Assembly: GCA_005798335.1 (NCBI GenBank)
Contig: SYJV01000075.1
Coordinates: 1-64,000, forward strand
Length of the DNA stretch: 64,000 nucleotides
Source: Planctomycetaceae bacterium
Lineage (GTDB): Bacteria; Planctomycetota; Planctomycetia; Pirellulales; Pirellulaceae
Reading direction: 5' to 3'
Below the pieces are notes generated by a model. The model did not search any database. It was not told the origin of the DNA and saw only the letters and a program-made list of their open reading frames with translations. Numbering within the stretch: the stretch's first letter is position 1; the number at the start of each line of letters is the position of its first letter. The position numbers were made by a program, and so were the translations under genes. This document shows positions 1 through 64,000 of the stretch, piece after piece.

Positions 1-25
1 CTTATACCCCACCTCAAACCCAAAT

Positions 26-71
26 TGGTACCTTTTCAAGCGCCCATCGCTGGTACCTGTTCAAGCGCCCA
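26..71. repeat. two 21-bp direct repeats
   Basis: Two copies of a 21-base unit that begins TGGTACC and ends CAAGCGCCCA lie at 26-46 and 51-71, separated by 4 bases. They differ at one position. The period is about 25 bases, and the array may continue to the left outside the window. No gene overlaps it. It lies just downstream of the 3' end of the broken nucleotidyltransferase gene. I do not recognise the motif. Confidence 0.6.
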
Positions 72-90
72 ATGACATTTCTCTAAAAAC

Positions 91-628
91 CTATCGATCT
101 GGTGCATCGATCAACGATTTCAATCGGGAGCTTAGATCTTCACGCATCTTGCTGTACCAAGATTCATCGATAAGACCCAATTCGAGCATATCGCGTAGAT
201 GAGTTCGGTCCTTATCGCGAAAGGCCGTTAATTTCATCTGCACCAGTACTGCGAGCGAAATATTCTTCTCGGACCCTCTTGTCAGCGAACACGATGCGGG
301 CTGCATCCCATACCGGCGAATCGGGACTTTCCAGGAACATCGGAACGCCAGCCAAATTCTTGTAATAAAACCCGACTCCCTCCATGATCGCTTTGGCTTT
401 GGGAAAGTCGCTTTCTCGCAATAGAATATCGACATCACGAGTATTGCGAACCGCAGCCTCGTTAACTTGCGCGACCCAGAGCTGGACAGCATTTCCGCCA
501 ACTACCGCATATTCGATATTGGCTGCATCCAATGCTTGAACAGTTCGGTCGAGCCGCTTGCTCACTTTGTCCACGGCGCGTTCAATCCTGTTCCATGGTT
601 CATCGCCAGTAAATCGTATCGCAACCAT
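91..628 (-). pseudogene. nucleotidyltransferase (MNT/AbiEii-like), broken by deletion and frameshift
   Basis: The N-terminal part, from an ATG at 628, reads as a nucleotidyltransferase-fold protein. It has the GGN motif (YAVVGGNAVQLW) followed by RNTRDVDILL, the usual pair of acidic metal ligands. Reading in this frame continues to about 240 (VREEYFARSTGA) and then runs into sequence unlike the family. The family C-terminus resumes in a different frame as LVQMKLTAFRDKDRTHLRDML and ends at 91. In relatives, as I recall them, about 20-25 residues separate these two blocks, so a short out-of-frame deletion near 240-250 best explains the break. Such proteins often act as NTP-transferring antitoxins or toxins, or are stand-alone hypotheticals. 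No partner toxin gene is visible, although one could lie left of the window. A sequencing error is possible but would not explain the missing residues. Confidence 0.7.
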
Positions 629-1001
629 AAATCCCTGCTTCCCGGCATTTGAGTGGGGACTTCGCAAGTCTGAAACCTTGAGGTTTCGTCGACATTTTAC
701 AGGCCGCAACTATGAAACGCAGGTTGATTGCTAGTCCCGAGTCGATGGTTCATTCTCTTCGATTTGAGTCCGTACCTTAACGAAGCTCATTCCGAATCGG
801 AAGGATCGCATGAATTAACTGCGAAATTGAATACAGGTAAGCTCTACGCGGTGCGCCTACAATTACTTGCCATCGCGAGATTGAGGGTTGATAATCGAGT
901 AGGTGTGAAACTTCACGTCGCGCGAAATCTCGCTCTTCCGTCTGATCCTGCCCAATCGAGCTTGCCGCATGCTTTGTCATAATCCTTGTCAAGGTCGGTC
1001 G
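629..1001. other. intergenic, no supported gene
   Basis: These 373 bases separate the minus-strand nucleotidyltransferase remnant from the plus-strand cytochrome gene, so both promoters should lie here. Open frames exist on both strands (for example 728-982 plus) but show no recognisable family, no convincing ribosome binding site and no consistent codon use. I see no RNA gene or strong hairpin. Confidence 0.4.
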
Positions 1002-4000
1002 ATGTTGATGACCAACCTGTTTTGCTGCCTGTATTTGGCTTGGTGGATAATTGCATCTCAAGCGCGCGCCGAACATTTCACTGACAGGCTCGCCCAGCCG
1101 CTGGCGGAATTCGCACAGCAGTATTGCACGGATTGCCACGGAGTTGACGAGACCAACGGTGGCGTAGATTTGGCGAGAATGCTCGGATCGTTAAGCCTAG
1201 CCACTCAGTTCAAGACCTGGGAGAAAGTTGCTTCGGCTTTAGAATCACGAACGATGCCGCCAGAGTCCTCAGCCCAGCCAACACTTGACCAACGCCGAAC
1301 ACTGGTCGCATTGCTGCGCTCCTCGATCGCCGACTACCAACAGCGTTACGCGGGCGATCCGGGTGATCATCATTTGCGTCGACTAACCAGCGCCCAGTAC
1401 GGTCATACGATCCGGGATCTGACTGGCTTGGATCTAGGGCTGGACCGATCGTTTGTAAACGATGCAGTCGGCGGAGAAGGATTCACTAATGCTGGTAGCG
1501 CACAATTCCTAGACGACGCATCGCTGGAAAGATATATGCAAACTGCGAAGATCGTTGCCGATCACGCGGTAGTCGGTGCCGGGCCACTGTCGTTCTTCAG
1601 CGATCCAGGCAAGTCGGGTCGAGAACTGTCGGCAATCCATCGCATCGCGCGTATCTATCGCGAACATGGTTTTCGAACTGGAGCGGGCGAGGGAGCGGAA
1701 CCGTTCGGATTGGACCTTTATCCAAGATCATTCTATGTCGCGTGGTTGTACCGATACCGTGATGCGATGAATTTATCGCGATTCGAGTTAGCGGATTTGG
1801 CTCGCCAAGAGCGTGTCAGCGCGCGACTATGTGAGCACATTTGGCACGTGTTGAGTCAACCGTCGGCTGAGTTTCCTTTATCGATGATCATTGATCGGTG
1901 GCGCGAATTGCCAGCTCCAATTCCGCCGGACTTGGAGAACTCGAAACGGCAGGCGCGCGCGGGCTGCGAAAATCTCGGCAATCTCTTGCGAGAATGGCAA
2001 AGTATGCTAGCCGCTTCGGCAGGCGATGAAGAGGAAGCAGCGGTGTTGACGTCCGGAGAAATCAACGTTTCTGCGAGCCACCATTTCAAAGCAGACATCA
2101 ACTGGAATGCCGGCGCGAAAATAGCCGCGGTGGAGCTCTCGGTTACTTCGGCCAGCGACCTCAGTGCAGAGGGAGCTCTGGTTGTTTGGAAGAATCCGCA
2201 GATTCAGTTTCGCAACGAAGACAGTCGACGTCGTAACATCCAACCGCTGATCGATTTCTTAACCGATCGATCGACTCAGTTATTGGCGCTGGGAGCTCAT
2301 CCTCGCGGAGCAAAGATTGGCCCACACGATTTCGTCTTACGAGGCGATCAGTCTGTGCTGCTGGAGTTCGTAGTCCCGCAGGGCGCGCGAGCGGCGCAAT
2401 TGACCGTCGCAGTGGCACTCGACAAACAGCAGGCTGATAGTCGAATCGTCCGCTGCCGAATTGCTGATGGCAAGGTCGATGGTGAGACCGCAGCCGAATT
2501 CGGTGCTACCTCAACGTTGCTTGCAGAACCCGGTAGTCCGGAAGTAACGGATTGGCGCAAAGGAGTTGCCATATTTGCGAGCTTGTTACCAGAAGTATCC
2601 CACCGCGAACCTGCGCCTTCGGACAGAGACCCAATTCCTTCTCCGTTTGACAATGCTTACAACAAGCCAGAGCGCAACTTCTTTCACACCGCCATCAAAT
2701 ACCACCGTGACGACGCGTTTTTGGTGGAACACGTACTCGATAATCGAATTCGCATCGAATTGAACGAAGCTTGGACAGATCTACTGACGTCGTTCGATTA
2801 CCACGCGAGAGTTTTGCGGTTCATTCGAGAGAAATTTCGACTCGCCAATTCGTCTGGCAATTCTCCTTGGACTACCGAGGAATTGGCGGCGCTGCCCTAC
2901 GAAATCCAACAAATCGTGTCGCGATTGTCCAGCGAATCGGCGGCGATGCAGATAGCTTTGCAATCCTCTGAGGTCAGGCACGTCGAGAACATCGTCCAAT
3001 TTGCCGAACAGGCATGGCGACGTCCCCTGACGGCCGAGCATGCAACACGGTTGCAAGAATTTTACAAAGCGCTTCGCCGGAGCGACGAGATTGATCATGA
3101 GCGAGCCATTCGCTTGCTATTGGTACGAGTGTTAAGTTCTCCCGACTTTGTCTACCATGCCGATGTCGTAGATCCCACCACGATTGACAGCAACAATTTC
3201 ACTACGCCGGTCGCTCGATTGGCGAATCGTGAGTTTGCAAATCGACTGAGTTACTTCCTGTGGTCGTCGCTGCCTGACGCAAAGCTAACCGAAGTAGCAG
3301 CTTCAGGAACAATCCGCGATCCGCTGGTGCTTCGCGCGCAGGTCGAGCGCATGCTGCGGGACGAGAAAGCGCGACGGTTGGCAGAGGAATTCTTTGGGCA
3401 GTGGTTGGGTTTCTATCGATTCGATGAATATCGAGGTATCGATGCCTCGAAGTTTCCCGAATTTTCGAGCGAATTGCGCGACGACTTGTATAACGAGGCA
3501 ATCACGTTCTTCGAACGCGTTGTACGCGAGCAACGACCGGCCAGTGAGATCTTGTTCGCAGATTACATCTTTACTAATTCGCGGCTGGCCAAACACTACA
3601 ACCTGAAGATCACGCAACCGCTTGACGAACGGTTAGTTCGAGTTTCCGGTGCGAGCCAATTTCATCGTGGCGGAATATTGGGCTTGGGAGCTTTACATGC
3701 AGTTACATCCGCTCCGTTGCGAACCAGTGCCGTCAAACGAGGCGATTGGGTGTTGCGACGATTGCTGAATTCGCCGGTGCCTCCACCACCAGCCGACGCG
3801 GGTTCCATATCCGCCGATGAAACGCACGTCGATGGCTTGACCGTACGTCAACACTTGGAAGCACATCGGACCCAATCGGCTTGCACGAATTGCCACAGTC
3901 GCATCGATCCACTGGGCTTTGCACTTGAGAATTTTGATCCCATCGGACGTTGGCGCGAAGCGTATCGCGATGGCCAGAAAATCGACACCAGTGGCAAGTT

Positions 4001-4253
4001 GCTGGACGGAACCGCCATCGATGGACTGCCTGGCTTGCGTAAGTTTTTACACCGCGAACAATCGGTGTTCGAGCGAACGTTGGCTACGAAGCTGCTAGGT
4101 TTTGCGATCGGCCGCGCGGAACTGGCTTCTGACCAACTACTGATCAATGGTATTACCACGGAACTGAATAACGGCGGAAGTCTAGCGAACGCCATTTTTC
4201 TCATAGTGTCTAGCCCTCAATTCAATAATCGCCAGTGGGAAGCGAATCGATGA
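1002..4253 (+). CDS. secreted c-type cytochrome protein, DUF1587/1595/1592/1588/1585
   Basis: A 1083-residue exported protein of the planctomycete cytochrome-domain family. ATG 1002 is chosen because it begins a clean signal peptide ([20 protein letters not shown]) and follows an AAGG at 991. A first haem site CTDCH sits at residues 42-46. It is followed by DUF1587 (about 125-190, [20 protein letters not shown]), a central beta-rich part and DUF1595 ([13 protein letters not shown]). DUF1592 follows ([26 protein letters not shown]), then DUF1588 ([15 protein letters not shown]). DUF1585 holds a second CTNCH at residues 961-965. Proteins of this type are thought to be periplasmic redox proteins, possibly linked to polysaccharide or organic-matter use, but no reaction has been assigned. 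The stop codon overlaps the next ATG (ATGA), so it is translationally coupled to the DUF1552 gene, its usual partner. Confidence 0.9.
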
Positions 4254-5623
4254 ACACACGAACATCCAATGGGTTCCATAGTCGGCGAGGATTTTTGCGC
4301 GGCGCCGGAGGCAGTTTACTGGCACTGCCTTGGTTGGAATCGATTCACGCGATGGCACAAGACAATATCGTGGCCAGCCGTCAAACATCCGCAAAGGGAG
4401 AGGAGCAGCCACCGCTTCGTTTCGCATGTATTTACTTTTCCAACGGCGTTGAACCGGAACATTGGTGGGCGCGGGGCAGCGGCCAGTCGATGGAAATCGG
4501 TCCTGGGCTACGACCGATGTTGCCTCATCGCGAAGACCTCGTTTTTCTACGAGGACTGTTCAACGAGCAAGCTGCGAAACATCCGAGCGCCCACCTGGGA
4601 CGTATTCCCAATCTTCTATCGGGAGCATGGGTCAATACCGATCAAAACCAGATTCGAGTTGGCAAGTCGATGGATCAACTGTTGGCTCAACAAATCGGTC
4701 AACGGACCGCGATTCCCAGTTTGGTGTTGGGAATTGAACCCACCGAACTGCGGTTGGAAGATGGACTGTCGATGATCTATGGTTCGTGCATTTCGTGGGT
4801 CTCCGACACCAAACCCGCGACCAAAGAGATTTACCCGGCGCGAGTGTTCGATCTCCTGGTTGGCGACAAAAAGGGTAGAGTTACCGACCAAGCAATACTC
4901 AAACAAGTGCTCTCCGATGCGCATGACCTGCGCCGCAGAGTCAGCAACCATGACCAGCGTAAGCTTGACGAATTCCTCGAATCAGTTCATAGCATCGAGC
5001 AACGCATCGCTGACGCTTCGCGCGCTGGGCGACTGGAGGGCTGGCAGCCATCGCGGACTGAACCCACGATGATTCGGCCGGCAGAATCTCTGCCGCAGAA
5101 TATTCCTGATCACATGCGATTGATGCTGGATTTGATCGTCATGGCTTTTCAGCTCGACAAGACTCGGCTTGCCACCTGTATGCTGAACAACGATTTGTCG
5201 CAAATGAATTTCGGATTTCTCGAAGGAGTACAAGGCAGCTTGCATCTCGACCTGACGCACAATGGTCGGCAGCCCGAACTAGAAGCCATGTATCTCAAAA
5301 CGAACCAGTTTCACGTCGCGCAGTTCGCTTATCTGGTGGATCGTTTGAAAAGTCTCGACGAAGGTGGTCGATCATTGCTGGATAGTTCACTGCTGATGTT
5401 CTGTTCCAATCTCTTCGACGGCGACAAACATCAAGCTACTGAAATGCCGATTCTATTGGCGGGCCGGGCTGGAGGAAGTTTGCAGACAGGCAGAGTATTG
5501 GAGTACCACGACCAGGCCGAAGAAAATCGCCGGGCATGTAGTCTGTACCTTTCGATCCTTCAGCGTTTCGGTGTTACGGCTGCGCAATTCGGCGACGCGA
5601 ACCAACCGCTCAGGCAACTTTAG
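4250..5623 (+). CDS. DUF1552 Tat-exported protein
   Basis: A 457-residue protein starting at ATG 4250, which overlaps the upstream TGA as ATGA. The N-terminus carries a twin-arginine signal ([20 protein letters not shown]), so it is probably folded before export. The body matches DUF1552 by its order of blocks: [16 protein letters not shown], the long central helix-rich part, and [26 protein letters not shown] near the C-terminus. DUF1552 proteins are distant relatives of the DUF1501/alkaline-phosphatase-like group but have no proven activity. They are nearly always encoded next to a DUF1592 cytochrome, as here, which suggests that the two form a secreted complex. A GTG at 4235 would add five residues but is less likely. 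Confidence 0.88.
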
Positions 5624-5720
5624 ATGTGTTTGAGTTTCGCTGCCGTGTTAAGTTCGATTCGAATCTCTTGACGAGTTTCGCTACTACTAGATCGACGTTG
5701 AGTTTCGTCACCGTTCACTA

Positions 5721-6077
5721 CTAAACGTCAGGCTCGATTGTGGCGGACATACTACCGGCGGACCGCTGACTACGATGATCTCGACCATAGGCTTGGATCT
5801 GGTCGCGTTTCAGCTCCGCGTGTTCTTTGGTGGTGGTCAAGCAAATCGCGCGGCCATGGTGATCAACTTGTTCGGCCAATTGAAATCCGCGCTCGACGGA
5901 ATATCCGAACAATTCCTTCAACATGGCGATGACGTATTCGTAGGTATGATCGGGATCGTCCCACAAAATTACATGGTAGCGAGGCTGGCGTTTCGGAGGC
6001 GCCTCGCGACGTGGGATTTGCTTCTTCACTGGTTCCGCAACTTCGGGTTCTATGACTGCAGAGTTTGAGTCGGCCAT
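5721..6077 (-). CDS. clpS: ATP-dependent Clp protease adaptor ClpS
   Basis: A 118-residue ClpS. It delivers N-degron substrates to ClpA/ClpP-type proteases in the cytoplasm. The conserved fold is visible in RYHVILWDDPDHTYEYVIAMLKELF, where the DDP and the following hydrophobic helix form the N-degron pocket, and in VDHHGRAICLTTTKEHAELKRDQI. A longer frame begins at 6131. The ATG at 6077 is preferred because GGGAG lies 8 bases upstream and the protein then starts MADSNSAVIEPEV, typical of the variable N-terminal extension. It is transcribed divergently from the M20 peptidase gene at 6215. No clp ATPase gene is in the window. Confidence 0.9.
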   Translation of the reverse strand: MADSNSAVIEPEVAEPVKKQIPRREAPPKRQPRYHVILWDDPDHTYEYVIAMLKELFGYSVERGFQLAEQVDHHGRAICLTTTKEHAELKRDQIQAYGRDHRSQRSAGSMSATIEPDV

Positions 6078-6214
6078 TTCAAACACTCCCGCTACCAATT
6101 TATTCGTCTTAATTGACTCTATCCTCACCAACGGAATTTGCAGCTATATTGTAACACTCAATCGGGTCGGCATATCAAGTACAATCCCGGTGATCGGAAA
6201 AGGAAAAAGCGAAC

Positions 6215-7597
6215 ATGTCAGATTTGGAATCGATCAATCGTTACCTTCGGGAGAGTCAACCCAGCCATCTCAGTCAACTGGAAGACCTGTTGCGGATACC
6301 AAGTGTGAGCGCTGATCCCAAGTCCAAACCGGCGGTTCAGCAAGCAGCCGAATGTGTGCGAAATACTTTGGAAAAAGCCGGTTTACGGGCCGAGATCCTG
6401 CCCACAGCAGGACCTCCGCTGGTCTATGCTGAAAGCCCACCCGTGCCAGGCAAACCGGTGGCTTTGGTTTACGGACATTACGATGTCCAGCCGCCTGACC
6501 CACTGGACAAGTGGATTTCTCCTCCCTTTGAACCCACGATCCGAAACGGCAATATTTACGCGCGCGGTGCGACTGACGACAAAGGGCAAGCGCTAACACA
6601 CGTTTTTGGTGCGGCGGCGTGGGCTGCTACAGGGCAGCCACTGCCGCTACAAGTAAAATTCTTGATCGAAGGCGAAGAGGAGGTCGGTAGCGAACAATTG
6701 GAAAAAATGCTCCCTTCGCTGGCAAAAAAACTAGCGGCGGATGTCGTGGTTATCAGCGATTCGTCGCAGTATGCTCAAGGCCAGCCCGCGATCACCTACG
6801 GTTTGCGCGGAATTGCCTATTTTGAGTTGCGGCTACACGGACCGAAACATGACCTGCATTCGGGCAGTTTTGGCGGTGCGGTCCACAACCCGGCGATCGC
6901 ATTGGCCAAATTGCTAGCATCCATCGTGGATGATGACGGACGCATCCAGTTGCCAGGCTTCTATGACAACGTCCAATCACTGAGCGAAGCGGAACGCGGC
7001 ATGTGGCATGGCCTGAATTTCGACGACCAGGCTTTTGCGTCGCAGATCGGTGTTCCGCAGCTCAAAGGCGAACGAGGCTTCACGACGCTCGAACGGAGAT
7101 GGGCTCGTCCAACTTTTGATGTACACGGACTAATGGGTGGCTATCAAGGCGAAGGTGGCAAGACGATTATTCCAGCTTGGGCAGGGGCCAAGATCAGCTT
7201 TCGACTTGTTCCCAATCAACAGCCCGCCGAGGTTACCAAACAATTTCGCCAGTTCCTGGACCAGCATCAGCCTACTGGTGTGCGCGTCGAATTAATCGAA
7301 TTGCACGGCGGTTCGGGTGTGGTCGTCGATCCTCAAAGTCCCTACGTTGCCGCAGCGCAGCTCGCCTTGGCGACAGCGTTCGGTAAGTCCGCAGTACTCA
7401 TACGCGAAGGTGGATCGATACCCATCGTTGCGCAGATGGTCCAGCACCTCAAAGCCGATGTGCTGCTCCTGGGCTGGGGATTGGATGACGATGGAGCACA
7501 CAGCCCGAACGAGAAATTTCACTTGGCCGACTATTACCGTGGTATTCACGCCAGCAGCCACCTCTGGCATCATTTAGCACAAGTTAGTCGAAGTTAA
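6215..7597 (+). CDS. M20 family dipeptidase
   Basis: A 460-residue zinc-dependent exopeptidase of family M20 (CPG2/carnosinase-like dipeptidase). The metal-site motifs are present: YGHYDVQPP with H88 and D90, GATDDKG with the bridging Asp near 121, and EGEEEVGS near 152-159 with the catalytic and metal-binding Glu pair. The lid/dimerisation insert follows (about 190-360), and the late metal His is in GAHSPNEKFHL. It has no signal peptide, so it is probably cytoplasmic and cleaves dipeptides or related amides. AAGGA upstream of ATG 6215 supports the start. The neighbours (clpS, serS) suggest a housekeeping peptide-recycling role, but the exact substrate cannot be inferred. Confidence 0.9.
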   Translation: MSDLESINRYLRESQPSHLSQLEDLLRIPSVSADPKSKPAVQQAAECVRNTLEKAGLRAEILPTAGPPLVYAESPPVPGKPVALVYGHYDVQPPDPLDKWISPPFEPTIRNGNIYARGATDDKGQALTHVFGAAAWAATGQPLPLQVKFLIEGEEEVGSEQLEKMLPSLAKKLAADVVVISDSSQYAQGQPAITYGLRGIAYFELRLHGPKHDLHSGSFGGAVHNPAIALAKLLASIVDDDGRIQLPGFYDNVQSLSEAERGMWHGLNFDDQAFASQIGVPQLKGERGFTTLERRWARPTFDVHGLMGGYQGEGGKTIIPAWAGAKISFRLVPNQQPAEVTKQFRQFLDQHQPTGVRVELIELHGGSGVVVDPQSPYVAAAQLALATAFGKSAVLIREGGSIPIVAQMVQHLKADVLLLGWGLDDDGAHSPNEKFHLADYYRGIHASSHLWHHLAQVSRS

Positions 7598-7719
7598 ACT
7601 GTTTTCTCTCCAACGCTGGCTAATTATTTGCTCACATGAGTCATACCCGGTGGCGGTACGACGGTGTCCATGCCGCTGGGTTTGAGAACGGCTCGTTGTT
7701 AGATTTGTTCAGGAAAATC

Positions 7720-8997
7720 ATGCTCGATCGCAAGACAATCGTTGAAAATGCAGAACTGGTTAAGGAAAACTGCCGACGGCGTGGCGCCATGTGCGATGTC
7801 GACCGCTTGATTGAACTGGAATCGCTGCGTCGCGCAAAACTTCACGAAGCACAGGAACTGAATCGACAAGCCAACGAAATCAGCAAGCTGATCGGCAAAG
7901 CCAAATCAAATGAAGAACGTGACAAGTTCAAAGAGCAAGGTCGGGCACTTCGCGAGCAAAAAGATGCTGCGCAATCTGAGCACGATAGCCTGGACGCCGA
8001 AGTTACCTGTCTACAATCGCACGTTCCGAATCTGACGCATCCTAACGCTCCGATCGGCAGTGACGACAGCGCCAATACGGAAGTCGCGCGCGGCAAGTCG
8101 CCGATTCCTAAATTCGATTTCAAGCCCAAGGATCATGTCGAAATCGGCCAAGCTCATGATTTGATCGATTTCGAATCAGGCGCGCGCGTTGCCGGAGCCG
8201 GTTTCTATTTTCTAAAGAACGAAGCCGTATTACTCGAGTTGGCTTTACAGCAATTCGCCGTACAAACGCTGATCAAGCACGGTTTCACCCCCATCACGAC
8301 CCCTGACCTGGCGCTCACCAGCATTCTCAATGGAACCGGCTACATCCCTCGCGGACCGGAGACACAAATTTACTCGGTCGAGAACTCCGAGTTAAATTTA
8401 GTCGCGACCGCCGAAATTACTCTTGGTGGAATGTTGGCTGATCAAGTCGTCGACGATGACCAACTACCGATTAAACTGGTCGGTATCAGCCACTGTTTTC
8501 GAACTGAAGCCGGTGCAGCCGGTCGAGCTTCGCGCGGACTTTACCGAGTTCATCAGTTCACCAAGATCGAGATGTTTGCCTTCACCTTGCCCTCGCAGAG
8601 CGATGCAGTACATGAAGAACTGCGCCAGATCGAATGTGAACTATTCGATGCGCTGGAGATTCCTTACCGCGTGGTCGATACCGCGACTGGCGACTTGGGC
8701 GGACCGGCATATCGCAAATATGATCTCGAAGCATGGATGCCCGGACGCGGCGAAAATGGTGAGTGGGGCGAAGTGACCAGTACATCGAACTGTACCGATT
8801 TTCAAGCTCGCCGGCTCAACATACGCTATCGAACTAAAGGTGAAAAAGGAACGCAATTGGTGCATACTCTGAATGGGACCGCCATTGCGATCAGCCGCGC
8901 GATCATCGCGATTTTAGAAAACTACCAGCAAGCCGACGGACGAATTCGTGTGCCCACGGTACTGCGGTCGTGGGTAGGAAAAGATTGGATTGGTTGA
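7720..8997 (+). CDS. serS: serine--tRNA ligase
   Basis: A 425-residue class II seryl-tRNA synthetase, which charges tRNA-Ser and tRNA-Sec with serine. The N-terminal long coiled-coil tRNA-binding arm is clear at about residues 30-110 (AQELNRQANEISKLIGKAKS). The class II catalytic core follows with motif 2 (FRTEAGAAGRASRGLYRVHQF) and motif 3 (LNGTAIAISRAIIAILENYQ). The open frame extends up to 7636, but ATG 7720 gives the standard MLDRKTIVENAELVKENCRRR start and has AGGA 5 bases upstream. It is an independent gene, followed by a palindromic repeat at 9015-9090. Confidence 0.96.
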   Translation: MLDRKTIVENAELVKENCRRRGAMCDVDRLIELESLRRAKLHEAQELNRQANEISKLIGKAKSNEERDKFKEQGRALREQKDAAQSEHDSLDAEVTCLQSHVPNLTHPNAPIGSDDSANTEVARGKSPIPKFDFKPKDHVEIGQAHDLIDFESGARVAGAGFYFLKNEAVLLELALQQFAVQTLIKHGFTPITTPDLALTSILNGTGYIPRGPETQIYSVENSELNLVATAEITLGGMLADQVVDDDQLPIKLVGISHCFRTEAGAAGRASRGLYRVHQFTKIEMFAFTLPSQSDAVHEELRQIECELFDALEIPYRVVDTATGDLGGPAYRKYDLEAWMPGRGENGEWGEVTSTSNCTDFQARRLNIRYRTKGEKGTQLVHTLNGTAIAISRAIIAILENYQQADGRIRVPTVLRSWVGKDWIG

Positions 8998-9014
8998 GAA
9001 GAGAGTAGAGCGAA

Positions 9015-9090
9015 GAGAGTAGAGCAATTGTCCTCAATTCCTCGGAAAACAGAAATACAGAAAACGATTGATGACAATCGTTCTACTCTC
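9015..9090. repeat. palindromic repeat, GAGTAGAG/ATTGTCCTCAAT family, copy 1
   Basis: The left arm (9015-9039) reads GAGAGTAGAGCAATTGTCCT onward. The right arm (9073-9090) ends ATCGTTCTACTCTC and is its imperfect reverse complement, giving a hairpin of about 76 bases. A second relative occurs at 26962-27071, also directly after a stop codon. The position 17 bases after serS suggests use as a transcription terminator or mRNA 3'-end stabiliser. There is no classical U-tract. Confidence 0.55.
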
Positions 9091-9155
9091 GTACAGCAGA
9101 CTGTGTTATTTCACAATTTACAGCGTGTGAGCGATTGCGATTGAGGGTTATCGAT

Positions 9156-10412
9156 ATGTTGCGTTCTATGGGCTTGGCCGTTTTATCATGGGTTGTTGCG
9201 TGGCAAGTTTGTCTGGCAGACTGGACGGAGTTTCGAGGGCCTGGTTGTCAGGGAATTGGCAAAACGGAACAAATTGACCACGTACCGTTAAGTTGGTCCA
9301 CAACTCAAAATGTCCGTTGGCGAGCGGCTCTTCCTGGCAACGGTTGGTCGAGCCCAATCGCCGTTGGCTCGCAAATCTATGTGACGACCGCTACTCCCCT
9401 GCAAGCGAACGATCCGAAATCGGACATCGATTTGAGCCTTCTGATCATCGACGCGCGAACCGGAAATTTGATCCACGATGCAAAATTGTTCCGCCAGTCG
9501 GGAACGAACTCGCCGGGCATTCACAAGAAGAATAGCCACGCCAGCCCGACGCCGATTTATCGGGACCAACGCATCTATGTGCACTTTGGACATCAGGGAA
9601 CCGCATGCGTAACGACTCAAGGCGAAATCGTTTGGAAAAATGACGGGCTCGATTATCCTCCCGTCCACGGCAATGGCGGTTCGCCTGTGCTGGCGGATGA
9701 CTTGCTGATCTTTTCATGCGATGGAGGTGAGGCCAGCGAAGTTATCGCCTTGGATACCTACACCGGAAATGTGCGTTGGCGGACAAAGCGCGATGTCGAA
9801 GCAACGAAGAAGTTTTCGTTCAGCACTCCCTTGCTAATCAACCCGGATGGTCGCAAACAGTTGATCATTCCAGGCTCGAATGTCGTTCAGAGCCTCAATC
9901 CGACCAATGGTAAGGAACATTGGCGACTTCGATATGACGGCTTTTCGGTGATTCCGCGACCAATTTTTACGGAAGGGCTAGTGTTTGTTTGTACCGGCTA
10001 CAGCACGCCCAGCTTGTTGGCGATACGACCAGATGGCTCGGGTGATGTTACCGACAGTCATCTCGTTTGGAAAGCGAATGTCAGTATTCCGAATACACCG
10101 TCGTTGGTCAGCCACGACGGCCAAGTTACGATGGTCAGCGATAAAGGCATCGCGCTCAGTCTTGATGCCAAGACGGGACGCGAGATATGGAAGGCTCGCA
10201 TCGGCGGAAATTTTTCGGCTTCGCCTCTGTTAGTCGGCGATCGTATTTACTTGCTGTCCGAGGAAGGCGACTGCACTGTGATCGCCGCAGCCCCGGAACA
10301 TCGCGAATTGGCGCGGAGCAAAATGTCGGAACGCTCGCTCGCGTCGCTCAGCATGATCGGAAACGATCTATTGTTGCGGACCGCAGATGCCTTGTATCGC
10401 ATTGGATTGTAA
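9156..10412 (+). CDS. secreted PQQ-type beta-propeller protein
   Basis: A 418-residue exported protein. ATG 9156 is preferred over the TTG at 9135 because GAGGG lies 8 bases upstream and the N-terminus becomes a signal peptide (LRSMGLAVLSWVVAWQVCLA). The remainder is built from PQQ-like repeats, seen as recurring blade strands such as GNVRWRTKRD, GKEHWRLRYDGFSV and TGREIWKARIGG. It begins with WTEFRGPGCQG, the block that opens many planctomycete 'outer membrane protein assembly factor BamB-like' propellers. No quinoprotein calcium-site or dehydrogenase catalytic residues are evident, so a binding or scaffolding role in the periplasm is likelier than oxidation. It lies 39 bases ahead of holA. 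Confidence 0.85.
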   Translation: MLRSMGLAVLSWVVAWQVCLADWTEFRGPGCQGIGKTEQIDHVPLSWSTTQNVRWRAALPGNGWSSPIAVGSQIYVTTATPLQANDPKSDIDLSLLIIDARTGNLIHDAKLFRQSGTNSPGIHKKNSHASPTPIYRDQRIYVHFGHQGTACVTTQGEIVWKNDGLDYPPVHGNGGSPVLADDLLIFSCDGGEASEVIALDTYTGNVRWRTKRDVEATKKFSFSTPLLINPDGRKQLIIPGSNVVQSLNPTNGKEHWRLRYDGFSVIPRPIFTEGLVFVCTGYSTPSLLAIRPDGSGDVTDSHLVWKANVSIPNTPSLVSHDGQVTMVSDKGIALSLDAKTGREIWKARIGGNFSASPLLVGDRIYLLSEEGDCTVIAAAPEHRELARSKMSERSLASLSMIGNDLLLRTADALYRIGL

Positions 10413-10451
10413 GCGTTCGATTGCTCGGACGGTTGCGGGTACGGAAGACAT

Positions 10452-11510
10452 ATGCCCAGTAAAACTCATTGTTTCGAGATCCTGCTCGAAGGCAAAATTT
10501 CCTCTCCGTTACCCGAAGTGATCGTGGCCTATGGCGACGATGCTTTTCTACGTCAGGAGACTTTTCATCGGCTGTTCAAACTGGCTCAGTGCGATGAAGA
10601 GGGCGCTCGGAGCTTTGATGGCGAGACTGCAACATGGCGCGATGTGCACGATGAACTGGCGACATTGTCGTTGTTTGATCCCCAGGCGCGTCGTATCGCG
10701 ATAGTGAAAAATGGAGACGACTTGGTAAAGCAATCACGGGCTCAGTTGGAGAGGTGGTTTGCCAAGCCCGCCCAGTCGTCGCTACTGCTGCTCGAGTTGA
10801 GTTCGTTTCCTGCAAACACCAAGCTTTACAAGATCGCCGCAGAGCATGGCTGGTGTATTGATTGTTCCGCACCAAAGGGGCGTGGATTCGATTCTGGCCC
10901 CGACGCAAAAGCTGTGGAAAAATGGGTCAGCGCATGGTCCTCCAATACGCATGGTCTCAATCTAACCGCTAAGCAAGTAACTGCGGTCGTAGATTTGGTT
11001 GGGGGCGACGAGTTTGGTTTGCTGCATCAAGAACTCGCCAAACTATCGCTGTTCGCCGACAGCCAAGGAAAGGTCACCGATGAAATCTTGAAACAAAATG
11101 TCGGCAGTTGGCGCACGCAAACAATCTGGAAGATTGTCGAAGCGGTCGCCGAGGGGCGCACGTCTGAGGCATTGGCCGAGTTGCAAAAGGTGTTTGGGAC
11201 AGGTGAGCATCCTGCGGCGGTCGTGCCGCAGTTGTCCTGGAGTTTGCGCAGGTTTGGCGTAGCTTCGCACTTGATCGAGCAATCCGAACGCAGTCGCAGT
11301 CCAATGACTTTGGGGCAGGCGCTTTTGCAAGCGGGTTTTCGACCTTACGAACTCGATAAAGCCGAACGTCAGTTGAAGCGCATCGGTCGTCGTCGTGCCA
11401 TCAAGTTGCTGGATGAACTATTAAGCCTCGATTTGAAGCTCAAAGGCTCGCACTCGCACCTCGATCGATCGATCTTCGCCATCGAAGAATTTGTCACGCG
11501 CTTGAGTTGA
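10452..11510 (+). CDS. holA: DNA polymerase III delta subunit
   Basis: A 352-residue clamp-loader delta subunit, which opens the beta sliding clamp. It has the three-part HolA layout: an N-terminal AAA-like domain without a functional P-loop (PEVIVAYGDDAFLRQETFHRLFKLAQ), a middle domain, and the helical C-terminal collar (GEHPAAVVPQLSWSLRRFGVASHLIEQ, AERQLKRIGRRRAIKLLDELLSLDLKLKGS). The ATG at 10452 has GGAAG about 6 bases upstream. The length matches the family. It is convergent with the following minus-strand propeller gene. Confidence 0.93.
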   Translation: MPSKTHCFEILLEGKISSPLPEVIVAYGDDAFLRQETFHRLFKLAQCDEEGARSFDGETATWRDVHDELATLSLFDPQARRIAIVKNGDDLVKQSRAQLERWFAKPAQSSLLLLELSSFPANTKLYKIAAEHGWCIDCSAPKGRGFDSGPDAKAVEKWVSAWSSNTHGLNLTAKQVTAVVDLVGGDEFGLLHQELAKLSLFADSQGKVTDEILKQNVGSWRTQTIWKIVEAVAEGRTSEALAELQKVFGTGEHPAAVVPQLSWSLRRFGVASHLIEQSERSRSPMTLGQALLQAGFRPYELDKAERQLKRIGRRRAIKLLDELLSLDLKLKGSHSHLDRSIFAIEEFVTRLS

Positions 11511-11568
11511 CCAGGGTATAGCACCAGGCGAACTGGCCAAGTGAAGAAGTTACTTGCTGCTGGACAGC

Positions 11569-13254
11569 CTAAAATGGATTCGCCCCAGTGGTGAACGGGT
11601 TAGCATCTGCGGCTGGCTCAGCGCCGGCGGGTGTATCACCGGTTGCTGGTTCGGCGGGAGCTGCTGTTTCGCCGAATGGGTTTTCGGCAGGTGCACCGGT
11701 GGCTGAGGCCTCGGCGCCGACTTCGGTTGCTCCGAAAGGATCGGTGCTCTCGGTAGGCTGCGCGGCAGCGGAAGATTCTAGTTGGCTGGGGGCTTCGCCC
11801 GGCGCCATTTTTTCAGCTTCAACTTGCGGTACGATCACATGCATAGTTGGCTGCAATGCCCCGTTTTCGCGAAGGCATTGAAGTTGGCCATTTCTGTTAA
11901 TCAGGTATAGGCGATCGTTCAATTGGTTCGCGACGAAATGGTCTAGCAAATTCGTGCTCGAACGAGTTTGAATCTTTCCGTTGGATGCGTCCACTGCGAT
12001 CAAACTGCCTCCAAAGCCCTTCGCATATAGTCGAGTCTTTGAGCTAGCCAGAACCGCTTCGATTCCAGCAGCCTCCGTGGTCCAAGCTTCATTTCCAGAA
12101 GATTCCTCTAACGCGACCAACCTGCGCGATTGATTCACGAACAGTACCTTGTCTGATACCACGAATGGATCGCAGACGATCGGCGAACCCATCGAGTATC
12201 GCCAACTGACACCACCACGCCGCGTGCCAGCAATTTTGAACACGTTTCCATTATTGTCGCCTACATAAAAACCCGCTTGGCTTGAAGAGACCCATTCAGT
12301 CAGCGGCGATTGCGAAACGAAGCGAAACCAAGGCGCCGGTCGGCTATCTTCGTTGGCGAAAACATAAAGAAAATTCTGGTTGGTTACGACCGCTACCAAA
12401 GCCATTTCCCGAGGTGCGGCCGGCGCCGCTGCTTCACCAGCAGCAGTTGTTGTGGTTGTTGCTGCAGGTGCCGTCGGACTGGCTTCGACGGGAATATGCG
12501 CTGTAACTGGCGGATGGAGCGGAGTGCCGTGCGCCGTATATTGCCATGCGTGAAGACGTTTCTCCCCAACACCGTAAGCCGCCACAACTCCCGCATAACT
12601 TGGCACCAAAGAAAGGTCTCCAGCCATGGCAACTCCCGTCGACGTGGCGTTGCGCAATTTGATGTTCTTTACCATCTTGCCGGAAGTCCATTCGAACAGG
12701 CACAAGTTGTTGCCATTAGTTACGCTAACACCTAGTTTGCCCACAGAACCTGGGGCAACAGGAGCGCGACCAGTTCCCGATGCGGCCCGCCAGAGACTGA
12801 GACCGGTCTCCGCGTCGAAAGTTTGGACAACTCCATCGGACGTAATCACCACCAAGTAGATTCTGGGAATGCTTCCCTCTTGGACTTGAATGCCGCTGAA
12901 GGTCCCCAGGATTCTCGCGCATCGTTTTTTAGCTTCATCCTTGGCGGTGGCGATCCCCATCGGACTTCCGTCCGGACCTACGGTGTCGGCGAATACTCGA
13001 ATGACGCGCCCTTTGGCAACTGTTTCCGCATATTGCCGAGCACCTTCGGAGCTCGGCCACAAATGAGCCGACACAATCGGCCTAGCCGAAACGGGCATTT
13101 GAATTTGTGAATTCCAAGCGATCTCCAGCCCCAATCGGCTGGCTGCAGAGACAGAAACTTGAGCATGCAGGCAATCTGCCTTGAGCGACATCGAAACTAA
13201 TCCAGCGACCAAGCAAGCAACTAGATTGAGTGCTTTTTGCAAATCGCAATGCAT
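11569..13254 (-). CDS. secreted PQQ-like propeller protein with Ala/Pro/NPF tail
   Basis: A 561-residue protein with an N-terminal hydrophobic export segment (ALNLVACLVAGLVSMSLKADCLHA) and GGGAAG just upstream of ATG 13254. The middle carries PQQ-type repeats (TFDAETGLSLWRAA, LVALEESSGNEAWTTEA, LIAVDASNGKIQTR). A Thr/Ala-rich linker interrupts them near residue 265. The last about 90 residues are low complexity, rich in Ala, Pro, Glu and Thr, with repeated DPFG, NPFGE, NPFTT and a terminal NPF. The propeller probably binds a partner or cofactor in the periplasm, and the tail looks disordered. I do not recognise a named family. It is convergent with holA and divergent from the sufR-like gene. 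Confidence 0.8.
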   Translation of the reverse strand: MHCDLQKALNLVACLVAGLVSMSLKADCLHAQVSVSAASRLGLEIAWNSQIQMPVSARPIVSAHLWPSSEGARQYAETVAKGRVIRVFADTVGPDGSPMGIATAKDEAKKRCARILGTFSGIQVQEGSIPRIYLVVITSDGVVQTFDAETGLSLWRAASGTGRAPVAPGSVGKLGVSVTNGNNLCLFEWTSGKMVKNIKLRNATSTGVAMAGDLSLVPSYAGVVAAYGVGEKRLHAWQYTAHGTPLHPPVTAHIPVEASPTAPAATTTTTAAGEAAAPAAPREMALVAVVTNQNFLYVFANEDSRPAPWFRFVSQSPLTEWVSSSQAGFYVGDNNGNVFKIAGTRRGGVSWRYSMGSPIVCDPFVVSDKVLFVNQSRRLVALEESSGNEAWTTEAAGIEAVLASSKTRLYAKGFGGSLIAVDASNGKIQTRSSTNLLDHFVANQLNDRLYLINRNGQLQCLRENGALQPTMHVIVPQVEAEKMAPGEAPSQLESSAAAQPTESTDPFGATEVGAEASATGAPAENPFGETAAPAEPATGDTPAGAEPAADANPFTTGANPF

Positions 13255-13565
13255 GGTTTCTTCCCAATTAGAGAACTAAAAGACGAGTGAAAAAGGGGAA
13301 TCTGAAGCAAATAAACGATCTGCCGCCAGCCTAAACTGCAGCAGAAAAATTGTGCGATTACCGCAGTTTTTCCGGTCGCCTCAGATTTACAAGTTGAATC
13401 GATTGTTTCAAGTATACACAAACTACCCTCTAATCCGAAACTTACCACCCGCATGGGGCATTTACAGCGCCGACCAGGATAATTTTGACAACAGGACTTG
13501 TCAAAATTAGCGTCCGGCAATATCGTTTGCTAGATTGCTGAAATCACAACTACTGCGAGGTGGCG
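13255..13565. other. divergent promoter region between propeller gene and suf operon
   Basis: About 310 bases with no open frame of note. It should hold promoters for both flanking genes. The only strong structure is the perfect palindrome at 13481-13508, annotated separately. A run of A/T-rich sequence lies around 13370-13430. Confidence 0.5.
13481..13508. promoter_or_regulatory. perfect inverted repeat, likely SufR-like operator
   Basis: AATTTTGACAA (13481-13491) and TTGTCAAAATT (13498-13508) form an 11/11 perfect inverted repeat with a 6-base spacer, 57 bases upstream of the sufR-like start codon. Known SufR operators in cyanobacteria and actinobacteria are inverted repeats in the suf promoter. 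The half-site here (CAA...TTG) resembles but does not equal the published CAAC-N6-GTTG. TTGACA within the left arm could also serve as a -35 box, in which case repressor binding would occlude the promoter. The assignment is inferred from symmetry and position. Confidence 0.6.
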
Positions 13566-14267
13566 ATGATGGATACTCTGCGAACCAAGTCAGCGACGGC
13601 GTTGTCAGACGCGATCCGACCGATTGATCAAGCGGTGCTTGACCTATTGCGCAGAGAGCAAGGGTTAACGGTCCACACTTTGATTGAAAGATTGGAAGTT
13701 ACGGCAACCGCGGTACGTCAGCGTTTGGAACGCTTGGTCGAAGTCAAGTTGATCGAACGGCGGAAAGAGGCAATCGGACGGGGACGGCCACAATATCGAT
13801 ATTTCCTAACTAGCCTCGGAATGCGTTACGCGGCAGCTAGTTACGCGGATTTGGCATCGGCATTGTGGCACGAGGTTATGGAATTACCCAATCCTCAGTT
13901 GCGGCAGCGTGTGCTACGTCGAGTTGCCCAGCGCATGGGACAGCAGATGCGAACTCAAATTCCGCTATCGGGAACGCTGACACAGCGCATGCAAGCTGTG
14001 GCAGCCGCTTTTGGCCAGCGACGTGTACCGGCCGGATTGAACGACTTGGATCATTTGCCAATTTTGCAAGTTCATGCGTGTCCCTATCCAGAATTGGCTC
14101 AGCAATCGGAGGACCGGTCGTTGTGCGAGATGGAACAAGAGATGATCAGCGAAGCGATTGGCGAGTCGGTGCAATTGGACTGTTGTCGCTTGGATGGGCA
14201 TGCCATGTGCCAGTTTCGCCCAGTGTTAGCGGCTAACATCGTGGTAGAAGCCAGCGTAGTGACTTAA
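13566..14267 (+). CDS. SufR-like iron-sulfur-sensing transcriptional repressor
   Basis: A 233-residue regulator. The N-terminal winged helix-turn-helix spans about 18-85 (VLDLLRREQGLTVHTLIERLEVTATAVRQRLERL), with an RGRPQYRY wing. The C-terminal half carries cysteines at 172 (HACPYP), 187 (SLCEME), 206/207 and 215, the arrangement expected for Fe-S cluster ligation in SufR-type proteins. ATG 13566 has GAGG 5 bases upstream. A GTG at 13560 is also in frame. SufR with a bound cluster represses suf genes, and loss of the cluster relieves repression. Its place at the head of sufCBD and the palindrome upstream fit autoregulation. It could instead be a generic DeoR/MarR-like regulator, but the cysteines argue against that. 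Confidence 0.82.
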   Translation: MMDTLRTKSATALSDAIRPIDQAVLDLLRREQGLTVHTLIERLEVTATAVRQRLERLVEVKLIERRKEAIGRGRPQYRYFLTSLGMRYAAASYADLASALWHEVMELPNPQLRQRVLRRVAQRMGQQMRTQIPLSGTLTQRMQAVAAAFGQRRVPAGLNDLDHLPILQVHACPYPELAQQSEDRSLCEMEQEMISEAIGESVQLDCCRLDGHAMCQFRPVLAANIVVEASVVT

Positions 14268-14348
14268 TAATTTCATTCAAATAACAATATTGAAGCATAA
14301 CTGAGTTACGCATTCAAAGTACGAAAAGGTTGTAGGGCAGAACGCGAG

Positions 14349-15179
14349 ATGATACATACTTTAACAATTACCAACCTGCATGTTTCCGTTGAAAGCAAGA
14401 AAATACTGCATGGTGTCAATCTAGAAATGAAGTATGGCCAGACTCATGCGCTAATGGGCCCTAATGGATCGGGCAAGAGCACGCTTGGTTTGGTCATCAT
14501 GGGACATCCGGGTTATGTGGTAACAGAAGGCTCAATTACGCTCGACGGCGACGACCTATTGGAACTCGAGCCCGATCAAAGGGCGCGGCGCGGGATCTTT
14601 ATTGCGTTCCAGCGTCCGATGACGATTCCCGGCGTAAAGATGGCGGACTTTTTGAGGCATGCAACAACCAATGTTCGCCGTCCAGACCGCAAGGAAGGTG
14701 AAGAGTTAATTGCGATGCGGGACTTTCGCAAGGAACTGAAGTCCAAGATGGAGCAGCTAAAAATGGATCCGGAGTTTGCTCGTCGCTATGTCAACGATGG
14801 GTTTTCTGGAGGCGAAATGAAGCGGGCGGAGATCTTGCAGCTAGCCATGTTGCAACCAAAATTCGCGATTCTCGATGAGACGGACAGCGGTTTAGACGCG
14901 GACGCAGTGCGGCTGGCCAGCGAGAGTATTGCGGAATTCGGTCGCGACAAGATGGGTTTGCTCATCATTACGCACCACGATAAATTGCTGGAACACAACC
15001 GGCCTGACTTTACTCACGTCATGTTGGGTGGCCGGATCGTTGAAACCGGAGGCGCTGAACTGGCTAAAGAACTACATGCCAACGGTTACGACCGAATTCG
15101 CAAAGCCCATCCCGACGCAGACGCGGCCAATCGCCGAATGTTACAAGACGATGTGGCAGCGGAGTTGGCCACGGCCTAG
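14349..15179 (+). CDS. sufC: Fe-S cluster assembly ATPase SufC
   Basis: A 276-residue ABC-type ATPase of the SUF scaffold complex, working in the cytoplasm with SufB and SufD. Walker A is at residues 37-45 (GPNGSGKST), the ABC signature FSGGEMKR at 152-159, and Walker B FAILDE at 172-177, followed by TDSGLD, the SufC-specific extended D-loop. The C-terminus is slightly longer than the usual 250 residues. It lies 81 bases after the sufR-like gene and 87 bases before sufB, so one transcript is likely. Confidence 0.96.
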   Translation: MIHTLTITNLHVSVESKKILHGVNLEMKYGQTHALMGPNGSGKSTLGLVIMGHPGYVVTEGSITLDGDDLLELEPDQRARRGIFIAFQRPMTIPGVKMADFLRHATTNVRRPDRKEGEELIAMRDFRKELKSKMEQLKMDPEFARRYVNDGFSGGEMKRAEILQLAMLQPKFAILDETDSGLDADAVRLASESIAEFGRDKMGLLIITHHDKLLEHNRPDFTHVMLGGRIVETGGAELAKELHANGYDRIRKAHPDADAANRRMLQDDVAAELATA

Positions 15180-15266
15180 ATTCGACTGCTATAGGCTGGA
15201 CAATAAACGATGATCTTTTCACGGCGCTCAGGTGATCGCTGTTTACTTACAACGAAAGGTTAGCGC

Positions 15267-16679
15267 ATGTCGACTGGCATGACGATAGATACTCACGAAG
15301 AAATTGGCGAAATAAATAAATATAACTTTCGCACTGAAAGCACCGCCGTATTCAAGGCTCGCAAAGGGCTCGATAAAGATATTGTCTCGCAGATATCTGA
15401 GATGAAAAATGAACCGCAATGGATGCGCGAGTTTCGCCTGAATTCGTTGGATGTTTTTTATGCTAAACGCATGCCTACTTGGGGCGGAGACATCGCAATT
15501 GATTTTCAAGACATCTTTTATTATCTAAAGCCGACCGACCACCAGGGGCGCACTTGGGACGACGTTCCACAAGAAATTAAGGACACGTTTGACAAACTGG
15601 GCATTCCCCAAGCCGAAAAGAAATACTTGGCTGGAGTCAAAGCCCAGTTTGAGAGTGAAGTCGTGTATGGCTCGTTGAAAGAGGATCTGGCCAAGCAGGG
15701 CGTGATTTTTGTCGACACCGATACCGCGGTACGTGAATATCCGGATTTGGTCCGCCAGTATTTTGGAACCATCATCCCGCCAGCCGACAACAAATTCGCG
15801 GCTCTGAATTCAGCCGTCTGGTCCGGTGGTTCGTTTATTTATGTACCGCCGGGAGTAAAGATCGAGTTTCCCTTGCAAGCTTACTTCCGCATCAATGCGG
15901 AAAACATGGGACAGTTTGAACGCACCTTGATCATCGTCGACGAGGGAGCCTCGGTTCATTATGTAGAAGGCTGTACGGCGCCGATGTATACCAGCGAAAG
16001 TTTGCACTCGGCGGTGGTAGAGGTAATCTGCAAGCGCGGCAGTCGCTGCCGATATACGACGATTCAAAATTGGGCCAACAACATTTATAACTTGGTCACC
16101 AAACGAGCTGTCGCGTACCAAGATGCCACCATGGAATGGGTAGACGGGAATTTGGGCAGCAAACTGACGATGAAGTATCCCGCGGTGTACATGATGGAGC
16201 CAGGTGCCCGTGGAGAGATTTTGTCGATCGCGTTTTCCAGCAAGGGTCAGCACCAGGATGCAGGCGCGAAATTGGTTCATGCGGCACCCCATACGACTGG
16301 CCAGATTATCAGCAAGTCCATCAGCAAGAATGGCGGTCGCAGCAGTTATCGCGGGCTCGTCAGAGTCGAAAAAGGTTCTAAGCACGCGCGCTGCAACGTG
16401 GTTTGCGATGCGTTGATTTTGGACCCCAGAAGCCGCAGCGACACCTATCCTTATATCGAGATTCTCGATCAAGATGTCACCGTTGGCCACGAAGCGAGCG
16501 TATCGCGAATTGGCGAGGAACAGCTTTTTTATCTAATGAGTCGAGGTTTAAGTGAGGCAGAAGCATCGACCATGATCGTCAATGGCTTTATCGAACCGTT
16601 GGTACGAGAGCTGCCGATGGAATACGCGGTCGAAATGAATCGCTTGATCCAATTGCAAATGGAAGGTTCGGTCGGTTGA
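15267..16679 (+). CDS. sufB: Fe-S cluster assembly scaffold SufB
   Basis: A 470-residue SufB, the scaffold on which the nascent cluster is built with SufC and SufD. Recognisable blocks are [25 protein letters not shown] near the N-terminus, the beta-helix core, and the SufB ending [37 protein letters not shown]. Conserved Cys residues include [12 protein letters not shown] and the late [10 protein letters not shown] block. AAAGG precedes ATG 15267. The length equals the family norm. Confidence 0.96.
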
Positions 16680-16705
16680 TGCGACCCAATAGGTGACTCT
16701 GATAC

Positions 16706-18028
16706 ATGACAGCCACAAGTACTGCAATTGACTCGATAAGTTTTACGGACTCTGGTATTCACTCTTACTTTGCCGGTTTGGATGAACCGGATTGGTTGCT
16801 CGCCTTGCGCAAGTCCGCTTGGCAGCAATTTCAAGAGATGAAATGGCCCACTCGTGAGCAAGAAGAGTGGATGCGTTCGGACTTGCGCGGCTTTAAATTA
16901 GAACGCTACCCTCTGCCCAAAACTCGCGGCGAATTGATTTCCGAGTCGATTCCACATTCGTTATCTCAGGGTGTCAGTTTGAGTGGTAAGTTCGAAACGC
17001 TCGACGGGTCCGTCGTTCACGAGCATCTCGCTGATGGCCTGGCGCGGCAGGGAGTGATCTTTGGAGATTTGAGCCGCATTGCCGGTACTCAGTCGGAATT
17101 AGTGAAGGAGTTTTTATTCTCGACTCTGGAACCCGATCAAGATCGATTTGCCGCATTGCACGCTGCCTGTTGGAGCGGTGGGCAACTGCTGTACGTTCCC
17201 AGAGGAGTTTGCGTCAGTGAGCCGTTCTATGTCAATAGTGCAATGTCCAGTGGTGGCAGCGACTTGGGGCACACGCTTATAGTGCTAGAAGAAGGCGCAC
17301 AAGCGACGCTGCTGTATGAATCCAGCAGTACCGAACCGACCGCGGCGGGGCTGCACGTAGGAGCCCTCGAAATTGTTCTCAAGCCCGGTGCTCATTTGCG
17401 CTACGTCAATTTGCAAGATTGGGGCAAGAGTACTTGGCATTTCGCGCATCAACGAGCGGTCGTCGATCGCGATGCCTCGTTGCAGTGGACGATCGCGGCG
17501 CTGGGCAGCCGGTTTGCTCAGGTCAGTCAGCGAGTTTCCTTGGTTGGCACAGGTGCCACTTGCCAAGTCAACGGCGTCATGTTCACTCAGGGGAAACAAC
17601 AACTGACCTACAATACGTTGCAGCATCACGAAGCCCCTCACTGTCGAAGCGATTTTTTGTATAAAGCGGCACTTCAAGACGAATCGCGTACCGTTTGGCG
17701 GGGCATGATCAAGGTAGATCCTAAAGCGTTCAAGACTGACGGCTATCAGCGCAATGACAATCTCTTGCTCAGCCAGCAATCGCGAGCGGACTCGATCCCC
17801 GGTTTAGAGATTCTTGCCGACGATGTGCGCTGCACCCACGGTAGCACTTCGGGCAAAGTCGATGACGAGCAAATATTTTACGCTCGCAGTCGCGGATTCA
17901 CTCGCAAAGAAGCGATACGCATGATCGTGGCCGGGTTCTTCCAGCAGATCTTTGATCGCATCACCCTCGAATCCGTTCGCGTGGCGCTGGGTGATTCCAT
18001 CGCACGTCAAGTTCGCGAGTATCAATGA
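16706..18028 (+). CDS. sufD: Fe-S cluster assembly protein SufD
   Basis: A 440-residue SufD, the paralogue of SufB in the SufBC2D complex. The family blocks are WLLALRKSAWQQFQEMKWPTREQEEW at the N-terminus, then LHAACWSGGQLLYVPRGV, and the C-terminal CTHGSTSGKVDDEQIFYARSRGFTRKEAIRMIVAGFFQQI with its conserved His. It starts 26 bases after sufB with AGGTGA upstream. The N-terminal domain differs from SufB as expected. Confidence 0.95.
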   Translation: MTATSTAIDSISFTDSGIHSYFAGLDEPDWLLALRKSAWQQFQEMKWPTREQEEWMRSDLRGFKLERYPLPKTRGELISESIPHSLSQGVSLSGKFETLDGSVVHEHLADGLARQGVIFGDLSRIAGTQSELVKEFLFSTLEPDQDRFAALHAACWSGGQLLYVPRGVCVSEPFYVNSAMSSGGSDLGHTLIVLEEGAQATLLYESSSTEPTAAGLHVGALEIVLKPGAHLRYVNLQDWGKSTWHFAHQRAVVDRDASLQWTIAALGSRFAQVSQRVSLVGTGATCQVNGVMFTQGKQQLTYNTLQHHEAPHCRSDFLYKAALQDESRTVWRGMIKVDPKAFKTDGYQRNDNLLLSQQSRADSIPGLEILADDVRCTHGSTSGKVDDEQIFYARSRGFTRKEAIRMIVAGFFQQIFDRITLESVRVALGDSIARQVREYQ

Positions 18029-18092
18029 TCGCTCGCAACGGCTAGAGGCTCGATCGCGTTTCCTTAACTCCCTATTATCAACTTACCAAGCA

Positions 18093-18416
18093 GTGATCGT
18101 TGTGCCTGAATTTCTTCCGGTTGCCCAAGTAGGCGAATTAACCGATCCCGGCAAAATGTGCTTGGAAATCCAGGATCGTTTCGTAGTTCTGGTGCATCTG
18201 GACGGCCAGTATTACTGTATCGATGATGTTTGCACTCACGACGGAGGCACACTGGGTGAAGGTGAAATTAGCAACCATTGCCTGGTTTGCCCCAGACACG
18301 GAGCGAAGTTCGATATCAGTACCGGCAAGGCTGTGACGATGCCAGCCACAGAACCAACCAAGGTCCATCATGTGCGAATCGAGGGCCAGCAAATTTGCGT
18401 TAGCCTCTGCGAGTAG
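18093..18416 (+). CDS. Rieske-type 2Fe-2S ferredoxin
   Basis: A 107-residue soluble Rieske protein. Both ligand boxes are intact: C47-T-H49 (VCTHDGG) and C66-P-R-H69 (VCPRHGAKFD). There is no transmembrane helix or oxygenase domain, so it resembles the ferredoxin subunit of non-haem dioxygenases. In this position, inside a suf cluster, it more likely supplies electrons to Fe-S assembly. The open frame runs from 17952 inside sufD, but GTG 18093 or GTG 18102 gives the natural start. No strong ribosome site distinguishes them. Transcription with sufD is likely. Confidence 0.85.
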   Translation: MIVVPEFLPVAQVGELTDPGKMCLEIQDRFVVLVHLDGQYYCIDDVCTHDGGTLGEGEISNHCLVCPRHGAKFDISTGKAVTMPATEPTKVHHVRIEGQQICVSLCE

Positions 18417-18440
18417 ACTACAACTGCAAATGGTGAAAAT

Positions 18441-18785
18441 ATGTCAGACACAGCTTCAACTAATAGTTTGTGCGAAGATAAAGTTCGTGAGCAACTCAAG
18501 CAAGTAATCGATCCGGAGTTGTTTGTGAATATTGTCGACTTGGGGTTGATCTATGTGGTCGATCTCCAACCAAGTTTGGAGCAACCAGACAAGACAGATA
18601 TCCGAGTCGAAATGACGATGACCAGTCCGATGTGTCCCGCGGGTCCACAATTGGTTGCCAACAGTCGACAAGTGGTCGAGGCCATGGAGGGTGTAGGAAA
18701 AGTAGAGATCAAGGTTGTGATGGAACCGCCCTGGGGACCCGACAGAATGACCGAAGACGCTCGGGATCAGCTCGGTATTTTCTAG
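18441..18785 (+). CDS. SufT-like DUF59 (MIP18) Fe-S assembly factor
   Basis: A 114-residue MIP18/DUF59 protein, a family that helps insert or mature Fe-S clusters (SufT, PaaD and eukaryotic MIP18). The motifs are IDPELFVNIVDLGLIY (about 23-38) and MTSPMCPAG with the conserved Cys65, followed by VMEPPWGPDRM. It ends the suf operon, 24 bases after the Rieske gene. PaaD for phenylacetate degradation is excluded by the absence of paa genes. Confidence 0.9.
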   Translation: MSDTASTNSLCEDKVREQLKQVIDPELFVNIVDLGLIYVVDLQPSLEQPDKTDIRVEMTMTSPMCPAGPQLVANSRQVVEAMEGVGKVEIKVVMEPPWGPDRMTEDARDQLGIF

Positions 18786-18885
18786 TCGCGCAGCCGTCTA
18801 AAAATAACCGACAAACAAGCTGCCGCTAAACTGTTATTCATAAACCTGTTATCGACGGATACGGTTGCGTGATGAGCTAGCTGTC

Positions 18886-19596
18886 ATGAATGTTTTAGTG
18901 CTCACTGGAGCTGGAATTTCTGCGGAATCCGGCATTCCGACGTTTCGAGGTGCCAATGGACTATGGGAAGGTTGGCGATTGGAGCAAGTCGCTACACCGG
19001 ATGCTTTTGCGCGCGAACCGGATCTGGTTCATCGATTTTATAACGAGCGGCGAAGGAATCTGCTGGATTCGCAGATTCGGCCCAACGCTGCGCACTCGGC
19101 GTTAGCCGAATTCGAAAAACGGCACCAAGGAAACTTTTTTCTTGTGACCCAGAATATCGACGATCTTCACCAACGGGCGGGCAGTCGCCAAGTGTTGGCT
19201 ATGCACGGAGAGCTGCTGAAGGCGCGCTGTCTCGATTCCGGCGAACTGTTCGACTGGCGTCAGGACCTGTCGACAACGACTCCGCACCCGCGCGATCCAT
19301 CGGTTCTCGGCCGGTTGCGGCCTCATGTTGTTTGGTTTGGTGAGATGCCGATCGGACTTGAGCGCATCTTAACAGCCGCTACCGAGGCAGACCTCTTTAT
19401 CGCAATTGGTACATCGGCAGTAGTTTACCCGGCCGCCGGAATTGTAAATATGGTGAAGGATAATTGTCGGCGCATCGAAATCAACCTCGAATCTACGCCG
19501 ACCAGCGACCTGTTCGATGAGTCATTGCGCGGACCTGCATCCGTACTTGTTCCGCAGACTTTGGCGCGGCTAGAGTCATTTGGTATTGACCACTAG
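18886..19596 (+). CDS. cobB: CobB-like NAD-dependent protein deacylase (sirtuin)
   Basis: A 236-residue class III sirtuin, which removes acyl groups from lysines with NAD+. NAD motifs GAGIS (8-12) and TQNID (88-92) and catalytic His107 (MHGE) are intact. Y52 and R55 (YNER) match the Tyr/Arg pair that lets CobB and SIRT5 accept succinyl or malonyl lysine. The zinc module is unusual: the first Cys is present (C115, ARCLDSGE), but the stretch before RPHVVWFGEMP contains no cysteine, so the second zinc pair is missing. ATG 18886 is chosen over the TTG at 18865. Expression may follow the suf operon, 100 bases upstream, or be separate. Confidence 0.92.
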   Translation: MNVLVLTGAGISAESGIPTFRGANGLWEGWRLEQVATPDAFAREPDLVHRFYNERRRNLLDSQIRPNAAHSALAEFEKRHQGNFFLVTQNIDDLHQRAGSRQVLAMHGELLKARCLDSGELFDWRQDLSTTTPHPRDPSVLGRLRPHVVWFGEMPIGLERILTAATEADLFIAIGTSAVVYPAAGIVNMVKDNCRRIEINLESTPTSDLFDESLRGPASVLVPQTLARLESFGIDH

Positions 19597-20018
19597 GAAA
19601 TTACCGGACACCAGTGGATTCTTCGATAGCCACTTTATAGAACTGAAGCAGATCGTTACAATACACTTCGTTAAGTCAACCAGCAGCTCGTTGTTCCCGC
19701 AGTCGCAGGATAGTAAGTGCGCAGGTGTATGCCTCCGTTTCTTTGTTATTGTTGCATTGCATTGTCCTCGCCTGTGGCCGCGGGTTATACGCAATACCGT
19801 TCAACGAACGTGGGATAAGCTTCCAGCTTGTCAAACTGTAGCGGAGTTTCGCCATTGCTTGCACAAGATATTGACAAGCTGGAAGCTTATCCCACGTTCG
19901 TTGAACGGTATTGGGGTTATACGAGCTGGGACAACCAGATTGGCGATTTTTCTGAGACCTGCGGCAGGGTCGCTCACTATAGTTTTCTTTAGATAAACGC
20001 ATTCGCGAGGTGTCTCTG
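19597..20018. other. intergenic with mobile palindromic element
   Basis: This 422-base stretch between the sirtuin gene and prfB holds the element at 19791-19913, annotated separately. The remainder shows no gene. The open frames seen here run through the element on both strands and are not believable. The prfB promoter should lie either within or downstream of the element (19924-20005). Confidence 0.5.
19791..19913. mobile_element. palindromic MITE-like element, copy 1
   Basis: A 123-bp element with near-perfect terminal inverted repeats beginning CAATACCGTTCAACGAACG and enclosing a loop of about 45 bases. It is flanked by the 10-bp direct repeat GGGTTATACG (19781-19790 and 19914-19923), the mark of insertion. 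Compared with copies 2 and 3, the loop reads as its reverse complement, so this copy sits in the opposite orientation. There is no coding capacity, so it must be moved by a transposase elsewhere. It lies 105 bases upstream of prfB. Confidence 0.85.
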
Positions 20019-21132
20019 ATGAGCGAAAGTGATTTGACGGATCGAGCGTACGCCATTCGTCAGAAACTGACGCAACTCCGAGACAGTCTTTGACTACGCT
20101 GGCAAAGTAGCTCGCATCGCCGAGATCGAAATGCAGATGGCCGGTTCAGGATTTTGGGGCAATCAAGAACGAGCCCAGCAAGTCGTAGGTGAACTGAAGT
20201 CATTGCGCGCGGTAGTTGGGCCGCTGAAAACCGCTTTAGAATCTGCGGCCGATTTGGGTGGCTTGATTGAGATGCTTGCCGAAGAGCCAGCCGCACACGA
20301 GGAAGTGGAAAACGAAGTTGGCCGACTGGAACACGAGGTCGAACAACTGGAAATCAAAGCGATGCTCAACGGTCCACACGATGCGGATGGAGCCTTGCTG
20401 AGCATCCACGCGCGGGACGGCGGAGTTGATGCCAACGACTGGGCCGAGATGATGCTGCGGATGTATATCGCCTGGGCCGAAAAGAATGGCTATGACGTTG
20501 AACTGCTGGACAGGCAAGACAACCTGGAGGCTGGAATTACTCAGGCAACGATCGCGATTCGCGGACCCATGGCGTACGGTTACCTCAAAGGCGAGGAAGG
20601 GATGCATCGATTGGTGCGGATCAGTCCATTCAACGCCGAAGGCAAGCGACAGACTAGTTTCGCGGCGGTCGATGTTTCGCCCGAAATTAACGATTCCTTC
20701 GAAGTAGAGATCGCTGAGAAAGATATTCGCGAGGACACCTATCGCGCAAGTGGCGCGGGCGGCCAGCATGTTAACAAGACAGATAGCGCGGTCAGGCTGA
20801 CGCATATCCCCACGGGAATCGTGGCATCTTGCCAAAGCGAACGCAGCCAACACAAGAATCGCGCAATGGCTTGGAAAATGCTACGAGCCCGCATGGCTCG
20901 CGTCGAAGAAGAGCGGCGCGAGGCTGAACAACTTGCCAAATACAAAAACAAGGCTCGTGTGGGATTCGGTTCGCAGATTCGCAATTATTTCTTGCACCCG
21001 GAGCAAAGAGTCAAAGATTCTCGCACCGAGTACTTGCAGAACAGTTTTCACGATGTAATGAACGGTGACATACAAGGATTCCTAGAATCGTTCCTGCGGT
21101 GGCGCATGGTACAGAACGCCGAACTCAATTGA
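20019..21132 (+). CDS. prfB: peptide chain release factor 2 (programmed +1 frameshift)
   Basis: RF2 ends translation at UGA and UAA. The gene is read in two frames. ATG 20019 (GAGG about 8 bases upstream) encodes 24 residues to CTT TGA, where TGA is at 20091-20093. A +1 slip on CTTTGAC continues in the frame ending at 21132. The joined product is 370 residues, close to the E. coli length. The stop-recognition SPF is at about 202-204 and the catalytic GGQ at 247-249 ([15 protein letters not shown]). The arrangement is the classic RF2 autoregulation, in which low RF2 favours slipping past its own UGA. Automatic callers may truncate it to a start at 20131. Confidence 0.95.
20082..20095 (+). promoter_or_regulatory. 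prfB: prfB +1 recoding site
   Basis: The slip site CTTTGAC spans 20088-20094: CTT re-pairs to TTT, skipping one base, so that GAC is decoded next. In E. coli a strong Shine-Dalgarno-like AGGGGG lies three bases upstream of CTT. Here that place reads CGAGAC, leaving only a GAG core, so the stimulator looks weak. Confidence 0.85.
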
Positions 21133-21164
21133 ATTTCGTTGTGCGGAATTAGGAAATCAAATCG

Positions 21165-21737
21165 ATGACTAAAGCCACCGACCGCCATCCTCATTCACTT
21201 GCACTCGATGGTGGAGCACTTGGATCGTTGCAGTTTGTTTGGCGCGGTGATCGATATTGCCACTCTTGGTCATGCGGTTCGGGGTCTGCGCGGCAGGTAT
21301 TGCTAGAGTCCATCGAGTCCGACAGTTCGGCATTGTGGCCGATCAGTCCGCCGTTGCAACAGATTCATCAGCAGGAATTCGACGACGGTCGTGAAGTGAT
21401 CTTCGGAGTCGGTATGTCGGGACGCGGCCATTGGTCGGCTAGTTTTACCCTCATTCCAGATTTGAACTGCTGGATCGTTGAGTTGGCTTGCCGTTCGCCT
21501 TTGATTCCTGAACTGCTCAGTTGTGCATACCAATTAAGCGGACCGTGGTCATCAACAGGCAACGGAGTCTGGCAGCAATGCCTTGGCCAGCGCACGATTA
21601 GAATCGAGCCCATCGCCCCGAGTAGTCAAGGCACGGAAATGGCTCCCGGCGCATTGCAGATTCGTCCGACTAACTTGCCTACCTCCGGTCCGTCCACGAC
21701 GCAATGGGCATACCGTCTCAAATGGTCCAACGCTTAA
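21165..21737 (+). CDS. hypothetical protein
   Basis: A 190-residue protein of unknown function with AGGA upstream of ATG 21165 and codon use like its neighbours. It has no signal peptide or membrane segment. It appears beta-rich (LGSLQFVWRGDRYCHSWSCGSG, REVIFGVGMSGRGHWSASFTLIP) and Trp-rich. It starts 32 bases after prfB and may share its transcript. Its stop codon lies inside the left target repeat of the mobile element at 21741, so the element inserted exactly at the gene's end without altering the protein. I recognise no domain. Confidence 0.7.
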   Translation: MTKATDRHPHSLALDGGALGSLQFVWRGDRYCHSWSCGSGSARQVLLESIESDSSALWPISPPLQQIHQQEFDDGREVIFGVGMSGRGHWSASFTLIPDLNCWIVELACRSPLIPELLSCAYQLSGPWSSTGNGVWQQCLGQRTIRIEPIAPSSQGTEMAPGALQIRPTNLPTSGPSTTQWAYRLKWSNA

Positions 21738-21740
21738 CCG

Positions 21741-21871
21741 CAATACCGTTCAACGAACGTGGGATAAGCTTCCAGCGTGTCAATATCTTGTGCAAGCAAT
21801 GGCGAAACTCCGCTACAGGTTGACAAGCTGGAAGCGCTGGAAGCTTATCCCACGTTCGTTGAACGGTATTG
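21741..21871. mobile_element. palindromic MITE-like element, copy 2
   Basis: 131 bp, with the same terminal inverted repeats as copy 1 and a loop in the orientation of copy 3. It is 8-9 bases longer because GCTGGAAGC in the right arm is duplicated. Flanks are CGCTTAACCG (21731-21740) and CGGTTAACCG (21872-21881), a 9/10 match read as an aged target duplication. The left copy contains the TAA stop of the preceding gene. There is no open frame of its own. Confidence 0.85.
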
Positions 21872-22069
21872 CGGTTAACCGACAATCGCATCATGTGACT
21901 CCACCACGCTAAACAGGGCGCCGCCACGACCTGCGCCTAGGTGAGGCACTTCGCTAGCAACTTGACACATTCCAGTATGGGCATATAATCATCGGTGCTT
22001 TACGACCAGAGATGTGTCTGGCAATTCCAAAACTTGTATCTCCGATTCCTTGTAATTCCGAGGTAAAAC

Positions 22070-22588
22070 ATGAAGGTCTTCGTAGCGGCAGTTTGTGCCA
22101 TCGTGTTCAGTGTGAACTTGGCGATTCTAGCGCAAGAAAAGGACAAGGCACCTGTAAAATCGGCAGCATTTGATTCTTTGAAGAAATTGGTGGGCGATTG
22201 GTCATCGCCTGAAGGACCGCATGGCAAGCCCGTGGAAACCAAATTTCGTTTGACTGCGGGAGGTTCCGTTTTGATCGAGACGCTGTTCCCTGGAACGCCC
22301 GAAGAGATGGTTACTATGTATCACATGGACGGTGACGAACTGTTGCTAACGCACTACTGCATGCTGGGGAATCAACCGCGTTTGAAGGCGGAATCCACAA
22401 CCGAAGCGAACAAGATTTCGTTCAAATCAGTCGGCGGCACGAATATGAAGTTGACCGACATGCATATGGGACAAGCGATATTGACTTTGGTCGACAAAGA
22501 CCGCTTCGAAGCTGATTGGTGTTCATGCTCGGGTGGCAAGCCCGATGGCAATCATCACGTTACGCTCAAATTTACTCGCAAGAAATAA
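22070..22588 (+). CDS. secreted small protein, lipocalin-like/DUF1579-like
   Basis: A 172-residue exported protein with a signal peptide (MKVFVAAVCAIVFSVNLAILAQ) and GAGG before ATG 22070. The mature part begins with a LKKLVGDWSSPEG block followed by regularly spaced beta strands (ETKFRLTAGGSVLIETLF, MVTMYHMDGDELLLTHYCM), typical of small beta-barrel proteins that measure 'sample weight' domains. A CSCSGG segment near the C-terminus could bind metal. The function is unknown. It precedes an ArsR-type regulator by 13 bases and may share a transcript. Confidence 0.75.
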   Translation: MKVFVAAVCAIVFSVNLAILAQEKDKAPVKSAAFDSLKKLVGDWSSPEGPHGKPVETKFRLTAGGSVLIETLFPGTPEEMVTMYHMDGDELLLTHYCMLGNQPRLKAESTTEANKISFKSVGGTNMKLTDMHMGQAILTLVDKDRFEADWCSCSGGKPDGNHHVTLKFTRKK

Positions 22589-22601
22589 GCGTGCCAATTA
22601 G

Positions 22602-22943
22602 ATGGCTCGCGCAGCGACAACTTCGGATGTATTTAATGCGATCGCCGAGCCCCGGCGGCGCGAGATCATTTGCTTGTTAGCAGAACATCGCGCTTGCTCG
22701 GTCGGCGAATTAGTGGAGGCGATGTCGGTCGAACAACCGGCGGTTTCCAAACACCTTGCGGTTTTGCGTACCGTCGGGTTGGTGACCGTATCGCGCCATG
22801 GCAAGAGTCGGCTTTATTCGCTGAAGCCTCAAGGGTTAAAAGCGATCCATGATTGGGCCAGTCAGTTCGAAAAACTCTGGTCGCGCCAATTGAGTCGCAT
22901 CAAGCAGAATGCAGAACGCGCCGCTGGCGCCCGCGCATCATAG
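22602..22943 (+). CDS. ArsR-family transcriptional regulator
   Basis: A 113-residue winged-helix regulator. The ArsR signature is clear: FNAIAEPRRREIICLLAEHRACSVGELVEAMSVEQPAVSKHLAVLRTVGLVTVSRHGKSRLYSL. No conserved metal-binding ELxVCxL motif is seen. The sequence instead resembles the subgroup paired with SRPBCC/AHSA1 proteins, and one follows 71 bases downstream. No Shine-Dalgarno is obvious before ATG 22602, so translation may be coupled to the upstream gene. Confidence 0.9.
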   Translation: MARAATTSDVFNAIAEPRRREIICLLAEHRACSVGELVEAMSVEQPAVSKHLAVLRTVGLVTVSRHGKSRLYSLKPQGLKAIHDWASQFEKLWSRQLSRIKQNAERAAGARAS

Positions 22944-23014
22944 CGATATCCAACCCAGCGGCCTATTGAACGAGTAGTACTTTTCCCTGAGACGATTTGC
23001 ACAGGAGCGGAAGA

Positions 23015-23491
23015 ATGGTCGCAACTGCAGTTAGTGTCCCTCAGCGGTCGTTGGTGATTGAGAAAGAAATTTCGATTTCTGCACCACTTGAGGTCGCCTT
23101 TGCAGCACTCCTGGAGGAACTTGGGCCAGCTAATGAATCGCACGACGGTACTCCGATGCCGATGGTGCTCGAAGCCCAACCTGGAGGACGTTGGTGGCGA
23201 GATTTGGGCCACAACAGTGGACATCTATGGGGCGTGGTGCAAGTGATCAAGCCACCGAATTTGCTGGAGATCTATGGCCCACTGTTCATGTCGTATCCGT
23301 GCATGAACCACGTTCAGTATCGGTTAACCGTCGATGGAACACTGACCAAACTGAAACTGGTCCATCGAGGTTTTGGTGAGATATCCCAAGTTCACCTCGA
23401 AACAGTTTCTCAAGGTTGGAGCCACTATCTTCATCGCATAAAATGCAATGCGGAACGCGCCCCAACTGCCATCGGCTCAGCCGCTAAATGA
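23015..23491 (+). CDS. SRPBCC (AHSA1-like) domain protein
   Basis: A 158-residue START/Bet v1-fold protein of the AHSA1 type: [27 protein letters not shown], then [31 protein letters not shown], and a C-terminal [10 protein letters not shown] helix. ATG 23015 has AGGAG and GGAAG upstream. An upstream TTG at 22997 is less likely. These proteins bind hydrophobic ligands and are often encoded beside an ArsR regulator, as here. The ligand is unknown. The 3' end overlaps the convergent DUF1552 gene by 8 bases. Confidence 0.85.
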
Positions 23492-24782
23492 TCTGGCTGA
23501 GCTTGCTGGTGCTAGTCGGGAAGCTATCGATACGCGCTCCGACGGCTTCTTCGGCGAGCGTCAGATACAGGTCGCCGATCGTTCCAGTCACTCGCGTATG
23601 ACGCCCGGTCTTCATTCCTCCAGCATGACCTGCTGCGATCATGGCTAGACCCGCATTCTTGTGCGCGTTGGCTTCGGCATGCTCGTGAACGTACAGTGCG
23701 CAGGTATGATCCAACAGTGTACCGGCACCTTCTGGAATCGATTTTAGCTTGGCCAAGAAATAGGCAAACTCTTCGACATGCCAGCGGCAAATATCGCGCA
23801 TAATGCGCTGGCCTTCGGGGCTTTCGACGCGCCCATGCGTGTATTCGTGATGACGTTCGTATGTCAAACCCAACCACGGGAAACGCGATAGACCTTGACA
23901 TTTGGTCAACATGTAGGAAGCGACCCGAGTTTGTCGCGATGCCAGCGCGTGTACCAATAAATCGGTTTGCAGTTTGGCGATGCGCGGCCAGTCTTTCAAA
24001 TCGCCACCCTCGGGCGGTTGCTCGACCAAGCGCGAATATTCTGGTGGCAAGCTGGCGACCGAACGCTCCAGGCTGCGCACTGAGTTCAAGTACTCCTCAA
24101 GCCGCTGGGAATCGTTGTAGCCCAACTGTTTTTTTAGGGCCAAAGCATCGTCGGAAACCGCATCCAGAATGCTCCTTTTTCGTTCGATCCAATATTGCTC
24201 TTTGGAACCAAACAGGCGATCGAACAAACGGTGCGGAATCATCTCTGGTGGCAGCGGCCGATCGCGTCCGGCCCAGCTCATGTTGCGCTGGATACTCTCA
24301 CCAAACGACTCTTGGCAAACTCCAATCTGTAGTGATCGAAAGCGACTTTGTTGACCAATTTGCTGTGCAATAACTTGGTCGATCGATGGACCACCTGCGC
24401 CTCGCCCTGTAAAACTCTCGCCCGCAACCAAGCCGCTCATCGAATTATGGTGACCGTTTCCCGCTCCCACTCGTGCGGCAGGATTGTCTACGCCGCTGAG
24501 AACATGAATGTCGTTCCTAAATCGGGCCAGTGGCTGCAAGCAGGGCGTCATTTCGAATCCGGTTCCATCTTGCCGTGGAATCCAATATTTTTCGACAATT
24601 CCATTTCCGTTGAACCACAGAACAAACCTGGTTTCAATGGGCTGTGCAGCACCTTCAGCGGCATACGCAGTACCGCTGGCATTGAACGAAGATTCGAAAG
24701 AAGGCAGCGCAACGTGAATTGCCGCGCCCGATAATCCAACACCTGTTAGAAACCGGCGGCGCGAAATAAACTTGTTCGGCAC
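23484..24782 (-). CDS. DUF1552 Tat-exported protein (solitary)
   Basis: A 432-residue DUF1552 protein. The likely start is GTG 24782 (GGGAG 6 bases upstream), giving [19 protein letters not shown], a twin-arginine signal. An ATG at 24830 in the same frame lacks support. Blocks shared with the other DUF1552 protein in this window are the [17 protein letters not shown] opening, [10 protein letters not shown], and the C-terminal [27 protein letters not shown]. Unlike the copy at 4250, it has no DUF1592 cytochrome gene beside it, so any partner is encoded elsewhere. The role is unknown. Confidence 0.85.
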
Positions 24783-24976
24783 GATGATCTCCCTGTTCTG
24801 TATCTTCCCACTTCGGCGAATCTGTTGCATTATCGTGTTTGGAAACGGTCGACGTCAATAAATCCGGAAGTTTCGTTATCCAAGCTTCGAACGTCGAACT
24901 CCAACATTGTTCCAGCTCGACAACGGTATTACAAGTTACTTTCCCCATTCTGCCTCAGCGTTCAGGAAAAACAGTG

Positions 24977-25666
24977 ATGTCCATTAAAAAGTTGGGAATC
25001 GTCCATACTACCGCCGCACTCGTGCCGACGTTCAAGCAACTGTTTCAACAATATTTGCCCGAGCTCGATACATTTAATATTGCAGACGACAGTCTGATCA
25101 AAGATGTGATGGAACGAGGGGAATTGACTCCTGGCATTGCCAGACGGGTAGCTGCGCAAATCGCGTGCGCGGAGCAGGCGGGGGCGGAATTCGTGCTGGT
25201 CACCTGTTCTTCCGTTGGGGCAGCGGTCGAAGCTGCGACTCCCTTTTCCAGCGTGCCGATCCTGCGCGTGGACCAGCCCATGGCGGACAAGGCCGTCGAA
25301 CTTGGCAGCAATATTGGCGTCATCGCTACGCTTCCGACAACTCTCCGCCCGACTGCCGATCTGATTCGGCGACGAGGTGCCTTGACTGGGAAGCAAATCA
25401 ACATTGTGACCGAATTGTGCGATGGTGCATTTCAAGCAGCCTCGGTTGGCGACATGGAAAAGTTCGACGGGCTGATTATGCAGTCGATCCACAAACTGGC
25501 TGAACAAGTAGACGTGATCGTGTTGGCTCAGGCGTCCATGGCGCGAGTCGCAGCCGCAATTCCACCTGGCAGCGTTCCCGTCAACGTGCTTTCCAGCCCT
25601 GGATTAGCTATGGAATACCTAGTCAAGTTACTTGGTGAATCCAATCGAGACGCTCGACTAGCCTGA
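24977..25666 (+). CDS. Asp/Glu/hydantoin racemase-family protein
   Basis: A 229-residue protein of the aspartate/glutamate/hydantoin racemase superfamily. The two half-domain cysteine regions are present: AEFVLVTCSSVGAAVE supplies one catalytic Cys. The second half gives VDVIVLAQASMARVAAAIP, where the usual second Cys is replaced by Ala/Ser, so classical two-cysteine racemisation is doubtful. It may act as an arylmalonate-decarboxylase-like or one-base enzyme. ATG 24977 has AGGA 9 bases upstream. The frame is open from 24839. It is divergent from the DUF1552 gene. Confidence 0.75.
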   Translation: MSIKKLGIVHTTAALVPTFKQLFQQYLPELDTFNIADDSLIKDVMERGELTPGIARRVAAQIACAEQAGAEFVLVTCSSVGAAVEAATPFSSVPILRVDQPMADKAVELGSNIGVIATLPTTLRPTADLIRRRGALTGKQINIVTELCDGAFQAASVGDMEKFDGLIMQSIHKLAEQVDVIVLAQASMARVAAAIPPGSVPVNVLSSPGLAMEYLVKLLGESNRDARLA

Positions 25667-25954
25667 TCGTCGATTGTGTGTTTGCCATGCACAATTGGCT
25701 GTTCCTGCTGTTTGCGGAATCCACTGCTGTCCAATTAAAGTGGGTTAATCTAATGCGGTAGTTGAGTTTTTGGTTTATCGTATTAATCAAGGATTTTCAG
25801 GTCGTGTTGGTGCGGGATGCCGAAATGATTGCAAGATCGCCTTGCTTGTGGCTGATTGCCTCCGTATGATTCTGCACCGTACCACAACTTCTGAGCGCAG
25901 CACTTTGTTCTCGCTCGGCCTCATCATTATTCTTGTTTGGGTCTAGGAGTCATC

Positions 25955-26962
25955 ATGCACAAAAAGCACGGATTTACGTTGGTGGAATTGTTGGTGGTTA
26001 TCGCCATCATTGGTGTACTTGTTGGGTTGCTGCTCCCGGCAGTTCAAGCGGCTCGCGAGGCAGCTCGCAGAATGTCGTGCAGCAATAATTTGAAGCAACT
26101 GGGATTGGCGCTACACAATTACGAGTCGTCGTTCAAGAAATTCCCAATTGGCCTAATTGACAATTGGAGCGCTAACCCAGCGACCGGTGACGGAGGTTGG
26201 TCATGGATGAGCGCCGTACTGCCATTAATGGAACAATCAGCGTTGTACAATTCAATCAACTTTGCCATGACTCCATTCGGCACTTTGTCGGTGCCCGGGA
26301 ACACCGCAGCAGTCGCGGTGCCCATCCCCGCGTTTCGTTGCCCATCCGACATTGCGCCGCCGACTCGTGCAATTAATGCCAACAGCGTGGGAGGCACCAA
26401 CGCGATTGCAGTGACTAGCTATGCCGGTTGCGCGGGACCCTTTGACGGCGAGCGTTGCACAGCATCGGGAGCACGCATGGTCCCTGCGCAGCGCAATATT
26501 GGGCTGCTGGTTGTCAACGAAACGCGTAGCTTTGGGTCGATCTCAGATGGCACCTCCAACGTAATTGCCATCGGCGAAGTTTCATGGCGACCATTCAACG
26601 CGACTTTGTCGGAAGGATCAGATCGACAGTTTATTTTGGGCAACGTCATTACCTCGGGTGCAGTCAACTGCAGCAATGGCGGACCCAATGTAAACGGGCT
26701 GTGGTTGCATTTGCGCGCAACCCGAAAGAAATTAAACGGTCCGTTGGTTGGAGGCGACAAGCATGCCGCTTTCCACAGCTATCATACAGGTGGAGCTCAG
26801 TTTGTTTTTGCGGATGGTTCCGTTCACTTTATCAGCGAGAATATTGAGCACACGAATACGAACTTCACCACGGCCCCGCTGAACCTGGGCGGACCTTACG
26901 GTCTTTACCAACGACTAGGCGGAATCAACGACGGACAAGTCATATCTGGGTTGGATCTTTAG
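25955..26962 (+). CDS. DUF1559 prepilin-like protein
   Basis: A 335-residue planctomycete pseudopilin-type protein. The N-terminus has the type IV prepilin cleavage/methylation signal KHGFTLVELLVVIAIIGVLVGLLLPAVQAAREAARR followed by MSCSNNLKQLGLALHNYE. The C-terminus has the DUF1559 H-X9-DG motif, visible as FHSYHTGGAQFVFADGSVHFI. ATG 25955 has AGGAG upstream. The protein is probably membrane-anchored and processed by a prepilin peptidase. Its role (secretion pseudopilus or surface layer) is not established. It heads a set with a lipoprotein (27092) and a DUF1501 protein (27556). Confidence 0.93.
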   Translation: MHKKHGFTLVELLVVIAIIGVLVGLLLPAVQAAREAARRMSCSNNLKQLGLALHNYESSFKKFPIGLIDNWSANPATGDGGWSWMSAVLPLMEQSALYNSINFAMTPFGTLSVPGNTAAVAVPIPAFRCPSDIAPPTRAINANSVGGTNAIAVTSYAGCAGPFDGERCTASGARMVPAQRNIGLLVVNETRSFGSISDGTSNVIAIGEVSWRPFNATLSEGSDRQFILGNVITSGAVNCSNGGPNVNGLWLHLRATRKKLNGPLVGGDKHAAFHSYHTGGAQFVFADGSVHFISENIEHTNTNFTTAPLNLGGPYGLYQRLGGINDGQVISGLDL

Positions 26963-27071
26963 AGAGCGGAACGATTGTCCTCAATCGTTTCTATTCTCCC
27001 GTGCAAGCAATTTTTTACTGTTCAAACATTTTTTCTCCTACCGAGCAATTGAGGACAATTGCTCTACTCTC
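26962..27071. repeat. palindromic repeat, GAGTAGAG/ATTGTCCTCAAT family, copy 2
   Basis: The left arm from 26962 (GAGAGCGGAACGATTGTCCT) pairs with the right arm 27047-27071 (ATTGAGGACAATTGCTCTAC), spanning about 110 bases. It starts at the last base of the DUF1559 stop codon and ends about 20 bases before the lipoprotein start. Its arms match copy 1 at 9015-9090. It may form a processing or attenuation structure between the two genes. Confidence 0.55.
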
Positions 27072-27091
27072 CAGCCAAGAACCTTTGGACC

Positions 27092-27508
27092 ATGATGCGC
27101 CGAGCTTGCCTATTAACTCTTCTCATTGCGATTGCCGGATGTGGTACTGACGGACCTCAATTGGCTGAGGTATCCGGTGTGGTCACCGTGGATGGCAAAC
27201 CAGTACCCAATGCCGTCGTTACTTTTATTCCGACGGGTGGTTCGACCTCGTACGGAAAAACCGATGCGCAGGGCAAGTATACGTTGATGTTCACCGACAC
27301 AAAGTACGGTGCAATGATTGGTAAGCACAGCGTAGAGTTGGAAGTCCGCAGGTACAGTCCCAGCGAATTGGCTGAGATGAAGGCAGCCGGTGAAAACGTT
27401 TCCACGGAAAGTGTGGCGATTCCCAGAAAGTACAAAGCGGCTGGGGCATTGACTGCCGAAGTAGAAGAGGGCTCCAATACGATTGACTTCAAGTTGACCA
27501 GCAACTGA
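27092..27508 (+). CDS. lipoprotein with carboxypeptidase-regulatory-like fold
   Basis: A 138-residue lipoprotein. The signal (MMRRACLLTLLIAIAGC) ends in a lipobox with lipidation at the Cys of AIAGC. The mature part EVSGVVTVDGKPVPNAVVTFIPTGGSTSYGKTDAQGKYTLMF is the beta-sandwich (CarboxypepD_reg/transthyretin-like) repeat common in planctomycete secreted proteins. Such domains mediate protein or carbohydrate contact. ATG 27092 is followed at once by a second ATG, and either may serve. It follows the DUF1559 gene and precedes the DUF1501 gene by 47 bases, a frequent association. Confidence 0.87.
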   Translation: MMRRACLLTLLIAIAGCGTDGPQLAEVSGVVTVDGKPVPNAVVTFIPTGGSTSYGKTDAQGKYTLMFTDTKYGAMIGKHSVELEVRRYSPSELAEMKAAGENVSTESVAIPRKYKAAGALTAEVEEGSNTIDFKLTSN

Positions 27509-27555
27509 TAAGTAATCGAGCGCCAGCGACAACTTTGTCGGACGAAACGATTTTC

Positions 27556-28899
27556 ATGGGCGACACAATTCAGTTCGGATGTTCCCGGCGAGCGATTCTT
27601 CAAGCAGGAGTGCTGGGAATCGGTGGCTTTTCGCTCGCCGACTTCCAACTGTTGCGTTCGCAAGGTGCCGTGCGCTCGAGTTCCGCTAGTAATAGCGTGA
27701 TCCTGATTTGGCTCAGCGGCGGTCCAGGCCACATGGAAACATGGGATCCAAAGCCCGACGCTCCACGGGAATATCGAGGCCCGTTGGGTGCCATCGATAC
27801 GAATGTCGCTGGCGTGCAATTCGGTGAATTGCTGCCCGAACAAGCTCGCATAATGGATCGACTTGCGATCGTGCGGACGGTACGGCATGGCTCGGGAGAT
27901 CACACCAAGGGCAACCACTGGATGTTGACCGGTTTTGAGGGGCCGGCATTCAATGCACCCGATAATCGCGAACAAAAGCGCCCTGCGATGGGAGCTGCGG
28001 TTGCCACGCTGTGTGGTCCAAACGTCCAAGGTATGCCTGCATATGTCGCCGTGCCGCATTTGCGCGGTGGCACTGATAACTTGTTTCACTACGCAGCATA
28101 TTTGGGTGGCCGTTGGAATCCGTTTGTGGTGAATTCAGATCCCAACGAGCGCAACTACGGCGTGCGCAATTTGACCTTACCCAACGACCTCACTCTTGAA
28201 CGCATCAGCGATCGCAGAACGTTGACTCGTGATTTCGACCGGTTGCGATCGGGAGCGGAAACGTCTATGCGCGCGATGGATGAACACCATCAAGCTGCCT
28301 TCGAACTATTGACCGGCGCGCAAGCTCGCGACGCTTTCGACATTTCTCGCGAATCGCCAGAATTGCGAGAGCGGTATGGGCAGCATACTTTTGGGCAGAG
28401 TGCGCTACTCGCTCGACGCCTGGTCGAACGCGGAGTGACTTTCGTCACGGTCAATTGCGTCCCCTGGGATCATCATGGATCACCGGGACAATATAAAACA
28501 GAGGAAGGAGCGAAACTGGTGATTCCGCCTTTGGATCGAGCGATTGCGGCGCTCGTTAACGACTTGGTGGATCGCGGGTTGCATCGAAAAGTCTTAGTGG
28601 TTGCAATGGGAGAGTTTGGTAGGACGCCGCGCATGAATTCCAACGCTGGCCGCGATCATTGGGGCAATACCTTCAGCGTGTTGATGAGCTGCGGAGCGAT
28701 GCGCATGGGGCAGGTCATCGGGCGCAGCAGCGCTCGAGGCGAATTCGTTGTGGAACGCCCCTTTGATCCGCAGGATGTTGCCGCAACAGTGTATCACCAC
28801 CTCGGGATCCAAGGCCGGTCGATTGCGTTTCGTGACCATCTTGATCGCCCCATGCCGCTAATTCAGGACGGCGACCCGATCCGAGAGTTGGTGGGCTGA
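27556..28899 (+). CDS. DUF1501 Tat-exported protein
   Basis: A 447-residue DUF1501 protein, related in fold to alkaline-phosphatase/sulfatase-type enzymes. The N-terminus has a twin-arginine signal (CSRRAILQAGVLGIGGFSLADF). Characteristic blocks are VILIWLSGGPGHMETWDPKPDAP with a putative metal His/Asp, VRTVRHGSGDHTKGNHWMLTG, and VVAMGEFGRTPRMNSNAGRDHWG. A TTG at 27535 could add seven residues, but ATG 27556 is more natural. The function is uncharacterised. It ends the DUF1559-lipoprotein-DUF1501 set and is convergent with the next gene. Confidence 0.88.
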   Translation: MGDTIQFGCSRRAILQAGVLGIGGFSLADFQLLRSQGAVRSSSASNSVILIWLSGGPGHMETWDPKPDAPREYRGPLGAIDTNVAGVQFGELLPEQARIMDRLAIVRTVRHGSGDHTKGNHWMLTGFEGPAFNAPDNREQKRPAMGAAVATLCGPNVQGMPAYVAVPHLRGGTDNLFHYAAYLGGRWNPFVVNSDPNERNYGVRNLTLPNDLTLERISDRRTLTRDFDRLRSGAETSMRAMDEHHQAAFELLTGAQARDAFDISRESPELRERYGQHTFGQSALLARRLVERGVTFVTVNCVPWDHHGSPGQYKTEEGAKLVIPPLDRAIAALVNDLVDRGLHRKVLVVAMGEFGRTPRMNSNAGRDHWGNTFSVLMSCGAMRMGQVIGRSSARGEFVVERPFDPQDVAATVYHHLGIQGRSIAFRDHLDRPMPLIQDGDPIRELVG

Positions 28900-28954
28900 G
28901 CTAGGAGGGGCTCGCCTTGTCAGCCCATTCAATGCCGAGCGATTCTGCACACGC

Positions 28955-31900
28955 TCATGCAGCTTCGAAGTAAGCTGGATGGATATCTCGAAGCGATTTC
29001 TCAACGCACTCGACAGCCGACAATATTTGCTGTTCGCAGTGCGTGCAGTTGATAAAGAATCTTAGTCGCGCTGCCGACTCTTCTACCGCCGGATAGAGAA
29101 TGGGCTGAACGTTAAAACCCTTCTCAAACATCCGCCGAGATAATAGCAGAGCGTGCATGGAGTTGCCGGTGATCACAGGAATAACTGGCGTATCGTGTGA
29201 GTTGCCGGTATTCAATCCGCGACGCCGTGCTTCCCTCAAAAACAGCGCGGATAATTCGTGCAGGCGCGCGATGCGTTCCGGGTGTTTACGGAGCACACGC
29301 AACGAGGCTAGTGCAGCGGCGGCGTTGGTGGGCGATAGTCCCACGCTGAAAACGAATCCTGGCGCGGTGTAGCGCAACAGTTCGATCAGCTCCTTGCTGC
29401 CGGCGATGTAACCACCGCAACTGCCAAATGATTTGCTGAGAGTTCCCATCCAAATGTCGACGTCGCGAGAGTTAATGCCAAAGTGCTCCCCGATGCCGCG
29501 CCCGGTCGTTCCCATCGTACCCATCGAATGAGCTTCGTCGATCATCAGCCACGATTTGTGGCGACGTTTGACGGCAACAAACTTTGGCAAGTCGGGGTAA
29601 TCGCCGTCCATACTGTAAACGCCTTCGAGAATCACCAATACTCGGCGATAACTCGAACGTACCTCTTCGAGAATCGTCTCCAAAGATTGCCAATCATTGT
29701 GTGGAAACGGTCGACGCCGAGCACCGGAGAGAACCGCCCCTTGCACGATGCTGTTATGGGACAGCGCATCATGCACAATCAAATCGCCAGGACCGACCAA
29801 GTGGCCGATGGTGGTTTCGTTGGTCGCGTGACCGCCGACCATAACTACGGCAGCGTCTGTACCAACCCACTGAGCGATCTCTGACTCAAGTTGACCGTGG
29901 ACCTCTTTTTCTCCGCTGACCAATCGCGAAGCGCTGACGCTGGTGCCGTACTTCTTGACAGCATCGATCACCGCTTGCGTGACCTCGGGATCCCCACTCA
30001 TGCCCAGATAATTATACGAGGCGAAGCTGACCAGCTCGCGGCCGCCAATGCGCGTCGTATCGCGAGTGATTCCCTGATGGACCGAAAAATACGGGTTCGG
30101 AACGCCAGTCAATTCAAATTGGCCCATCATGCGTTTTAGTTTGCGGAATTCCGGCAACTGGTCAAAGCAGTAATCTTCGGCCGCGATCTCGCGCAATTTG
30201 TCGGCAGTCAGCCCAGTCTCGGTCGGAACTAGATCGCGTCGCAATTTGGCCTTGCCAATATGCTTTTCGATGGCGGTGGCCACTTCGCGAACCGTCTCAA
30301 TTTCCTGGAGTACTTGCTCTGGGAATCGACCACCGAAGGTCTGCTCCAAAGCGTGCGCGATCTGCATACGTTCCAAGCTATCCAGGCCCAGATCGAGCAA
30401 CAGATTGGTGTCCAATTCCAAATTCTTGGCGCGTTCCTGAGCTACCGCTCGAACCGAATCCATGACCACGTCGATAATTTCATGGTCCAGTTGCAGCTTG
30501 CCACCGCGCAGTTTGCCTTCGTCAGCAGTCGAACTCGTCGAACCTGACACCGTTGTGGTCGACAACGTCGAGGCTGCGATCATCGGTTCTTCGGCTGGCA
30601 GCTCGGCGTCCCACGACGCCCATTTGGCGACAATGGTCAAAGAGCCTGCGAGAAATTGTTGTTTGCAAGCATGTCGCTGGATCTTACCGCTGGAAGTTCG
30701 CGGCAGCGTTCCGAATCGCACCAGATACACCGCATCGGGCGGCAGCTCGTGCTGCAGAGCAACACTGCGCCGAATATCGTCGATAACCTTGCTCCAGTCA
30801 TCGCCGACCTTGCGATTCACTTCGGCAGCGACGATCAGCCGCTCTCGATCATCTGAGTTGATCGCGAAGGCAGCCACCAGCCCACTTTGCATCGAGGCAT
30901 TGGACTGCTCGACAGTCAACTCGATGTCTTGAGGATACCGATTTACGCCTCGAACAATAATCATGTCTTTGAGGCGACCAGCAATATATAATTGCCCATC
31001 GTGAATGAAGCCAAGATCGCCCGTCTTCAGAAACGGCCCCTCGCCTGCCGCAGTGTAGGCTCGAAAAGTCTCGCGAGTTGCCTCTTCTTTTTCCCAATAA
31101 CCTTGGCCTACGCTGGGGCTTTGCACCCAGATTTCACCGATGACATTTTCAGCGAGTACCTTCGCAGACTTTGGCTCAACCACGTAGATCTTCTCACCGG
31201 GTAACACGTGCCCACATGCAACTAAAGCTCGCGCATTTTCACCTCCGGAGGCGCACGGAGTGACCTTCTGCAAGTCCAACGACGCGGCATCGAACGATCT
31301 GATGATTGGCCCAACCTCGTGCGGGCCACCGGTAACGATGAGAGTTGTCTCGGCCATTCCATAACAAGGCAGGAACGCCTTTTGATTGAAGCCAACTCTG
31401 GAAAACCTCTGCGTGAATTGCTCAATCGTGGACGATCGGACGGGTTCCGCTCCATTAAACGCCGTACACCAGGTGCTCAAATCGATTCCGTCGAGTTCGT
31501 CGTCCGTGATTTTGTCAACGCACAATTGATAGGCAAAATTCGGCGCGCCGGTGATCGTGCCGCCGTAACGAGTAATTGCGCGAAACCAACGTATCGGCTG
31601 CTGCAAAAAAGTCATCGGGCTCATCAGCACGCACGGACGCCCCAAAAAGACAGGCATCAGAATTCCGCCTACCAGTCCCATGTCGTGGTAAGTCGGTAAC
31701 CAGCTCATACCCACGGCGTCTTGTCGTGTATCGAACGCCACCATGATCAACTCGGTATTTCGAACCAAGTTGGCATGCTTCAGCATGACTCCCTTGGGGT
31801 GCCCAGTAGAACCCGACGTGTATTGTAGAACTGCTAAATCGTCAGGTAAAACATGCGGGTCTTTCCAAGCGTCTGCGTGACAATCGGTCATCGAATCGGT

Positions 31901-32377
31901 GGCGATGATCGATATCGATTCCCATTCGACCCAGTTACTATCGCCCTCGATTTGTTGGCGAACTTGTTCGTTGGTGAGTGCCAATTGTGACTGGCAATCG
32001 CGGGCGATCCCGTGGATGCGCTGGCCCTTGCGATTCTTTCTGGGTGGAAAAGCTGGAACGGCAGTTGCGCCAGCATAGAGGCAACCAAAAAATCCCACGA
32101 CGAAATCGATCGCCGGTGGGTAAAGGAGCAACACCCGCTGGCCGGCCGCTCCCAATCGCTGCAGGTAGCCAGCAACCCGACGCGCTGCGATGTCCAGCTC
32201 GCCAAACGTCAATGATTGCTCGGGACCATCTTGGCCATCAACGAAGTAGAAAGCTGTTTCATTGCCACGTTCGGCGCTCCAATGCCGCAAAACTGATATC
32301 AAATCAGTGCGCGGAGGAATCCGCGTCTGCCGACCAAAATAGGGCGTCAGATCGAGAGTTTCTTCGGATGGCCTCAT
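28955..32377 (-). CDS. fatty-acyl-AMP ligase / ACP / alpha-oxoamine synthase fusion
   Basis: An 1140-residue three-domain enzyme. Residues 1-575 form a fatty-acyl-AMP ligase: P-loop YTSGSTGHPKG at 186-196, FLPCYGMAET, the TGDLG motif, and catalytic Lys565 in TSSGKIQRH. Residues about 630-710 form an acyl carrier protein with phosphopantetheine Ser667 (LGLDSLE). Residues about 730-1130 form a PLP-dependent oxoamine synthase of the serine palmitoyltransferase/KBL/AONS class: GGHATNETTIGHLV, MIDEAHSMGTMG, and the Schiff-base Lys982 (GTLSKSFGS). The chain should activate a fatty acid, load it on the ACP and condense it with an amino acid to a 3-keto-amine. ATG 32377 has AAAGG 5 bases upstream. 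The frame extends to 32440. The amino acid and product are unknown, and no reductase or other lipid gene is adjacent. Confidence 0.9.
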   Translation of the reverse strand: MRPSEETLDLTPYFGRQTRIPPRTDLISVLRHWSAERGNETAFYFVDGQDGPEQSLTFGELDIAARRVAGYLQRLGAAGQRVLLLYPPAIDFVVGFFGCLYAGATAVPAFPPRKNRKGQRIHGIARDCQSQLALTNEQVRQQIEGDSNWVEWESISIIATDSMTDCHADAWKDPHVLPDDLAVLQYTSGSTGHPKGVMLKHANLVRNTELIMVAFDTRQDAVGMSWLPTYHDMGLVGGILMPVFLGRPCVLMSPMTFLQQPIRWFRAITRYGGTITGAPNFAYQLCVDKITDDELDGIDLSTWCTAFNGAEPVRSSTIEQFTQRFSRVGFNQKAFLPCYGMAETTLIVTGGPHEVGPIIRSFDAASLDLQKVTPCASGGENARALVACGHVLPGEKIYVVEPKSAKVLAENVIGEIWVQSPSVGQGYWEKEEATRETFRAYTAAGEGPFLKTGDLGFIHDGQLYIAGRLKDMIIVRGVNRYPQDIELTVEQSNASMQSGLVAAFAINSDDRERLIVAAEVNRKVGDDWSKVIDDIRRSVALQHELPPDAVYLVRFGTLPRTSSGKIQRHACKQQFLAGSLTIVAKWASWDAELPAEEPMIAASTLSTTTVSGSTSSTADEGKLRGGKLQLDHEIIDVVMDSVRAVAQERAKNLELDTNLLLDLGLDSLERMQIAHALEQTFGGRFPEQVLQEIETVREVATAIEKHIGKAKLRRDLVPTETGLTADKLREIAAEDYCFDQLPEFRKLKRMMGQFELTGVPNPYFSVHQGITRDTTRIGGRELVSFASYNYLGMSGDPEVTQAVIDAVKKYGTSVSASRLVSGEKEVHGQLESEIAQWVGTDAAVVMVGGHATNETTIGHLVGPGDLIVHDALSHNSIVQGAVLSGARRRPFPHNDWQSLETILEEVRSSYRRVLVILEGVYSMDGDYPDLPKFVAVKRRHKSWLMIDEAHSMGTMGTTGRGIGEHFGINSRDVDIWMGTLSKSFGSCGGYIAGSKELIELLRYTAPGFVFSVGLSPTNAAAALASLRVLRKHPERIARLHELSALFLREARRRGLNTGNSHDTPVIPVITGNSMHALLLSRRMFEKGFNVQPILYPAVEESAARLRFFINCTHCEQQILSAVECVEKSLRDIHPAYFEAA

Positions 32378-33142
32378 TGCGACCTTTGAAACGAAATTAC
32401 TCAAGCTCAACACAGTGTGAGACGTTTGTTGGCAATCCATATGTCCATCCGTGGAGAAACTAAGTCCCTTTGAATTTTGCCGTAACCATCCATGGTCGCA
32501 ACGTCAAAATCTCTAACCAAACTCTTTCGAGGGGTGCGATTTCATAATGCGCATCGTCCGCGCGCAGCAACAATTTAGCAAAATCCCGAACAATTACTCA
32601 GCAAGGAGCCAATCTAGTCGCGAATTGCCTGCAAAGTGCGCGAAAGCACTCCGTATTACCCACTATTCTTGAGTAATTGCTAGCGCAAGTTCAATTCCAA
32701 CCTCTGTGCGGTATTTTTTCCACTTGCCGTGAATGCTCGCATTCCGCCCAATATCCAGCCGGCGCAATCAGGCTCAATCAAGAGTATCGACGAAGTGAGT
32801 GAAGCTCTGGCATCGAATTTTGCCACCTAAAGCTCTTTTTAGAAACTAATGACACCCTAATATTAGCCGGATCTCGGGAATGCAACCTAGAAGCGTAGCT
32901 TCGGCGCAAAGTCATAGCTTTGCCATGCCAGCTCAAGTCCCCGCGCTTGGTGAGTCTCTACCTGAAATCGGCGGGAAGCGTCATTGGCGTAGAATTCGAC
33001 ATACTCGTTCTAACCGCGAAATCTAGACCCGATAGAACCAGCAAAGTTGGGCAATATTATCGGGATTGCACACTATGCGCGCGGCCATGGGATCTAATTC
33101 ACTATTCCAAAATCGAATTCGATCCAGGGACTTGGTGTCATC
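32378..33142. other. long intergenic region, divergent promoters
   Basis: About 765 bases between two divergent large genes. Frames here (for example 32920-33150) have no recognisable content. One perfect 10-bp inverted repeat (CAATTACTCA at 32591-32600 with TGAGTAATTG at 32670-32679) spans 89 bases. A/T-rich runs occur near 32710-32720 and 32830-32865. I see no RNA gene. Confidence 0.4.
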
Positions 33143-36100
33143 ATGATTGAAGGTCTTCTCGCATCCCTGTTTGGCTTGTTTTTTTTTGCACTCATTGGGC
33201 ACGGGATGTGGCTATGCGGAGCAAATCTTCTCCGCAGTGTGTTCGGACTCAAAAAATCTGAGCCGGTTCTGACTGACCGAGATCCGGTGAAGAGTCCGTC
33301 CGACGACGCGCTGAAAGCGGAAGAGTGCGTACAGCGTCTGACGCGAGGTTCATTCCTCGAATACGATGACTACTGCGTCGTACGCGACAAGCTCGAGACG
33401 GCGGCGCGGCGAGCCAAGGTTTTTCTTCCCAATCGGTTGCCAAAACGCGAACGCATCGAAGCGTTGAGTGGTACTTCAACGGACGCTTCGAAGAATCTGG
33501 TTGCGCCAGCCAACGAATCGCCGGTCCACGGTTTGCGTGACAATCAAGGCGCACTGGAACTGCCACCAGTGGTTGTGGCGCCCGTGGTCCAACCGTCCCA
33601 TTCGATTCATGCGCTTGAGAAAGACTATGCCACGCAGCCACTTGCCCCAACTGCGCCGCTTGCGAAGGCGAGTCGCAAAGCAGTTGGCGAAATGTTGCAG
33701 GAGTTTCTCAACGAGAAGAATATTCACTGGGGCGAATTGTTGAGCGGCGTTCTAATCGTCGGTAGCGCTGTGGGACTGATCTTTAGCCTCCGCTGGCAAC
33801 TTAGTCAGATCATTCCAATGTTTTCGGCGGTGATTTTCTTTTTGGCGACAGCGGCCATTCATTTTGCAGGATTCTATACGCTCGGTCGTTGGAAACTTCC
33901 TTCGACTTCACGCGGACTGTTGTTGATCGGATCGCTGTTGATTCCGATCACGTTCTTAGCCACCGCACTGCTTGCCGACCACGGCGGTTCCGCATCGATC
34001 CTAGAACCTGGATTCATCGCGCTGATGATTGTCGGCGGTGGGGCCTGTGGTGCTCTGGTTTACTATGGCGCACGACAGTTATTGCCTAGCCAGCCAATAA
34101 CTTGGACTGTGGGCATTATGGGCAGCTCCTTGGCCCTAGGCATTATCAATCGATCTGTTGCCGACAGTACGCATCCAATGCAGTTGTCATTGTTTGGATG
34201 CCTAGCATTGATAGGTCTCGCATACGTTGTCGTGCGCAACGTACTTTTGCCGAGAGTTTCGTCCAGATTCCAGCCGGCACAAGCAACTGCGGGTTCGCAT
34301 GCGATGATCGCGCAACTGAAGCTCTATGGCACGACATTGTTTGCACTGATCGTCGCCATGGGATTGTTGGTCCTTCGAGCGCGCGAACTGTTTGATACGT
34401 TGCTGCCATACTCGATTCCAATCGCCGGACTTGGATTGTTGACCAGTGCAATCGGTTGCGGGATCGGCACGCTGAAGGAATTGTCGCCGGAGCGCGACGC
34501 AGTTGATCTAGATCGGCCCGATGCGACTCCCTGGTGGCACGTTCTGTCTACCGCCATCTTAATTCTGGGTAGCGTCTTCGTCGTTGCAGCTGCGTTTTTC
34601 GCCAAGGATAGTGTGCAGCTCGTAGTTGGAATCGCGTTGCTCGGTGGTCTGGCCAATGGTGGTTTGGCACTCCTATTCAAACAACCGTCGCTAACGGCAG
34701 TCAGCGCGCTGGGGCTGTCGAGCGCCGTGTTACTTATCGGACATCGTATCAGCGGAAATCTCGCCGGCGGTCCATTGACTATGGATGCGCTGTTGAGCGT
34801 TGCGACGCATGGACTGACTGGCGCAATCCTCTTGGTGCTTGCCATTGCCTGGGGGCTAGGTGGATGGTGGCTACGCCTGCAAACTGACGTCGGCGGAGAA
34901 AAATCGGAACGCAAACCACACGCTAGCTTTTCATTTTCAGAGCCTCTGCCACTTTCGCATTGGTTGGTGATGTTCGTGGCCGCTGGATTGCTTAGCTTCA
35001 TGGCGATATTGGTATCGGGTTATGGAGCCTTCACGACCACTGCCATGAATTCGATGTGTTTGTCGTTAGCAGTTCTCGGTTGCTGTGCGTTTGCCGGATT
35101 GCTCGTCGGGCATTTTCGCCAGGATAGACTTCCAATGTTTTTGAGCAGCGGCCTTTTGTTTCTCATCTGTACCACTCTGCTTCGATCGAACAATCCAGTT
35201 GCTTTTGAGCTTGGGGTGACTACGTGGGAAATTCCGTGGCGAGTTGTGGCAGCAATGTTATCGCATGCCGCCATCGTGACCGGTGCAAGGCTGCTGCTTT
35301 CATCAATCCGGTCCGGCGTGCATGAAACCGACGGCCAATTGGTCTTGCCGACGGCGAGACCGACCGCAATTCGCTCACTTGGCATCACCGGTGCAGCAAC
35401 AGCCTCAGCTTCAATGCCATTGCTCCTGCGCTGGGACGAACCGAGTCTCCTTGGTTGGCAAGCGATCTGCCTTGCGTTGGCTGGGGTGATTTGTGTTTTG
35501 CAAGGAAGACTCCAATGGGGCAGCGTCTGGCGCATCGTCGGCCAAGCGTCGCTGGGAATGGCAATCGCACAAATATTTGCCAAGCTGCTGAGCGATGCTA
35601 CGCCCAACATGTTCGTGCCCGAACAGTGCCTAATTTTCGCGATCAGCACGATTGCACTGGTTGTTAGTGCCGTAGCTAGTCTACCGTACTTTACCCGCGC
35701 GACGTGGTCGGGTCTGGCAGCCTGGAAACGCGTGGACGCAGATGTCGTTTGCGTTGCATTTGTGATTTATCTGATTGCCCTTTCGCTGCGGTTTTGGGAT
35801 ACTCCGCGAGCGAACTTGACGCCCGATGCGTGCCTCTTTGCGCTTTCCATAACAATGGCGTTGATGGGCTCACTCCTGTTAGCAGCCTTTCGCAATCGCC
35901 GGTCCTATCAGTTCCTTGCAGGAATCCTCAGTTGTTTTGCCACTGCCGCATTCTGCCAATGGCTCGCGCCGACTACGCTCACGACGAGCACGTTCCTGAC
36001 CCTAATGTGCATGGCTCCGCTTGCGATCGTACTTGGATTCTCAGTGTATGATGTACTATCTACCAACAGCGAAACCGCCACGACGGCTCACGTCATTCCC

Positions 36101-38005
36101 ATCGCAGGTGGCGCACCCTTTGAAGATCTCGTTTCGTGGGGAACGTTGTTCGCTTGGTTTCTCATAACATCTACAGCGTACACCATCGAACTGAACTCTA
36201 TTGTTTCGGCAGCGAGCCTGACGCTGGCCAGCCCGCTCGGATTCGTTTGGATCTTGTTTGGAATTCTCACGTTTGTTGTACAGTCGCCATTGCGACCACC
36301 GGTGGTAGCGTGCAATCGAACGTATATCGCGAGTTTGATGTTAGTTCTTCAAGCACCATTGTGGATGGCAAGCGGTGTTACGGGCGATCTTACTCAAGCT
36401 ACGTGGCTGGCGTTGATTCTGTCGGCCGTTGCCGTTCATGCAGCGATGGCCGGTTTAGCGGTTCGAGTTTATTGTGCTGCGAGCTCACGTCGCACATCGA
36501 AGGTCAGACTGATGGATCAGTATTTCTCGGACGAATATCGCGCACAAGCCGTGGGATTGTTTGGCAAGTTGGTCGAAACGTCAGCCAGTTCCGTCGTTAT
36601 CGTTTCGATTCCATTTGCCTTGTTGTCAACCGATTCCAATGCACTACGTATTGTAGCGCTGGCCGTCTTCATGAGCGGCGTCGGATTGCTCGCGGCCAGT
36701 TCCGCTGCTGTTGCTGAGAATTCGCTACGATCGCGTCGAGCGAGGTGCTGGGCGATCGGCATCCTGTGTTGGTTTGCGATACTGCTAACTTGGAGCAGCT
36801 TGCCGCAGATGGACACGATGCTGCTGGCGACTTTGCGATCGATGCGCGCTTCGTGCGTGCTTTACATAGCATCCATCATACTTGTCGCTTACCACGCGCG
36901 CCCGACAATTCATGATTGGACGTTAGCGGTCAAGCAGTCTTGGCCGGTGATGCTTGCCGGTGGCGTAGTGACGGGGCTGTGTGCAACGTGGCTGGCATGG
37001 CAACAGGTGGCTCCCGAGACGGGACTGGCATCGGCGGGATTCGACGCGATCTGTTTGGCATTAGCACAAACCGCAACTGTAGCTGTGCTGGTCGTTCAAG
37101 CGCTGCGCAACTCGTGGAATATCGCAGAATTCCCAGATCAATGGCGATCGAATTACGTCTACTTCGCAGAAGCCATTGCCGGTTTAGCGGCGATTGGACT
37201 ATACGTGGTGTTTCCGCAGTGGTTCGATTTGCCGTTGAAGCAGTATTGGCCGCTGATCATTTTGGCAGTGGCGCTTGCAGGCTCGGCGATCGCTAAGCTG
37301 CTTTCGCTGAAAAATCTCGACGTGCTTGGCGACCCAATGGCCCGTACCAGTCTGCTGCTGCCGATCGTGGCTGCGATCGGAGTGTTCGTGGTAGGCTCAT
37401 CGGCTCGATCGGATCTTGTATTAACCTTAGGCGCAGTCTTTTATTTCATGATGGCTGCCGCCGATGGTTCCCGAAAGCTGGCGGTTGCCGGGATGGCGCT
37501 CGTGAACGTAGCGATGTTTCTGTTCTGGCATCGATATCCGTCGTTGGATTTCTTGCGGCATCCACAATTGTGGATAATTCCTCCGGCCGCAAGCGTCTTG
37601 ATTGCCAGCTATTTCCATCGGCGGGAATTGTCGGCTCAGACGATGACCTGGATACGCTATGCAGCACTTGGCGCAATTTTTCTGAGTTCGACCAGCGAGA
37701 TACTGCTAGCGGGCATTGGCGAAAGCCTCTGGCCGCCCATGCTGCTGACGGTTCTCAGTGTACTGGCGGTGTTCATGGGAATCAGCCTGCAGACGCGCTC
37801 GTTCATCTACTTTGGATTCGTGTTTTTGCTGGTGTCGACCACTGCGATGGTTGCTCACGCCCAACAAAGCCTCGGCCACACCTGGCCCTGGTGGGCGCTG
37901 GGTATCACACTCGGCATTGCCATCCTGATACTGTTCGGCCTTTTTGAAAAGAGACGCAATGAGATGCAACAGTTGACAGAGAAACTACGCAGTTGGGAAG
38001 CGTGA
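33143..38005 (+). CDS. giant polytopic membrane protein
   Basis: A 1620-residue integral membrane protein of unknown function. One hydrophobic segment at residues 2-30 is followed by a charged, Pro/Ala-rich soluble stretch to about 190. From there to the C-terminus there is almost unbroken succession of hydrophobic helices, several dozen by eye, with few soluble loops. The block NIHWGELLSGVLIVGSAVGL and the helices after it resemble the start of DUF2157/DUF2339-type predicted membrane proteins, but the size is far larger. The C-terminus ends in a short charged tail. No transporter or enzyme motif is recognisable. It is monocistronic, bounded by a long 5' region and a strong 3' hairpin. Confidence 0.8.
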   Translation: MIEGLLASLFGLFFFALIGHGMWLCGANLLRSVFGLKKSEPVLTDRDPVKSPSDDALKAEECVQRLTRGSFLEYDDYCVVRDKLETAARRAKVFLPNRLPKRERIEALSGTSTDASKNLVAPANESPVHGLRDNQGALELPPVVVAPVVQPSHSIHALEKDYATQPLAPTAPLAKASRKAVGEMLQEFLNEKNIHWGELLSGVLIVGSAVGLIFSLRWQLSQIIPMFSAVIFFLATAAIHFAGFYTLGRWKLPSTSRGLLLIGSLLIPITFLATALLADHGGSASILEPGFIALMIVGGGACGALVYYGARQLLPSQPITWTVGIMGSSLALGIINRSVADSTHPMQLSLFGCLALIGLAYVVVRNVLLPRVSSRFQPAQATAGSHAMIAQLKLYGTTLFALIVAMGLLVLRARELFDTLLPYSIPIAGLGLLTSAIGCGIGTLKELSPERDAVDLDRPDATPWWHVLSTAILILGSVFVVAAAFFAKDSVQLVVGIALLGGLANGGLALLFKQPSLTAVSALGLSSAVLLIGHRISGNLAGGPLTMDALLSVATHGLTGAILLVLAIAWGLGGWWLRLQTDVGGEKSERKPHASFSFSEPLPLSHWLVMFVAAGLLSFMAILVSGYGAFTTTAMNSMCLSLAVLGCCAFAGLLVGHFRQDRLPMFLSSGLLFLICTTLLRSNNPVAFELGVTTWEIPWRVVAAMLSHAAIVTGARLLLSSIRSGVHETDGQLVLPTARPTAIRSLGITGAATASASMPLLLRWDEPSLLGWQAICLALAGVICVLQGRLQWGSVWRIVGQASLGMAIAQIFAKLLSDATPNMFVPEQCLIFAISTIALVVSAVASLPYFTRATWSGLAAWKRVDADVVCVAFVIYLIALSLRFWDTPRANLTPDACLFALSITMALMGSLLLAAFRNRRSYQFLAGILSCFATAAFCQWLAPTTLTTSTFLTLMCMAPLAIVLGFSVYDVLSTNSETATTAHVIPIAGGAPFEDLVSWGTLFAWFLITSTAYTIELNSIVSAASLTLASPLGFVWILFGILTFVVQSPLRPPVVACNRTYIASLMLVLQAPLWMASGVTGDLTQATWLALILSAVAVHAAMAGLAVRVYCAASSRRTSKVRLMDQYFSDEYRAQAVGLFGKLVETSASSVVIVSIPFALLSTDSNALRIVALAVFMSGVGLLAASSAAVAENSLRSRRARCWAIGILCWFAILLTWSSLPQMDTMLLATLRSMRASCVLYIASIILVAYHARPTIHDWTLAVKQSWPVMLAGGVVTGLCATWLAWQQVAPETGLASAGFDAICLALAQTATVAVLVVQALRNSWNIAEFPDQWRSNYVYFAEAIAGLAAIGLYVVFPQWFDLPLKQYWPLIILAVALAGSAIAKLLSLKNLDVLGDPMARTSLLLPIVAAIGVFVVGSSARSDLVLTLGAVFYFMMAAADGSRKLAVAGMALVNVAMFLFWHRYPSLDFLRHPQLWIIPPAASVLIASYFHRRELSAQTMTWIRYAALGAIFLSSTSEILLAGIGESLWPPMLLTVLSVLAVFMGISLQTRSFIYFGFVFLLVSTTAMVAHAQQSLGHTWPWWALGITLGIAILILFGLFEKRRNEMQQLTEKLRSWEA

Positions 38006-38032
38006 GGCAACTCGCGACATTGGTGCGCAAAA

Positions 38033-38103
38033 CAAGCCCGAAGCGCCAGAGCGCCAGCGAGCGACTGACTTGCTCCAATTCACTCGCTGGCGCTTCGGGC
38101 TTG
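38033..38103. terminator. palindrome AGCCCGAAGCGC family, copy 1; bidirectional terminator
   Basis: CAAGCCCGAAGCGCCA (38033-38048) pairs perfectly with its complement at 38088-38103. An internal second pairing, GCGCCAGCGAG with CTCGCTGGCGC, arises because the left arm carries a short duplication. It stands between convergent genes (stops at 38005 and 38143), fitting a bidirectional terminator. Related palindromes occur at 44451-44510 and 54185-54250. Confidence 0.6.
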
Positions 38104-38142
38104 TATTATTTCTAGGAATCTTCGGGCCTGTATTTCTAGGAT

Positions 38143-39024
38143 TTATGGTTTGGAGTTCGATTGTTGCTTGATGAATTCCAGTGACCGTGCGATGACTTCG
38201 TCGTTGATGCCCATGTGGCCCATTTCGGGATAGCGATGAAACACGTGCGGAGCATCAATTTTCTTTAATGCTTCGATCATCCCGAGCGCATTGTCGATCG
38301 GAACTGATCGATCGTTGTCCGAGTGCAAAATCAGGATCGGTTTCATGTTCTTCTTGACGTGGTTCACCGGAGAAGCGAACTTGCGAGCTTGGATCGGATC
38401 TTCGCTTGCTGGAGTCCAGATGTCGCCCCAACTGAGCGTCGTCAACTCGTAATTTGCGGCCACGCTGATCACAGCGCGGAATTCATTGCTCGATTTCTCC
38501 CATCCGCCGGTTCGCGGAAACGGTCCATCGCCCAGTGTCGCGGCCAGTGAAACCATGTGGCCGCCGGCCGACTGGCCGATGAGAAAAATCTTCGACGCAT
38601 CGATGCGATATTTTTCCGCATTGGCGTGTACGAACCGAATGGCGCATTGCAGATCCTGATAACATGCTGGTGCCGGAGTGCATCCGACCAATCGATAATC
38701 TATCGACATCGCAAAGAATCCGAACTCAGCCCACTGCTTGACCTTGATCGTTGAGCCGTCTTGTTTATGACCTCCTCGCCAACGTCCGCCATGCACGGAG
38801 ATTATTGCTGGCAACAACTCTCGTGATTCTGGATAAGCGACATCCGCCAACAATCCTGCTCCATGCACTCGCCCGTAAACCAAGTCTTCATGATAAGTGA
38901 CTTTGAACGCTGCAGTTTCCGTCTTGCCTTGAGCCAAAATTGGTTTTGCTTCGATTAAGATTGCGACCAATGAAACGAGTAAAATTCGGTAGGTGATACG
39001 TAAGGTATTTTGCGATGCGAACAT
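38143..39024 (-). CDS. secreted alpha/beta hydrolase (esterase/lipase-like)
   Basis: A 293-residue exported hydrolase with a signal peptide (ILLVSLVAILIEAKPILAQG) and GAGAGA before ATG 39024. The oxyanion HGG is at 78-80 and the nucleophile Ser152 in GQSAGGH. The Asp is in ILHSDNDRSVP and the His in EMGHMGIND, giving a complete triad. The pattern fits BD-FAE/acetyl-esterase-like enzymes that remove acyl groups from plant or algal polysaccharides, but the substrate is inferred only from family resemblance. A mobile palindromic element lies 25 bases upstream. Confidence 0.88.
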   Translation of the reverse strand: MFASQNTLRITYRILLVSLVAILIEAKPILAQGKTETAAFKVTYHEDLVYGRVHGAGLLADVAYPESRELLPAIISVHGGRWRGGHKQDGSTIKVKQWAEFGFFAMSIDYRLVGCTPAPACYQDLQCAIRFVHANAEKYRIDASKIFLIGQSAGGHMVSLAATLGDGPFPRTGGWEKSSNEFRAVISVAANYELTTLSWGDIWTPASEDPIQARKFASPVNHVKKNMKPILILHSDNDRSVPIDNALGMIEALKKIDAPHVFHRYPEMGHMGINDEVIARSLEFIKQQSNSKP

Positions 39025-39049
39025 GCTTGATCTCTCTGTGGGTTAAATG

Positions 39050-39171
39050 CAATACCGTTCAACGAACGTGGGATAAGCTTCCAGCTTGTCAATATCTTGT
39101 GCAAGCAATGGCGAAACTCCGCTACAGGTTGACAAGCTGGAAGCTTATCCCACGTTTGGTGAACGGTATTG
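39050..39171. mobile_element. palindromic MITE-like element, copy 3
   Basis: 122 bp, with the same terminal inverted repeats and loop orientation as copy 2. It is flanked by perfect 10-bp direct repeats GGGTTAAATG (39040-39049 and 39172-39181). One arm has GTTTGGTGAACGG where the others have GTTCGTTGAACGG. It sits in the promoter region of the esterase gene and downstream of the large dehydrogenase gene, so it may affect expression of the esterase. Confidence 0.85.
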
Positions 39172-39253
39172 GGGTTAAATGCGAAACAGTTTAATCAACT
39201 CATTACATGAGGTTAGAAATGTGAGGTCTAAAAGGCTGCAAGTTTTCTCGACG

Positions 39254-42200
39254 TTACTTCGCTGGTGTCTTGGTGAGCGACATAAGGAACTCCACGAGAT
39301 CGACAAATTCTGTGTTGGTCAGGCGGCGATATACATCGTCGGGCATAATACTCGTTGGCTGGATGCGGCTTTCTTCGATTGTCAATTTAGCGACTTCGTG
39401 CGTCTTGCCCTGATTGTCGCTCAATGTGATATGTGTGGCTGACTCGCTTAATTTGACCCCTGTTAATACTTGACCGGTGTCGAGCAACAAGAGCCAAGTT
39501 TCATAACTGGGGGCGACCGTACGGCTGGGTTCCAAGATCGATTCAACCAGATGAACTCGTGAAAAGCGATTCCCAATGGCTGTCAGATCGGGGCCGATCC
39601 GACTACCTTGCTCCGAAATGCGATGACATTTTCCGCACAGCGATTTCTCCGTGTTCAGAAACAGCTCCTGTCCACGTTGCACGTTCCCGCGCCCGGCAAG
39701 CACCAACTGAGTCAATCGTTCGTGGTCAGCCTGCGAACTCTTGCGGCGAAATCGCATCTGATATTTCGTCTCATCGCCGTCGCCATCGATGCGGACCGCC
39801 AATCGATTGATACCTTTCGACAGAGTTGCGTCAAAACGATCGGAATCGACTTTGTAAGCGGCCACAGTATCGCGCGTGAAAATCGAATTGCCGTTTAACC
39901 AAGCCGCCAGCTTTCCGCTGGCTGACGCCAAGAATTCCACTTCTTGTGATTCAGCCAGCTCAATGTCGGCAGTCGCTAGCCAAACTCGATCGCTTGACTT
40001 TGACTCGATTGAAGACAAGCGAACGCTTGCATCGATTCCCTCCGCAAGTTTCACTTGCCACTGCTCGCCTAGAATTGACTCGGCTTGCGTTGGCCTGGTT
40101 GGAACTAACTTACTGAGGTTCTTCTCCGCGGTCGTGGAGTCCATGGGGCCACAAACTTGCCAGCGCAAAACCACACCGTTGTTTCCCTGAAGCACGGAAA
40201 TCGCACGCTCGATTCTGTGCCAATGTTCCGACGCTGACGATATCTTTCGCTGCCAACTAGCAAACGTCCGAACTACGGCGGTCAGTACTTCCGTCGATCG
40301 ACTCTTGTTCCCCAACGATGCGACAGGTTCGAGTTGTTGTGGGTCTCCCAGGTCGGCCAAATACGACAGCGCCGCGATCTGCGCTTCCTCGAACCGTAGT
40401 GCTTCGAGCGCAATCGGAAGCGCACGAGAGTCGGTAAGTTTCCTCAACGACTCGAGGCTCGCGCTCCGCATTGGCAGGTCCGATTCACTAGCCATGGCCA
40501 GCAGCAAGTCGGCACCGTCACGCACATTCAGTTTGCCACACAAGTTGGCTGCCGCTCGGCGCACTCGGATATCCGAGTCTCGCATCAATCGGATAACGTG
40601 TGGTGCAGCATCGGTGGATTCTAGACTTACGAGTGATTCTGCCGCCGCTGCGCGCACGTCGGCATCGCGAGAATCCAACCGCGTTATTAAAGACGACGCA
40701 GCAGTCGCATGTAACTTAGGCTGTCGACCGAATTCGCGCAGCACCTCCGCGAGCACTGGACCATCTTCGAGCCCCGCGCCAATTTCAATCAGGCGTTGTC
40801 CAGAAAGTTCATCGAGATCAGCTACGAATTTTGCCAGCGCCCGCAGACGATGTTCTGCCAGTAGCGATCGATTTCGGATAATTCCTTCCAACACACCGCG
40901 GACTTCCGCGACCGGTCGAGCATTCAGTGCGTCGAGTATTGCCGCAACGCCCTCGGGGCGCGTCTGGTCGCGCAGCCAACTCGCCAGCGAATCCAGTGGA
41001 ATCGGAATTTCCTCTCGAAGCATGTGCCGCACGGTGTTTACTCTAACGTCCAAATCCGGGTCGCTCAGGGAATTGCCGAGTGCCGTTTCAATCGCTTGAC
41101 TTTTTTCCCAAGCGATCGTATTGGCCGGTCGCGGCCCAGGTCGAAAGCCCCAATAGTCCCACTCGGCAGGCTGTTTATAAATGCGGGCGAGCAAATCGAT
41201 GTACTCACAACGACGCTGTGGATCGGATTCCCGTTGCAGTCGCTTGTGCAGCCCGTCGGCGATCTGGGGAGTGGCTTGAGTAGCAAGTGCGCGCAGGGCC
41301 AAAGTGCGAAGCGTGGCTCGATTCGGCAACTCGACCTCCGCTGGCTCGTCCAGCAGATCCAATGCGCCGGACCAATTTCCACAGCGACGGAGCATGATCA
41401 TAGCCGCGTGCATCAGTGCTGGATCGCTCAGGTTGCAATGGGGACCCATCCATGCCGGTGCTTCCGACCACCGCAACCGGCCCTGAGCGACAATAACTTC
41501 AAGCTGAATTCTTGGTTCAGCTTGATTGGCCAGCCGAGCTAGACGGCGGCACATTTGTTCATCACCGCGACCGGCATCGATCCGATGGCTGGCAAGAATC
41601 GGATCCGACAAATCGGTGATCGCGCGAATCGCTTGAACGCGAACGCGCGTCTCCAAGTCGTGTTCGGCCATCTCAAACAGTACGTCGATTGCTTGATCGC
41701 CGAGCTGGTGTGCCAGTATCCAAACAGTATGCAATCGGCCCAATACGTCGACTTGCCCAGACCGTAGTGCTTGCAACAGCGATTGCGCACCATCGCGACC
41801 GTGGTTCTCGATCGCCAATTGAGCCGCCACTCGCACGTGATAGCGATTCGAGTTCAAGCCATTCACCAATTCGTGAAATTCAGCAGCAGCGGCAAAATTG
41901 AGCAACGAATTGTTGACTTGGTCTTTCGAAGCCAGCGAAGTGACTCGATAGATGCGAGCACGTCCACGTTTGGGGCGCTGGCCATCGCACCAGTCGGAAA
42001 TCAACAGAGATCCGTCTCGATCCACGACCAGATCAGTCGGCTTGAATCCATACGGATCATCGGGCGCTCCGACTGCAAAGTCGATTTCGTGCATTGGGGC
42101 AAAGCCGCTCTGAGACGCCTGCTTCGGATAGCGTACCACGGCTCGCCCCCATTCGCAAAAGTACAGGCTGTCGCGATACTCCGCGGGAAATGCGGTCTCT

Positions 42201-43105
42201 AGATAAGCGACTCCGCCCGCAGACGAACCGCGTCCCAAATCGGCCAGCGGCGGCATCGCTTCGGTGGGTCGATCTCGATAGAGATAGGGATATCCGTGGT
42301 CGGAACCGTGAAAACAATGACACACGCGAATCATATAATCGCCGCCATCGTTCTCGTTGTCGCGTACGAAGACGTTCAATTCCTCGTCGAGCGCGACGTC
42401 ATAGATGTTGCGCAAGCCGTGTGAAAAAACATGCAGATCGCGCCCATCCGAACGACATCGCAGTATGCTCCCTTCCTGCACCAGCAATCGGTCTCCTTCC
42501 GGTCGCCGAACGTCGCATCCGCGATCACCCAGCGCCAGGTACAGCCAGCCGTCGTGCCCGACCACGACTCCGTTCGCACAGTGAAGCCGATTCGAATTTT
42601 CCTCGGGCGGCAAACCCAGTCCACTCAACAGCTCGATCCGCTCTTCTGCTACATCGTCCCCATCTCGATCGCGCAGCTTGGTCAGAAACGGAGCATGCAT
42701 GACGTACACAGCGCCATCGTGAAACGCCAAACCTTGGATCGAATTAAAGCCATCCGCATAAACAGTCGTCGTGTCGGCATAGCCATCACCATTCGAATCA
42801 CGCACCACACGGACTTGGTCGCGGCGAACGATTTCGATACCCAATCCAGTCATATAGTCGTAAGCGACCAATAACGAACCTGCCGAGGGTCCCAACGCGA
42901 TCACCGACGGATATTCGACCAATGGATCGCAAGCGAACAACGTAGCGCGAAAACCATCCGGAACCTTGAGCGGCGGAAATCGCTTTTCCGTGTCCGGACC
43001 AGTTGTAGGCGTGTCCGCCATAACCGCTGTCGCCAACAAGCTGAACACCGCCAGAGCCACCCCGCCCGCGCGACTCTGCGGCCGCCAATTTTCTGTTCCG
43101 ATCAT
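39254..43105 (-). CDS. PVC-type membrane-bound dehydrogenase with HEAT repeats and c-type haem
   Basis: A 1283-residue exported protein. ATG 43105 is preferred because GAGG lies 7 bases upstream and MIGTENWRPQSRAGGVALAVFSLLATAVMA is a signal peptide. A longer frame begins at 43120. Residues about 45-390 form a sorbosone-dehydrogenase-like beta-propeller (VVGHDGWLYLALGDRGCDVR, DLVVDRDGSLLISDWCDG). The middle (about 400-930) is a HEAT-repeat solenoid (RVQAIRAITDLSDP, DADVRAAAAESLVSLES). A beta-sandwich follows. The C-terminus has one CGKCH haem site (1157-1161) and the planctomycete haem-binding domain ending DDVYRRLTNTEFVDLVEFLMSL. It probably oxidises sugars or polyols in the periplasm, but the substrate is unknown. 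Confidence 0.9.
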   Translation of the reverse strand: MIGTENWRPQSRAGGVALAVFSLLATAVMADTPTTGPDTEKRFPPLKVPDGFRATLFACDPLVEYPSVIALGPSAGSLLVAYDYMTGLGIEIVRRDQVRVVRDSNGDGYADTTTVYADGFNSIQGLAFHDGAVYVMHAPFLTKLRDRDGDDVAEERIELLSGLGLPPEENSNRLHCANGVVVGHDGWLYLALGDRGCDVRRPEGDRLLVQEGSILRCRSDGRDLHVFSHGLRNIYDVALDEELNVFVRDNENDGGDYMIRVCHCFHGSDHGYPYLYRDRPTEAMPPLADLGRGSSAGGVAYLETAFPAEYRDSLYFCEWGRAVVRYPKQASQSGFAPMHEIDFAVGAPDDPYGFKPTDLVVDRDGSLLISDWCDGQRPKRGRARIYRVTSLASKDQVNNSLLNFAAAAEFHELVNGLNSNRYHVRVAAQLAIENHGRDGAQSLLQALRSGQVDVLGRLHTVWILAHQLGDQAIDVLFEMAEHDLETRVRVQAIRAITDLSDPILASHRIDAGRGDEQMCRRLARLANQAEPRIQLEVIVAQGRLRWSEAPAWMGPHCNLSDPALMHAAMIMLRRCGNWSGALDLLDEPAEVELPNRATLRTLALRALATQATPQIADGLHKRLQRESDPQRRCEYIDLLARIYKQPAEWDYWGFRPGPRPANTIAWEKSQAIETALGNSLSDPDLDVRVNTVRHMLREEIPIPLDSLASWLRDQTRPEGVAAILDALNARPVAEVRGVLEGIIRNRSLLAEHRLRALAKFVADLDELSGQRLIEIGAGLEDGPVLAEVLREFGRQPKLHATAASSLITRLDSRDADVRAAAAESLVSLESTDAAPHVIRLMRDSDIRVRRAAANLCGKLNVRDGADLLLAMASESDLPMRSASLESLRKLTDSRALPIALEALRFEEAQIAALSYLADLGDPQQLEPVASLGNKSRSTEVLTAVVRTFASWQRKISSASEHWHRIERAISVLQGNNGVVLRWQVCGPMDSTTAEKNLSKLVPTRPTQAESILGEQWQVKLAEGIDASVRLSSIESKSSDRVWLATADIELAESQEVEFLASASGKLAAWLNGNSIFTRDTVAAYKVDSDRFDATLSKGINRLAVRIDGDGDETKYQMRFRRKSSQADHERLTQLVLAGRGNVQRGQELFLNTEKSLCGKCHRISEQGSRIGPDLTAIGNRFSRVHLVESILEPSRTVAPSYETWLLLLDTGQVLTGVKLSESATHITLSDNQGKTHEVAKLTIEESRIQPTSIMPDDVYRRLTNTEFVDLVEFLMSLTKTPAK

Positions 43106-43270
43106 GCTGAACCTCATCAAGTTGCTGTGGGAAAAATTAACCGAATAACAAGCAACAAGTCACAGTGAATTCCAGCGGGGCATTATAGAACAACGCCAGT
43201 TGTCAAAGAAGTTGACGGCCACAACGCGAAAAAACAGATCGCGAGAACTTGGAATGCTGCAAGTAGTACC

Positions 43271-43304
43271 TCATGATCGCCAACAAACATTGGCGACGGC
43301 ATGA
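43271..43304. terminator. weak hairpin after Uma2 gene
   Basis: TCATGATCGCCAA and TTGGCGACGGCATGA form an imperfect hairpin 20 bases after the Uma2 stop codon (43324, minus strand). There is no U-tract, so function as a terminator is tentative. Confidence 0.35.
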
Positions 43305-43323
43305 AGGTCACTCGGATCAGTGC

Positions 43324-43974
43324 CTATCCATGGCGGTCAAGTTCAGCGAATAGATCTCCAAGCGAAAGAGTGAAACCGCAGAGGACGGTACCGCCGTCTA
43401 ACGAGTCTCTCTCCTGCAATTTTGTGGAGTGCTCTGCCGAATGAAAAACGGTGGCAGTCCGAGAGCTGGGATCGATCAGCCATACAAGATGCACTCCAGC
43501 GGAAAAATATTCGCCGACCTTGATGTTCATTTCTGCAGGCGTGTTCGATTCGCTCAACACTTCGATGGCTAAGTCGGGAACCAGATCCGGGATTGGCTCG
43601 CCGGTCCAACGTCGCTGGGGAAAACGATTCCAGGACGCGAACGCTACATCGGGAATGCGGACCAAGCCTGGGAACAATCGCATCATGCCTTGCTCGCCCG
43701 TCACATACCCAAGATTCTGCGGCGCAACGAAGTTTCCTAGCATGCGGGCAATAAAAATTGCTAGTATCGATTCGCCATAACCCATCGCTTTCTCCACCAA
43801 TACGCCATCGACTAATTCGCACATGCGATGTTCGCGCACTGCAATATCCAACACGTCGCGTTCAGTCGCCGTACCCAAAGGCGGGCGCAAGCGGATGCGA
43901 CTTAACGGGATATGCCCCAGCCGATTCATTAGGTCGTCGAGCGTATGGAGTGAAGTTTCATTGACTGTAGCCAT
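43324..43974 (-). CDS. Uma2-family (DUF820) restriction-endonuclease-like protein
   Basis: A 216-residue PD-(D/E)xK-fold protein of the Uma2 family. The nuclease motifs are PDVAFASWNRFP, DLAIEVLSESNTPAEMNIKVGEYF (Asp, Glu and Lys of the core) and AGVHLVWLIDPSSRTATVF. GAGGA precedes ATG 43974. Uma2 proteins are numerous in cyanobacteria and planctomycetes. Their cellular role is unknown, and roles in mobile DNA have been proposed. It borders a decayed region with a transposase remnant, consistent with an accessory locus. Confidence 0.9.
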   Translation of the reverse strand: MATVNETSLHTLDDLMNRLGHIPLSRIRLRPPLGTATERDVLDIAVREHRMCELVDGVLVEKAMGYGESILAIFIARMLGNFVAPQNLGYVTGEQGMMRLFPGLVRIPDVAFASWNRFPQRRWTGEPIPDLVPDLAIEVLSESNTPAEMNIKVGEYFSAGVHLVWLIDPSSRTATVFHSAEHSTKLQERDSLDGGTVLCGFTLSLGDLFAELDRHG

Positions 43975-44284
43975 TCGGATTCCTCACGGACAAATCGTTC
44001 TATTCGTCGTATCGAAATACAGTGCATTCTTTTCTTGCAGGACACACCGATTGCGTACTGTAGCGAACTTTGCAAGGTCTGCCTTCTTTTCGCTCGTTCC
44101 TTCCAAATCTTAACTGGACTTCAGGCTAACCGCCAACTCCACCAATGCCGAGCAGCGAAGAGCCAAACACTGTGGATTTAGCTTTGCTTTCGAATGAGGC
44201 TGGACATGGAAACTCATGGCGCCACAAATTAGGCGGCTGGAGTGAATCTCTAGAGTTTAGCGGTTCCAGAAAGGGTATCGCCAA

Positions 44285-44422
44285 ATGTCAGCACGTAAGT
44301 TTTTTACACCTGAGCAGAAAGTAGCTATTTTGCGGGAGCACTTGCTCGATAACACCGAAGTCAAACCAACTCTTCGCGCCGTCCCCGGCTACGGAACCCT
44401 GGTAAGACGCGACCTATACTGA
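44285..44422 (+). pseudogene. transposase N-terminal fragment (IS3-type OrfA-like)
   Basis: ATG 44285 opens 45 codons. The first about 28 (MSARKFFTPEQKVAILREHL and on) match the helix-turn-helix start of IS3-family OrfA transposases, where FTPEQKVAI and REHL recur. The sequence then departs from the family and stops at 44422. No OrfB, terminal repeats or full helix-turn-helix remain. It is a remnant of an insertion sequence, lying between two diverged direct repeats that may be relics of a rearrangement. Confidence 0.6.
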
Positions 44423-44450
44423 TCAAACTTGACATTCAGCGCTCTGAACT

Positions 44451-44510
44451 ACCAAGCCCGATGCGCAAGCGAGTGCGTGCCGGGACCGACGCACTGGCAT
44501 GCGCGTCGGG
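44451..44510. repeat. palindrome AGCCCGAAGCGC family, degenerate copy 2
   Basis: The left arm ACCAAGCCCGATGCGCAAGC leads into GAGTGCGTGCCGGG, matching the left arm of the palindrome at 54185 closely. The right arm (GCACTGGCATGCGCGTCGGG) has decayed, so the hairpin is imperfect. It lies in the non-coding region beside the transposase remnant. Confidence 0.5.
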
Positions 44511-44833
44511 AATTGCAGGGCTCGATCAGTGTAATCTAACAATCCTTGCCGCGAAAAAGCACAGAGAGCACAAAGCAACTGCAAAGCAATTGAGGTAGTA
44601 TTCGCGAACGGTTGCACTGCTTGTAGATTGTCGAAGCTGGTTTTGTGTTCCTTGCGTTCTATAGCGGCTGGTCGAGCGAGCGAAGAGCCAAACACAACGG
44701 TTTTAACTTTGCTTCAAGTGCGGCTGCAATTGGAAATTCTTAGCGCAACGAATTAGGCGGCTGGTTGCGGGGACAAGCTTGGTTTGGGTAGCTATACTCT
44801 TGAGATTGAACTTGTTGTGAGTGGAGAATTTTT

Positions 44834-45862
44834 GTGGTGGAACGGCCTGGACAGTTGATTGACCCTGACATGCAGCGAGCTGAACGACTCAAGGATGCTT
44901 GCGCGCGAATCAAACGGCAGGTCGCTAAAGTGGTGGTTGGCCAAGATGAAGTGATCGACCAATTGTTGATCGCATTGTTGGCGCGGGGGCATTGCTTGCT
45001 TGAAGGTGTGCCGGGGCTGGCTAAGACGCTGATGGTTCGCTCGTTGGCACAGTCGATGGATTTGACTTTCCATCGCATTCAGTTCACGCCGGACCTCATG
45101 CCAGCAGATATTACGGGAACGGATATCATTCAAGAGTCCGCGGACAGCGGGCGCAGGCAATTGGTGTTCGAGCGCGGACCGGTTTTTACTCAACTACTGC
45201 TGGCCGATGAAATAAATCGTACTCCGCCCAAAACACAAGCGGCACTGTTGGAGGCGATGCAAGAGCACGAAGTGACCGTCGGTGGCAAGACCTATCAACT
45301 GGCCGAGCCTTTTTTTGTTCTGGCGACGCAGAATCCGATCGAGCAAGAAGGGACTTATCCTTTGCCCGAAGCGCAGCGCGATCGGTTTGTGTTTCACGTC
45401 GTGGTGAATTACCCATCGCGCGACGACGAATCTGAGATCATCGATCGCACAACGTCGACGTTCGAATCGCGCTTGGAACCAGTGGTAACAGGCGCAGAGA
45501 TTGTGGAGTTTCAGACGACCGTGCGCCAGGTTCCGTTGCCAACGCATGTCAAGTTGATGGTACTCGATTTGGTGCGATCGTTGCGACCGGGCGAAGATAA
45601 CTCGGCAGGCTGGGTTGCTCAGCTAGTGGAATGGGGACCGGGCCCGCGCGCTTGCCAGCAAATCGTATTGGCTGCCAAAGCACGCGCTTTGTTGCTGGGC
45701 AGGTACCACGTTACGATCGACGATATCGAAGCGCTAGCTTTGCCCGTGTTGCGGCATCGATTGGTGCCGACATTCTCCGCCGAAGCTGAAGGGTTGAGCG
45801 CGGACGATATCATCCATCGCGCATTGAAAGAATTGCCACGCCCTGCCGCAAAGCTCGTGTAG
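44834..45862 (+). CDS. MoxR-family AAA+ ATPase
   Basis: A 342-residue MoxR ATPase, a chaperone-like AAA+ protein that works with VWA-domain partners. Walker A is EGVPGLAKT (57-65) and Walker [10 protein letters not shown] (121-129). Sensor 1 is [22 protein letters not shown], and the C-terminal lid is present. The start is GTG 44834 with GGAGA upstream. It heads an operon with DUF58, BatA-like and VWA genes spaced by 12 bases or overlapping, so the four products very likely act together at the membrane. Confidence 0.95.
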
Positions 45863-45874
45863 AGTTCCCTTCCC

Positions 45875-46780
45875 ATGCCGACTCCATCCCAATTGCTCGA
45901 TGTTCGTGACCGCGAGCGAGTCGCCAAACTTCAATTGCTCGCTCGCGAAGTAGTCGACGGCTTGACGGTCGGTATGCACAGTTCGCCGCACAAAGGATTC
46001 AGCATCGAATTCAAGGAGCATCGGCCATATGTGCGTGGTGACGAAGTGCGATCGTTGGACTGGAAACTGTATGCCAAGACGGATCGGCTGTACATTCGGC
46101 AATATGAAGAGGAAACGAATCTTCGCTGTATACTGCTGGTCGACCAAAGCGGTTCCATGGCCTATGCAGGCTCGCGATCGGCTGGCGTGTCGAAACACGA
46201 ATTCAGCGTTCGCCTAGCCGCTTGTCTGGCAACTATGTTAATCGGCCAGCAGGATGCGGTGGGCGCGGTTACCTTCGATACTTCGGTGCGCCGGTTCGTG
46301 CCAGCTCGCAGCAAGCCAACTCATCTGCACAACTTGCTCGAATGTTTCGCGAGCTCGCGGGCAGGTGGCGAAACTTCGCTGGCCAGTGTGCTGACCGAGA
46401 TGCATCCCAAATTGGATCGACGAGGACTGTTGGTTTTGATCTCGGACTGTTTTGATGACGTCACGAGTCTGCTCAAGACGTTGACATTCTTTCGCCACGC
46501 TAGAAACGAGGTGTTGTTATTTCAAGTATCCGATCAGGACGAATTGGATTTTCCGTTTCGCGATAAGACTCAGTTTCGCTCGCTGGAGCAGCCTGCCCGG
46601 AATCGTTTGGTGGATGCGAAGCGATTGCGAGACGATTATCTGGAAAAAGTCACCGCCTTCAAAAATGAGTTGTCGGCTGGTTGCGCGCGATTGCATGTCG
46701 ACTTAGTTCCTTGCACGACCGACCAATCACCATCGCAAGTTCTGTCGTCTTATCTCGGCGCGCGAGGACGAGCGAAGTGA
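45875..46780 (+). CDS. DUF58 / VWA-like protein
   Basis: A 301-residue cytoplasmic DUF58 protein. The DUF58 core is EFKEHRPYVRGDEVRSLDWKLYAKTDRLYIRQYEEE (46-80). A VWA-type metal site D90-x-S92-x-S94 (LLVDQSGSM) follows, then a Rossmann-like part (LLVLISDCFDDVTSLL). It has no transmembrane helix. It lies 12 bases after moxR, and its stop overlaps the next start (GTGA). DUF58 proteins are the usual MoxR partner. Confidence 0.92.
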   Translation: MPTPSQLLDVRDRERVAKLQLLAREVVDGLTVGMHSSPHKGFSIEFKEHRPYVRGDEVRSLDWKLYAKTDRLYIRQYEEETNLRCILLVDQSGSMAYAGSRSAGVSKHEFSVRLAACLATMLIGQQDAVGAVTFDTSVRRFVPARSKPTHLHNLLECFASSRAGGETSLASVLTEMHPKLDRRGLLVLISDCFDDVTSLLKTLTFFRHARNEVLLFQVSDQDELDFPFRDKTQFRSLEQPARNRLVDAKRLRDDYLEKVTAFKNELSAGCARLHVDLVPCTTDQSPSQVLSSYLGARGRAK

Positions 46781-49101
46781 CTTTCTTGAACGTATCGTTG
46801 GCTGCCGGCACAGCGGCTTGTCTAATTCCGCTGATAATTCATCTGCTGTCGCGATCTCGATTAAAGGTCATCGATTGGGGTGCGATGCACTGGATCGAAT
46901 CCGCCGTTGAAACTAACGCTCGCCGAATTCAGTGGCATAGCCTGCTGTTGTTGCTGGTGCGGTGCATGATCCCAATCACCTTGGCACTTTGTTTGGCGCG
47001 GCCCGTCTTGACTGTCTGGAAATCGCCTGGTTCGCAAGATCGAGCGAACGTGGTTTGGTTAGTCGATGACAGCTATTCGATGCACGCCCCGGCTTTGGTT
47101 GACGGTCAAGCTTCTTCGCGGACTGGGCTCGAACAATCGCTAACTGAAATTCGCAAGATCATCACCGGCATGGGCGCGGGCACTCAACATTCTATCTTTA
47201 CCATCGGTGCCGCGCCGGTGAACATTACTGGAGGTGGTTCAGTCGATTGGCCAGCGGCTAGTGGCTTTCTCAACTCGATTCCAGGTGGTGCCGGTGCCTG
47301 TCGCATGGTCGATTCGTTGAGTGCTGCGGCCACGGCCAACGGGCAAGCCAACCAGCCGCGTCGCCTCATCGTCTTGGTCAGCGACTTTCAACAATCGCAG
47401 TGGGAGGATGTGCTTGACAGTACGTTGCTGACGATCGGCGAGCGGTACAAGTCGATGCCGATAGCGCCACAGGTGGTGCTATTGCCGATGTCCACGCAAG
47501 CGGCTGGCAACTTGTCCGTTGCCTGCATGTCGCAAGAGACTGCAGTGATCGGTGTCGGCCAGTCGATCGACATCACTACCAGTATCCGCAACCACAGCTC
47601 CAGCGTCATCACAAAGTTGCCCGTGGCAATCTCAGCCGATCACCAAGAACTGTCCACTAAATTCGTAGATATCGATCGCCAGTCCCAAACTCAGGTCTCG
47701 GTTTCGTGTCAGTTTGATTCTGTTGGATCGCACGTCGTTTCTTTCAAAGTTGCGGATGCGGCGTCGATCCGAGCCGATGACGCGGCACATTTTCCTGTTC
47801 GCGTCGTGGATCAAATCAAGGTACTTGTTATCGCCGACCAACTCAGCTCGCCAGCCAAGGGCGCTATTGAAGAAGAATATTTGCGCTTCGCACTCGCTCC
47901 ATTTGCCAGTGGGCGTACTGCCGGGCGCGATCTTGTCCAGGTCAGTTTTCTGGAGCCCAGTTCAGTCAGTTCGGAGGCATTAGAACCATTCACGGCAGTT
48001 CTGCTGGGCGATATGACCAACCTCAATCCAGCGCTGGCTGACTGGCTGAGGCCGTACGTGGTTGGCGGCGGGACGCTGTTGATTTTCCCTGGGGACCAAC
48101 AACAAGTCGCCTGGTGCAACAGCCAATTGGGCTCAGACAACGCAATTCTGCCGTTTCGTTTTGGAGCGCCCACAACTGTAGAGAACAAAATTGGCCCGGC
48201 AAACGAAATCAATCTGGGGCAGCGCGTCAGCCGTCAAATATACTCGCACCCAGCGCTGGGATTATTCAATGAACGCGAAAATGGTGACCTGACGAGTGCG
48301 GAGTTCTTTCGCTGGCTGCGGCTGGAACCATTAGTAACGACTACGGACTCTTCCCCGAAGCGATCGGCAACTGGGACCATGAACTCGGCCAGTCCACCGA
48401 CGGTTCTGGTGTCGTTGGACAATGGCGATCCCTTGATCACCGAACGCAAAATTGGACACGGGACCGTCATCCAATTTGCTTGCGAACTGAATGATCAGTC
48501 GTCGAATCTCGTGTCGCGGCCAATGTTCTTGCCTCTCATTCAGCAATTGGTATTGGTCTCAACTTTTTCTGTAGCTGAAGCGCATCGTGTTGAGACGGGA
48601 CAAGACTTTGTCGTGCGACTGAGCGATGTAGCTCGCCAGGAAATTAATTCCAAAACGACAACCGCGAAAAAAAACGAAACGACAAAGAGCGGACGTGTTA
48701 CTTTCCACAATGCCGTGATCGTGACGCCAACCGGATTGCGGCAGCATTTGGATATTATTCGCGAGGCGTCAGCGGACTGGATTAAGTATCCTGCCGCGCG
48801 AGTTCCTGGAGTATACACATTCGAGTTTGGTTCCACGGCGGCATCGGCGACCAAAGTGGAATACTTGGTGGCGGCAAACGTTCCAGACGAATCGAATTTG
48901 GAACGGTTGCCGCGCGAGCGGTTGGAAAAGATTGCCGAGTTGCTGGGTGCCGAGGTCGTGTCAACCGCGAGTGAGTTCCTGCAAACTGAGAGGCAGCGCC
49001 GCAATGGAAAAGAGATCTGGCCCTATTTGCTGATTTTGGTGGTTGTCTTGCTGTTTACCGAATTGATCATTCAACAACGTCAAGCTCGGACAACCGCATG
49101 A
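46777..49101 (+). CDS. BatA-like membrane protein with VWA domain
   Basis: A 774-residue protein starting at GTG 46777, overlapping the upstream TGA. The N-terminus is the BatA-type double membrane anchor (FLNVSLAAGTAACLIPLIIHLLSRSRLKVIDWGAMHWIESAVE, then LLLLLVRCMIPITLALCLARPVL). A VWA-like domain with VWLVDDSYSM follows, then immunoglobulin-like and GATase-like parts. A last helix PYLLILVVVLLFTELIIQQRQ anchors the C-terminus, so the bulk faces the periplasm. The stop overlaps the next start (ATGA). It is part of the MoxR system. The role is probably envelope-protein folding or stress, as inferred for Bat proteins. Confidence 0.88.
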   Translation: MTFLNVSLAAGTAACLIPLIIHLLSRSRLKVIDWGAMHWIESAVETNARRIQWHSLLLLLVRCMIPITLALCLARPVLTVWKSPGSQDRANVVWLVDDSYSMHAPALVDGQASSRTGLEQSLTEIRKIITGMGAGTQHSIFTIGAAPVNITGGGSVDWPAASGFLNSIPGGAGACRMVDSLSAAATANGQANQPRRLIVLVSDFQQSQWEDVLDSTLLTIGERYKSMPIAPQVVLLPMSTQAAGNLSVACMSQETAVIGVGQSIDITTSIRNHSSSVITKLPVAISADHQELSTKFVDIDRQSQTQVSVSCQFDSVGSHVVSFKVADAASIRADDAAHFPVRVVDQIKVLVIADQLSSPAKGAIEEEYLRFALAPFASGRTAGRDLVQVSFLEPSSVSSEALEPFTAVLLGDMTNLNPALADWLRPYVVGGGTLLIFPGDQQQVAWCNSQLGSDNAILPFRFGAPTTVENKIGPANEINLGQRVSRQIYSHPALGLFNERENGDLTSAEFFRWLRLEPLVTTTDSSPKRSATGTMNSASPPTVLVSLDNGDPLITERKIGHGTVIQFACELNDQSSNLVSRPMFLPLIQQLVLVSTFSVAEAHRVETGQDFVVRLSDVARQEINSKTTTAKKNETTKSGRVTFHNAVIVTPTGLRQHLDIIREASADWIKYPAARVPGVYTFEFGSTAASATKVEYLVAANVPDESNLERLPRERLEKIAELLGAEVVSTASEFLQTERQRRNGKEIWPYLLILVVVLLFTELIIQQRQARTTA

Positions 49102-51602
49102 CCACGCTGCGCTTCTTGGGCGATTTATCATTGCTGACCAGTTCGTTAGTGGCTTTCACATGCGCGCTTGTCTGTTGGTGGTTCTATCGCAAGGAGACGC
49201 GAGCGCTGAGTGGAAGGATGGCTTGGTTTTTGCCGTTGCTGCGCTGCTCGGCCGTCGCGCTTTGCGTATTGGTTCTTGCCGGTCCAGTGATTCGCCAGCG
49301 ATTTCTGCAAGGTGAACCTGGTCGCGTGGTCATCTTGCTGGACTCATCGCAAAGCATGGCCATCAGCGATCCGAGATATGCCAAAGAGGAAAAACTGAGA
49401 ATCGCTCAGTCCCTAAATTGGCTGCCTGCCAATGTTTCTTTCGATGCACGTGCAAGTTCAACCTCGGTAGAGCAATCGATTGGCTCGTCGCAAACCAGTT
49501 CGGTTGATCCATTTCAGTCTGTTTTGGATCAGTTCGATCATTCCACGCGCCATCAACGTGCGGTTCAGCGGTTGCTTGCGGGATCTGGTGGTTTGCTGGA
49601 ATCACTGAGAAGTGGTTTCGAAGTTAGCGTCATTCGCTTTGCCGGCGACCAGCACGAGTTGCTGTGGGAATCGAACGTGCGCGAATCCGCTGATTTGCCT
49701 CAGTCCCTGGACGCATGGTCGCCGAAGTCGTTTGGCCGAGCAACCGACCTGGCCAGCGCTATTGACGCCACGTTGCGGGTAACATCCTCAATGTATCAAC
49801 CTGCCGATCATAAGCGCGACAATCAAACGGCCTCACGCCAGCGCAGGTCGGCGATCGTGTTGCTGTCCGATGGTCAACACAATCTGGGCAATTCGCCGGT
49901 TGAAATCGCCGACCGTGCCAAGGAGCAAGGGGAACGAATTTTTGCTGTCGGATTCGGTTCGCCGATCGAACCCGAGGACTTGGCGATCGAATCGCTCGAA
50001 GCTCCCGAGCGACTATTTCACACCGACACACTGCGAGGAACGATTACGCTGAAAGACCGTGCGCGTGCGAATCTCGTGGGAAGCATCGCCATCAAATTTC
50101 AGGGTGAAGTCGTGTGGGAACGTCGCTTCTCTACCGAAAATTCTGGACCGCGAAACTTTGTGTTTTCGTTTCCATTGGAGAAGCTGATCGCTCAACAGAA
50201 AAAGACCTTAACCGATTCGGTCAGCTATTCTGCAATTCCGCTGGAGTTTGATGTCGAGGTGGGCGCCGTCGATGGAGAAGCGGATGTGGCGAACAACACC
50301 AGCAAGCTGTACGTTACGGCTGTTACTCAGCGAGTCAAAATGTTGATTCTCGATGGTCGCAGCCGATGGGAAACTCGATATTTGAAAAACACTTTCGAGC
50401 GCGACCCGACGTGGATGGTTGATACCCACATCGCGGAACCGAGCGATTCACCGATAAATGCAGCGCGATTGAATCGGCCTATCTTTCCGGCATCGGCTAA
50501 GGATCTGTTTGAGTACGACGTGATTATCTTGGGTGAATTACCACCAGGGTGGTTGAGCCCGACTGAACAACAGTGGATTAAGGAGTTTGTCGAGTTATCG
50601 GGAGGCGGTGTTATCGTGATCGATGGCGCTCGAGAGTACTTGCGCGGCGAAGCGTTTCGCCCACTGCAGAGCATGTTACCGGTCGAGTGGGCAATACCTG
50701 CAGCCGCCAGCCGGCTGGGGTTGGTTCCCGGGTTGACTCAAGCAGGTGCTCAACTAGGAGTGTTTCAAATTGTGGGAGCAAGGCTAGAAAATGAAACGGC
50801 TTGGAGGGAATTGCCACCGTTACAATTTGCCTCGCGAGTGCGTGTGTTGCCTGGAGCCGAAACACTGGCTGAGTTGACCGATGGCATTGAGCGCATCCCG
50901 TTGTTCGCGACGCGTCAATTTGGTGCCGGTCGCGTTTTTTACTCCGCCACAGACGAGACATGGCGATGGCGATTTCGGATTGCCGATGCTGTGTATAGCC
51001 GATTATGGAATCAAATTGGTCGTTGGGTGATGCGGTTACCGATGGCCGTGCACGGCGAGTATTTGTCGCTGGATTCTGGGAAGTCCAATTATCGAGTTGG
51101 AGAGAATGTCGAGATCCGAGCCCGACTGCGTGATCACGATGGCAAGCCATCGCTGGAGCGTTCGATTGAGGCGGCCATCAGCGATACCGAACGAATCGTC
51201 TCGACAGTGGCTCTGACCGCAGACCCGCAGGTTCCCGGTGTTTTTCGAGGACGTAGCGAGAATCTCGACGTCGCCAGCTATCAAGTGCGCGTTAGGGCAC
51301 CGGGCTTCAGCGAAACAGCCTTGGATGTGACCACGCGATTCGATGTTTTGGAACCTGAAAGTAAAGAGCTGTCCAATCTAGCCAAGAACGCGCCTTTGCT
51401 GAGGAAGCTCGCCGAATCGACAGGCGGGATATACCTTGATGAAGATCGCGCTCATGAATTGGCAGACCAATTAGCACCGCTCAGTGGCGGCAAGCTGATC
51501 GAGACCGACTATGCGCTGTGGCACAGTTATGGTTGGTTCACAGCAATTGTCTGCCTACTCACGCTGGAATGGTGGCTGCGTAAGCGTGCCAATTTGATAT
51601 GA
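49098..51602 (+). CDS. VWA/GATase-like membrane protein of the MoxR operon
   Basis: An 834-residue protein. Two N-terminal helices (LLTSSLVAFTCALVCWWFY and LLRCSAVALCVLVLAGPVI) are followed by a VWA metal site (ILLDSSQSM, DxSxS) and, near 250-290, LLSDGQHNLGNS. The central part has a class I glutamine-amidotransferase-like fold (MLILDGRSRWETRYL, DVIILGELPPGWLSPTEQQWI) without an obvious catalytic Cys. A C-terminal helix WFTAIVCLLTLEWWLRKR closes it. ATG 49098 overlaps the upstream stop. It ends the operon and is probably a periplasmic partner of the BatA-like protein. Confidence 0.85.
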   Translation: MTTLRFLGDLSLLTSSLVAFTCALVCWWFYRKETRALSGRMAWFLPLLRCSAVALCVLVLAGPVIRQRFLQGEPGRVVILLDSSQSMAISDPRYAKEEKLRIAQSLNWLPANVSFDARASSTSVEQSIGSSQTSSVDPFQSVLDQFDHSTRHQRAVQRLLAGSGGLLESLRSGFEVSVIRFAGDQHELLWESNVRESADLPQSLDAWSPKSFGRATDLASAIDATLRVTSSMYQPADHKRDNQTASRQRRSAIVLLSDGQHNLGNSPVEIADRAKEQGERIFAVGFGSPIEPEDLAIESLEAPERLFHTDTLRGTITLKDRARANLVGSIAIKFQGEVVWERRFSTENSGPRNFVFSFPLEKLIAQQKKTLTDSVSYSAIPLEFDVEVGAVDGEADVANNTSKLYVTAVTQRVKMLILDGRSRWETRYLKNTFERDPTWMVDTHIAEPSDSPINAARLNRPIFPASAKDLFEYDVIILGELPPGWLSPTEQQWIKEFVELSGGGVIVIDGAREYLRGEAFRPLQSMLPVEWAIPAAASRLGLVPGLTQAGAQLGVFQIVGARLENETAWRELPPLQFASRVRVLPGAETLAELTDGIERIPLFATRQFGAGRVFYSATDETWRWRFRIADAVYSRLWNQIGRWVMRLPMAVHGEYLSLDSGKSNYRVGENVEIRARLRDHDGKPSLERSIEAAISDTERIVSTVALTADPQVPGVFRGRSENLDVASYQVRVRAPGFSETALDVTTRFDVLEPESKELSNLAKNAPLLRKLAESTGGIYLDEDRAHELADQLAPLSGGKLIETDYALWHSYGWFTAIVCLLTLEWWLRKRANLI

Positions 51603-51704
51603 ATGCTGGCGTGAATCCAATTACGTCAATCGCTTGCCTACTCAATTCTGGGTCTGGCACTATCAATCTGCGGTCACTGATGCTGTTAGCATTAGGCATT
51701 TCGG

Positions 51705-51920
51705 TCAACGGAAAAAGGCCAGCCTGACGGATACAATGAGAACAACCGCAATGCACAGTGTTACCTGAGTGAAAGCAAGTGCGAAGTTCGATGTTGAAAC
51801 AGGTGGCGCGACATCCGAGTACCAAGCCACGAATAGTTCGCGAATATCATAGATGGCGACGGTCGAAGCCGAGGCGAGCAGAGCGATCATCGAGAGCGTA
51901 TGCATGTCGTGTCCAGTCAT
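51705..51920 (-). CDS. small putative membrane protein
   Basis: A 71-codon frame with two hydrophobic segments (LSMIALLASASTVAIYDI and LAFTQVTLCIAVVLIVSVRLAFF) separated by a short polar loop. The segments would place both ends on the same side of the membrane. There is only a weak GAGACG upstream of ATG 51920. I recognise no family. Being hydrophobic over most of its length makes a chance frame less likely but not excluded. Outside it, 51603-52029 shows nothing. Confidence 0.35.
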   Translation of the reverse strand: MTGHDMHTLSMIALLASASTVAIYDIRELFVAWYSDVAPPVSTSNFALAFTQVTLCIAVVLIVSVRLAFFR

Positions 51921-52029
51921 AACGTCTCATTTCGACGAACGCTGCCGGTACCTGAGCCGCCACCATCTGCGGGCTTCAAAAACTATGCTCATCGAGTCGA
52001 AGGTCAAACATAAGACTCGATGACCGTGT

Positions 52030-52312
52030 TCATGCCATGCTCTTGCCCGACCGCACATCTAGATTGGAGTACAAGCTTGGCTCATCATAATCATGCTTTT
52101 CCAGGTTGCATTTAACACAGCACGCTGCCAAGTTCTCCTCATTATCTAAGCCACCCTTTGAAATCGGCTTTCGGTGGTCAAGATGCATTATAGTCTCCCG
52201 TACAATTTTCAAGTGGTTGATGACAAATATAGCACTGACGATTGAATTTTTTCCAAATCTTGATGCGAGTGCTATACGTCCACTTCCGTCTCGTGAACGC
52301 CGGTTCCCGCTT
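52030..52312 (-). pseudogene. HNH endonuclease, frameshifted
   Basis: The C-terminal half (MHLDHRKPISKGGLDNEENL, then AACCVKCNLEKH), ending at 52030, is a clear HNH nuclease core with the His-Asp-His and Cys-x2-Cys parts. The matching N-terminal zinc half, REPAFTRRKW...KKFNRQCYICHQPLE, lies directly upstream in another frame (from about 52312). One surplus base at about 52189 separates the frames. No start codon is apparent for the upstream frame, which begins right after a TAA. A single-base indel plus loss of the start explains it. Alternatively, one base could be a sequencing error. Confidence 0.65.
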
Positions 52313-52359
52313 TTACCAAAACTCCATTCCAACCGCGACGTTATCTGTGAAACGGACCA

Positions 52360-53910
52360 CTAAGCGATGCCAAGCAGTTTGCGAGCTTCCTCTTGACCGG
52401 GTGCTGGATTTCCAAATTCGCTGGCGGTAACTCGCGCAAGTGCGATCAGGTGATTCCAACGCAGCGAAGGTCGCGTCTTCACAAACTCTTCTCGCACGGT
52501 GCGATAGAATTTTTCTGCGTGCAGCGCGCCGTCTTCGCTGACGGCGAATGGTAGCAGCGCGGTGAAAACGGATTCGGCAGGCGCTTGTTTGCGATGGAGT
52601 TCGTATACCGCGGCGCATGCGCGTAGTTGGCTGCCGGAGCGTACTGCACCGGTCAGTTCAGCGATCAAGGCTGTCGAGTCCGTGGATCGCAATTGTTCCG
52701 CTTGAGCGGCGTAACCGATCGGATTGGGGCCAACGTTTCTCGTTTGACCTGCCGTGTGGAACGCACCGACGATCAAGCTGGCAACTTGATTGCGGTGGTT
52801 GCTGACCTTGGCAATATTTCGCCATGCGTTCGCCGAATCCATGGCGTGGACACCGACGCTGGCGCCGTGGACGCTGCCAGTTGGCTTGGCGGGAGATGCA
52901 TACTTGGCGAGCATGCCTGGATCGTGCAACAACAGACGATTGGCGGCTAGGGATAGAGCCTCACCAATGGCATCCGCTGCTACGCCATCGGCGAGTGCTT
53001 CGGCAACGGCTCGAGCCGCTTGCGCGCGATCTTCACTGAAGATAACTTGAGTCAGTTCATTCAGCGCCGCGTCACTTAGCTCTTGGCTCCCCAGTGTTCG
53101 GCCCTCGAGTCCAAACTCGGTCAACAACTTGGGCAGCAAATCGCGAATCGCCGATGCGGACGAATTGTTCTTGATGCGGCGCTGTTCCGCATCCACACAA
53201 TAGCGCAACGATTGGCGTAGCAACGTATGAGCGTGTTGTTTGCCGGTGACATCCAACATCATCCAACTGCGCCATGCCAATACGGTACGATGCACGTCCA
53301 CTTCGTCTTGAATGGCGAATTGCAAATGGTTGTAGGCTTCGTTGGGAGTAGCGCTGGCTAGAACTGCGAACAATTCCTCGGCATGATCGAAGTCCGCGCC
53401 GCGGGTTGCTTGCTGCAACATGTTTCCGTCTGGCTTGACGCCCGAACGCTGAGCCGCTTCGATACGACGCAGCACTTCCTTTTCATTGGTGCCGGTTGTT
53501 TGGATGCGATTGGTATTGCGGTAGAAAACTTTCAGCAGCGGCAAGAGTTTCTGTTGTGCAGGTAGTTCGCGAGCCATCTCCAGTGCCGGACCGAGCGCCA
53601 TAAATGTGTGATAGCCGTCGTAATCTTGGCCACCGAATGCGCGAGCGTTGGCTAGCGCGGCCGCAGCAGTCAACGTCTTGAGGTCCGCGCCGGCAGTGTG
53701 TTTCTCAACCACCGCCGCTTGCAGTTTCGCGATCGGAGTATTTTCCATCATATCGACCAGCGGTCCGATATCACCGAACTCGAGGCGGTCATTCTCTTCG
53801 CGGGCGCACACTTGTTCCAAACCTAACTCGGTCGCCAAAGAAGTTCCGACCGTTGCCACCAACATGCCTTTTCCAACGTCCGCCAAAAATTCACGTCGTT
53901 CACGTTTCAT
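52360..53910 (-). CDS. Tat-exported protein of unknown function
   Basis: A 516-residue protein. ATG 53910 (GGGAG 10 bases upstream) gives MKRERREFLADVGKGMLVATVG, a twin-arginine signal. The frame is open to 53961. The mature part is almost wholly helical and Ala-rich (AKLQAAVVEKHTAGADLKTLTAAAALANARAFGG, AQAARAVAEALADGVAADAIGEALSLAANRLLL), suggesting helical repeats. Conserved-looking His and Asp residues occur (DYDGYHTFMALG, VGAFHTAGQTRN) but no catalytic pattern is recognisable. It is monocistronic. Confidence 0.75.
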   Translation of the reverse strand: MKRERREFLADVGKGMLVATVGTSLATELGLEQVCAREENDRLEFGDIGPLVDMMENTPIAKLQAAVVEKHTAGADLKTLTAAAALANARAFGGQDYDGYHTFMALGPALEMARELPAQQKLLPLLKVFYRNTNRIQTTGTNEKEVLRRIEAAQRSGVKPDGNMLQQATRGADFDHAEELFAVLASATPNEAYNHLQFAIQDEVDVHRTVLAWRSWMMLDVTGKQHAHTLLRQSLRYCVDAEQRRIKNNSSASAIRDLLPKLLTEFGLEGRTLGSQELSDAALNELTQVIFSEDRAQAARAVAEALADGVAADAIGEALSLAANRLLLHDPGMLAKYASPAKPTGSVHGASVGVHAMDSANAWRNIAKVSNHRNQVASLIVGAFHTAGQTRNVGPNPIGYAAQAEQLRSTDSTALIAELTGAVRSGSQLRACAAVYELHRKQAPAESVFTALLPFAVSEDGALHAEKFYRTVREEFVKTRPSLRWNHLIALARVTASEFGNPAPGQEEARKLLGIA

Positions 53911-54284
53911 GGCCAAGTGCTCCCGTAAGAGAATAGAATGGACACCGATTCCACAGCACATTCGCGATGCAAAACAAGCATGTGCTACGCGTCGCTAATC
54001 AAGGTGAATTGTATCGTATTCAACTATGCGATCCCATAACATTGCGAGAAAATAGTCCAAGCATTCACCTTCACAGGACGGGATGCTTGCAGCCCGAATG
54101 GAACTTCCGACAACCAGCAACACGTTTAAAAGAAGTGTCTCAAGAGTGCCCTAACTAATGCGAGCGGCAGATGGAATTTAACCATACCAGCCCGAAGCGC
54201 AAGCGAGTGCGTGCTAGGATTCATGCACTCGCTTGCGCTTCGGGCTGGTACTAGTAAATTCCATCTGCCGCTCGCTTAAGTGTT
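53911..54284. other. intergenic region with long palindrome
   Basis: 374 bases between two minus-strand genes. It contains the nested palindrome at 54160-54275 (annotated separately), and the promoter of the 53910 gene should lie in 53920-54150. No other gene or RNA is recognised. Confidence 0.5.
54160..54275. terminator. nested perfect palindrome; AGCCCGAAGCGC family, copy 3
   Basis: A 21-base outer arm (54160-54180, starting GCGAGCGGCAGATGG) pairs perfectly with 54255-54275. A 26-base inner arm (54185-54210, TACCAGCCCGAAGCGCAAGC and on) pairs perfectly with 54225-54250. The 116-base structure begins 10 bases after the TolC-like stop codon (minus strand), so it probably terminates that transcript. 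The inner arm matches the palindromes at 38033 and 44451. The outer arm is unique in this window. Confidence 0.7.
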
Positions 54285-56201
54285 CTATGGGCCAGTTGCC
54301 GGAATTGCGATGACGGTGTCGCGCACCGTCGGTGTGGCCTGAAAATCTTGGATTTGCCGGCGCTGATTGGCATCGACGTATCCGCTGGGCGAAGCCAGTG
54401 ACTCGGTTAAGCTAATGTTACAAAATCGCAGCAAAGTTCCTTTTTCGTAATGCACGTTGCGTAGGGCAAGTACGTATTCGACTTGAGCCTGATGGAATCG
54501 CTGGCGCGCGTCGAGCAGCCGACGGTGAGTTTCCAAGCGCACGTCGAGTTCGGCTTTTTCGCCCTGATCGGATTTGGCTTGAATCGAATTCAGTTGAGTT
54601 ACGATTGCGTCCAATCGCGAGTACTGCAAGTTCATATTCTCAAAGGCTCGCTTGCATTCGTTGATGGCGTTGCTCAAGCCAAATGTTACATAACGTTCTT
54701 GCTCTCGCAAAACTTCGACCTCGCGCACCAGTGCGAGCTGGGAATTGCGGACTGCGGCATAGGCTCGCCGAAAACCGACTGGCAGGTTGTATTCCACGCC
54801 AAGCTGCCATTCCTGCAGAGTGCCATCGGTTAAGTTGGCGGTCGCGCTGGCGGGTCCGAACAAATCGTCGTCGAAACCGCGCAAGCGATAACGACCGACG
54901 ACATCCAGTTGTGGTTTAAGAAAATTTCGATTGGCCACAAGTTCTAATTCGCGCTGTTTGATGATCCACCGTTGTCGGCGAATTTCTTCTCGATGTTCTA
55001 AGGCTTCGGCGATACATGTCGGCCAGTCGTGCAAGATCGGGACCACCGATGGCGAATCGACTGTACGGATCAGTTTTGTGTCATTGATGGGCAAGCCGAT
55101 CATGAGCCTCAACTTGCGCTCGGCGACTCTCAAGCCGCCGATCCCGCGAAAGCTGCCGCCGGAACTGCCGTTGTTGGTGCGCGTACCATCGAACGGTCGA
55201 CCATTGAGCGCATCAATGATGTCGGATTGAAATCGATAGACTTGTTCCTCGGCTTGCGCTTTGTTGCCGCGCGCTGTGGCTGTGTCGTCTAGTTTGTTGA
55301 GTGTATCGACAGCGATATCGCGAGCTTCGATCTTGGCTTCCAGATCTCGATACGCGTAATACAGGTCCCAATAAGTGTTTTCTACATCGGCCACCAGGTC
55401 GCGCACCGAGCGCTGGAAATCTGTCAGCGTTACGTCCGCGCGAACTCGAGCAATCAGAACACCATTCAATTGCCCCGGCGTCGCACCTGGCCCGGCGATG
55501 CGATTAAATTCTGTTCCCGCTCCTTGCAGTAACGCTTGACGTGCTTCAGCATCCACGTAGGTATCCCAAGACCGAGGTCCCAGCGCGTTGGATAGCTGAT
55601 TATTTCGGTCGTAGGTCGTTATGTTTCGGAACGTGAATAATCCGCCCGTAGCAGACCGCTTGTTCACGCCCCACTGAGTGACATTGAGATCTTGATTGAA
55701 AAGACCGTTGTTACCGAAGAATTGATTATTCAAGCGACGGTCGTTTTGGTCGAAGTACGTGTTGGCGAACAAGTTGGCGTCAAATGCGCTCAGTGCCGCT
55801 TCCTCTCCCAAACGAGGGTCGGTAAAGACGAGCGCTGGCTCGAACGTTGTCGTGGTACCTTGCGGCGAGCGCACCACGGTGCCACCGAGATCGCGCATCA
55901 CGCGGGATGTGGCCAAGGCATGACGAATGCACTCATCGAGCGTCAGTGGAAGAGTATTCTCTGTCGCTAGCGAGGATTCGTTCAAATCGAGTGGAGAAAC
56001 GCTCTCTAAATTTGGAATGGTGCAGGGAGTTTGAAGATTCGGATACGAAATCTGAAGCTGAGTTGGCCCGCACGCTGGGAGCGGGGAGGGCAGGACGCAA
56101 GCTTCCTTACAAAAGTTGACCCTCGAGTGGTCAATGCTGCAGCCACTGGCCAAGGCCAAGGTAAGCCCCAAAGCGGCTGTCGGAATTCGTGCACTGAGCA
56201 T
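54285..56201 (-). CDS. TolC-family outer-membrane lipoprotein
   Basis: A 638-residue outer-membrane channel protein. The signal ends in a lipobox with Cys21 (LALASGCSI), and AGGAG lies 6 bases before ATG 56201. The outer-membrane efflux repeats appear as long amphipathic helices (VRDLVADVENTYWDLYYAYRDLEAKIEARDIAVDTLNKL and, near the C-terminus, LETHRRLLDARQRFHQAQVEYVLALRNVHYEKGTLL). It is longer than typical TolC (about 480 residues) because of an N-terminal extension. Divergent to the HlyD/M50 genes at 56419-61606, it probably forms their exit duct. Confidence 0.9.
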   Translation of the reverse strand: MLSARIPTAALGLTLALASGCSIDHSRVNFCKEACVLPSPLPACGPTQLQISYPNLQTPCTIPNLESVSPLDLNESSLATENTLPLTLDECIRHALATSRVMRDLGGTVVRSPQGTTTTFEPALVFTDPRLGEEAALSAFDANLFANTYFDQNDRRLNNQFFGNNGLFNQDLNVTQWGVNKRSATGGLFTFRNITTYDRNNQLSNALGPRSWDTYVDAEARQALLQGAGTEFNRIAGPGATPGQLNGVLIARVRADVTLTDFQRSVRDLVADVENTYWDLYYAYRDLEAKIEARDIAVDTLNKLDDTATARGNKAQAEEQVYRFQSDIIDALNGRPFDGTRTNNGSSGGSFRGIGGLRVAERKLRLMIGLPINDTKLIRTVDSPSVVPILHDWPTCIAEALEHREEIRRQRWIIKQRELELVANRNFLKPQLDVVGRYRLRGFDDDLFGPASATANLTDGTLQEWQLGVEYNLPVGFRRAYAAVRNSQLALVREVEVLREQERYVTFGLSNAINECKRAFENMNLQYSRLDAIVTQLNSIQAKSDQGEKAELDVRLETHRRLLDARQRFHQAQVEYVLALRNVHYEKGTLLRFCNISLTESLASPSGYVDANQRRQIQDFQATPTVRDTVIAIPATGP

Positions 56202-56418
56202 CCATGACTCCTAAGTCTCTCAAACAGGCGGAAATTATCTAACCTAGGCCCTGTATCCACCCTAAGCTAACAAGCCTATTTGAGTTTATTGTTTGTTTCG
56301 GTCGTATCGATTCTCCTGGTTCAGCATTTTTTTTCTCGCCCGTAGAGCCGTGTGAAGAATTCTGGCCACACGATAAATGCGTTATCGTAAGTGTTCACCA
56401 ATTTGCGGTGGAACAAAT

Positions 56419-58362
56419 ATGCTCGATAGTTCAATCTCAGAAAATCTAGATCGATGCTTAGACGAGCTGGAGCGCTTGGCCAGAACCGATCTGTCTCGAT
56501 CGCGCCTGATCGCGGAATCGCTAGCACGCATTGACTTCCTGCTCAGTCCGCTCGGCTCCGCTTTTGTAATGCCTGCAAATGCGGCTCCGTGGATCGTGAT
56601 TTCGAAGACCCCAAGCATGCATACCGCGGAGCTGCAGAACTGGGTGATGAATCGGATTTGCATCATTCCACCTACAAATCTCAAGGTTGAACAAATCCAG
56701 CCGACTCAGTTTCGCTTGCTCATGTTGCTGGATCCCAACGACCTATCCAAGGGTGGGCTCGTTGTCGATCTGCCGGAAGTTCCCACGACAGCCTTAAAAG
56801 CACTGGTTTCGGCGATCGCGGAGATCATCCTTGTAAGTTCGTGGCGTCAAATCGACCATTTTCTTAGGCATCCGTGGGAACGGTTTCAGCGCGCGATGCA
56901 CGACTTGGCAACCGTATCGAGTTTGCAAGCAGCGGCGGTCCTGTTAGTAAACGAATTGCGTGTTGCGACGGACAGCGATCGAGTGTCCCTGATTGGCTCG
57001 ATTGGGCGTGGACGCAAAAGAGTTTTGGCAACAAGTACGGTGTCCGAATTCGAAGGAAAATCTGCTGCAATTGATGCGATCGAACAATGGGCAGGAGCTT
57101 GTTTGTCGTCTGGGCAATCAAAGACACAGTCGGCGCTGGACGCCAGCGAATCGAATTCTTCGCACGCTTCGCCAGTGCCTCGCAAACCGTCCGACTTGCT
57201 CTTGCATGCTTTGGCGCTACCATTGAACGAAAATGCAACAGTCAAAGATGAACAATCCAAAGACTCAACTCTCTCAAATCCGTCGAATGCATGGTGTGTT
57301 GTGCTGGAGTGGAATTCGCTCGATCGGTTTCATGCCGAATTGCCGAAAGTGAATGCGCTTAGTGCGAGCGTAGCAAACGCTTGGTTGGAGCGAGTTCGCT
57401 GGTCGAAGGTTCCTTGGTTTTGGCGACGGTTGGTGACACGTCCCGGTGAGCAACGAAATGGTTTCGGGCGCGCGGGCAGTTGGGCGATGGGAATTTTTGT
57501 TGCGATCTGCGGCGGGTACCTGGCAAACTTGCCGACCGAGTTGGTAATTGAAGCACGAGGTGTGCTTCAGCCATCGCTGCAGCGGATGGTTTTTGCGACC
57601 AATGATGGCTATGTGGATCGGTTGTGGGTGGAGGACGGGCAAACTGTGACGATGGGACAGCCAATCGCTCTTCTACGCTCGCCGCAGCTCGACAATCGTC
57701 GGGAGGAGCTCAGCGGGGAGCTGATGACGCTGGCCGAGAAACGAAGTGGTCTGTTGGTCGCGGAGAACCAGATTCAGGCAAGTGATCCGTCCGCCGCGGT
57801 GTCTCAAGGGCGAATTGCCGCTGAAGTACGCGAGATCGATGCACATCAGAGAAGTTTGCGAGAACTGGACGAGTTACTAAAATCCGAACACGAAAAACTG
57901 GAGTTGCTCAGTCCCATCGACGGAATCGTCGTCGCGAATCAGATTCAACGCAATTTGTTATCGCGTCCTGTTCGGCGCGGAGATGCGCTGCTGAAAATAG
58001 TTGCCGTGGATGGGCCATGGCGCATCGAAGCGCGTCTGTCCGATCAAGACTCAGCTTACGTGCGCAAGTATTTTGATCAATTCTCGGTAAATCAAGACCA
58101 GGCTGCTGGCGGCGTCAAGTTTCTGTTGGTGGCCCGTCCCGAACTGCGATTTCGCGGAAGCTTACAATGGATTTCCAAATCAACTCACAATGATGGCAAC
58201 GGAGCGTTCGTTGACGTGCACATTGCTGTGGAACAATTTGTGGTCGGACATGGGCAAATCGGATCGACAGTGGTAACGCATATTTCTTGTGGCCAACAAC
58301 CGTGGTGGTTCGTGCAACTTCGACCGCTGATCGAGGCCATGCAGCGCAGATTTTGGATCTGA
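56419..58362 (+). CDS. GAF-domain / HlyD membrane-fusion adaptor
   Basis: A 647-residue fusion. Residues about 160-325 resemble a GAF sensor domain (AMHDLATVSSLQAAAVLLVNELRVATDSDRVSLIGSIGRGRKRVLATS, ending AWCVVLEW). One transmembrane helix lies at 352-372 (WAMGIFVAICGGYLANLPTEL). Then come a biotinyl-lipoyl half (VIEARGVLQPSLQRMVFATNDGYVDRLWVEDGQTV), a coiled coil (about 420-495) and the returning lipoyl half (LLSPIDGIVVANQ). The GAF part should thus be cytoplasmic and the adaptor periplasmic. ATG 56419 (GGA upstream) is preferred over 56377. Coupling a ligand or redox sensor to an export adaptor is unusual. It lies 20 bases before the next gene. Confidence 0.85.
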   Translation: MLDSSISENLDRCLDELERLARTDLSRSRLIAESLARIDFLLSPLGSAFVMPANAAPWIVISKTPSMHTAELQNWVMNRICIIPPTNLKVEQIQPTQFRLLMLLDPNDLSKGGLVVDLPEVPTTALKALVSAIAEIILVSSWRQIDHFLRHPWERFQRAMHDLATVSSLQAAAVLLVNELRVATDSDRVSLIGSIGRGRKRVLATSTVSEFEGKSAAIDAIEQWAGACLSSGQSKTQSALDASESNSSHASPVPRKPSDLLLHALALPLNENATVKDEQSKDSTLSNPSNAWCVVLEWNSLDRFHAELPKVNALSASVANAWLERVRWSKVPWFWRRLVTRPGEQRNGFGRAGSWAMGIFVAICGGYLANLPTELVIEARGVLQPSLQRMVFATNDGYVDRLWVEDGQTVTMGQPIALLRSPQLDNRREELSGELMTLAEKRSGLLVAENQIQASDPSAAVSQGRIAAEVREIDAHQRSLRELDELLKSEHEKLELLSPIDGIVVANQIQRNLLSRPVRRGDALLKIVAVDGPWRIEARLSDQDSAYVRKYFDQFSVNQDQAAGGVKFLLVARPELRFRGSLQWISKSTHNDGNGAFVDVHIAVEQFVVGHGQIGSTVVTHISCGQQPWWFVQLRPLIEAMQRRFWI

Positions 58363-58382
58363 AAGAGTTTCCGGTGCGACAA

Positions 58383-59363
58383 ATGCTTCATAGCTTTGAA
58401 AGAGACAACATGTTGGGTGCTCGTTTGGGCCGTCAGTTAATAGGGAACGACGTCTGGTGGATGCACGGTTTACTTATTGGCAGAAATGCGTGGCGAGTTG
58501 CCGGACTGATCTTGTTGATGGTCTCGCCCTCGTTGGGAGAGCCGCCACTGCAGAGTCGATTGGTAATCGTAGAAAATGCGATCCTGAAGACGATCGAGAC
58601 AACTACAGTGCCAGCGGAAGCAACCGGTGTCTTGGTATCCGTTGCAGTTGCAGAAGGGAGCGTTGTGCAGCAAGGAGCCGAGTTGGCCAAGATTCGCGAC
58701 GACATTGTTCGACTACAAGTAGATCGCGCGAGATTACAGCGGGAATCGGCGCTTCGCAAACAAAAGAACGATATCAATTTACAGTTGGCGCTTAAGAGTG
58801 CGGCGGTCTCGGAGAATGAACTCAAACGAGCCGAGAATGCGAACCGAGTTGTCTCGAACACTTATCCTCAAAATGAAATCGATCGCTTGCGGTTAGTTCT
58901 GGATCGGGCTCGATTGGAAATCGAACGAGCCAAACACGAGCGAGAGCTGCAGGACATCGAAGTAGAGGTCGTCGAGAACGAGCACCGGCAAGCGCAAGAT
59001 CTGCTGGCGCGTCATCGCATTGTGGCGCCTAACAGCGGCATGATCGTCCAACTCGAAAAGAAGGCTGGGGAATGGGTTGAACCGGGCACGAAGATCGTTC
59101 AGATCGTGCGCATTGATCGCTTGAGGATTGAGGGCTTTGTGGGTGCCGCCGACGCCACGGACGATTTGGCTGGCGCGACTGCTAAGGCAGAAATAGCCGC
59201 TGGAACGAAGAATGTGCCGAGCACAGGAAAAGTTGTCTTTGTCAGTCCGGACTCGAATCCGGTGAACGGATTGGTGCGTGTGTTTATCGAGATCGAAAAT
59301 CCGCAAGGCAAATTGCGGCCAGGTCTGAAAGTCAATGCGGTAATCATGGTTCCCATAGAATGA
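58383..59363 (+). CDS. HlyD-family periplasmic adaptor
   Basis: About 326 residues from ATG 58383. Other in-frame ATGs at 58410 and 58461 are possible, and the last gives the best signal peptide (MHGLLIGRNAWRVAGLILLMVSPSLGE). The mature protein has the HlyD layout: lipoyl half (VPAEATGVLVSVAVAEGSVVQQGAELAKI), a long coiled coil (about 110-220), second lipoyl half (HRIVAPNSGMIVQLEKKAGEWVEPG) and a beta-barrel ending PQGKLRPGLKVNAVIM. The stop overlaps the M50 start (ATGA), so translation is coupled. Confidence 0.85.
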   Translation: MLHSFERDNMLGARLGRQLIGNDVWWMHGLLIGRNAWRVAGLILLMVSPSLGEPPLQSRLVIVENAILKTIETTTVPAEATGVLVSVAVAEGSVVQQGAELAKIRDDIVRLQVDRARLQRESALRKQKNDINLQLALKSAAVSENELKRAENANRVVSNTYPQNEIDRLRLVLDRARLEIERAKHERELQDIEVEVVENEHRQAQDLLARHRIVAPNSGMIVQLEKKAGEWVEPGTKIVQIVRIDRLRIEGFVGAADATDDLAGATAKAEIAAGTKNVPSTGKVVFVSPDSNPVNGLVRVFIEIENPQGKLRPGLKVNAVIMVPIE

Positions 59364-61606
59364 CGACTCTTGCGGCAATCGCAGAATCACGTCAGGTTCA
59401 CCTGCAAACGCTGCCGAGATTTCGCGAAGACATTCAGTGGTCGCGTTACATGGACGACTCAGATCAGCGCTGGGTAGCTCGCGATCCGATCTCGCTCGAA
59501 TATTACTACTTCAGTCACCAAGAAAAACGATTGACTGAATTACTCGATGGACAGGCTTCGCCTGCTGAAATATTGCGAGCAATTCAATTACAGTTTCCGG
59601 CGGCGAATATATCTGCACATTGGATGCAAGTTGTATTGCGCAAATTGGATAACGCCTGTTTGCTGCTCACCGACAGATCCGCATACGACTTGCTACATCG
59701 CAAGCAGCGCCAAAGTGTGCGCAGCGCGTTCGCTTGGTTGATCAGCCCCTTGTCGATTCGATTTCCGCTGGCGGATCCCACGCGAATGCTATGTTGGTTG
59801 GAGAACCCAGCGCGTTGGCTGTTTCATCGGTATGCTGTGGCGGCAGTGTTCAGTTTGACGCTCATGGTTGGAGTGCTGGTACTGATTCGATTGGCGGGGA
59901 GTGTATCGCTAGCCGATTCGCTGGTGCAGTTGCTGCAAGGCGAACGGTTATTTTGGCTGATCGCGTGTTATGTGTGTGTCAAATCGTTGCACGAATTGGG
60001 CCATGCGCTGGCTTGCCAGATTGTGGGCGCGGAATGCCATGACGTTGGGATTCTGCTGCTATGTTTTACGCCCTGCTTGTACTGCGACGTTTCGGATACT
60101 TGGAAGATTCCCAATCGGCTCAAGCGTGCCGCGGTTGCTGCGGCAGGGATTTACGTGGAATTAATGCTGGCCATGCTGGCGGGAGTAGTATGGTTATCGT
60201 CACAGCCAGGAACGCTGAACACATTGGCCTTGAACGTCATGGTGATCTGTTCGGTAGGTACATTACTGGTCAATGCAAATCCATTGCTGAAGTATGACGG
60301 ATACTACGTGCTGTCGGACGTTTGGGGTGTGCCGAATTTAATGCACCAGAGCCAAGAAGTTATTCGAGCATCCACTGTGGCTTGGCTATCGGGAACACGC
60401 ATGGAATCGAAACGCTGGGATGCTGGCCCGATTGGATTAGCCTTGTTTGGAATCGCGTCAACTTTGTACAGAACGCTGATGCTCGCGGCGCTGGTCTGGG
60501 TAGTTTATGTATTGTCGCGACGATACGATGCTCAATGGCTGGGCGTTGCGTTGGTTGTGGTTATGCTCGTAGGTTGGTTTTGGGTTGGGTGGCAATCGAT
60601 AATCACAATCTTGCAGGGGTTGCTGGTCCAGGGTGTTCGCCTGCGCCGATTGTCGATGCTCGTCATCGTGATGGGAGGATTGCTGTGGAGTTTGTTCATG
60701 ATTCCATGGCCCACCTATGTTCGAGCTCGTGGAGTTGGCCGCTTTGCGAACATGGAACCTGTATTTGCAGCGCAAGCTGCGACAATAACGTTTGCCGAAC
60801 AAGCTGACAGCCGAGTAACTGCAGGTGCCCCGGTGTTGATTCTCGAAAATTTCGACGCGCGGGCCAACCTAATAAGACTGCGAGCAGATCTTGCGCAGAA
60901 CCAGGAAAGAGTCGACGATTTGCAAGCCCGATCTGTGGATGATTCGTTGGCGGCACAATTGTTACCGACCGCGATGATGAGCTTGCAGGAGCTGAAATCC
61001 AAACAGGCCGCGATGCAACGAGACCTGGAGTCGCTCGAAGTTCGTGCGACAACTGATGGCGTGGTAGTTCCAAGTTCGTGGCAATTGCCGGTCAGCTTAA
61101 CGAGCCATCCTGTCGACATTTCGCGTCGCTGGTCGATTTCGGCTGAGTGTTTGGGAGGTGGCTTAGAGCGCGGCGAATTAGTTGCTTGGGTGGCGCACGA
61201 GCAAGGTGGATATTGCGTCGAAGTGATGGTGCAGGAACAAGAGAGTGACTTGCTCCACGTCGGAGCGCTAGTTCAATGCCGTTGGGATTGTGCCGCGTGG
61301 CAACAAGTGAACGGGAAAGTGAAGTCGATTTCGTCTGAGCCGATATCGAAAACTCCCGAAGAACTCCAAGGAGACTATGAACTTATTTCGATTCGCGATG
61401 GAAATGGAACGATTGTGCCCGAGCGTCCGAGCTACCTAGTTACAGTCGAAGTCGATCAAATTCCCGACGGAGCGAGCCATGGATCGCTGGTTACGGCCCG
61501 TATCGAAGTGGCATCAAGAACACTGTATCAATCGTCAGTTCGCCTATTTCAGCAGACATTTCGGTCGGCCAAGCTGTCGGACGCCATGCGGCCCACTACC
61601 CCGTAA
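59360..61606 (+). CDS. M50 site-2-protease-like / HlyD fusion membrane protein
   Basis: A 748-residue protein. Residues about 30-110 form a winged-helix PqqD-like domain (RWVARDPISLEYYYFSHQEKRLTELLDG). The membrane part has the zinc-protease motif HELGH (211-215) and the distal Asp ligand in NPLLKYDGYYVLSD (Asp313), both in predicted helices. A further helix region leads to a C-terminal lipoyl/coiled-coil adaptor (VFAAQAATITFAEQADSRVTAGAPVLI; a coiled coil near 505-560). This is the layout of 'putative peptide zinc metalloprotease' proteins found with peptide or bacteriocin export. Substrate unknown. It forms one operon with the two HlyD genes and is divergent from the TolC-like gene. Confidence 0.88.
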   Translation: MTTLAAIAESRQVHLQTLPRFREDIQWSRYMDDSDQRWVARDPISLEYYYFSHQEKRLTELLDGQASPAEILRAIQLQFPAANISAHWMQVVLRKLDNACLLLTDRSAYDLLHRKQRQSVRSAFAWLISPLSIRFPLADPTRMLCWLENPARWLFHRYAVAAVFSLTLMVGVLVLIRLAGSVSLADSLVQLLQGERLFWLIACYVCVKSLHELGHALACQIVGAECHDVGILLLCFTPCLYCDVSDTWKIPNRLKRAAVAAAGIYVELMLAMLAGVVWLSSQPGTLNTLALNVMVICSVGTLLVNANPLLKYDGYYVLSDVWGVPNLMHQSQEVIRASTVAWLSGTRMESKRWDAGPIGLALFGIASTLYRTLMLAALVWVVYVLSRRYDAQWLGVALVVVMLVGWFWVGWQSIITILQGLLVQGVRLRRLSMLVIVMGGLLWSLFMIPWPTYVRARGVGRFANMEPVFAAQAATITFAEQADSRVTAGAPVLILENFDARANLIRLRADLAQNQERVDDLQARSVDDSLAAQLLPTAMMSLQELKSKQAAMQRDLESLEVRATTDGVVVPSSWQLPVSLTSHPVDISRRWSISAECLGGGLERGELVAWVAHEQGGYCVEVMVQEQESDLLHVGALVQCRWDCAAWQQVNGKVKSISSEPISKTPEELQGDYELISIRDGNGTIVPERPSYLVTVEVDQIPDGASHGSLVTARIEVASRTLYQSSVRLFQQTFRSAKLSDAMRPTTP

Positions 61607-61847
61607 ATTGCAAACTGAGAGGCAATCGTTCAGCGCCACATCGACTTCCATTACAAGTCGCTCCATAATTCGTTGTGGGGGAATAAGTAGGGATTATAAT
61701 CGTTTTAATCGCTAAAGTCCTTATTCGACCATTCTGATTAGCTAAGGTTTTTCCTTCGCGACCGGGCTGGGGGTTGCCACCTACTCACTCCGAGCTAATT
61801 GTGGAATGAACATCGTTTCTGAAGAATTGTAAGTTGGGCAAGAATCC

Positions 61848-62381
61848 ATGGCTGCTCCGTCGCAGGACGACGTTCCCGAATCACCTGAAGCAATGTCGCG
61901 CAAGAAGCACGGACAGTTTGTGGCATTTCGTTTGGGAGATCAAAGTTACGCGTTTCGAATTGCCCAGATCGAAGCCATCGTGATCCTGGAGCAGGTCACC
62001 AAGATTCCTCAATCGCCAGAGTATGTCGAGGGGGTCAGCAACCTGCGAGGTTCGATCATCCCGATTATTAATTTGCGCCGCTTGTTTGGCTTGGAGCCCA
62101 AGGCGGTGGACGCGGAGACTCGTACTATCGTTGTGAACGTCGGTTCGCGAACAATTGGTTGCACCGTCGATACGGTTTCTCAGGTTGTGCGAATAGAAGA
62201 AGACAGCATTCAGCCGGCTCCAGATACCGTGACCAAAGACGGCGCGCAGTACATTGGTGGGTTTGCGAGAATTAACGGATCACTGTTGATATTGATTGAG
62301 ATCGACGAGTTGTTAGCACCGGAAAAATTGGAACGAATTTCTCAGTTGGCACAATTCGGAGCAACCTTTCGCAAACCTTGA
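61848..62381 (+). CDS. cheW: chemotaxis coupling protein CheW
   Basis: A 177-residue CheW, linking chemoreceptors to the CheA kinase. The core is FVAFRLGDQSYAFRIAQIEAIVILEQVTKIPQSPEYVEGVSNLRGSIIPIINLRRLFGL, with the receptor-binding NLRG loop, followed by GCTVDTVSQVVRIEED. An N-terminal extension of about 20 residues precedes it. It lies 94 bases before the chemoreceptor gene, so the pair is likely cotranscribed. No cheA, cheB or cheR is in the window. Confidence 0.95.
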   Translation: MAAPSQDDVPESPEAMSRKKHGQFVAFRLGDQSYAFRIAQIEAIVILEQVTKIPQSPEYVEGVSNLRGSIIPIINLRRLFGLEPKAVDAETRTIVVNVGSRTIGCTVDTVSQVVRIEEDSIQPAPDTVTKDGAQYIGGFARINGSLLILIEIDELLAPEKLERISQLAQFGATFRKP

Positions 62382-62475
62382 AATCCAGCATGCTTGCGGG
62401 CAGTCAGGTTATCAGCGTGGGACGAGCTTTTTTACCTTGAACAAACATCATTGATCCTTTGGAGTCGACCAAGTC

Positions 62476-63924
62476 ATGTCAAAGCGAACCTCATCCCGAG
62501 CCACGGAGAATGCCAAAGCTGAGGCAGCCGCCGGTGCTGGACGAGTGACGGCAGCCAAAACCAAGACGACCACGCACAGTGCTCGTCTGCCGAAAGCGGA
62601 CGTATTTCACGGCATACCCGTCAAGCTATTTACTCAAGTTGTCGAGACAGCGGCAGTACGAATTTTGTTGGCTGACCGCGAGCTGCGCGTCAACTACATG
62701 AACGAAGCTTCATTGCAGGGACTCCTGCGGCTGGAGCATCAACTCCCGTGCCGCGCTGAGGACATCCTGGGCCGATCGCTAGATCTATTCTTCAAGAACG
62801 CCGAGTTTCCGCATCGCATTTTGGCCGATCCCCGCAATTTGCCCTACCATGCGAAAGTGCGTTTAGGCGATGAGATTCTCGATCTGAATCTTACAGCGCT
62901 GCGAAACGATTCGGGCGACTACTTCGGACCGATGCTGACTTGGGATATCATCACCGAACATGAGAACGCGCGGATTCGCGATCAGGAAATGGCGGCGCGC
63001 CAGGAAGCCGCGCGGCTGACTTTTGAGGATGCCGCCAATTCGCTAATGCAGTCTGCCGCGGCGGCTGCTCAAGGCGATCTGACGACGGTAATCACGGTCG
63101 ATAGCAATGACGATATGGGGCGATTGGCGGCCAGCCTGCGTAAAATGCTCAGCGACCTGCGAGTCGTCATTGCGGAAGTGATCGAAGCTGCGAATCAGCA
63201 GAACGAAGGCGCACGAACCATTGCCGAAAGTAGCGCGAATCTCAGCGAAGGGGCACAAACTCAGGCCGCTTCGGTCGAGCAAATGTCGGTTTCGGTCGAG
63301 CAAATGATTCATTCCAGCGAAATCATTTCCAAGAATGCCAGCAATGCCAAGGCGCAGGCTAGTGAAATGAGCCGCTTGGCCAAGCACGGAGGTGCTGCGG
63401 TGACCGAAGCGGTCAACGCCATGAAGATGATTGAGAAATCCAGCGAACAGATTCACGATATTATTCAAGTCATTAGCGAAATCGCTAGCCAAACGAACTT
63501 GCTGGCGCTCAATGCGGCCATTGAGGCCGCTCGTGCGGGCGAACACGGCCTGGGATTCGCAGTGGTAGCCGATGAAGTTCGCAAATTGGCTGAGCGTTCC
63601 AGTGAAGCAGCCAAGGAAATTACCTCCCTTATTAAAGAGTCTTCGCGGCGGGTTGACGAAGGGGCGTCGTTGTCCGAGAAAGTCGGCCAATCGCTACGCA
63701 GCATTGTGGCTGCGGTTGATACTACTGTAGAGGGTATCGGGCAAATTGCTGCATCCACTGAGTCGCAGGACGCCAGCGCCCAGCAAGTTAAAGCGGCGAT
63801 CCGCGCGGTATCCCAGACCACGGAATCCTACGCTGCGGCATCGGAAGAACTTGCCGCGAGTGCCGAAGAGCTTGGCGCACAAGCGCATAGCTTGCGAGAT
63901 TTAGTAGCCCGGTTCAAGGTATGA
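62476..63924 (+). CDS. soluble methyl-accepting chemotaxis protein with PAS-like domain
   Basis: A 482-residue cytosolic chemoreceptor. It has no transmembrane segment. Residues 1-45 are low complexity (Ala/Lys-rich). A PAS-like sensor follows (about 55-165, [32 protein letters not shown]), then a HAMP-like linker ([32 protein letters not shown]). The signalling hairpin tip is near 339-375 ([20 protein letters not shown], then [15 protein letters not shown]). GGAG lies 11 bases before ATG 62476. It probably senses an internal signal and acts with the adjacent CheW. Confidence 0.92.
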
Positions 63925-64000
63925 GTCGAGAGCTGTGACAACAAATATTGAACGAGTGACAAATAATTCAGGTGGCCGGGTCCGCGTTGGGCGTGGTGCA

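Follow-up and report, generated by a model that had tools for sequence, protein, structure and literature searches.

A conserved palindrome upstream of planctomycete suf operons as the probable operator of a SufR-like regulator

Introduction

Feedback control of an iron-sulfur (Fe-S) cluster assembly operon by an Fe-S regulator is familiar from IscR of the Rrf2 family, and the same logic is proposed here for a planctomycete locus. The window, by which we mean the whole 64,000-nucleotide stretch of contig SYJV01000075.1 that was analysed, carries a suf operon headed by the gene of a putative transcriptional regulator, and a perfect palindrome stands in front of that gene. Is this palindrome the operator through which the regulator controls its own operon, as a first-pass annotation of the sequence had suggested? 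The characterised SufR proteins, as described in the accessible parts of two reports, repress in their holo form, and the cyanobacterial SufR site is given there as CAAC-N6-GTTG (PMC8593673, PMC13421787). A literature search, with most subscription journals outside its coverage, found no report of a planctomycete SufR.

Results

The palindrome and its frequency by chance

Direct reading and a repeat search agree that the palindrome is TAATTTTGACAA-CAGGAC-TTGTCAAAATTA, with two arms of 12 nt (13480-13491 and 13498-13509) that are 100% complementary across a gap of 6 nt. The 11/11 inverted repeat initially annotated at 13481-13508 was correctly placed, but is one pair short on each side. The 3' end of the palindrome lies 56 bp before ATG 13566, the likely start of the SufR-like gene; the open reading frame was listed from GTG 13560, and the later start is favored by the position of a GAGG at 13557-13560.

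Perfect inverted repeats with arms of at least 11 bases and gaps of 0-20 occur at two places in the window, the palindrome and a hairpin at 54197-54238. Among 12 shuffles of the window eight contained none and four gave 1-4 listings, with 12-base arms in one of the 12. Across the 8.46-Mb genome the relaxed pattern TTTWNRCA-N8-TGYNWAAA is found at a single place, the palindrome itself, and its reversed control at none; a tighter 22-base pattern with up to 3 mismatches finds 47 places against 40 in the reversed control, so degenerate copies of the site are hardly in surplus. The conservation of the site upstream of orthologous genes is stronger evidence that the palindrome is real than any of these chance counts.

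Other repeats were seen in the window. The hairpin at 54197-54238 is a perfect inverted repeat with 14-base arms (GCGCAAGCGAGTGC...GCACTCGCTTGCGC), either terminator-like or the site of another regulator. A repeat that itself contains an inverted repeat (CAATACCGTTCAACGAACGTGGGATAAGCTTCCAGC...) is dispersed over the window, at about 19796-19909, 21745 and 39054, and is recognizable by translation on another contig of the genome (L414, about 1700-1900); it is perhaps a small mobile or REP-like element.

A SufR-like protein at the head of a suf operon

The regulator gene, which has a single match in its own genome, is followed on the plus strand by sufC, sufB, sufD, a Rieske-type gene and a SufT-like gene (Table 1). 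In 76 of 80 named public planctomycete loci, including those of Pirellula, Rhodopirellula, Rubripirellula and Stieleria, sufC comes after the regulator in the same orientation, and the complete order SufR-C-B-D-Rieske-SufT was detected in 38 of the 80, contig ends truncating some of the others. Linkage to suf genes, one of the marks by which SufR proteins are recognized, is therefore found both in the window and in the named loci.

Table 1. Coordinates of the operator region and the suf operon in the window
Feature	Position	Strand	Basis
Operator palindrome (putative) TAATTTTGACAA-CAGGAC-TTGTCAAAATTA (12/12, N6)	13480..13509	.	Sequence; conserved in relatives
Predicted -35 hexamer TTGTCA, within operator right arm	13498..13503	+	Spacing to -10 across relatives
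Predicted -10 hexamer TATCGT, 17 bp after TTGTCA, 4/6 to TATAAT	13521..13526	+	Sequence; column statistics in relatives
Predicted ribosome binding site GAGG	13557..13560	+	Sequence
SufR-like regulator: winged helix, C-terminal domain with conserved Cys (C174, C189, C209, C217, numbered from GTG 13560)	13566..14267	+	
sufC	14349..15179	+	TIGR01978 324.7 bits, cut-off 212.8
sufB	15267..16679	+	TIGR01980 710.5 bits, cut-off 346.4
sufD	16706..18028	+	TIGR01981 258 bits, cut-off 222
Rieske-type ferredoxin ORF; as listed overlaps sufD, true start uncertain	17952..18416	+	PF00355
SufT-like (FeS_assembly_P / DUF59)	18441..18785	+	PF01883; TIGR03406 98.2 bits, under cut-off 202.6

The top NCBIfam match of the window protein is TIGR02702 (SufR_cyano), at 50.2 bits (50.1 in the search of its own genome), which falls under the family cut-off of 178.8; the same profile matches all 53 proteins of our alignment, the window protein included. 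Unlike IscR, the protein has no Rrf2 family among its listed profile matches. The N-terminal winged helix-turn-helix of SufR proteins is represented by HTH_24 and MarR_2, both matching 53 of 53 aligned proteins at E up to 1. The predicted model (mean pLDDT 89.5) consists of a MarR-like winged helix at residues 17-90 and a C-terminal alpha/beta domain; MarR chains align to residues 17-90 with Z 13.7 and an rmsd of 1.2 over 72 aligned residues. The fold search describes the N-terminal part as MarR/PadR-like, with no SufR structure among the matches listed, and a search of solved structures by sequence gave helix-turn-helix matches only. Residues V47, T48, T50, A51, R53 and R74-G75-R76-P77 of the winged helix are invariant across 147 orthologues. 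The C-terminal cysteines are kept in 147/147 (C174), 147/147 (C189), 143/146 (C209) and 146/146 (C217) orthologues, a count that leaves out three of the 150 family proteins with 150 residues or fewer. Conserved cysteines in this domain are a feature shared with the wider SufR group, for which C203, C216 and C244 of Rv1460 are given as essential in the accessible part of the study concerned (PMC6034842). Since the SufR_cyano cut-off is not reached and the site departs from the published consensus, we name the protein SufR-like.

Weak matches of another kind were also recorded, to the BcsD fold (best E 2.4e-3, query TM-scores 0.34-0.42) and to MetOD1 (PF18546; 24 of the 53 SufR-like proteins at E up to 1, best 1.3e-4); they offer a hint of the origin of the SufR sensor domain.

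Conservation and specificity of the site

A search of the family matched the regulator in 173 of 199 genomes, and all 150 loci listed among the matches were read with their upstream DNA. The motif score upstream of the orthologue exceeds 10 at 144 of them (median 31.8); the shuffles, 450 in number, have their 99th percentile at 3.3 and peak at 12.8. As the motif was built from the family loci on which it is scored, more weight belongs to the counts for the order, the class and the named loci. Scores above 8 are found at 36 of 37 loci of the order, read from 91 matching genomes outside the family, and at 30 of 32 loci of the class, read from about 58 genomes that match clearly and lie outside the order, six of the 32 coming from a separate search. 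Judging by the named relatives, these are the order Pirellulales and the class Planctomycetia. Of the named loci, which overlap the family set, 79 have upstream sequence and 77 of these exceed 12; a site at -457 is present in one of the other two. A simpler measure counts how many of the 18 specified bases are matched in the best ungapped placement; it reaches at least 14 in 121 of the 150 family loci and in 6 of 1500 shuffled stretches; in this count L027, which has no upstream DNA, was scored on the wrong stretch and is counted as a miss. Presence upstream of orthologues was the check that the first-pass annotation had set for its own reading, and the site is present at all three levels of relationship.

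Of the six family misses, L027 has no sequence upstream, as mentioned, L139 has 69 bp and L091 271 bp, and at L075 the site lies just past the scanned stretch (G092:C54:18416). At L096 and L113 the site was not found, although more than 430 bp upstream could be scanned.

The site goes with the suf-linked gene and is rare elsewhere. Order-level genomes encode, at 17 places (L344-L346 and L348-L361), a second and weaker SufR-like protein; none of the 17 reaches a motif score of 8, and no sufB, sufC or sufD was detected nearby. The same is true of 22 distant SufR-like relatives in the phylum, with 0/22 at a score of 8 and no sufB, sufC or sufD detected in the stretch read; the upstream DNA is short for a few of these 39 control genes. 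In 0.85 Mb of named-locus neighborhood three other sites exceed 12. Of the 30 separate places that an exact pattern search found in 119 family genomes, 28 lie at sufR; the reversed control gave 4 matches. The scatter over many unrelated loci that would have counted against the annotation is thus not seen, neither in these genomes nor in the organism's own, with its one place. Four of the 22 distant genes (L311, L314, L321 and L322) show by eye a short palindrome like CAAGC..GCTTG near the gene start, possibly an operator of their own.

Anatomy of the site and overlap with the promoter

Column statistics of the family sites give the shared form tTTTTnnCA-N8-TGnnAAAAaT, with a core of TTTTnnCA-N8-TGnnAAAA. 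The right arm is much more conserved than the left (TTG 98 to 100%, then T 94%, C 78% and AAAA 88 to 98%); positions 0, 1 and 7 of the left arm, TTTTnnCA, are 100% T, 97% T and 99% A. The perfect symmetry first described holds for the window (12/12), but it is not a general trait, all nine arm pairs being complementary in only 4 of 144 family sites. Three of these four carry CAAC-N4-GTTG and that of the window CAAC-N4-CTTG, all inside TTTT/AAAA flanks. Across the family sites the arms show no co-variation beyond column composition; the inner dinucleotide has a mild excess at order and class level only (0.44 against 0.29, 0.78 against 0.61 and 0.57 against 0.39).

The sequence TAnnnT follows the right arm by 16-17 bp in 98/144 family, 35/36 order and 17/30 class sites and is absent at this distance in 46 of the 144 family sites; counted from the left arm, the same spacing is found in 9/144, 0/36 and 0/30. 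Between 15 bases before the site and 31 after it, this -10 provides the only other conserved columns. The right arm therefore fits a -35 element, and the asymmetry of the arms seems to have its cause downstream, in this spacing to the -10. The overlap of palindrome and -35 that had been suggested stands in this form, with the right-arm TTGTCA as the predicted hexamer. Its original assignment to a TTGACA in the left arm is rejected, because the -10 spacing fits the right arm and TTGACA is found in the left arm at only 17 of 144 family sites. The window promoter predicted by consensus (Table 1) would place the start point near 13533.

Two families of the class provide a natural comparison that supports the dual role of the right arm as operator and -35. 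In f22 the -10 is present at 16 of 17 sites and TTGTC at 14; in f21 the -10 is found in 0/12, TTGTC in one and TTGCG in seven, and both arms are kept in 12 of 14 loci.

A second target in some relatives

One of the two pattern places away from sufR belongs to a genome of the same genus and precedes an A-type iron-sulfur carrier gene by 143 bp (TIGR00049, 115.2 bits, cut-off 58.8). We then consider the 55 best-matching A-type carrier loci from searches of 60 and 146 genomes, 12 of which (11 genomes) have an upstream site scoring above 12, nine of the 12 at 47 to 74 bp before the start; two of the 12 score low (12.7 and 15.8), and one genome contributes two. A score above 12 is seen in 2 of 1100 shuffles, and the highest among the coding controls is 3.1. 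Both arms are kept in the carrier sites. The organism's own A-type carrier gene (L429) has no site before it, as is the case at 43 of the 55 loci. That several lineages have the same site in front of an unlinked Fe-S assembly gene speaks independently for a regulator of this process.

A broad regulon in the organism's own genome is not supported, the four next best places (two mismatches) lying inside ORFs with no Fe-S link by eye. Among relatives, G125 of the same genus has a close copy of the site away from sufR (L412:4040-4066), in an open frame that matches no family, and G117 has a site inside an ORF; these two are unexplained or due to chance.

Discussion

Conservation, specificity and linkage together support the reading of the palindrome as an autoregulatory suf operator. 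Very probably it is the operator of the suf promoter, bound by the SufR-like product of the first gene, which would repress its own operon and let go when clusters run short. In the mechanism that we propose, a SufR-like dimer, probably with an Fe-S cluster on its C-terminal cysteines, would bind the half-sites TTTTnnCA and TGnnAAAA. Because the downstream half-site contains TTGTCA, the bound holo-protein would cover the -35 and shut out RNA polymerase, lowering transcription of the whole operon, from sufR itself through sufC, sufB, sufD and the Rieske gene to sufT. Under a shortage of clusters, or damage to them, the apo-protein would release the site and the operon would be derepressed.

This proposal can be set beside the known SufR systems, as far as the accessible parts of the published accounts describe them. 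Cyanobacterial SufR (Synechocystis sll0088) has in common with the protein described here the winged helix, the C-terminal cysteines, the suf linkage and an inverted-repeat site in the suf/sufR promoter region. The cyanobacterial gene is divergent from sufBCDS, whereas here sufR is the first gene of a co-directional operon with the order C-B-D; the cysteine spacing also differs, and the TIGR02702 score here is far under the cut-off. The first-pass annotation had remarked that the half-site resembles reported SufR sites and yet departs from them, and the departure lies in the spacing, N4 within TTTT/AAAA flanks here (CAAC-N4-GTTG or -CTTG) against N6 in the published CAAC-N6-GTTG. A plasmid search for a SufR relative with an operator to compare gave no match, and the cyanobacterial and actinobacterial sites are therefore represented in this comparison by that published consensus. 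The Actinobacteria (Rv1460 of M. tuberculosis, SufR of S. avermitilis and of C. glutamicum) have sufR first in the suf operon and autorepression at its own promoter, as proposed here. All three essential cysteines of Rv1460 are matched by a cysteine here: C189 and C217 have 27 residues between them, the same as C216 and C244 of Rv1460, and the first cysteine gap is two residues longer here (X14 against X12). In S. avermitilis the site is also CAAC-N6-GTTG; it overlaps the -10 and extends as far as the start point (according to the accessible part of PMC11995493), whereas the site here lies over the -35.

The palindrome might instead belong to another, more global regulator, for instance of the Rrf2/IscR type or one responding to iron or redox state, with the SufR-like protein binding elsewhere. 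Sites before A-type carrier genes away from sufR are what such a regulator would leave, but they are equally well explained by the Fe-S regulon of a local one; the site also travels with the sufR-like gene, at one place in the own genome and with just three unlinked sites in the named-locus neighborhoods, and in the 15 bases before it and the 31 after it only the -10 columns are conserved as well. We therefore regard a global regulator as unlikely. Activation by the SufR-like protein from this site, or binding of its apo form there, would change only the sign and the signal of the preferred model; the sign of regulation is not readable from sequence, but the -35 overlap fits repression, and repression by the holo form is what the accessible parts of the reports give for characterised SufR proteins (PMC8593673, PMC13421787), which makes this variant clearly improbable. 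Least credible, and in our judgement highly improbable, is a block that is mainly a strong promoter (TTGTCA, A-tract and -10) with an incidental palindrome, for although the better conserved right arm fits a -35 and the arms do not co-vary in the family, the left arm TTTTnnCA is strongly conserved with no place in this promoter, f21 keeps both arms with no -10 following, and so do the carrier sites retain both.

Autoregulation by the SufR-like protein through the palindrome, our preferred reading, has its own points against it: the 50-bit SufR_cyano score, the different half-site spacing, the lack of arm co-variation in the family, the own A-type carrier gene without a site and the 43 of 55 carrier loci in the same state, a -10 that matches at only 4/6 positions, the 46 of 144 family sites with no TAnnnT at 16-17 bp, and the two family loci (L096 and L113) without a site. 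The protein most likely works like SufR, as a variant of its own. More broadly, we consider it likely that Planctomycetia, as judged from the names of relatives, have a SufR-like regulon of their own, with an operator whose half-site spacing is unlike that of cyanobacteria and actinobacteria and whose downstream half-site doubles as the -35; f21, with no visible promoter role, would have been freed from the TTGTC constraint, and the A-type carrier would have been gained as a target in scattered lineages. SufR-type feedback control of Fe-S cluster assembly would thereby extend to a large bacterial group. The exact consensus is testable and can be used for regulon annotation, and the site is a clear example of one operator half matching a promoter element, for which a sister family serves as natural comparison.

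Follow-up and report, generated by a model that had tools for sequence, protein, structure and literature searches.

What might a bacterial locus export, and with what source of energy, if it encodes an outer-membrane channel, periplasmic adaptors, and an intramembrane protease with no ABC or RND motor beside them? This question is raised by four ORFs located at positions 54285 to 61606 of the window, which is the 64,000-nt stretch of planctomycete DNA analyzed here (Table 1). The make-up originally predicted for this locus, namely a TolC lipoprotein, a GAF-HlyD protein, an HlyD protein, and a PqqD-like/M50/HlyD fusion, is upheld by ORF inspection, profile searches, and fold comparisons. The three plus-strand genes are divergent from the TolC gene on the minus strand and, as had been proposed, are tightly coupled: approximately 20 bp separate the GAF-HlyD stop codon from the HlyD ATG at 58383, and the HlyD and M50 genes overlap by 4 bp. 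The listed HlyD ORF opens at a TTG (58287) and overlaps the GAF-HlyD gene; the ATG is the more plausible start, giving a 326-aa protein whose N terminus resembles a signal peptide. The TolC protein begins with MLSARIPTAALGLTLALASGC.. and carries a lipobox, and its gene also takes the divergent position in close relatives (e.g., L038, L039, L042, L043, L044, L047, and L048). Genes for CheW, MCP, CheR, CheA, and CheB lie 3′ of the module.

Table 1. Predicted genes, domains, and motifs of the export locus, in window coordinates.
Feature	Coordinates	Strand	Basis
TolC/OEP outer-membrane channel, predicted lipoprotein	54285..56201	-	Pfam OEP 2.7e-16; lipobox LASGC
GAF-GAF-TM-HlyD protein, predicted cytoplasmic sensor and periplasmic adaptor	56377..58362	+	Family Pfam profiles, AlphaFold2 model
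Tandem GAF folds, residues 13-347	56413..57417	+	AlphaFold2 model
MacA-like HlyD adaptor domain, residues 386-645	57532..58311	+	Pfam HlyD; model
Small HlyD/MacA-type periplasmic adaptor	58383..59363	+	Pfam HlyD_3 8.4e-19; RND_mfp 2.2e-26
RRE(PqqD-like)-M50 protease-HlyD fusion	59360..61606	+	Pfam, NCBIfam, relatives' alignment, fold comparison
RRE/PqqD-like leader-peptide-binding fold, residues 17-105	59408..59674	+	Z 11.1 to TbiB1 with leader
HExxH zinc/catalytic motif (H211, E212, H215)	59990..60004	+	Invariant in 59/59 relatives
Second M50 motif NxNPLLxxDGYY..D (N305, N307, P308, D313, D320)	60272..60319	+	Invariant in 59/59
C-terminal MacA-like HlyD domain, residues 448-727	60701..61540	+	Fold comparison, Z 15.9

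The genes are not scattered in related genomes. Among 61 planctomycete loci, the M50 gene is adjoined by the GAF-HlyD and HlyD genes in 58, and a TolC gene lies near it in 24. Indeed, the full set including the GAF protein, which the original prediction had taken to be unreported, was described by Kamneva, Poudel and Ward in 2015 (PMC4452313). The accessible text of that paper presents type I secretion system-like loci, in some genomes with secondary SecA_DEAD proteins as a possible motor, wherein GAF-HlyD, M50/HlyD, HlyD, and OEP proteins of planctomycetes and other phyla occur with no ABC transporter, and a role in secretion is proposed. The window locus likewise encodes GAF-HlyD, M50/HlyD, and HlyD proteins together but has no secondary SecA_DEAD gene next to it. 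It resembles the module of Kamneva et al., and we class it as a SecA-less variant. A substrate is not stated in the accessible text; what we add is a leader-binding fold and a link to LEPR-XLL cargo.

This fold occupies the N terminus of the M50 fusion. It aligns with leader-bound TbiB1 over 85 of 88 residues, and comparisons with lasso-peptide B1 proteins carrying bound leaders gave Z scores of 11.1 and 10.6. By these fold comparisons, the N terminus has the fold with which lasso-peptide enzymes hold their leader peptides, and it may bind a leader here as well. At the sequence level, Pfam PqqD is matched in 2 of 37 relatives, and searching solved structures by sequence alone, with the M50 protein as the query, gave no significant match. 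The protease domain matches Pfam M50 (2.5e-6), is RseP-like in its fold (Z 9.3), and carries within the membrane domain the HExxH and NP..DG residues that define an M50 site-2 protease. The best profile match of the whole protein is NCBIfam daptide_HExxH (5.6e-49, under the cut-off). At 167 bits against a cut-off of 300 for this model (NF041824), the protein is homologous to the daptide proteases and not a member of their family. Homology to these and to the YydH/LiaK proteases (NF058609) covers the RRE-like and M50 portions, residues 34 to 418; the two models (379 and 246 positions, respectively) do not reach the fused HlyD domain, and the enzymes they represent act on small RiPPs.

The claim of a GAF sensor fused to an HlyD adaptor holds for the family, because 18 of 30 members match Pfam GAF (best 2.6e-10; GAF_3 is matched in 12) and the AlphaFold2 model contains two such folds. 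A Pfam search of the window protein itself matched HlyD alone and no GAF, and HlyD_3 is matched in all 30 members. The model places GAF folds at residues 13 to 168 (Z 15.5) and 160 to 347 (Z 15.0), followed by a TM helix and a MacA-like HlyD domain (Z 17), such that a predicted pair replaces the single GAF domain first proposed.

As had been noted, no ABC ATPase or RND pump is encoded near the window module, as judged from ORFs and from Pfam searches of the neighbors. Nor is an ATPase always encoded just beyond: an ABC ATPase was not found as a conserved neighbor among the relatives' loci, and an ABC ORF with Walker and signature motifs sits beside isolated relatives only (L042 and L079). The HlyD/MacA-type adaptors and TolC recall type I secretion and MacAB- or EmrAB-TolC systems, from which the module differs in lacking an ABC, RND, or MFS inner-membrane motor.

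The likely cargo, which the original prediction overlooked, is a set of giant surface proteins whose N termini carry the LEPR-XLL motif, in which LExRxLLSA or a similar sequence comes after a basic stretch. In all ten operons checked on proteobacterial plasmids, the gene directly upstream of the module encodes a giant (2,347 to about 16,000 aa) that opens with this motif, and none of the 138 other ORFs (at least 200 aa) of the plasmid operons has it at the N terminus. The same operon is carried on plasmids of alpha-, beta-, and gammaproteobacteria, and its giants occur across several proteobacterial orders. The motif is the short N-terminal one of the LEPR-XLL domain (NCBIfam NF012209, "LEPR-8K"), a feature of the cargo and not of the machine. 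A link between LEPR-XLL and the M50/HlyD module is absent from the accessible text of PMC10868602.

These operons bear on the proposal that the locus recognizes, cleaves, and exports a peptide. The idea itself is consistent with the RRE fold, the complete M50 site, and the protease's own adaptor, but the partners are LEPR-XLL giants and not a small peptide. That the exported substrate is a small peptide or RiPP with a leader, as the RRE fold and best NCBIfam matches to RiPP proteases of the daptide and YydH/LiaK kinds would suggest, is very improbable. The predicted precursor gene did not materialize in the window, where no small ORF bearing the motif lies beside the module; searches of the flanking genes with Pfam and NCBIfam returned no RiPP-modifying enzyme, and the partner gene in related operons encodes a giant.

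We also assessed the pairing at the level of whole genomes, using 195 from the planctomycete phylum, 57 of which encode the M50 fusion. The fusion is present in 28 of the 31 NF012209-positive genomes versus 57 of 195 overall (Fisher p 7e-15), and the association holds within families (exact p 0.0023). A tailored LEPR profile, trained partly on module-adjacent genes, finds matches in 49 of 57 M50-positive versus 20 of 138 M50-negative genomes (p 2e-21). Eight M50-positive genomes have no match to this profile, and LEPR-like matches occur in a few genomes without the fusion (e.g., G146 and G152). Persistence of the association within families argues against a small-molecule tripartite efflux or type I-like pump, wherein M50 would be structural and the LEPR pairing would reflect a shared lifestyle of large genomes and many surface proteins. 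Such a pump, suggested by the similarity of the HlyD domains to MacA/EmrA efflux adaptors, is also at odds with the lack of an ABC, RND, or MFS pump, with protease residues invariant in 59 of 59 relatives, and with giants in the operons of several proteobacterial orders; we consider it quite improbable.

LEPR genes also cluster around the module. Within 2 kb of it, their starts reach a density of 4.0 per 100 kb, compared with 0.75 in random regions (with two evident false positives removed, the counts are 17 and 6, p 4e-4), and the tailored profile gives 16 motif matches within 10 kb of an M50 gene where 1.3 are expected. Adjacency is weak when NF012209 is the sole profile used (3 versus 0.8, p 0.04). 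In complete relatives, a LEPR gene is present in the 20-kb stretch at 8 of 28 loci versus 6 of 40 random regions, which is not significant (p 0.15) because LEPR genes are scattered. The case for adjacency is carried by density as a function of distance and by the proteobacterial operons, not by presence at the locus. Beside the window's own module there is no LEPR cargo gene. The source genome contains 20 matches to the tailored profile (E ≤ 0.05) and two to NF012209, and a LEPR gene adjoins its paralogous modules at C49 (L033) and C5 (L036). Machines of this type probably serve many cargoes in trans in this genome. An Ig-like RSP protein of IncHI plasmid R27 was considered as a tested cargo and dropped, because TrhC, a type IV ATPase, is reportedly required for its export (PMC6764697) and it is only putatively the same protein.

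Computation establishes the gene content, the folds, the intactness of the catalytic residues, the conservation of the operons, and the pairing with LEPR giants. We infer that the module binds, cleaves, and exports these giants outward in a gated manner, and we judge it probable that it is a machine that processes giant surface proteins and exports them with no ABC motor. On the cytoplasmic side, the RRE fold would bind the LEPR-XLL signal at the start of the cargo, and the intramembrane M50 site would cut there. TolC and three HlyD adaptors (on the protease, on the GAF sensor, and free in the periplasm) would form the outward conduit, which the GAF pair may gate from the cytoplasmic side.

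Energy could be supplied by SecA. Its gene adjoins 8 of the 61 planctomycete modules, that of the window not being among them, and for most planctomycete loci we reject the notion that the motor is invariably SecA. The source genome has two further SecA genes, at C237 (module-linked) and at C481 (next to a giant with LEPR), as well as an orphan short SecA, at C508, that is also present in close relatives; several M50-positive genomes have a single SecA. Perhaps the secondary SecA is the motor in some loci, and the orphan short SecA or general SecA/SecYEG elsewhere. A ClpV-like ATPase beside some clade members was not adopted as a power source because its genes belong to a type VI cluster.

M50 site-2 proteases usually work in regulated intramembrane cleavage, and most loci have no motor. 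Both facts would suit a release or retention machine, somewhat like LapG/LapA, wherein giants reach the periplasm via Sec or C-terminal type I signals and LEPR is an anchor that M50 cuts upon a GAF signal. A Vibrio giant with LEPR-XLL also bears a C-terminal RTX region, as described in the accessible text of PMC10868602, a hint that a type I route operates in that case. We regard such release as unlikely: three HlyD adaptors and often TolC in one unit are more in keeping with a conduit than with a release protease acting alone, the N termini of most LEPR cargoes have no hydrophobic core like that of a signal peptide, and the SecA of the module in some loci suggests translocation. Whether the export machine constitutes a separate secretion class, wherein an N-terminal LEPR-XLL signal on giants is read by an RRE, cut by a conduit-borne M50, and passed via HlyD/TolC with a SecA-like ATPase in cis or trans in place of an ABC transporter, is a proposal we make tentatively, at slightly less than even odds.

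The closest precedents for such a signal are GlyGly-CTERM/rhombosortase and PEP-CTERM/exosortase, wherein short sorting signals are likewise paired many-to-one with an intramembrane enzyme. The members of those pairs lie side by side in genomes that have a single target and are dispersed in others (PMC3237569). The LEPR signal differs in being N-terminal, and the enzyme that goes with it is a metalloprotease of the M50 type, which is fused to an adaptor and has a dedicated conduit. In our best reading, LEPR-XLL is a sorting signal at the N terminus of giant surface proteins and M50-HlyD is its partner, an intramembrane metalloprotease-exporter, with cleavage and the energy source as the inferred parts of this reading.

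Planctomycetes carry many "giant genes," of which one strain has 45 over 5 kb and which are presumed to encode surface proteins (PMC5177795); we found no paper on how these proteins exit the cell. A signal-machine pair would render that exit testable, and the operon on proteobacterial plasmids offers hosts with easier genetics. Such a pair would also assign a function to a module known by its domains alone since 2015, and would show that leader-peptide recognition of the RiPP type is applied to proteins of thousands of residues.

The four open reading frames of the export module lie where they were originally predicted. In the AlphaFold2 model of the M50 fusion protein (mean pLDDT 86.6), residues 17 to 105 form an RRE/PqqD fold that matches leader-bound structures of lasso-peptide B1 proteins (Z 11.1 and 10.6). 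The model also includes an M50 domain resembling RseP (Z 9.3) and a domain resembling MacA (Z 15.9), such that RRE fold, protease, and adaptor are carried on a single chain. Its zinc and catalytic residues are unchanged in 59 of 59 relatives, and its nearest curated relatives in a profile search are RiPP maturation proteases. The GAF assignment for the companion adaptor is not recovered when Pfam is searched with the window's own protein, but it does hold for 18 of 30 relatives and in the AlphaFold2 model (mean pLDDT 85.5), wherein two GAF folds in tandem are joined through a membrane helix to an adaptor resembling MacA.

Features of the window discussed in the text
Feature	Position	Strand	Remarks
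Fatty-acyl-AMP ligase-like and BioF/serine palmitoyltransferase-like fusion	28955-32440	minus	1161 aa
Protein beside the TolC gene	52360-53961	minus	533 aa; no match in Pfam (E<0.1) or NCBIfam (E<0.01)
Export module, four genes	54285-61606
TolC homologue	54285-56201	minus	lipobox; Pfam OEP 2.7e-16
Small HlyD protein, start	58383		ATG; most likely start

A relative of the M50 fusion was found in 59 of 60 genomes, most from the same family or order, and the fusion is present in 57 of 195 genomes of the phylum (G092, where only the adaptor part is matched, is left out of this count). It is often present in several copies, with nine matches in the window's genome. Among 61 planctomycete loci examined, GAF-HlyD and HlyD adjoin the fusion in 58, TolC in 24, and SecA in 8. 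An ABC ATPase, first noted as missing from the module, is not a conserved neighbor in the relatives' loci. In the tree, the window copy falls within a clade whose loci lack SecA and come from the same genus; the divergent TolC arrangement is mostly kept there. Downstream of the window copy lies a chemosensory cluster (CheW, MCP, CheR, CheA, and CheB), a neighbor by position. In four loci of the wider clade (L040, L043, L045, and L046), the module directly adjoins a type VI secretion cluster encoding VipB/TssC, TssF, TssG, and a ClpV-like ATPase.

Secondary SecA_DEAD proteins surrounded by GAF-HlyD, M50/HlyD, HlyD, and OEP genes were described by Kamneva, Poudel and Ward (2015; PMC4452313), who reported that an ABC transporter is absent and suggested SecA as the source of the ATPase and M50 as the pore; the available part of their text names no substrate. 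The gene set is therefore not new, and the window holds a SecA-less variant. The original observation of the module is confirmed, its interpretation as a system for regulated peptide cleavage and export is partly supported, and the module had been described before.

A motif consisting of a basic stretch followed by LExRxLLSA, which NCBI names LEPR-XLL (NF012209), is common to the N-termini of large proteins encoded next to several planctomycete modules. We examined its link to the module in four ways: co-occurrence, distance, motif matches near M50 genes, and operons in another phylum. NF012209 is matched in 31 of 195 genomes, and the fusion is present in 28 of these (Fisher p 7e-15; p 0.0023 in an exact test with stratification by family). 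In one family, the fusion is present in 2 of 17 genomes, exactly the two with LEPR-XLL. With a tailored profile, the motif occurs in 49 of 57 genomes with the fusion versus 20 of 138 without (p 2e-21). LEPR genes start within 2 kb of the module at 4.0 per 100 kb, versus 0.75 in 40 random regions (19 starts, or 17 once two evident false positives are removed, versus 6; p 4e-4). Within 10 kb of M50 genes in the phylum sample, the tailored profile gives 16 matches versus 1.3 expected, although adjacent genes formed part of its training set, and NF012209 gives 3 versus 0.8. The simplest locus comparison in complete genomes, 8 of 28 module loci versus 6 of 40, is not significant. No LEPR gene was found beside the window copy; about 20 LEPR-like matches occur in its genome, where LEPR giants adjoin two other M50 paralogues (L033 and L036).

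The strongest of the four tests comes from proteobacterial operons. On plasmids from ten genera (Pseudosulfitobacter, Thalassospira, Alisedimentitalea, Variovorax, Methylosinus, Kosakonia, Citrobacter, Azospirillum, Mesorhizobium, and Pontibrevibacter), a giant gene (2,347 to ~16,000 aa) lies directly upstream of the module. These operons are annotated M50-protein matches with a readable giant start rather than a random sample, and 10 of 10 giants begin with a LEPR-type motif (LEPRFLLSAD, IEPRILLSAD, LEPRLLLAAD, LEARYMFDAA, LEPRVLLNAD, LEPRMLFDGA, LESRQLFDGA, LEPRFMFDAA, LEPRLLLSAD, and MEPRVLLSAD), compared with 0 of 138 other open reading frames at these loci, the two matches in that check being the cargo genes themselves. 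SecA-bearing loci tend to LLSAD-type motifs and SecA-less loci to FDGA-type motifs, with Thalassospira as an exception. The Alisedimentitalea motif lies in an in-frame extension upstream of the annotated start, which appears to be placed too late (L255, 1-1225 and upstream). Five alphaproteobacterial operons (L245, L247, L250, L259, and L263) also encode a small DUF3467 protein directly upstream of GAF-HlyD or HlyD.

The tag sits at the N-terminus of the cargo, a region in which most cargoes have no hydrophobic core of the kind seen in signal peptides. The simplest reading of the observed anatomy and association is that the RRE fold would recognize the cargo leader, the M50 protease would cleave it at a putative site, and the cargo would be handed to the HlyD-TolC conduit, presumably outward, under control of the GAF pair from the cytoplasm. 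SecA, a candidate motor, adjoins some modules, and some M50-positive genomes have a single SecA gene. In 9 of 9 close genomes searched, including the window's own, the normal SecA is accompanied by a short orphan SecA of about 650-750 aa with no M50 module nearby (L100-L108 and L111-L119).

As far as the searchable literature shows, the link between LEPR-XLL and the M50 module is unreported. Its closest analogy is GlyGly-CTERM and rhombosortase, a short signal and an intramembrane protease whose genes are adjacent if there is one target and otherwise scattered (PMC3237569). The same pattern is seen for LEPR-XLL and the M50 module, with the LEPR signal at the N-terminus and the conduit built into the module.
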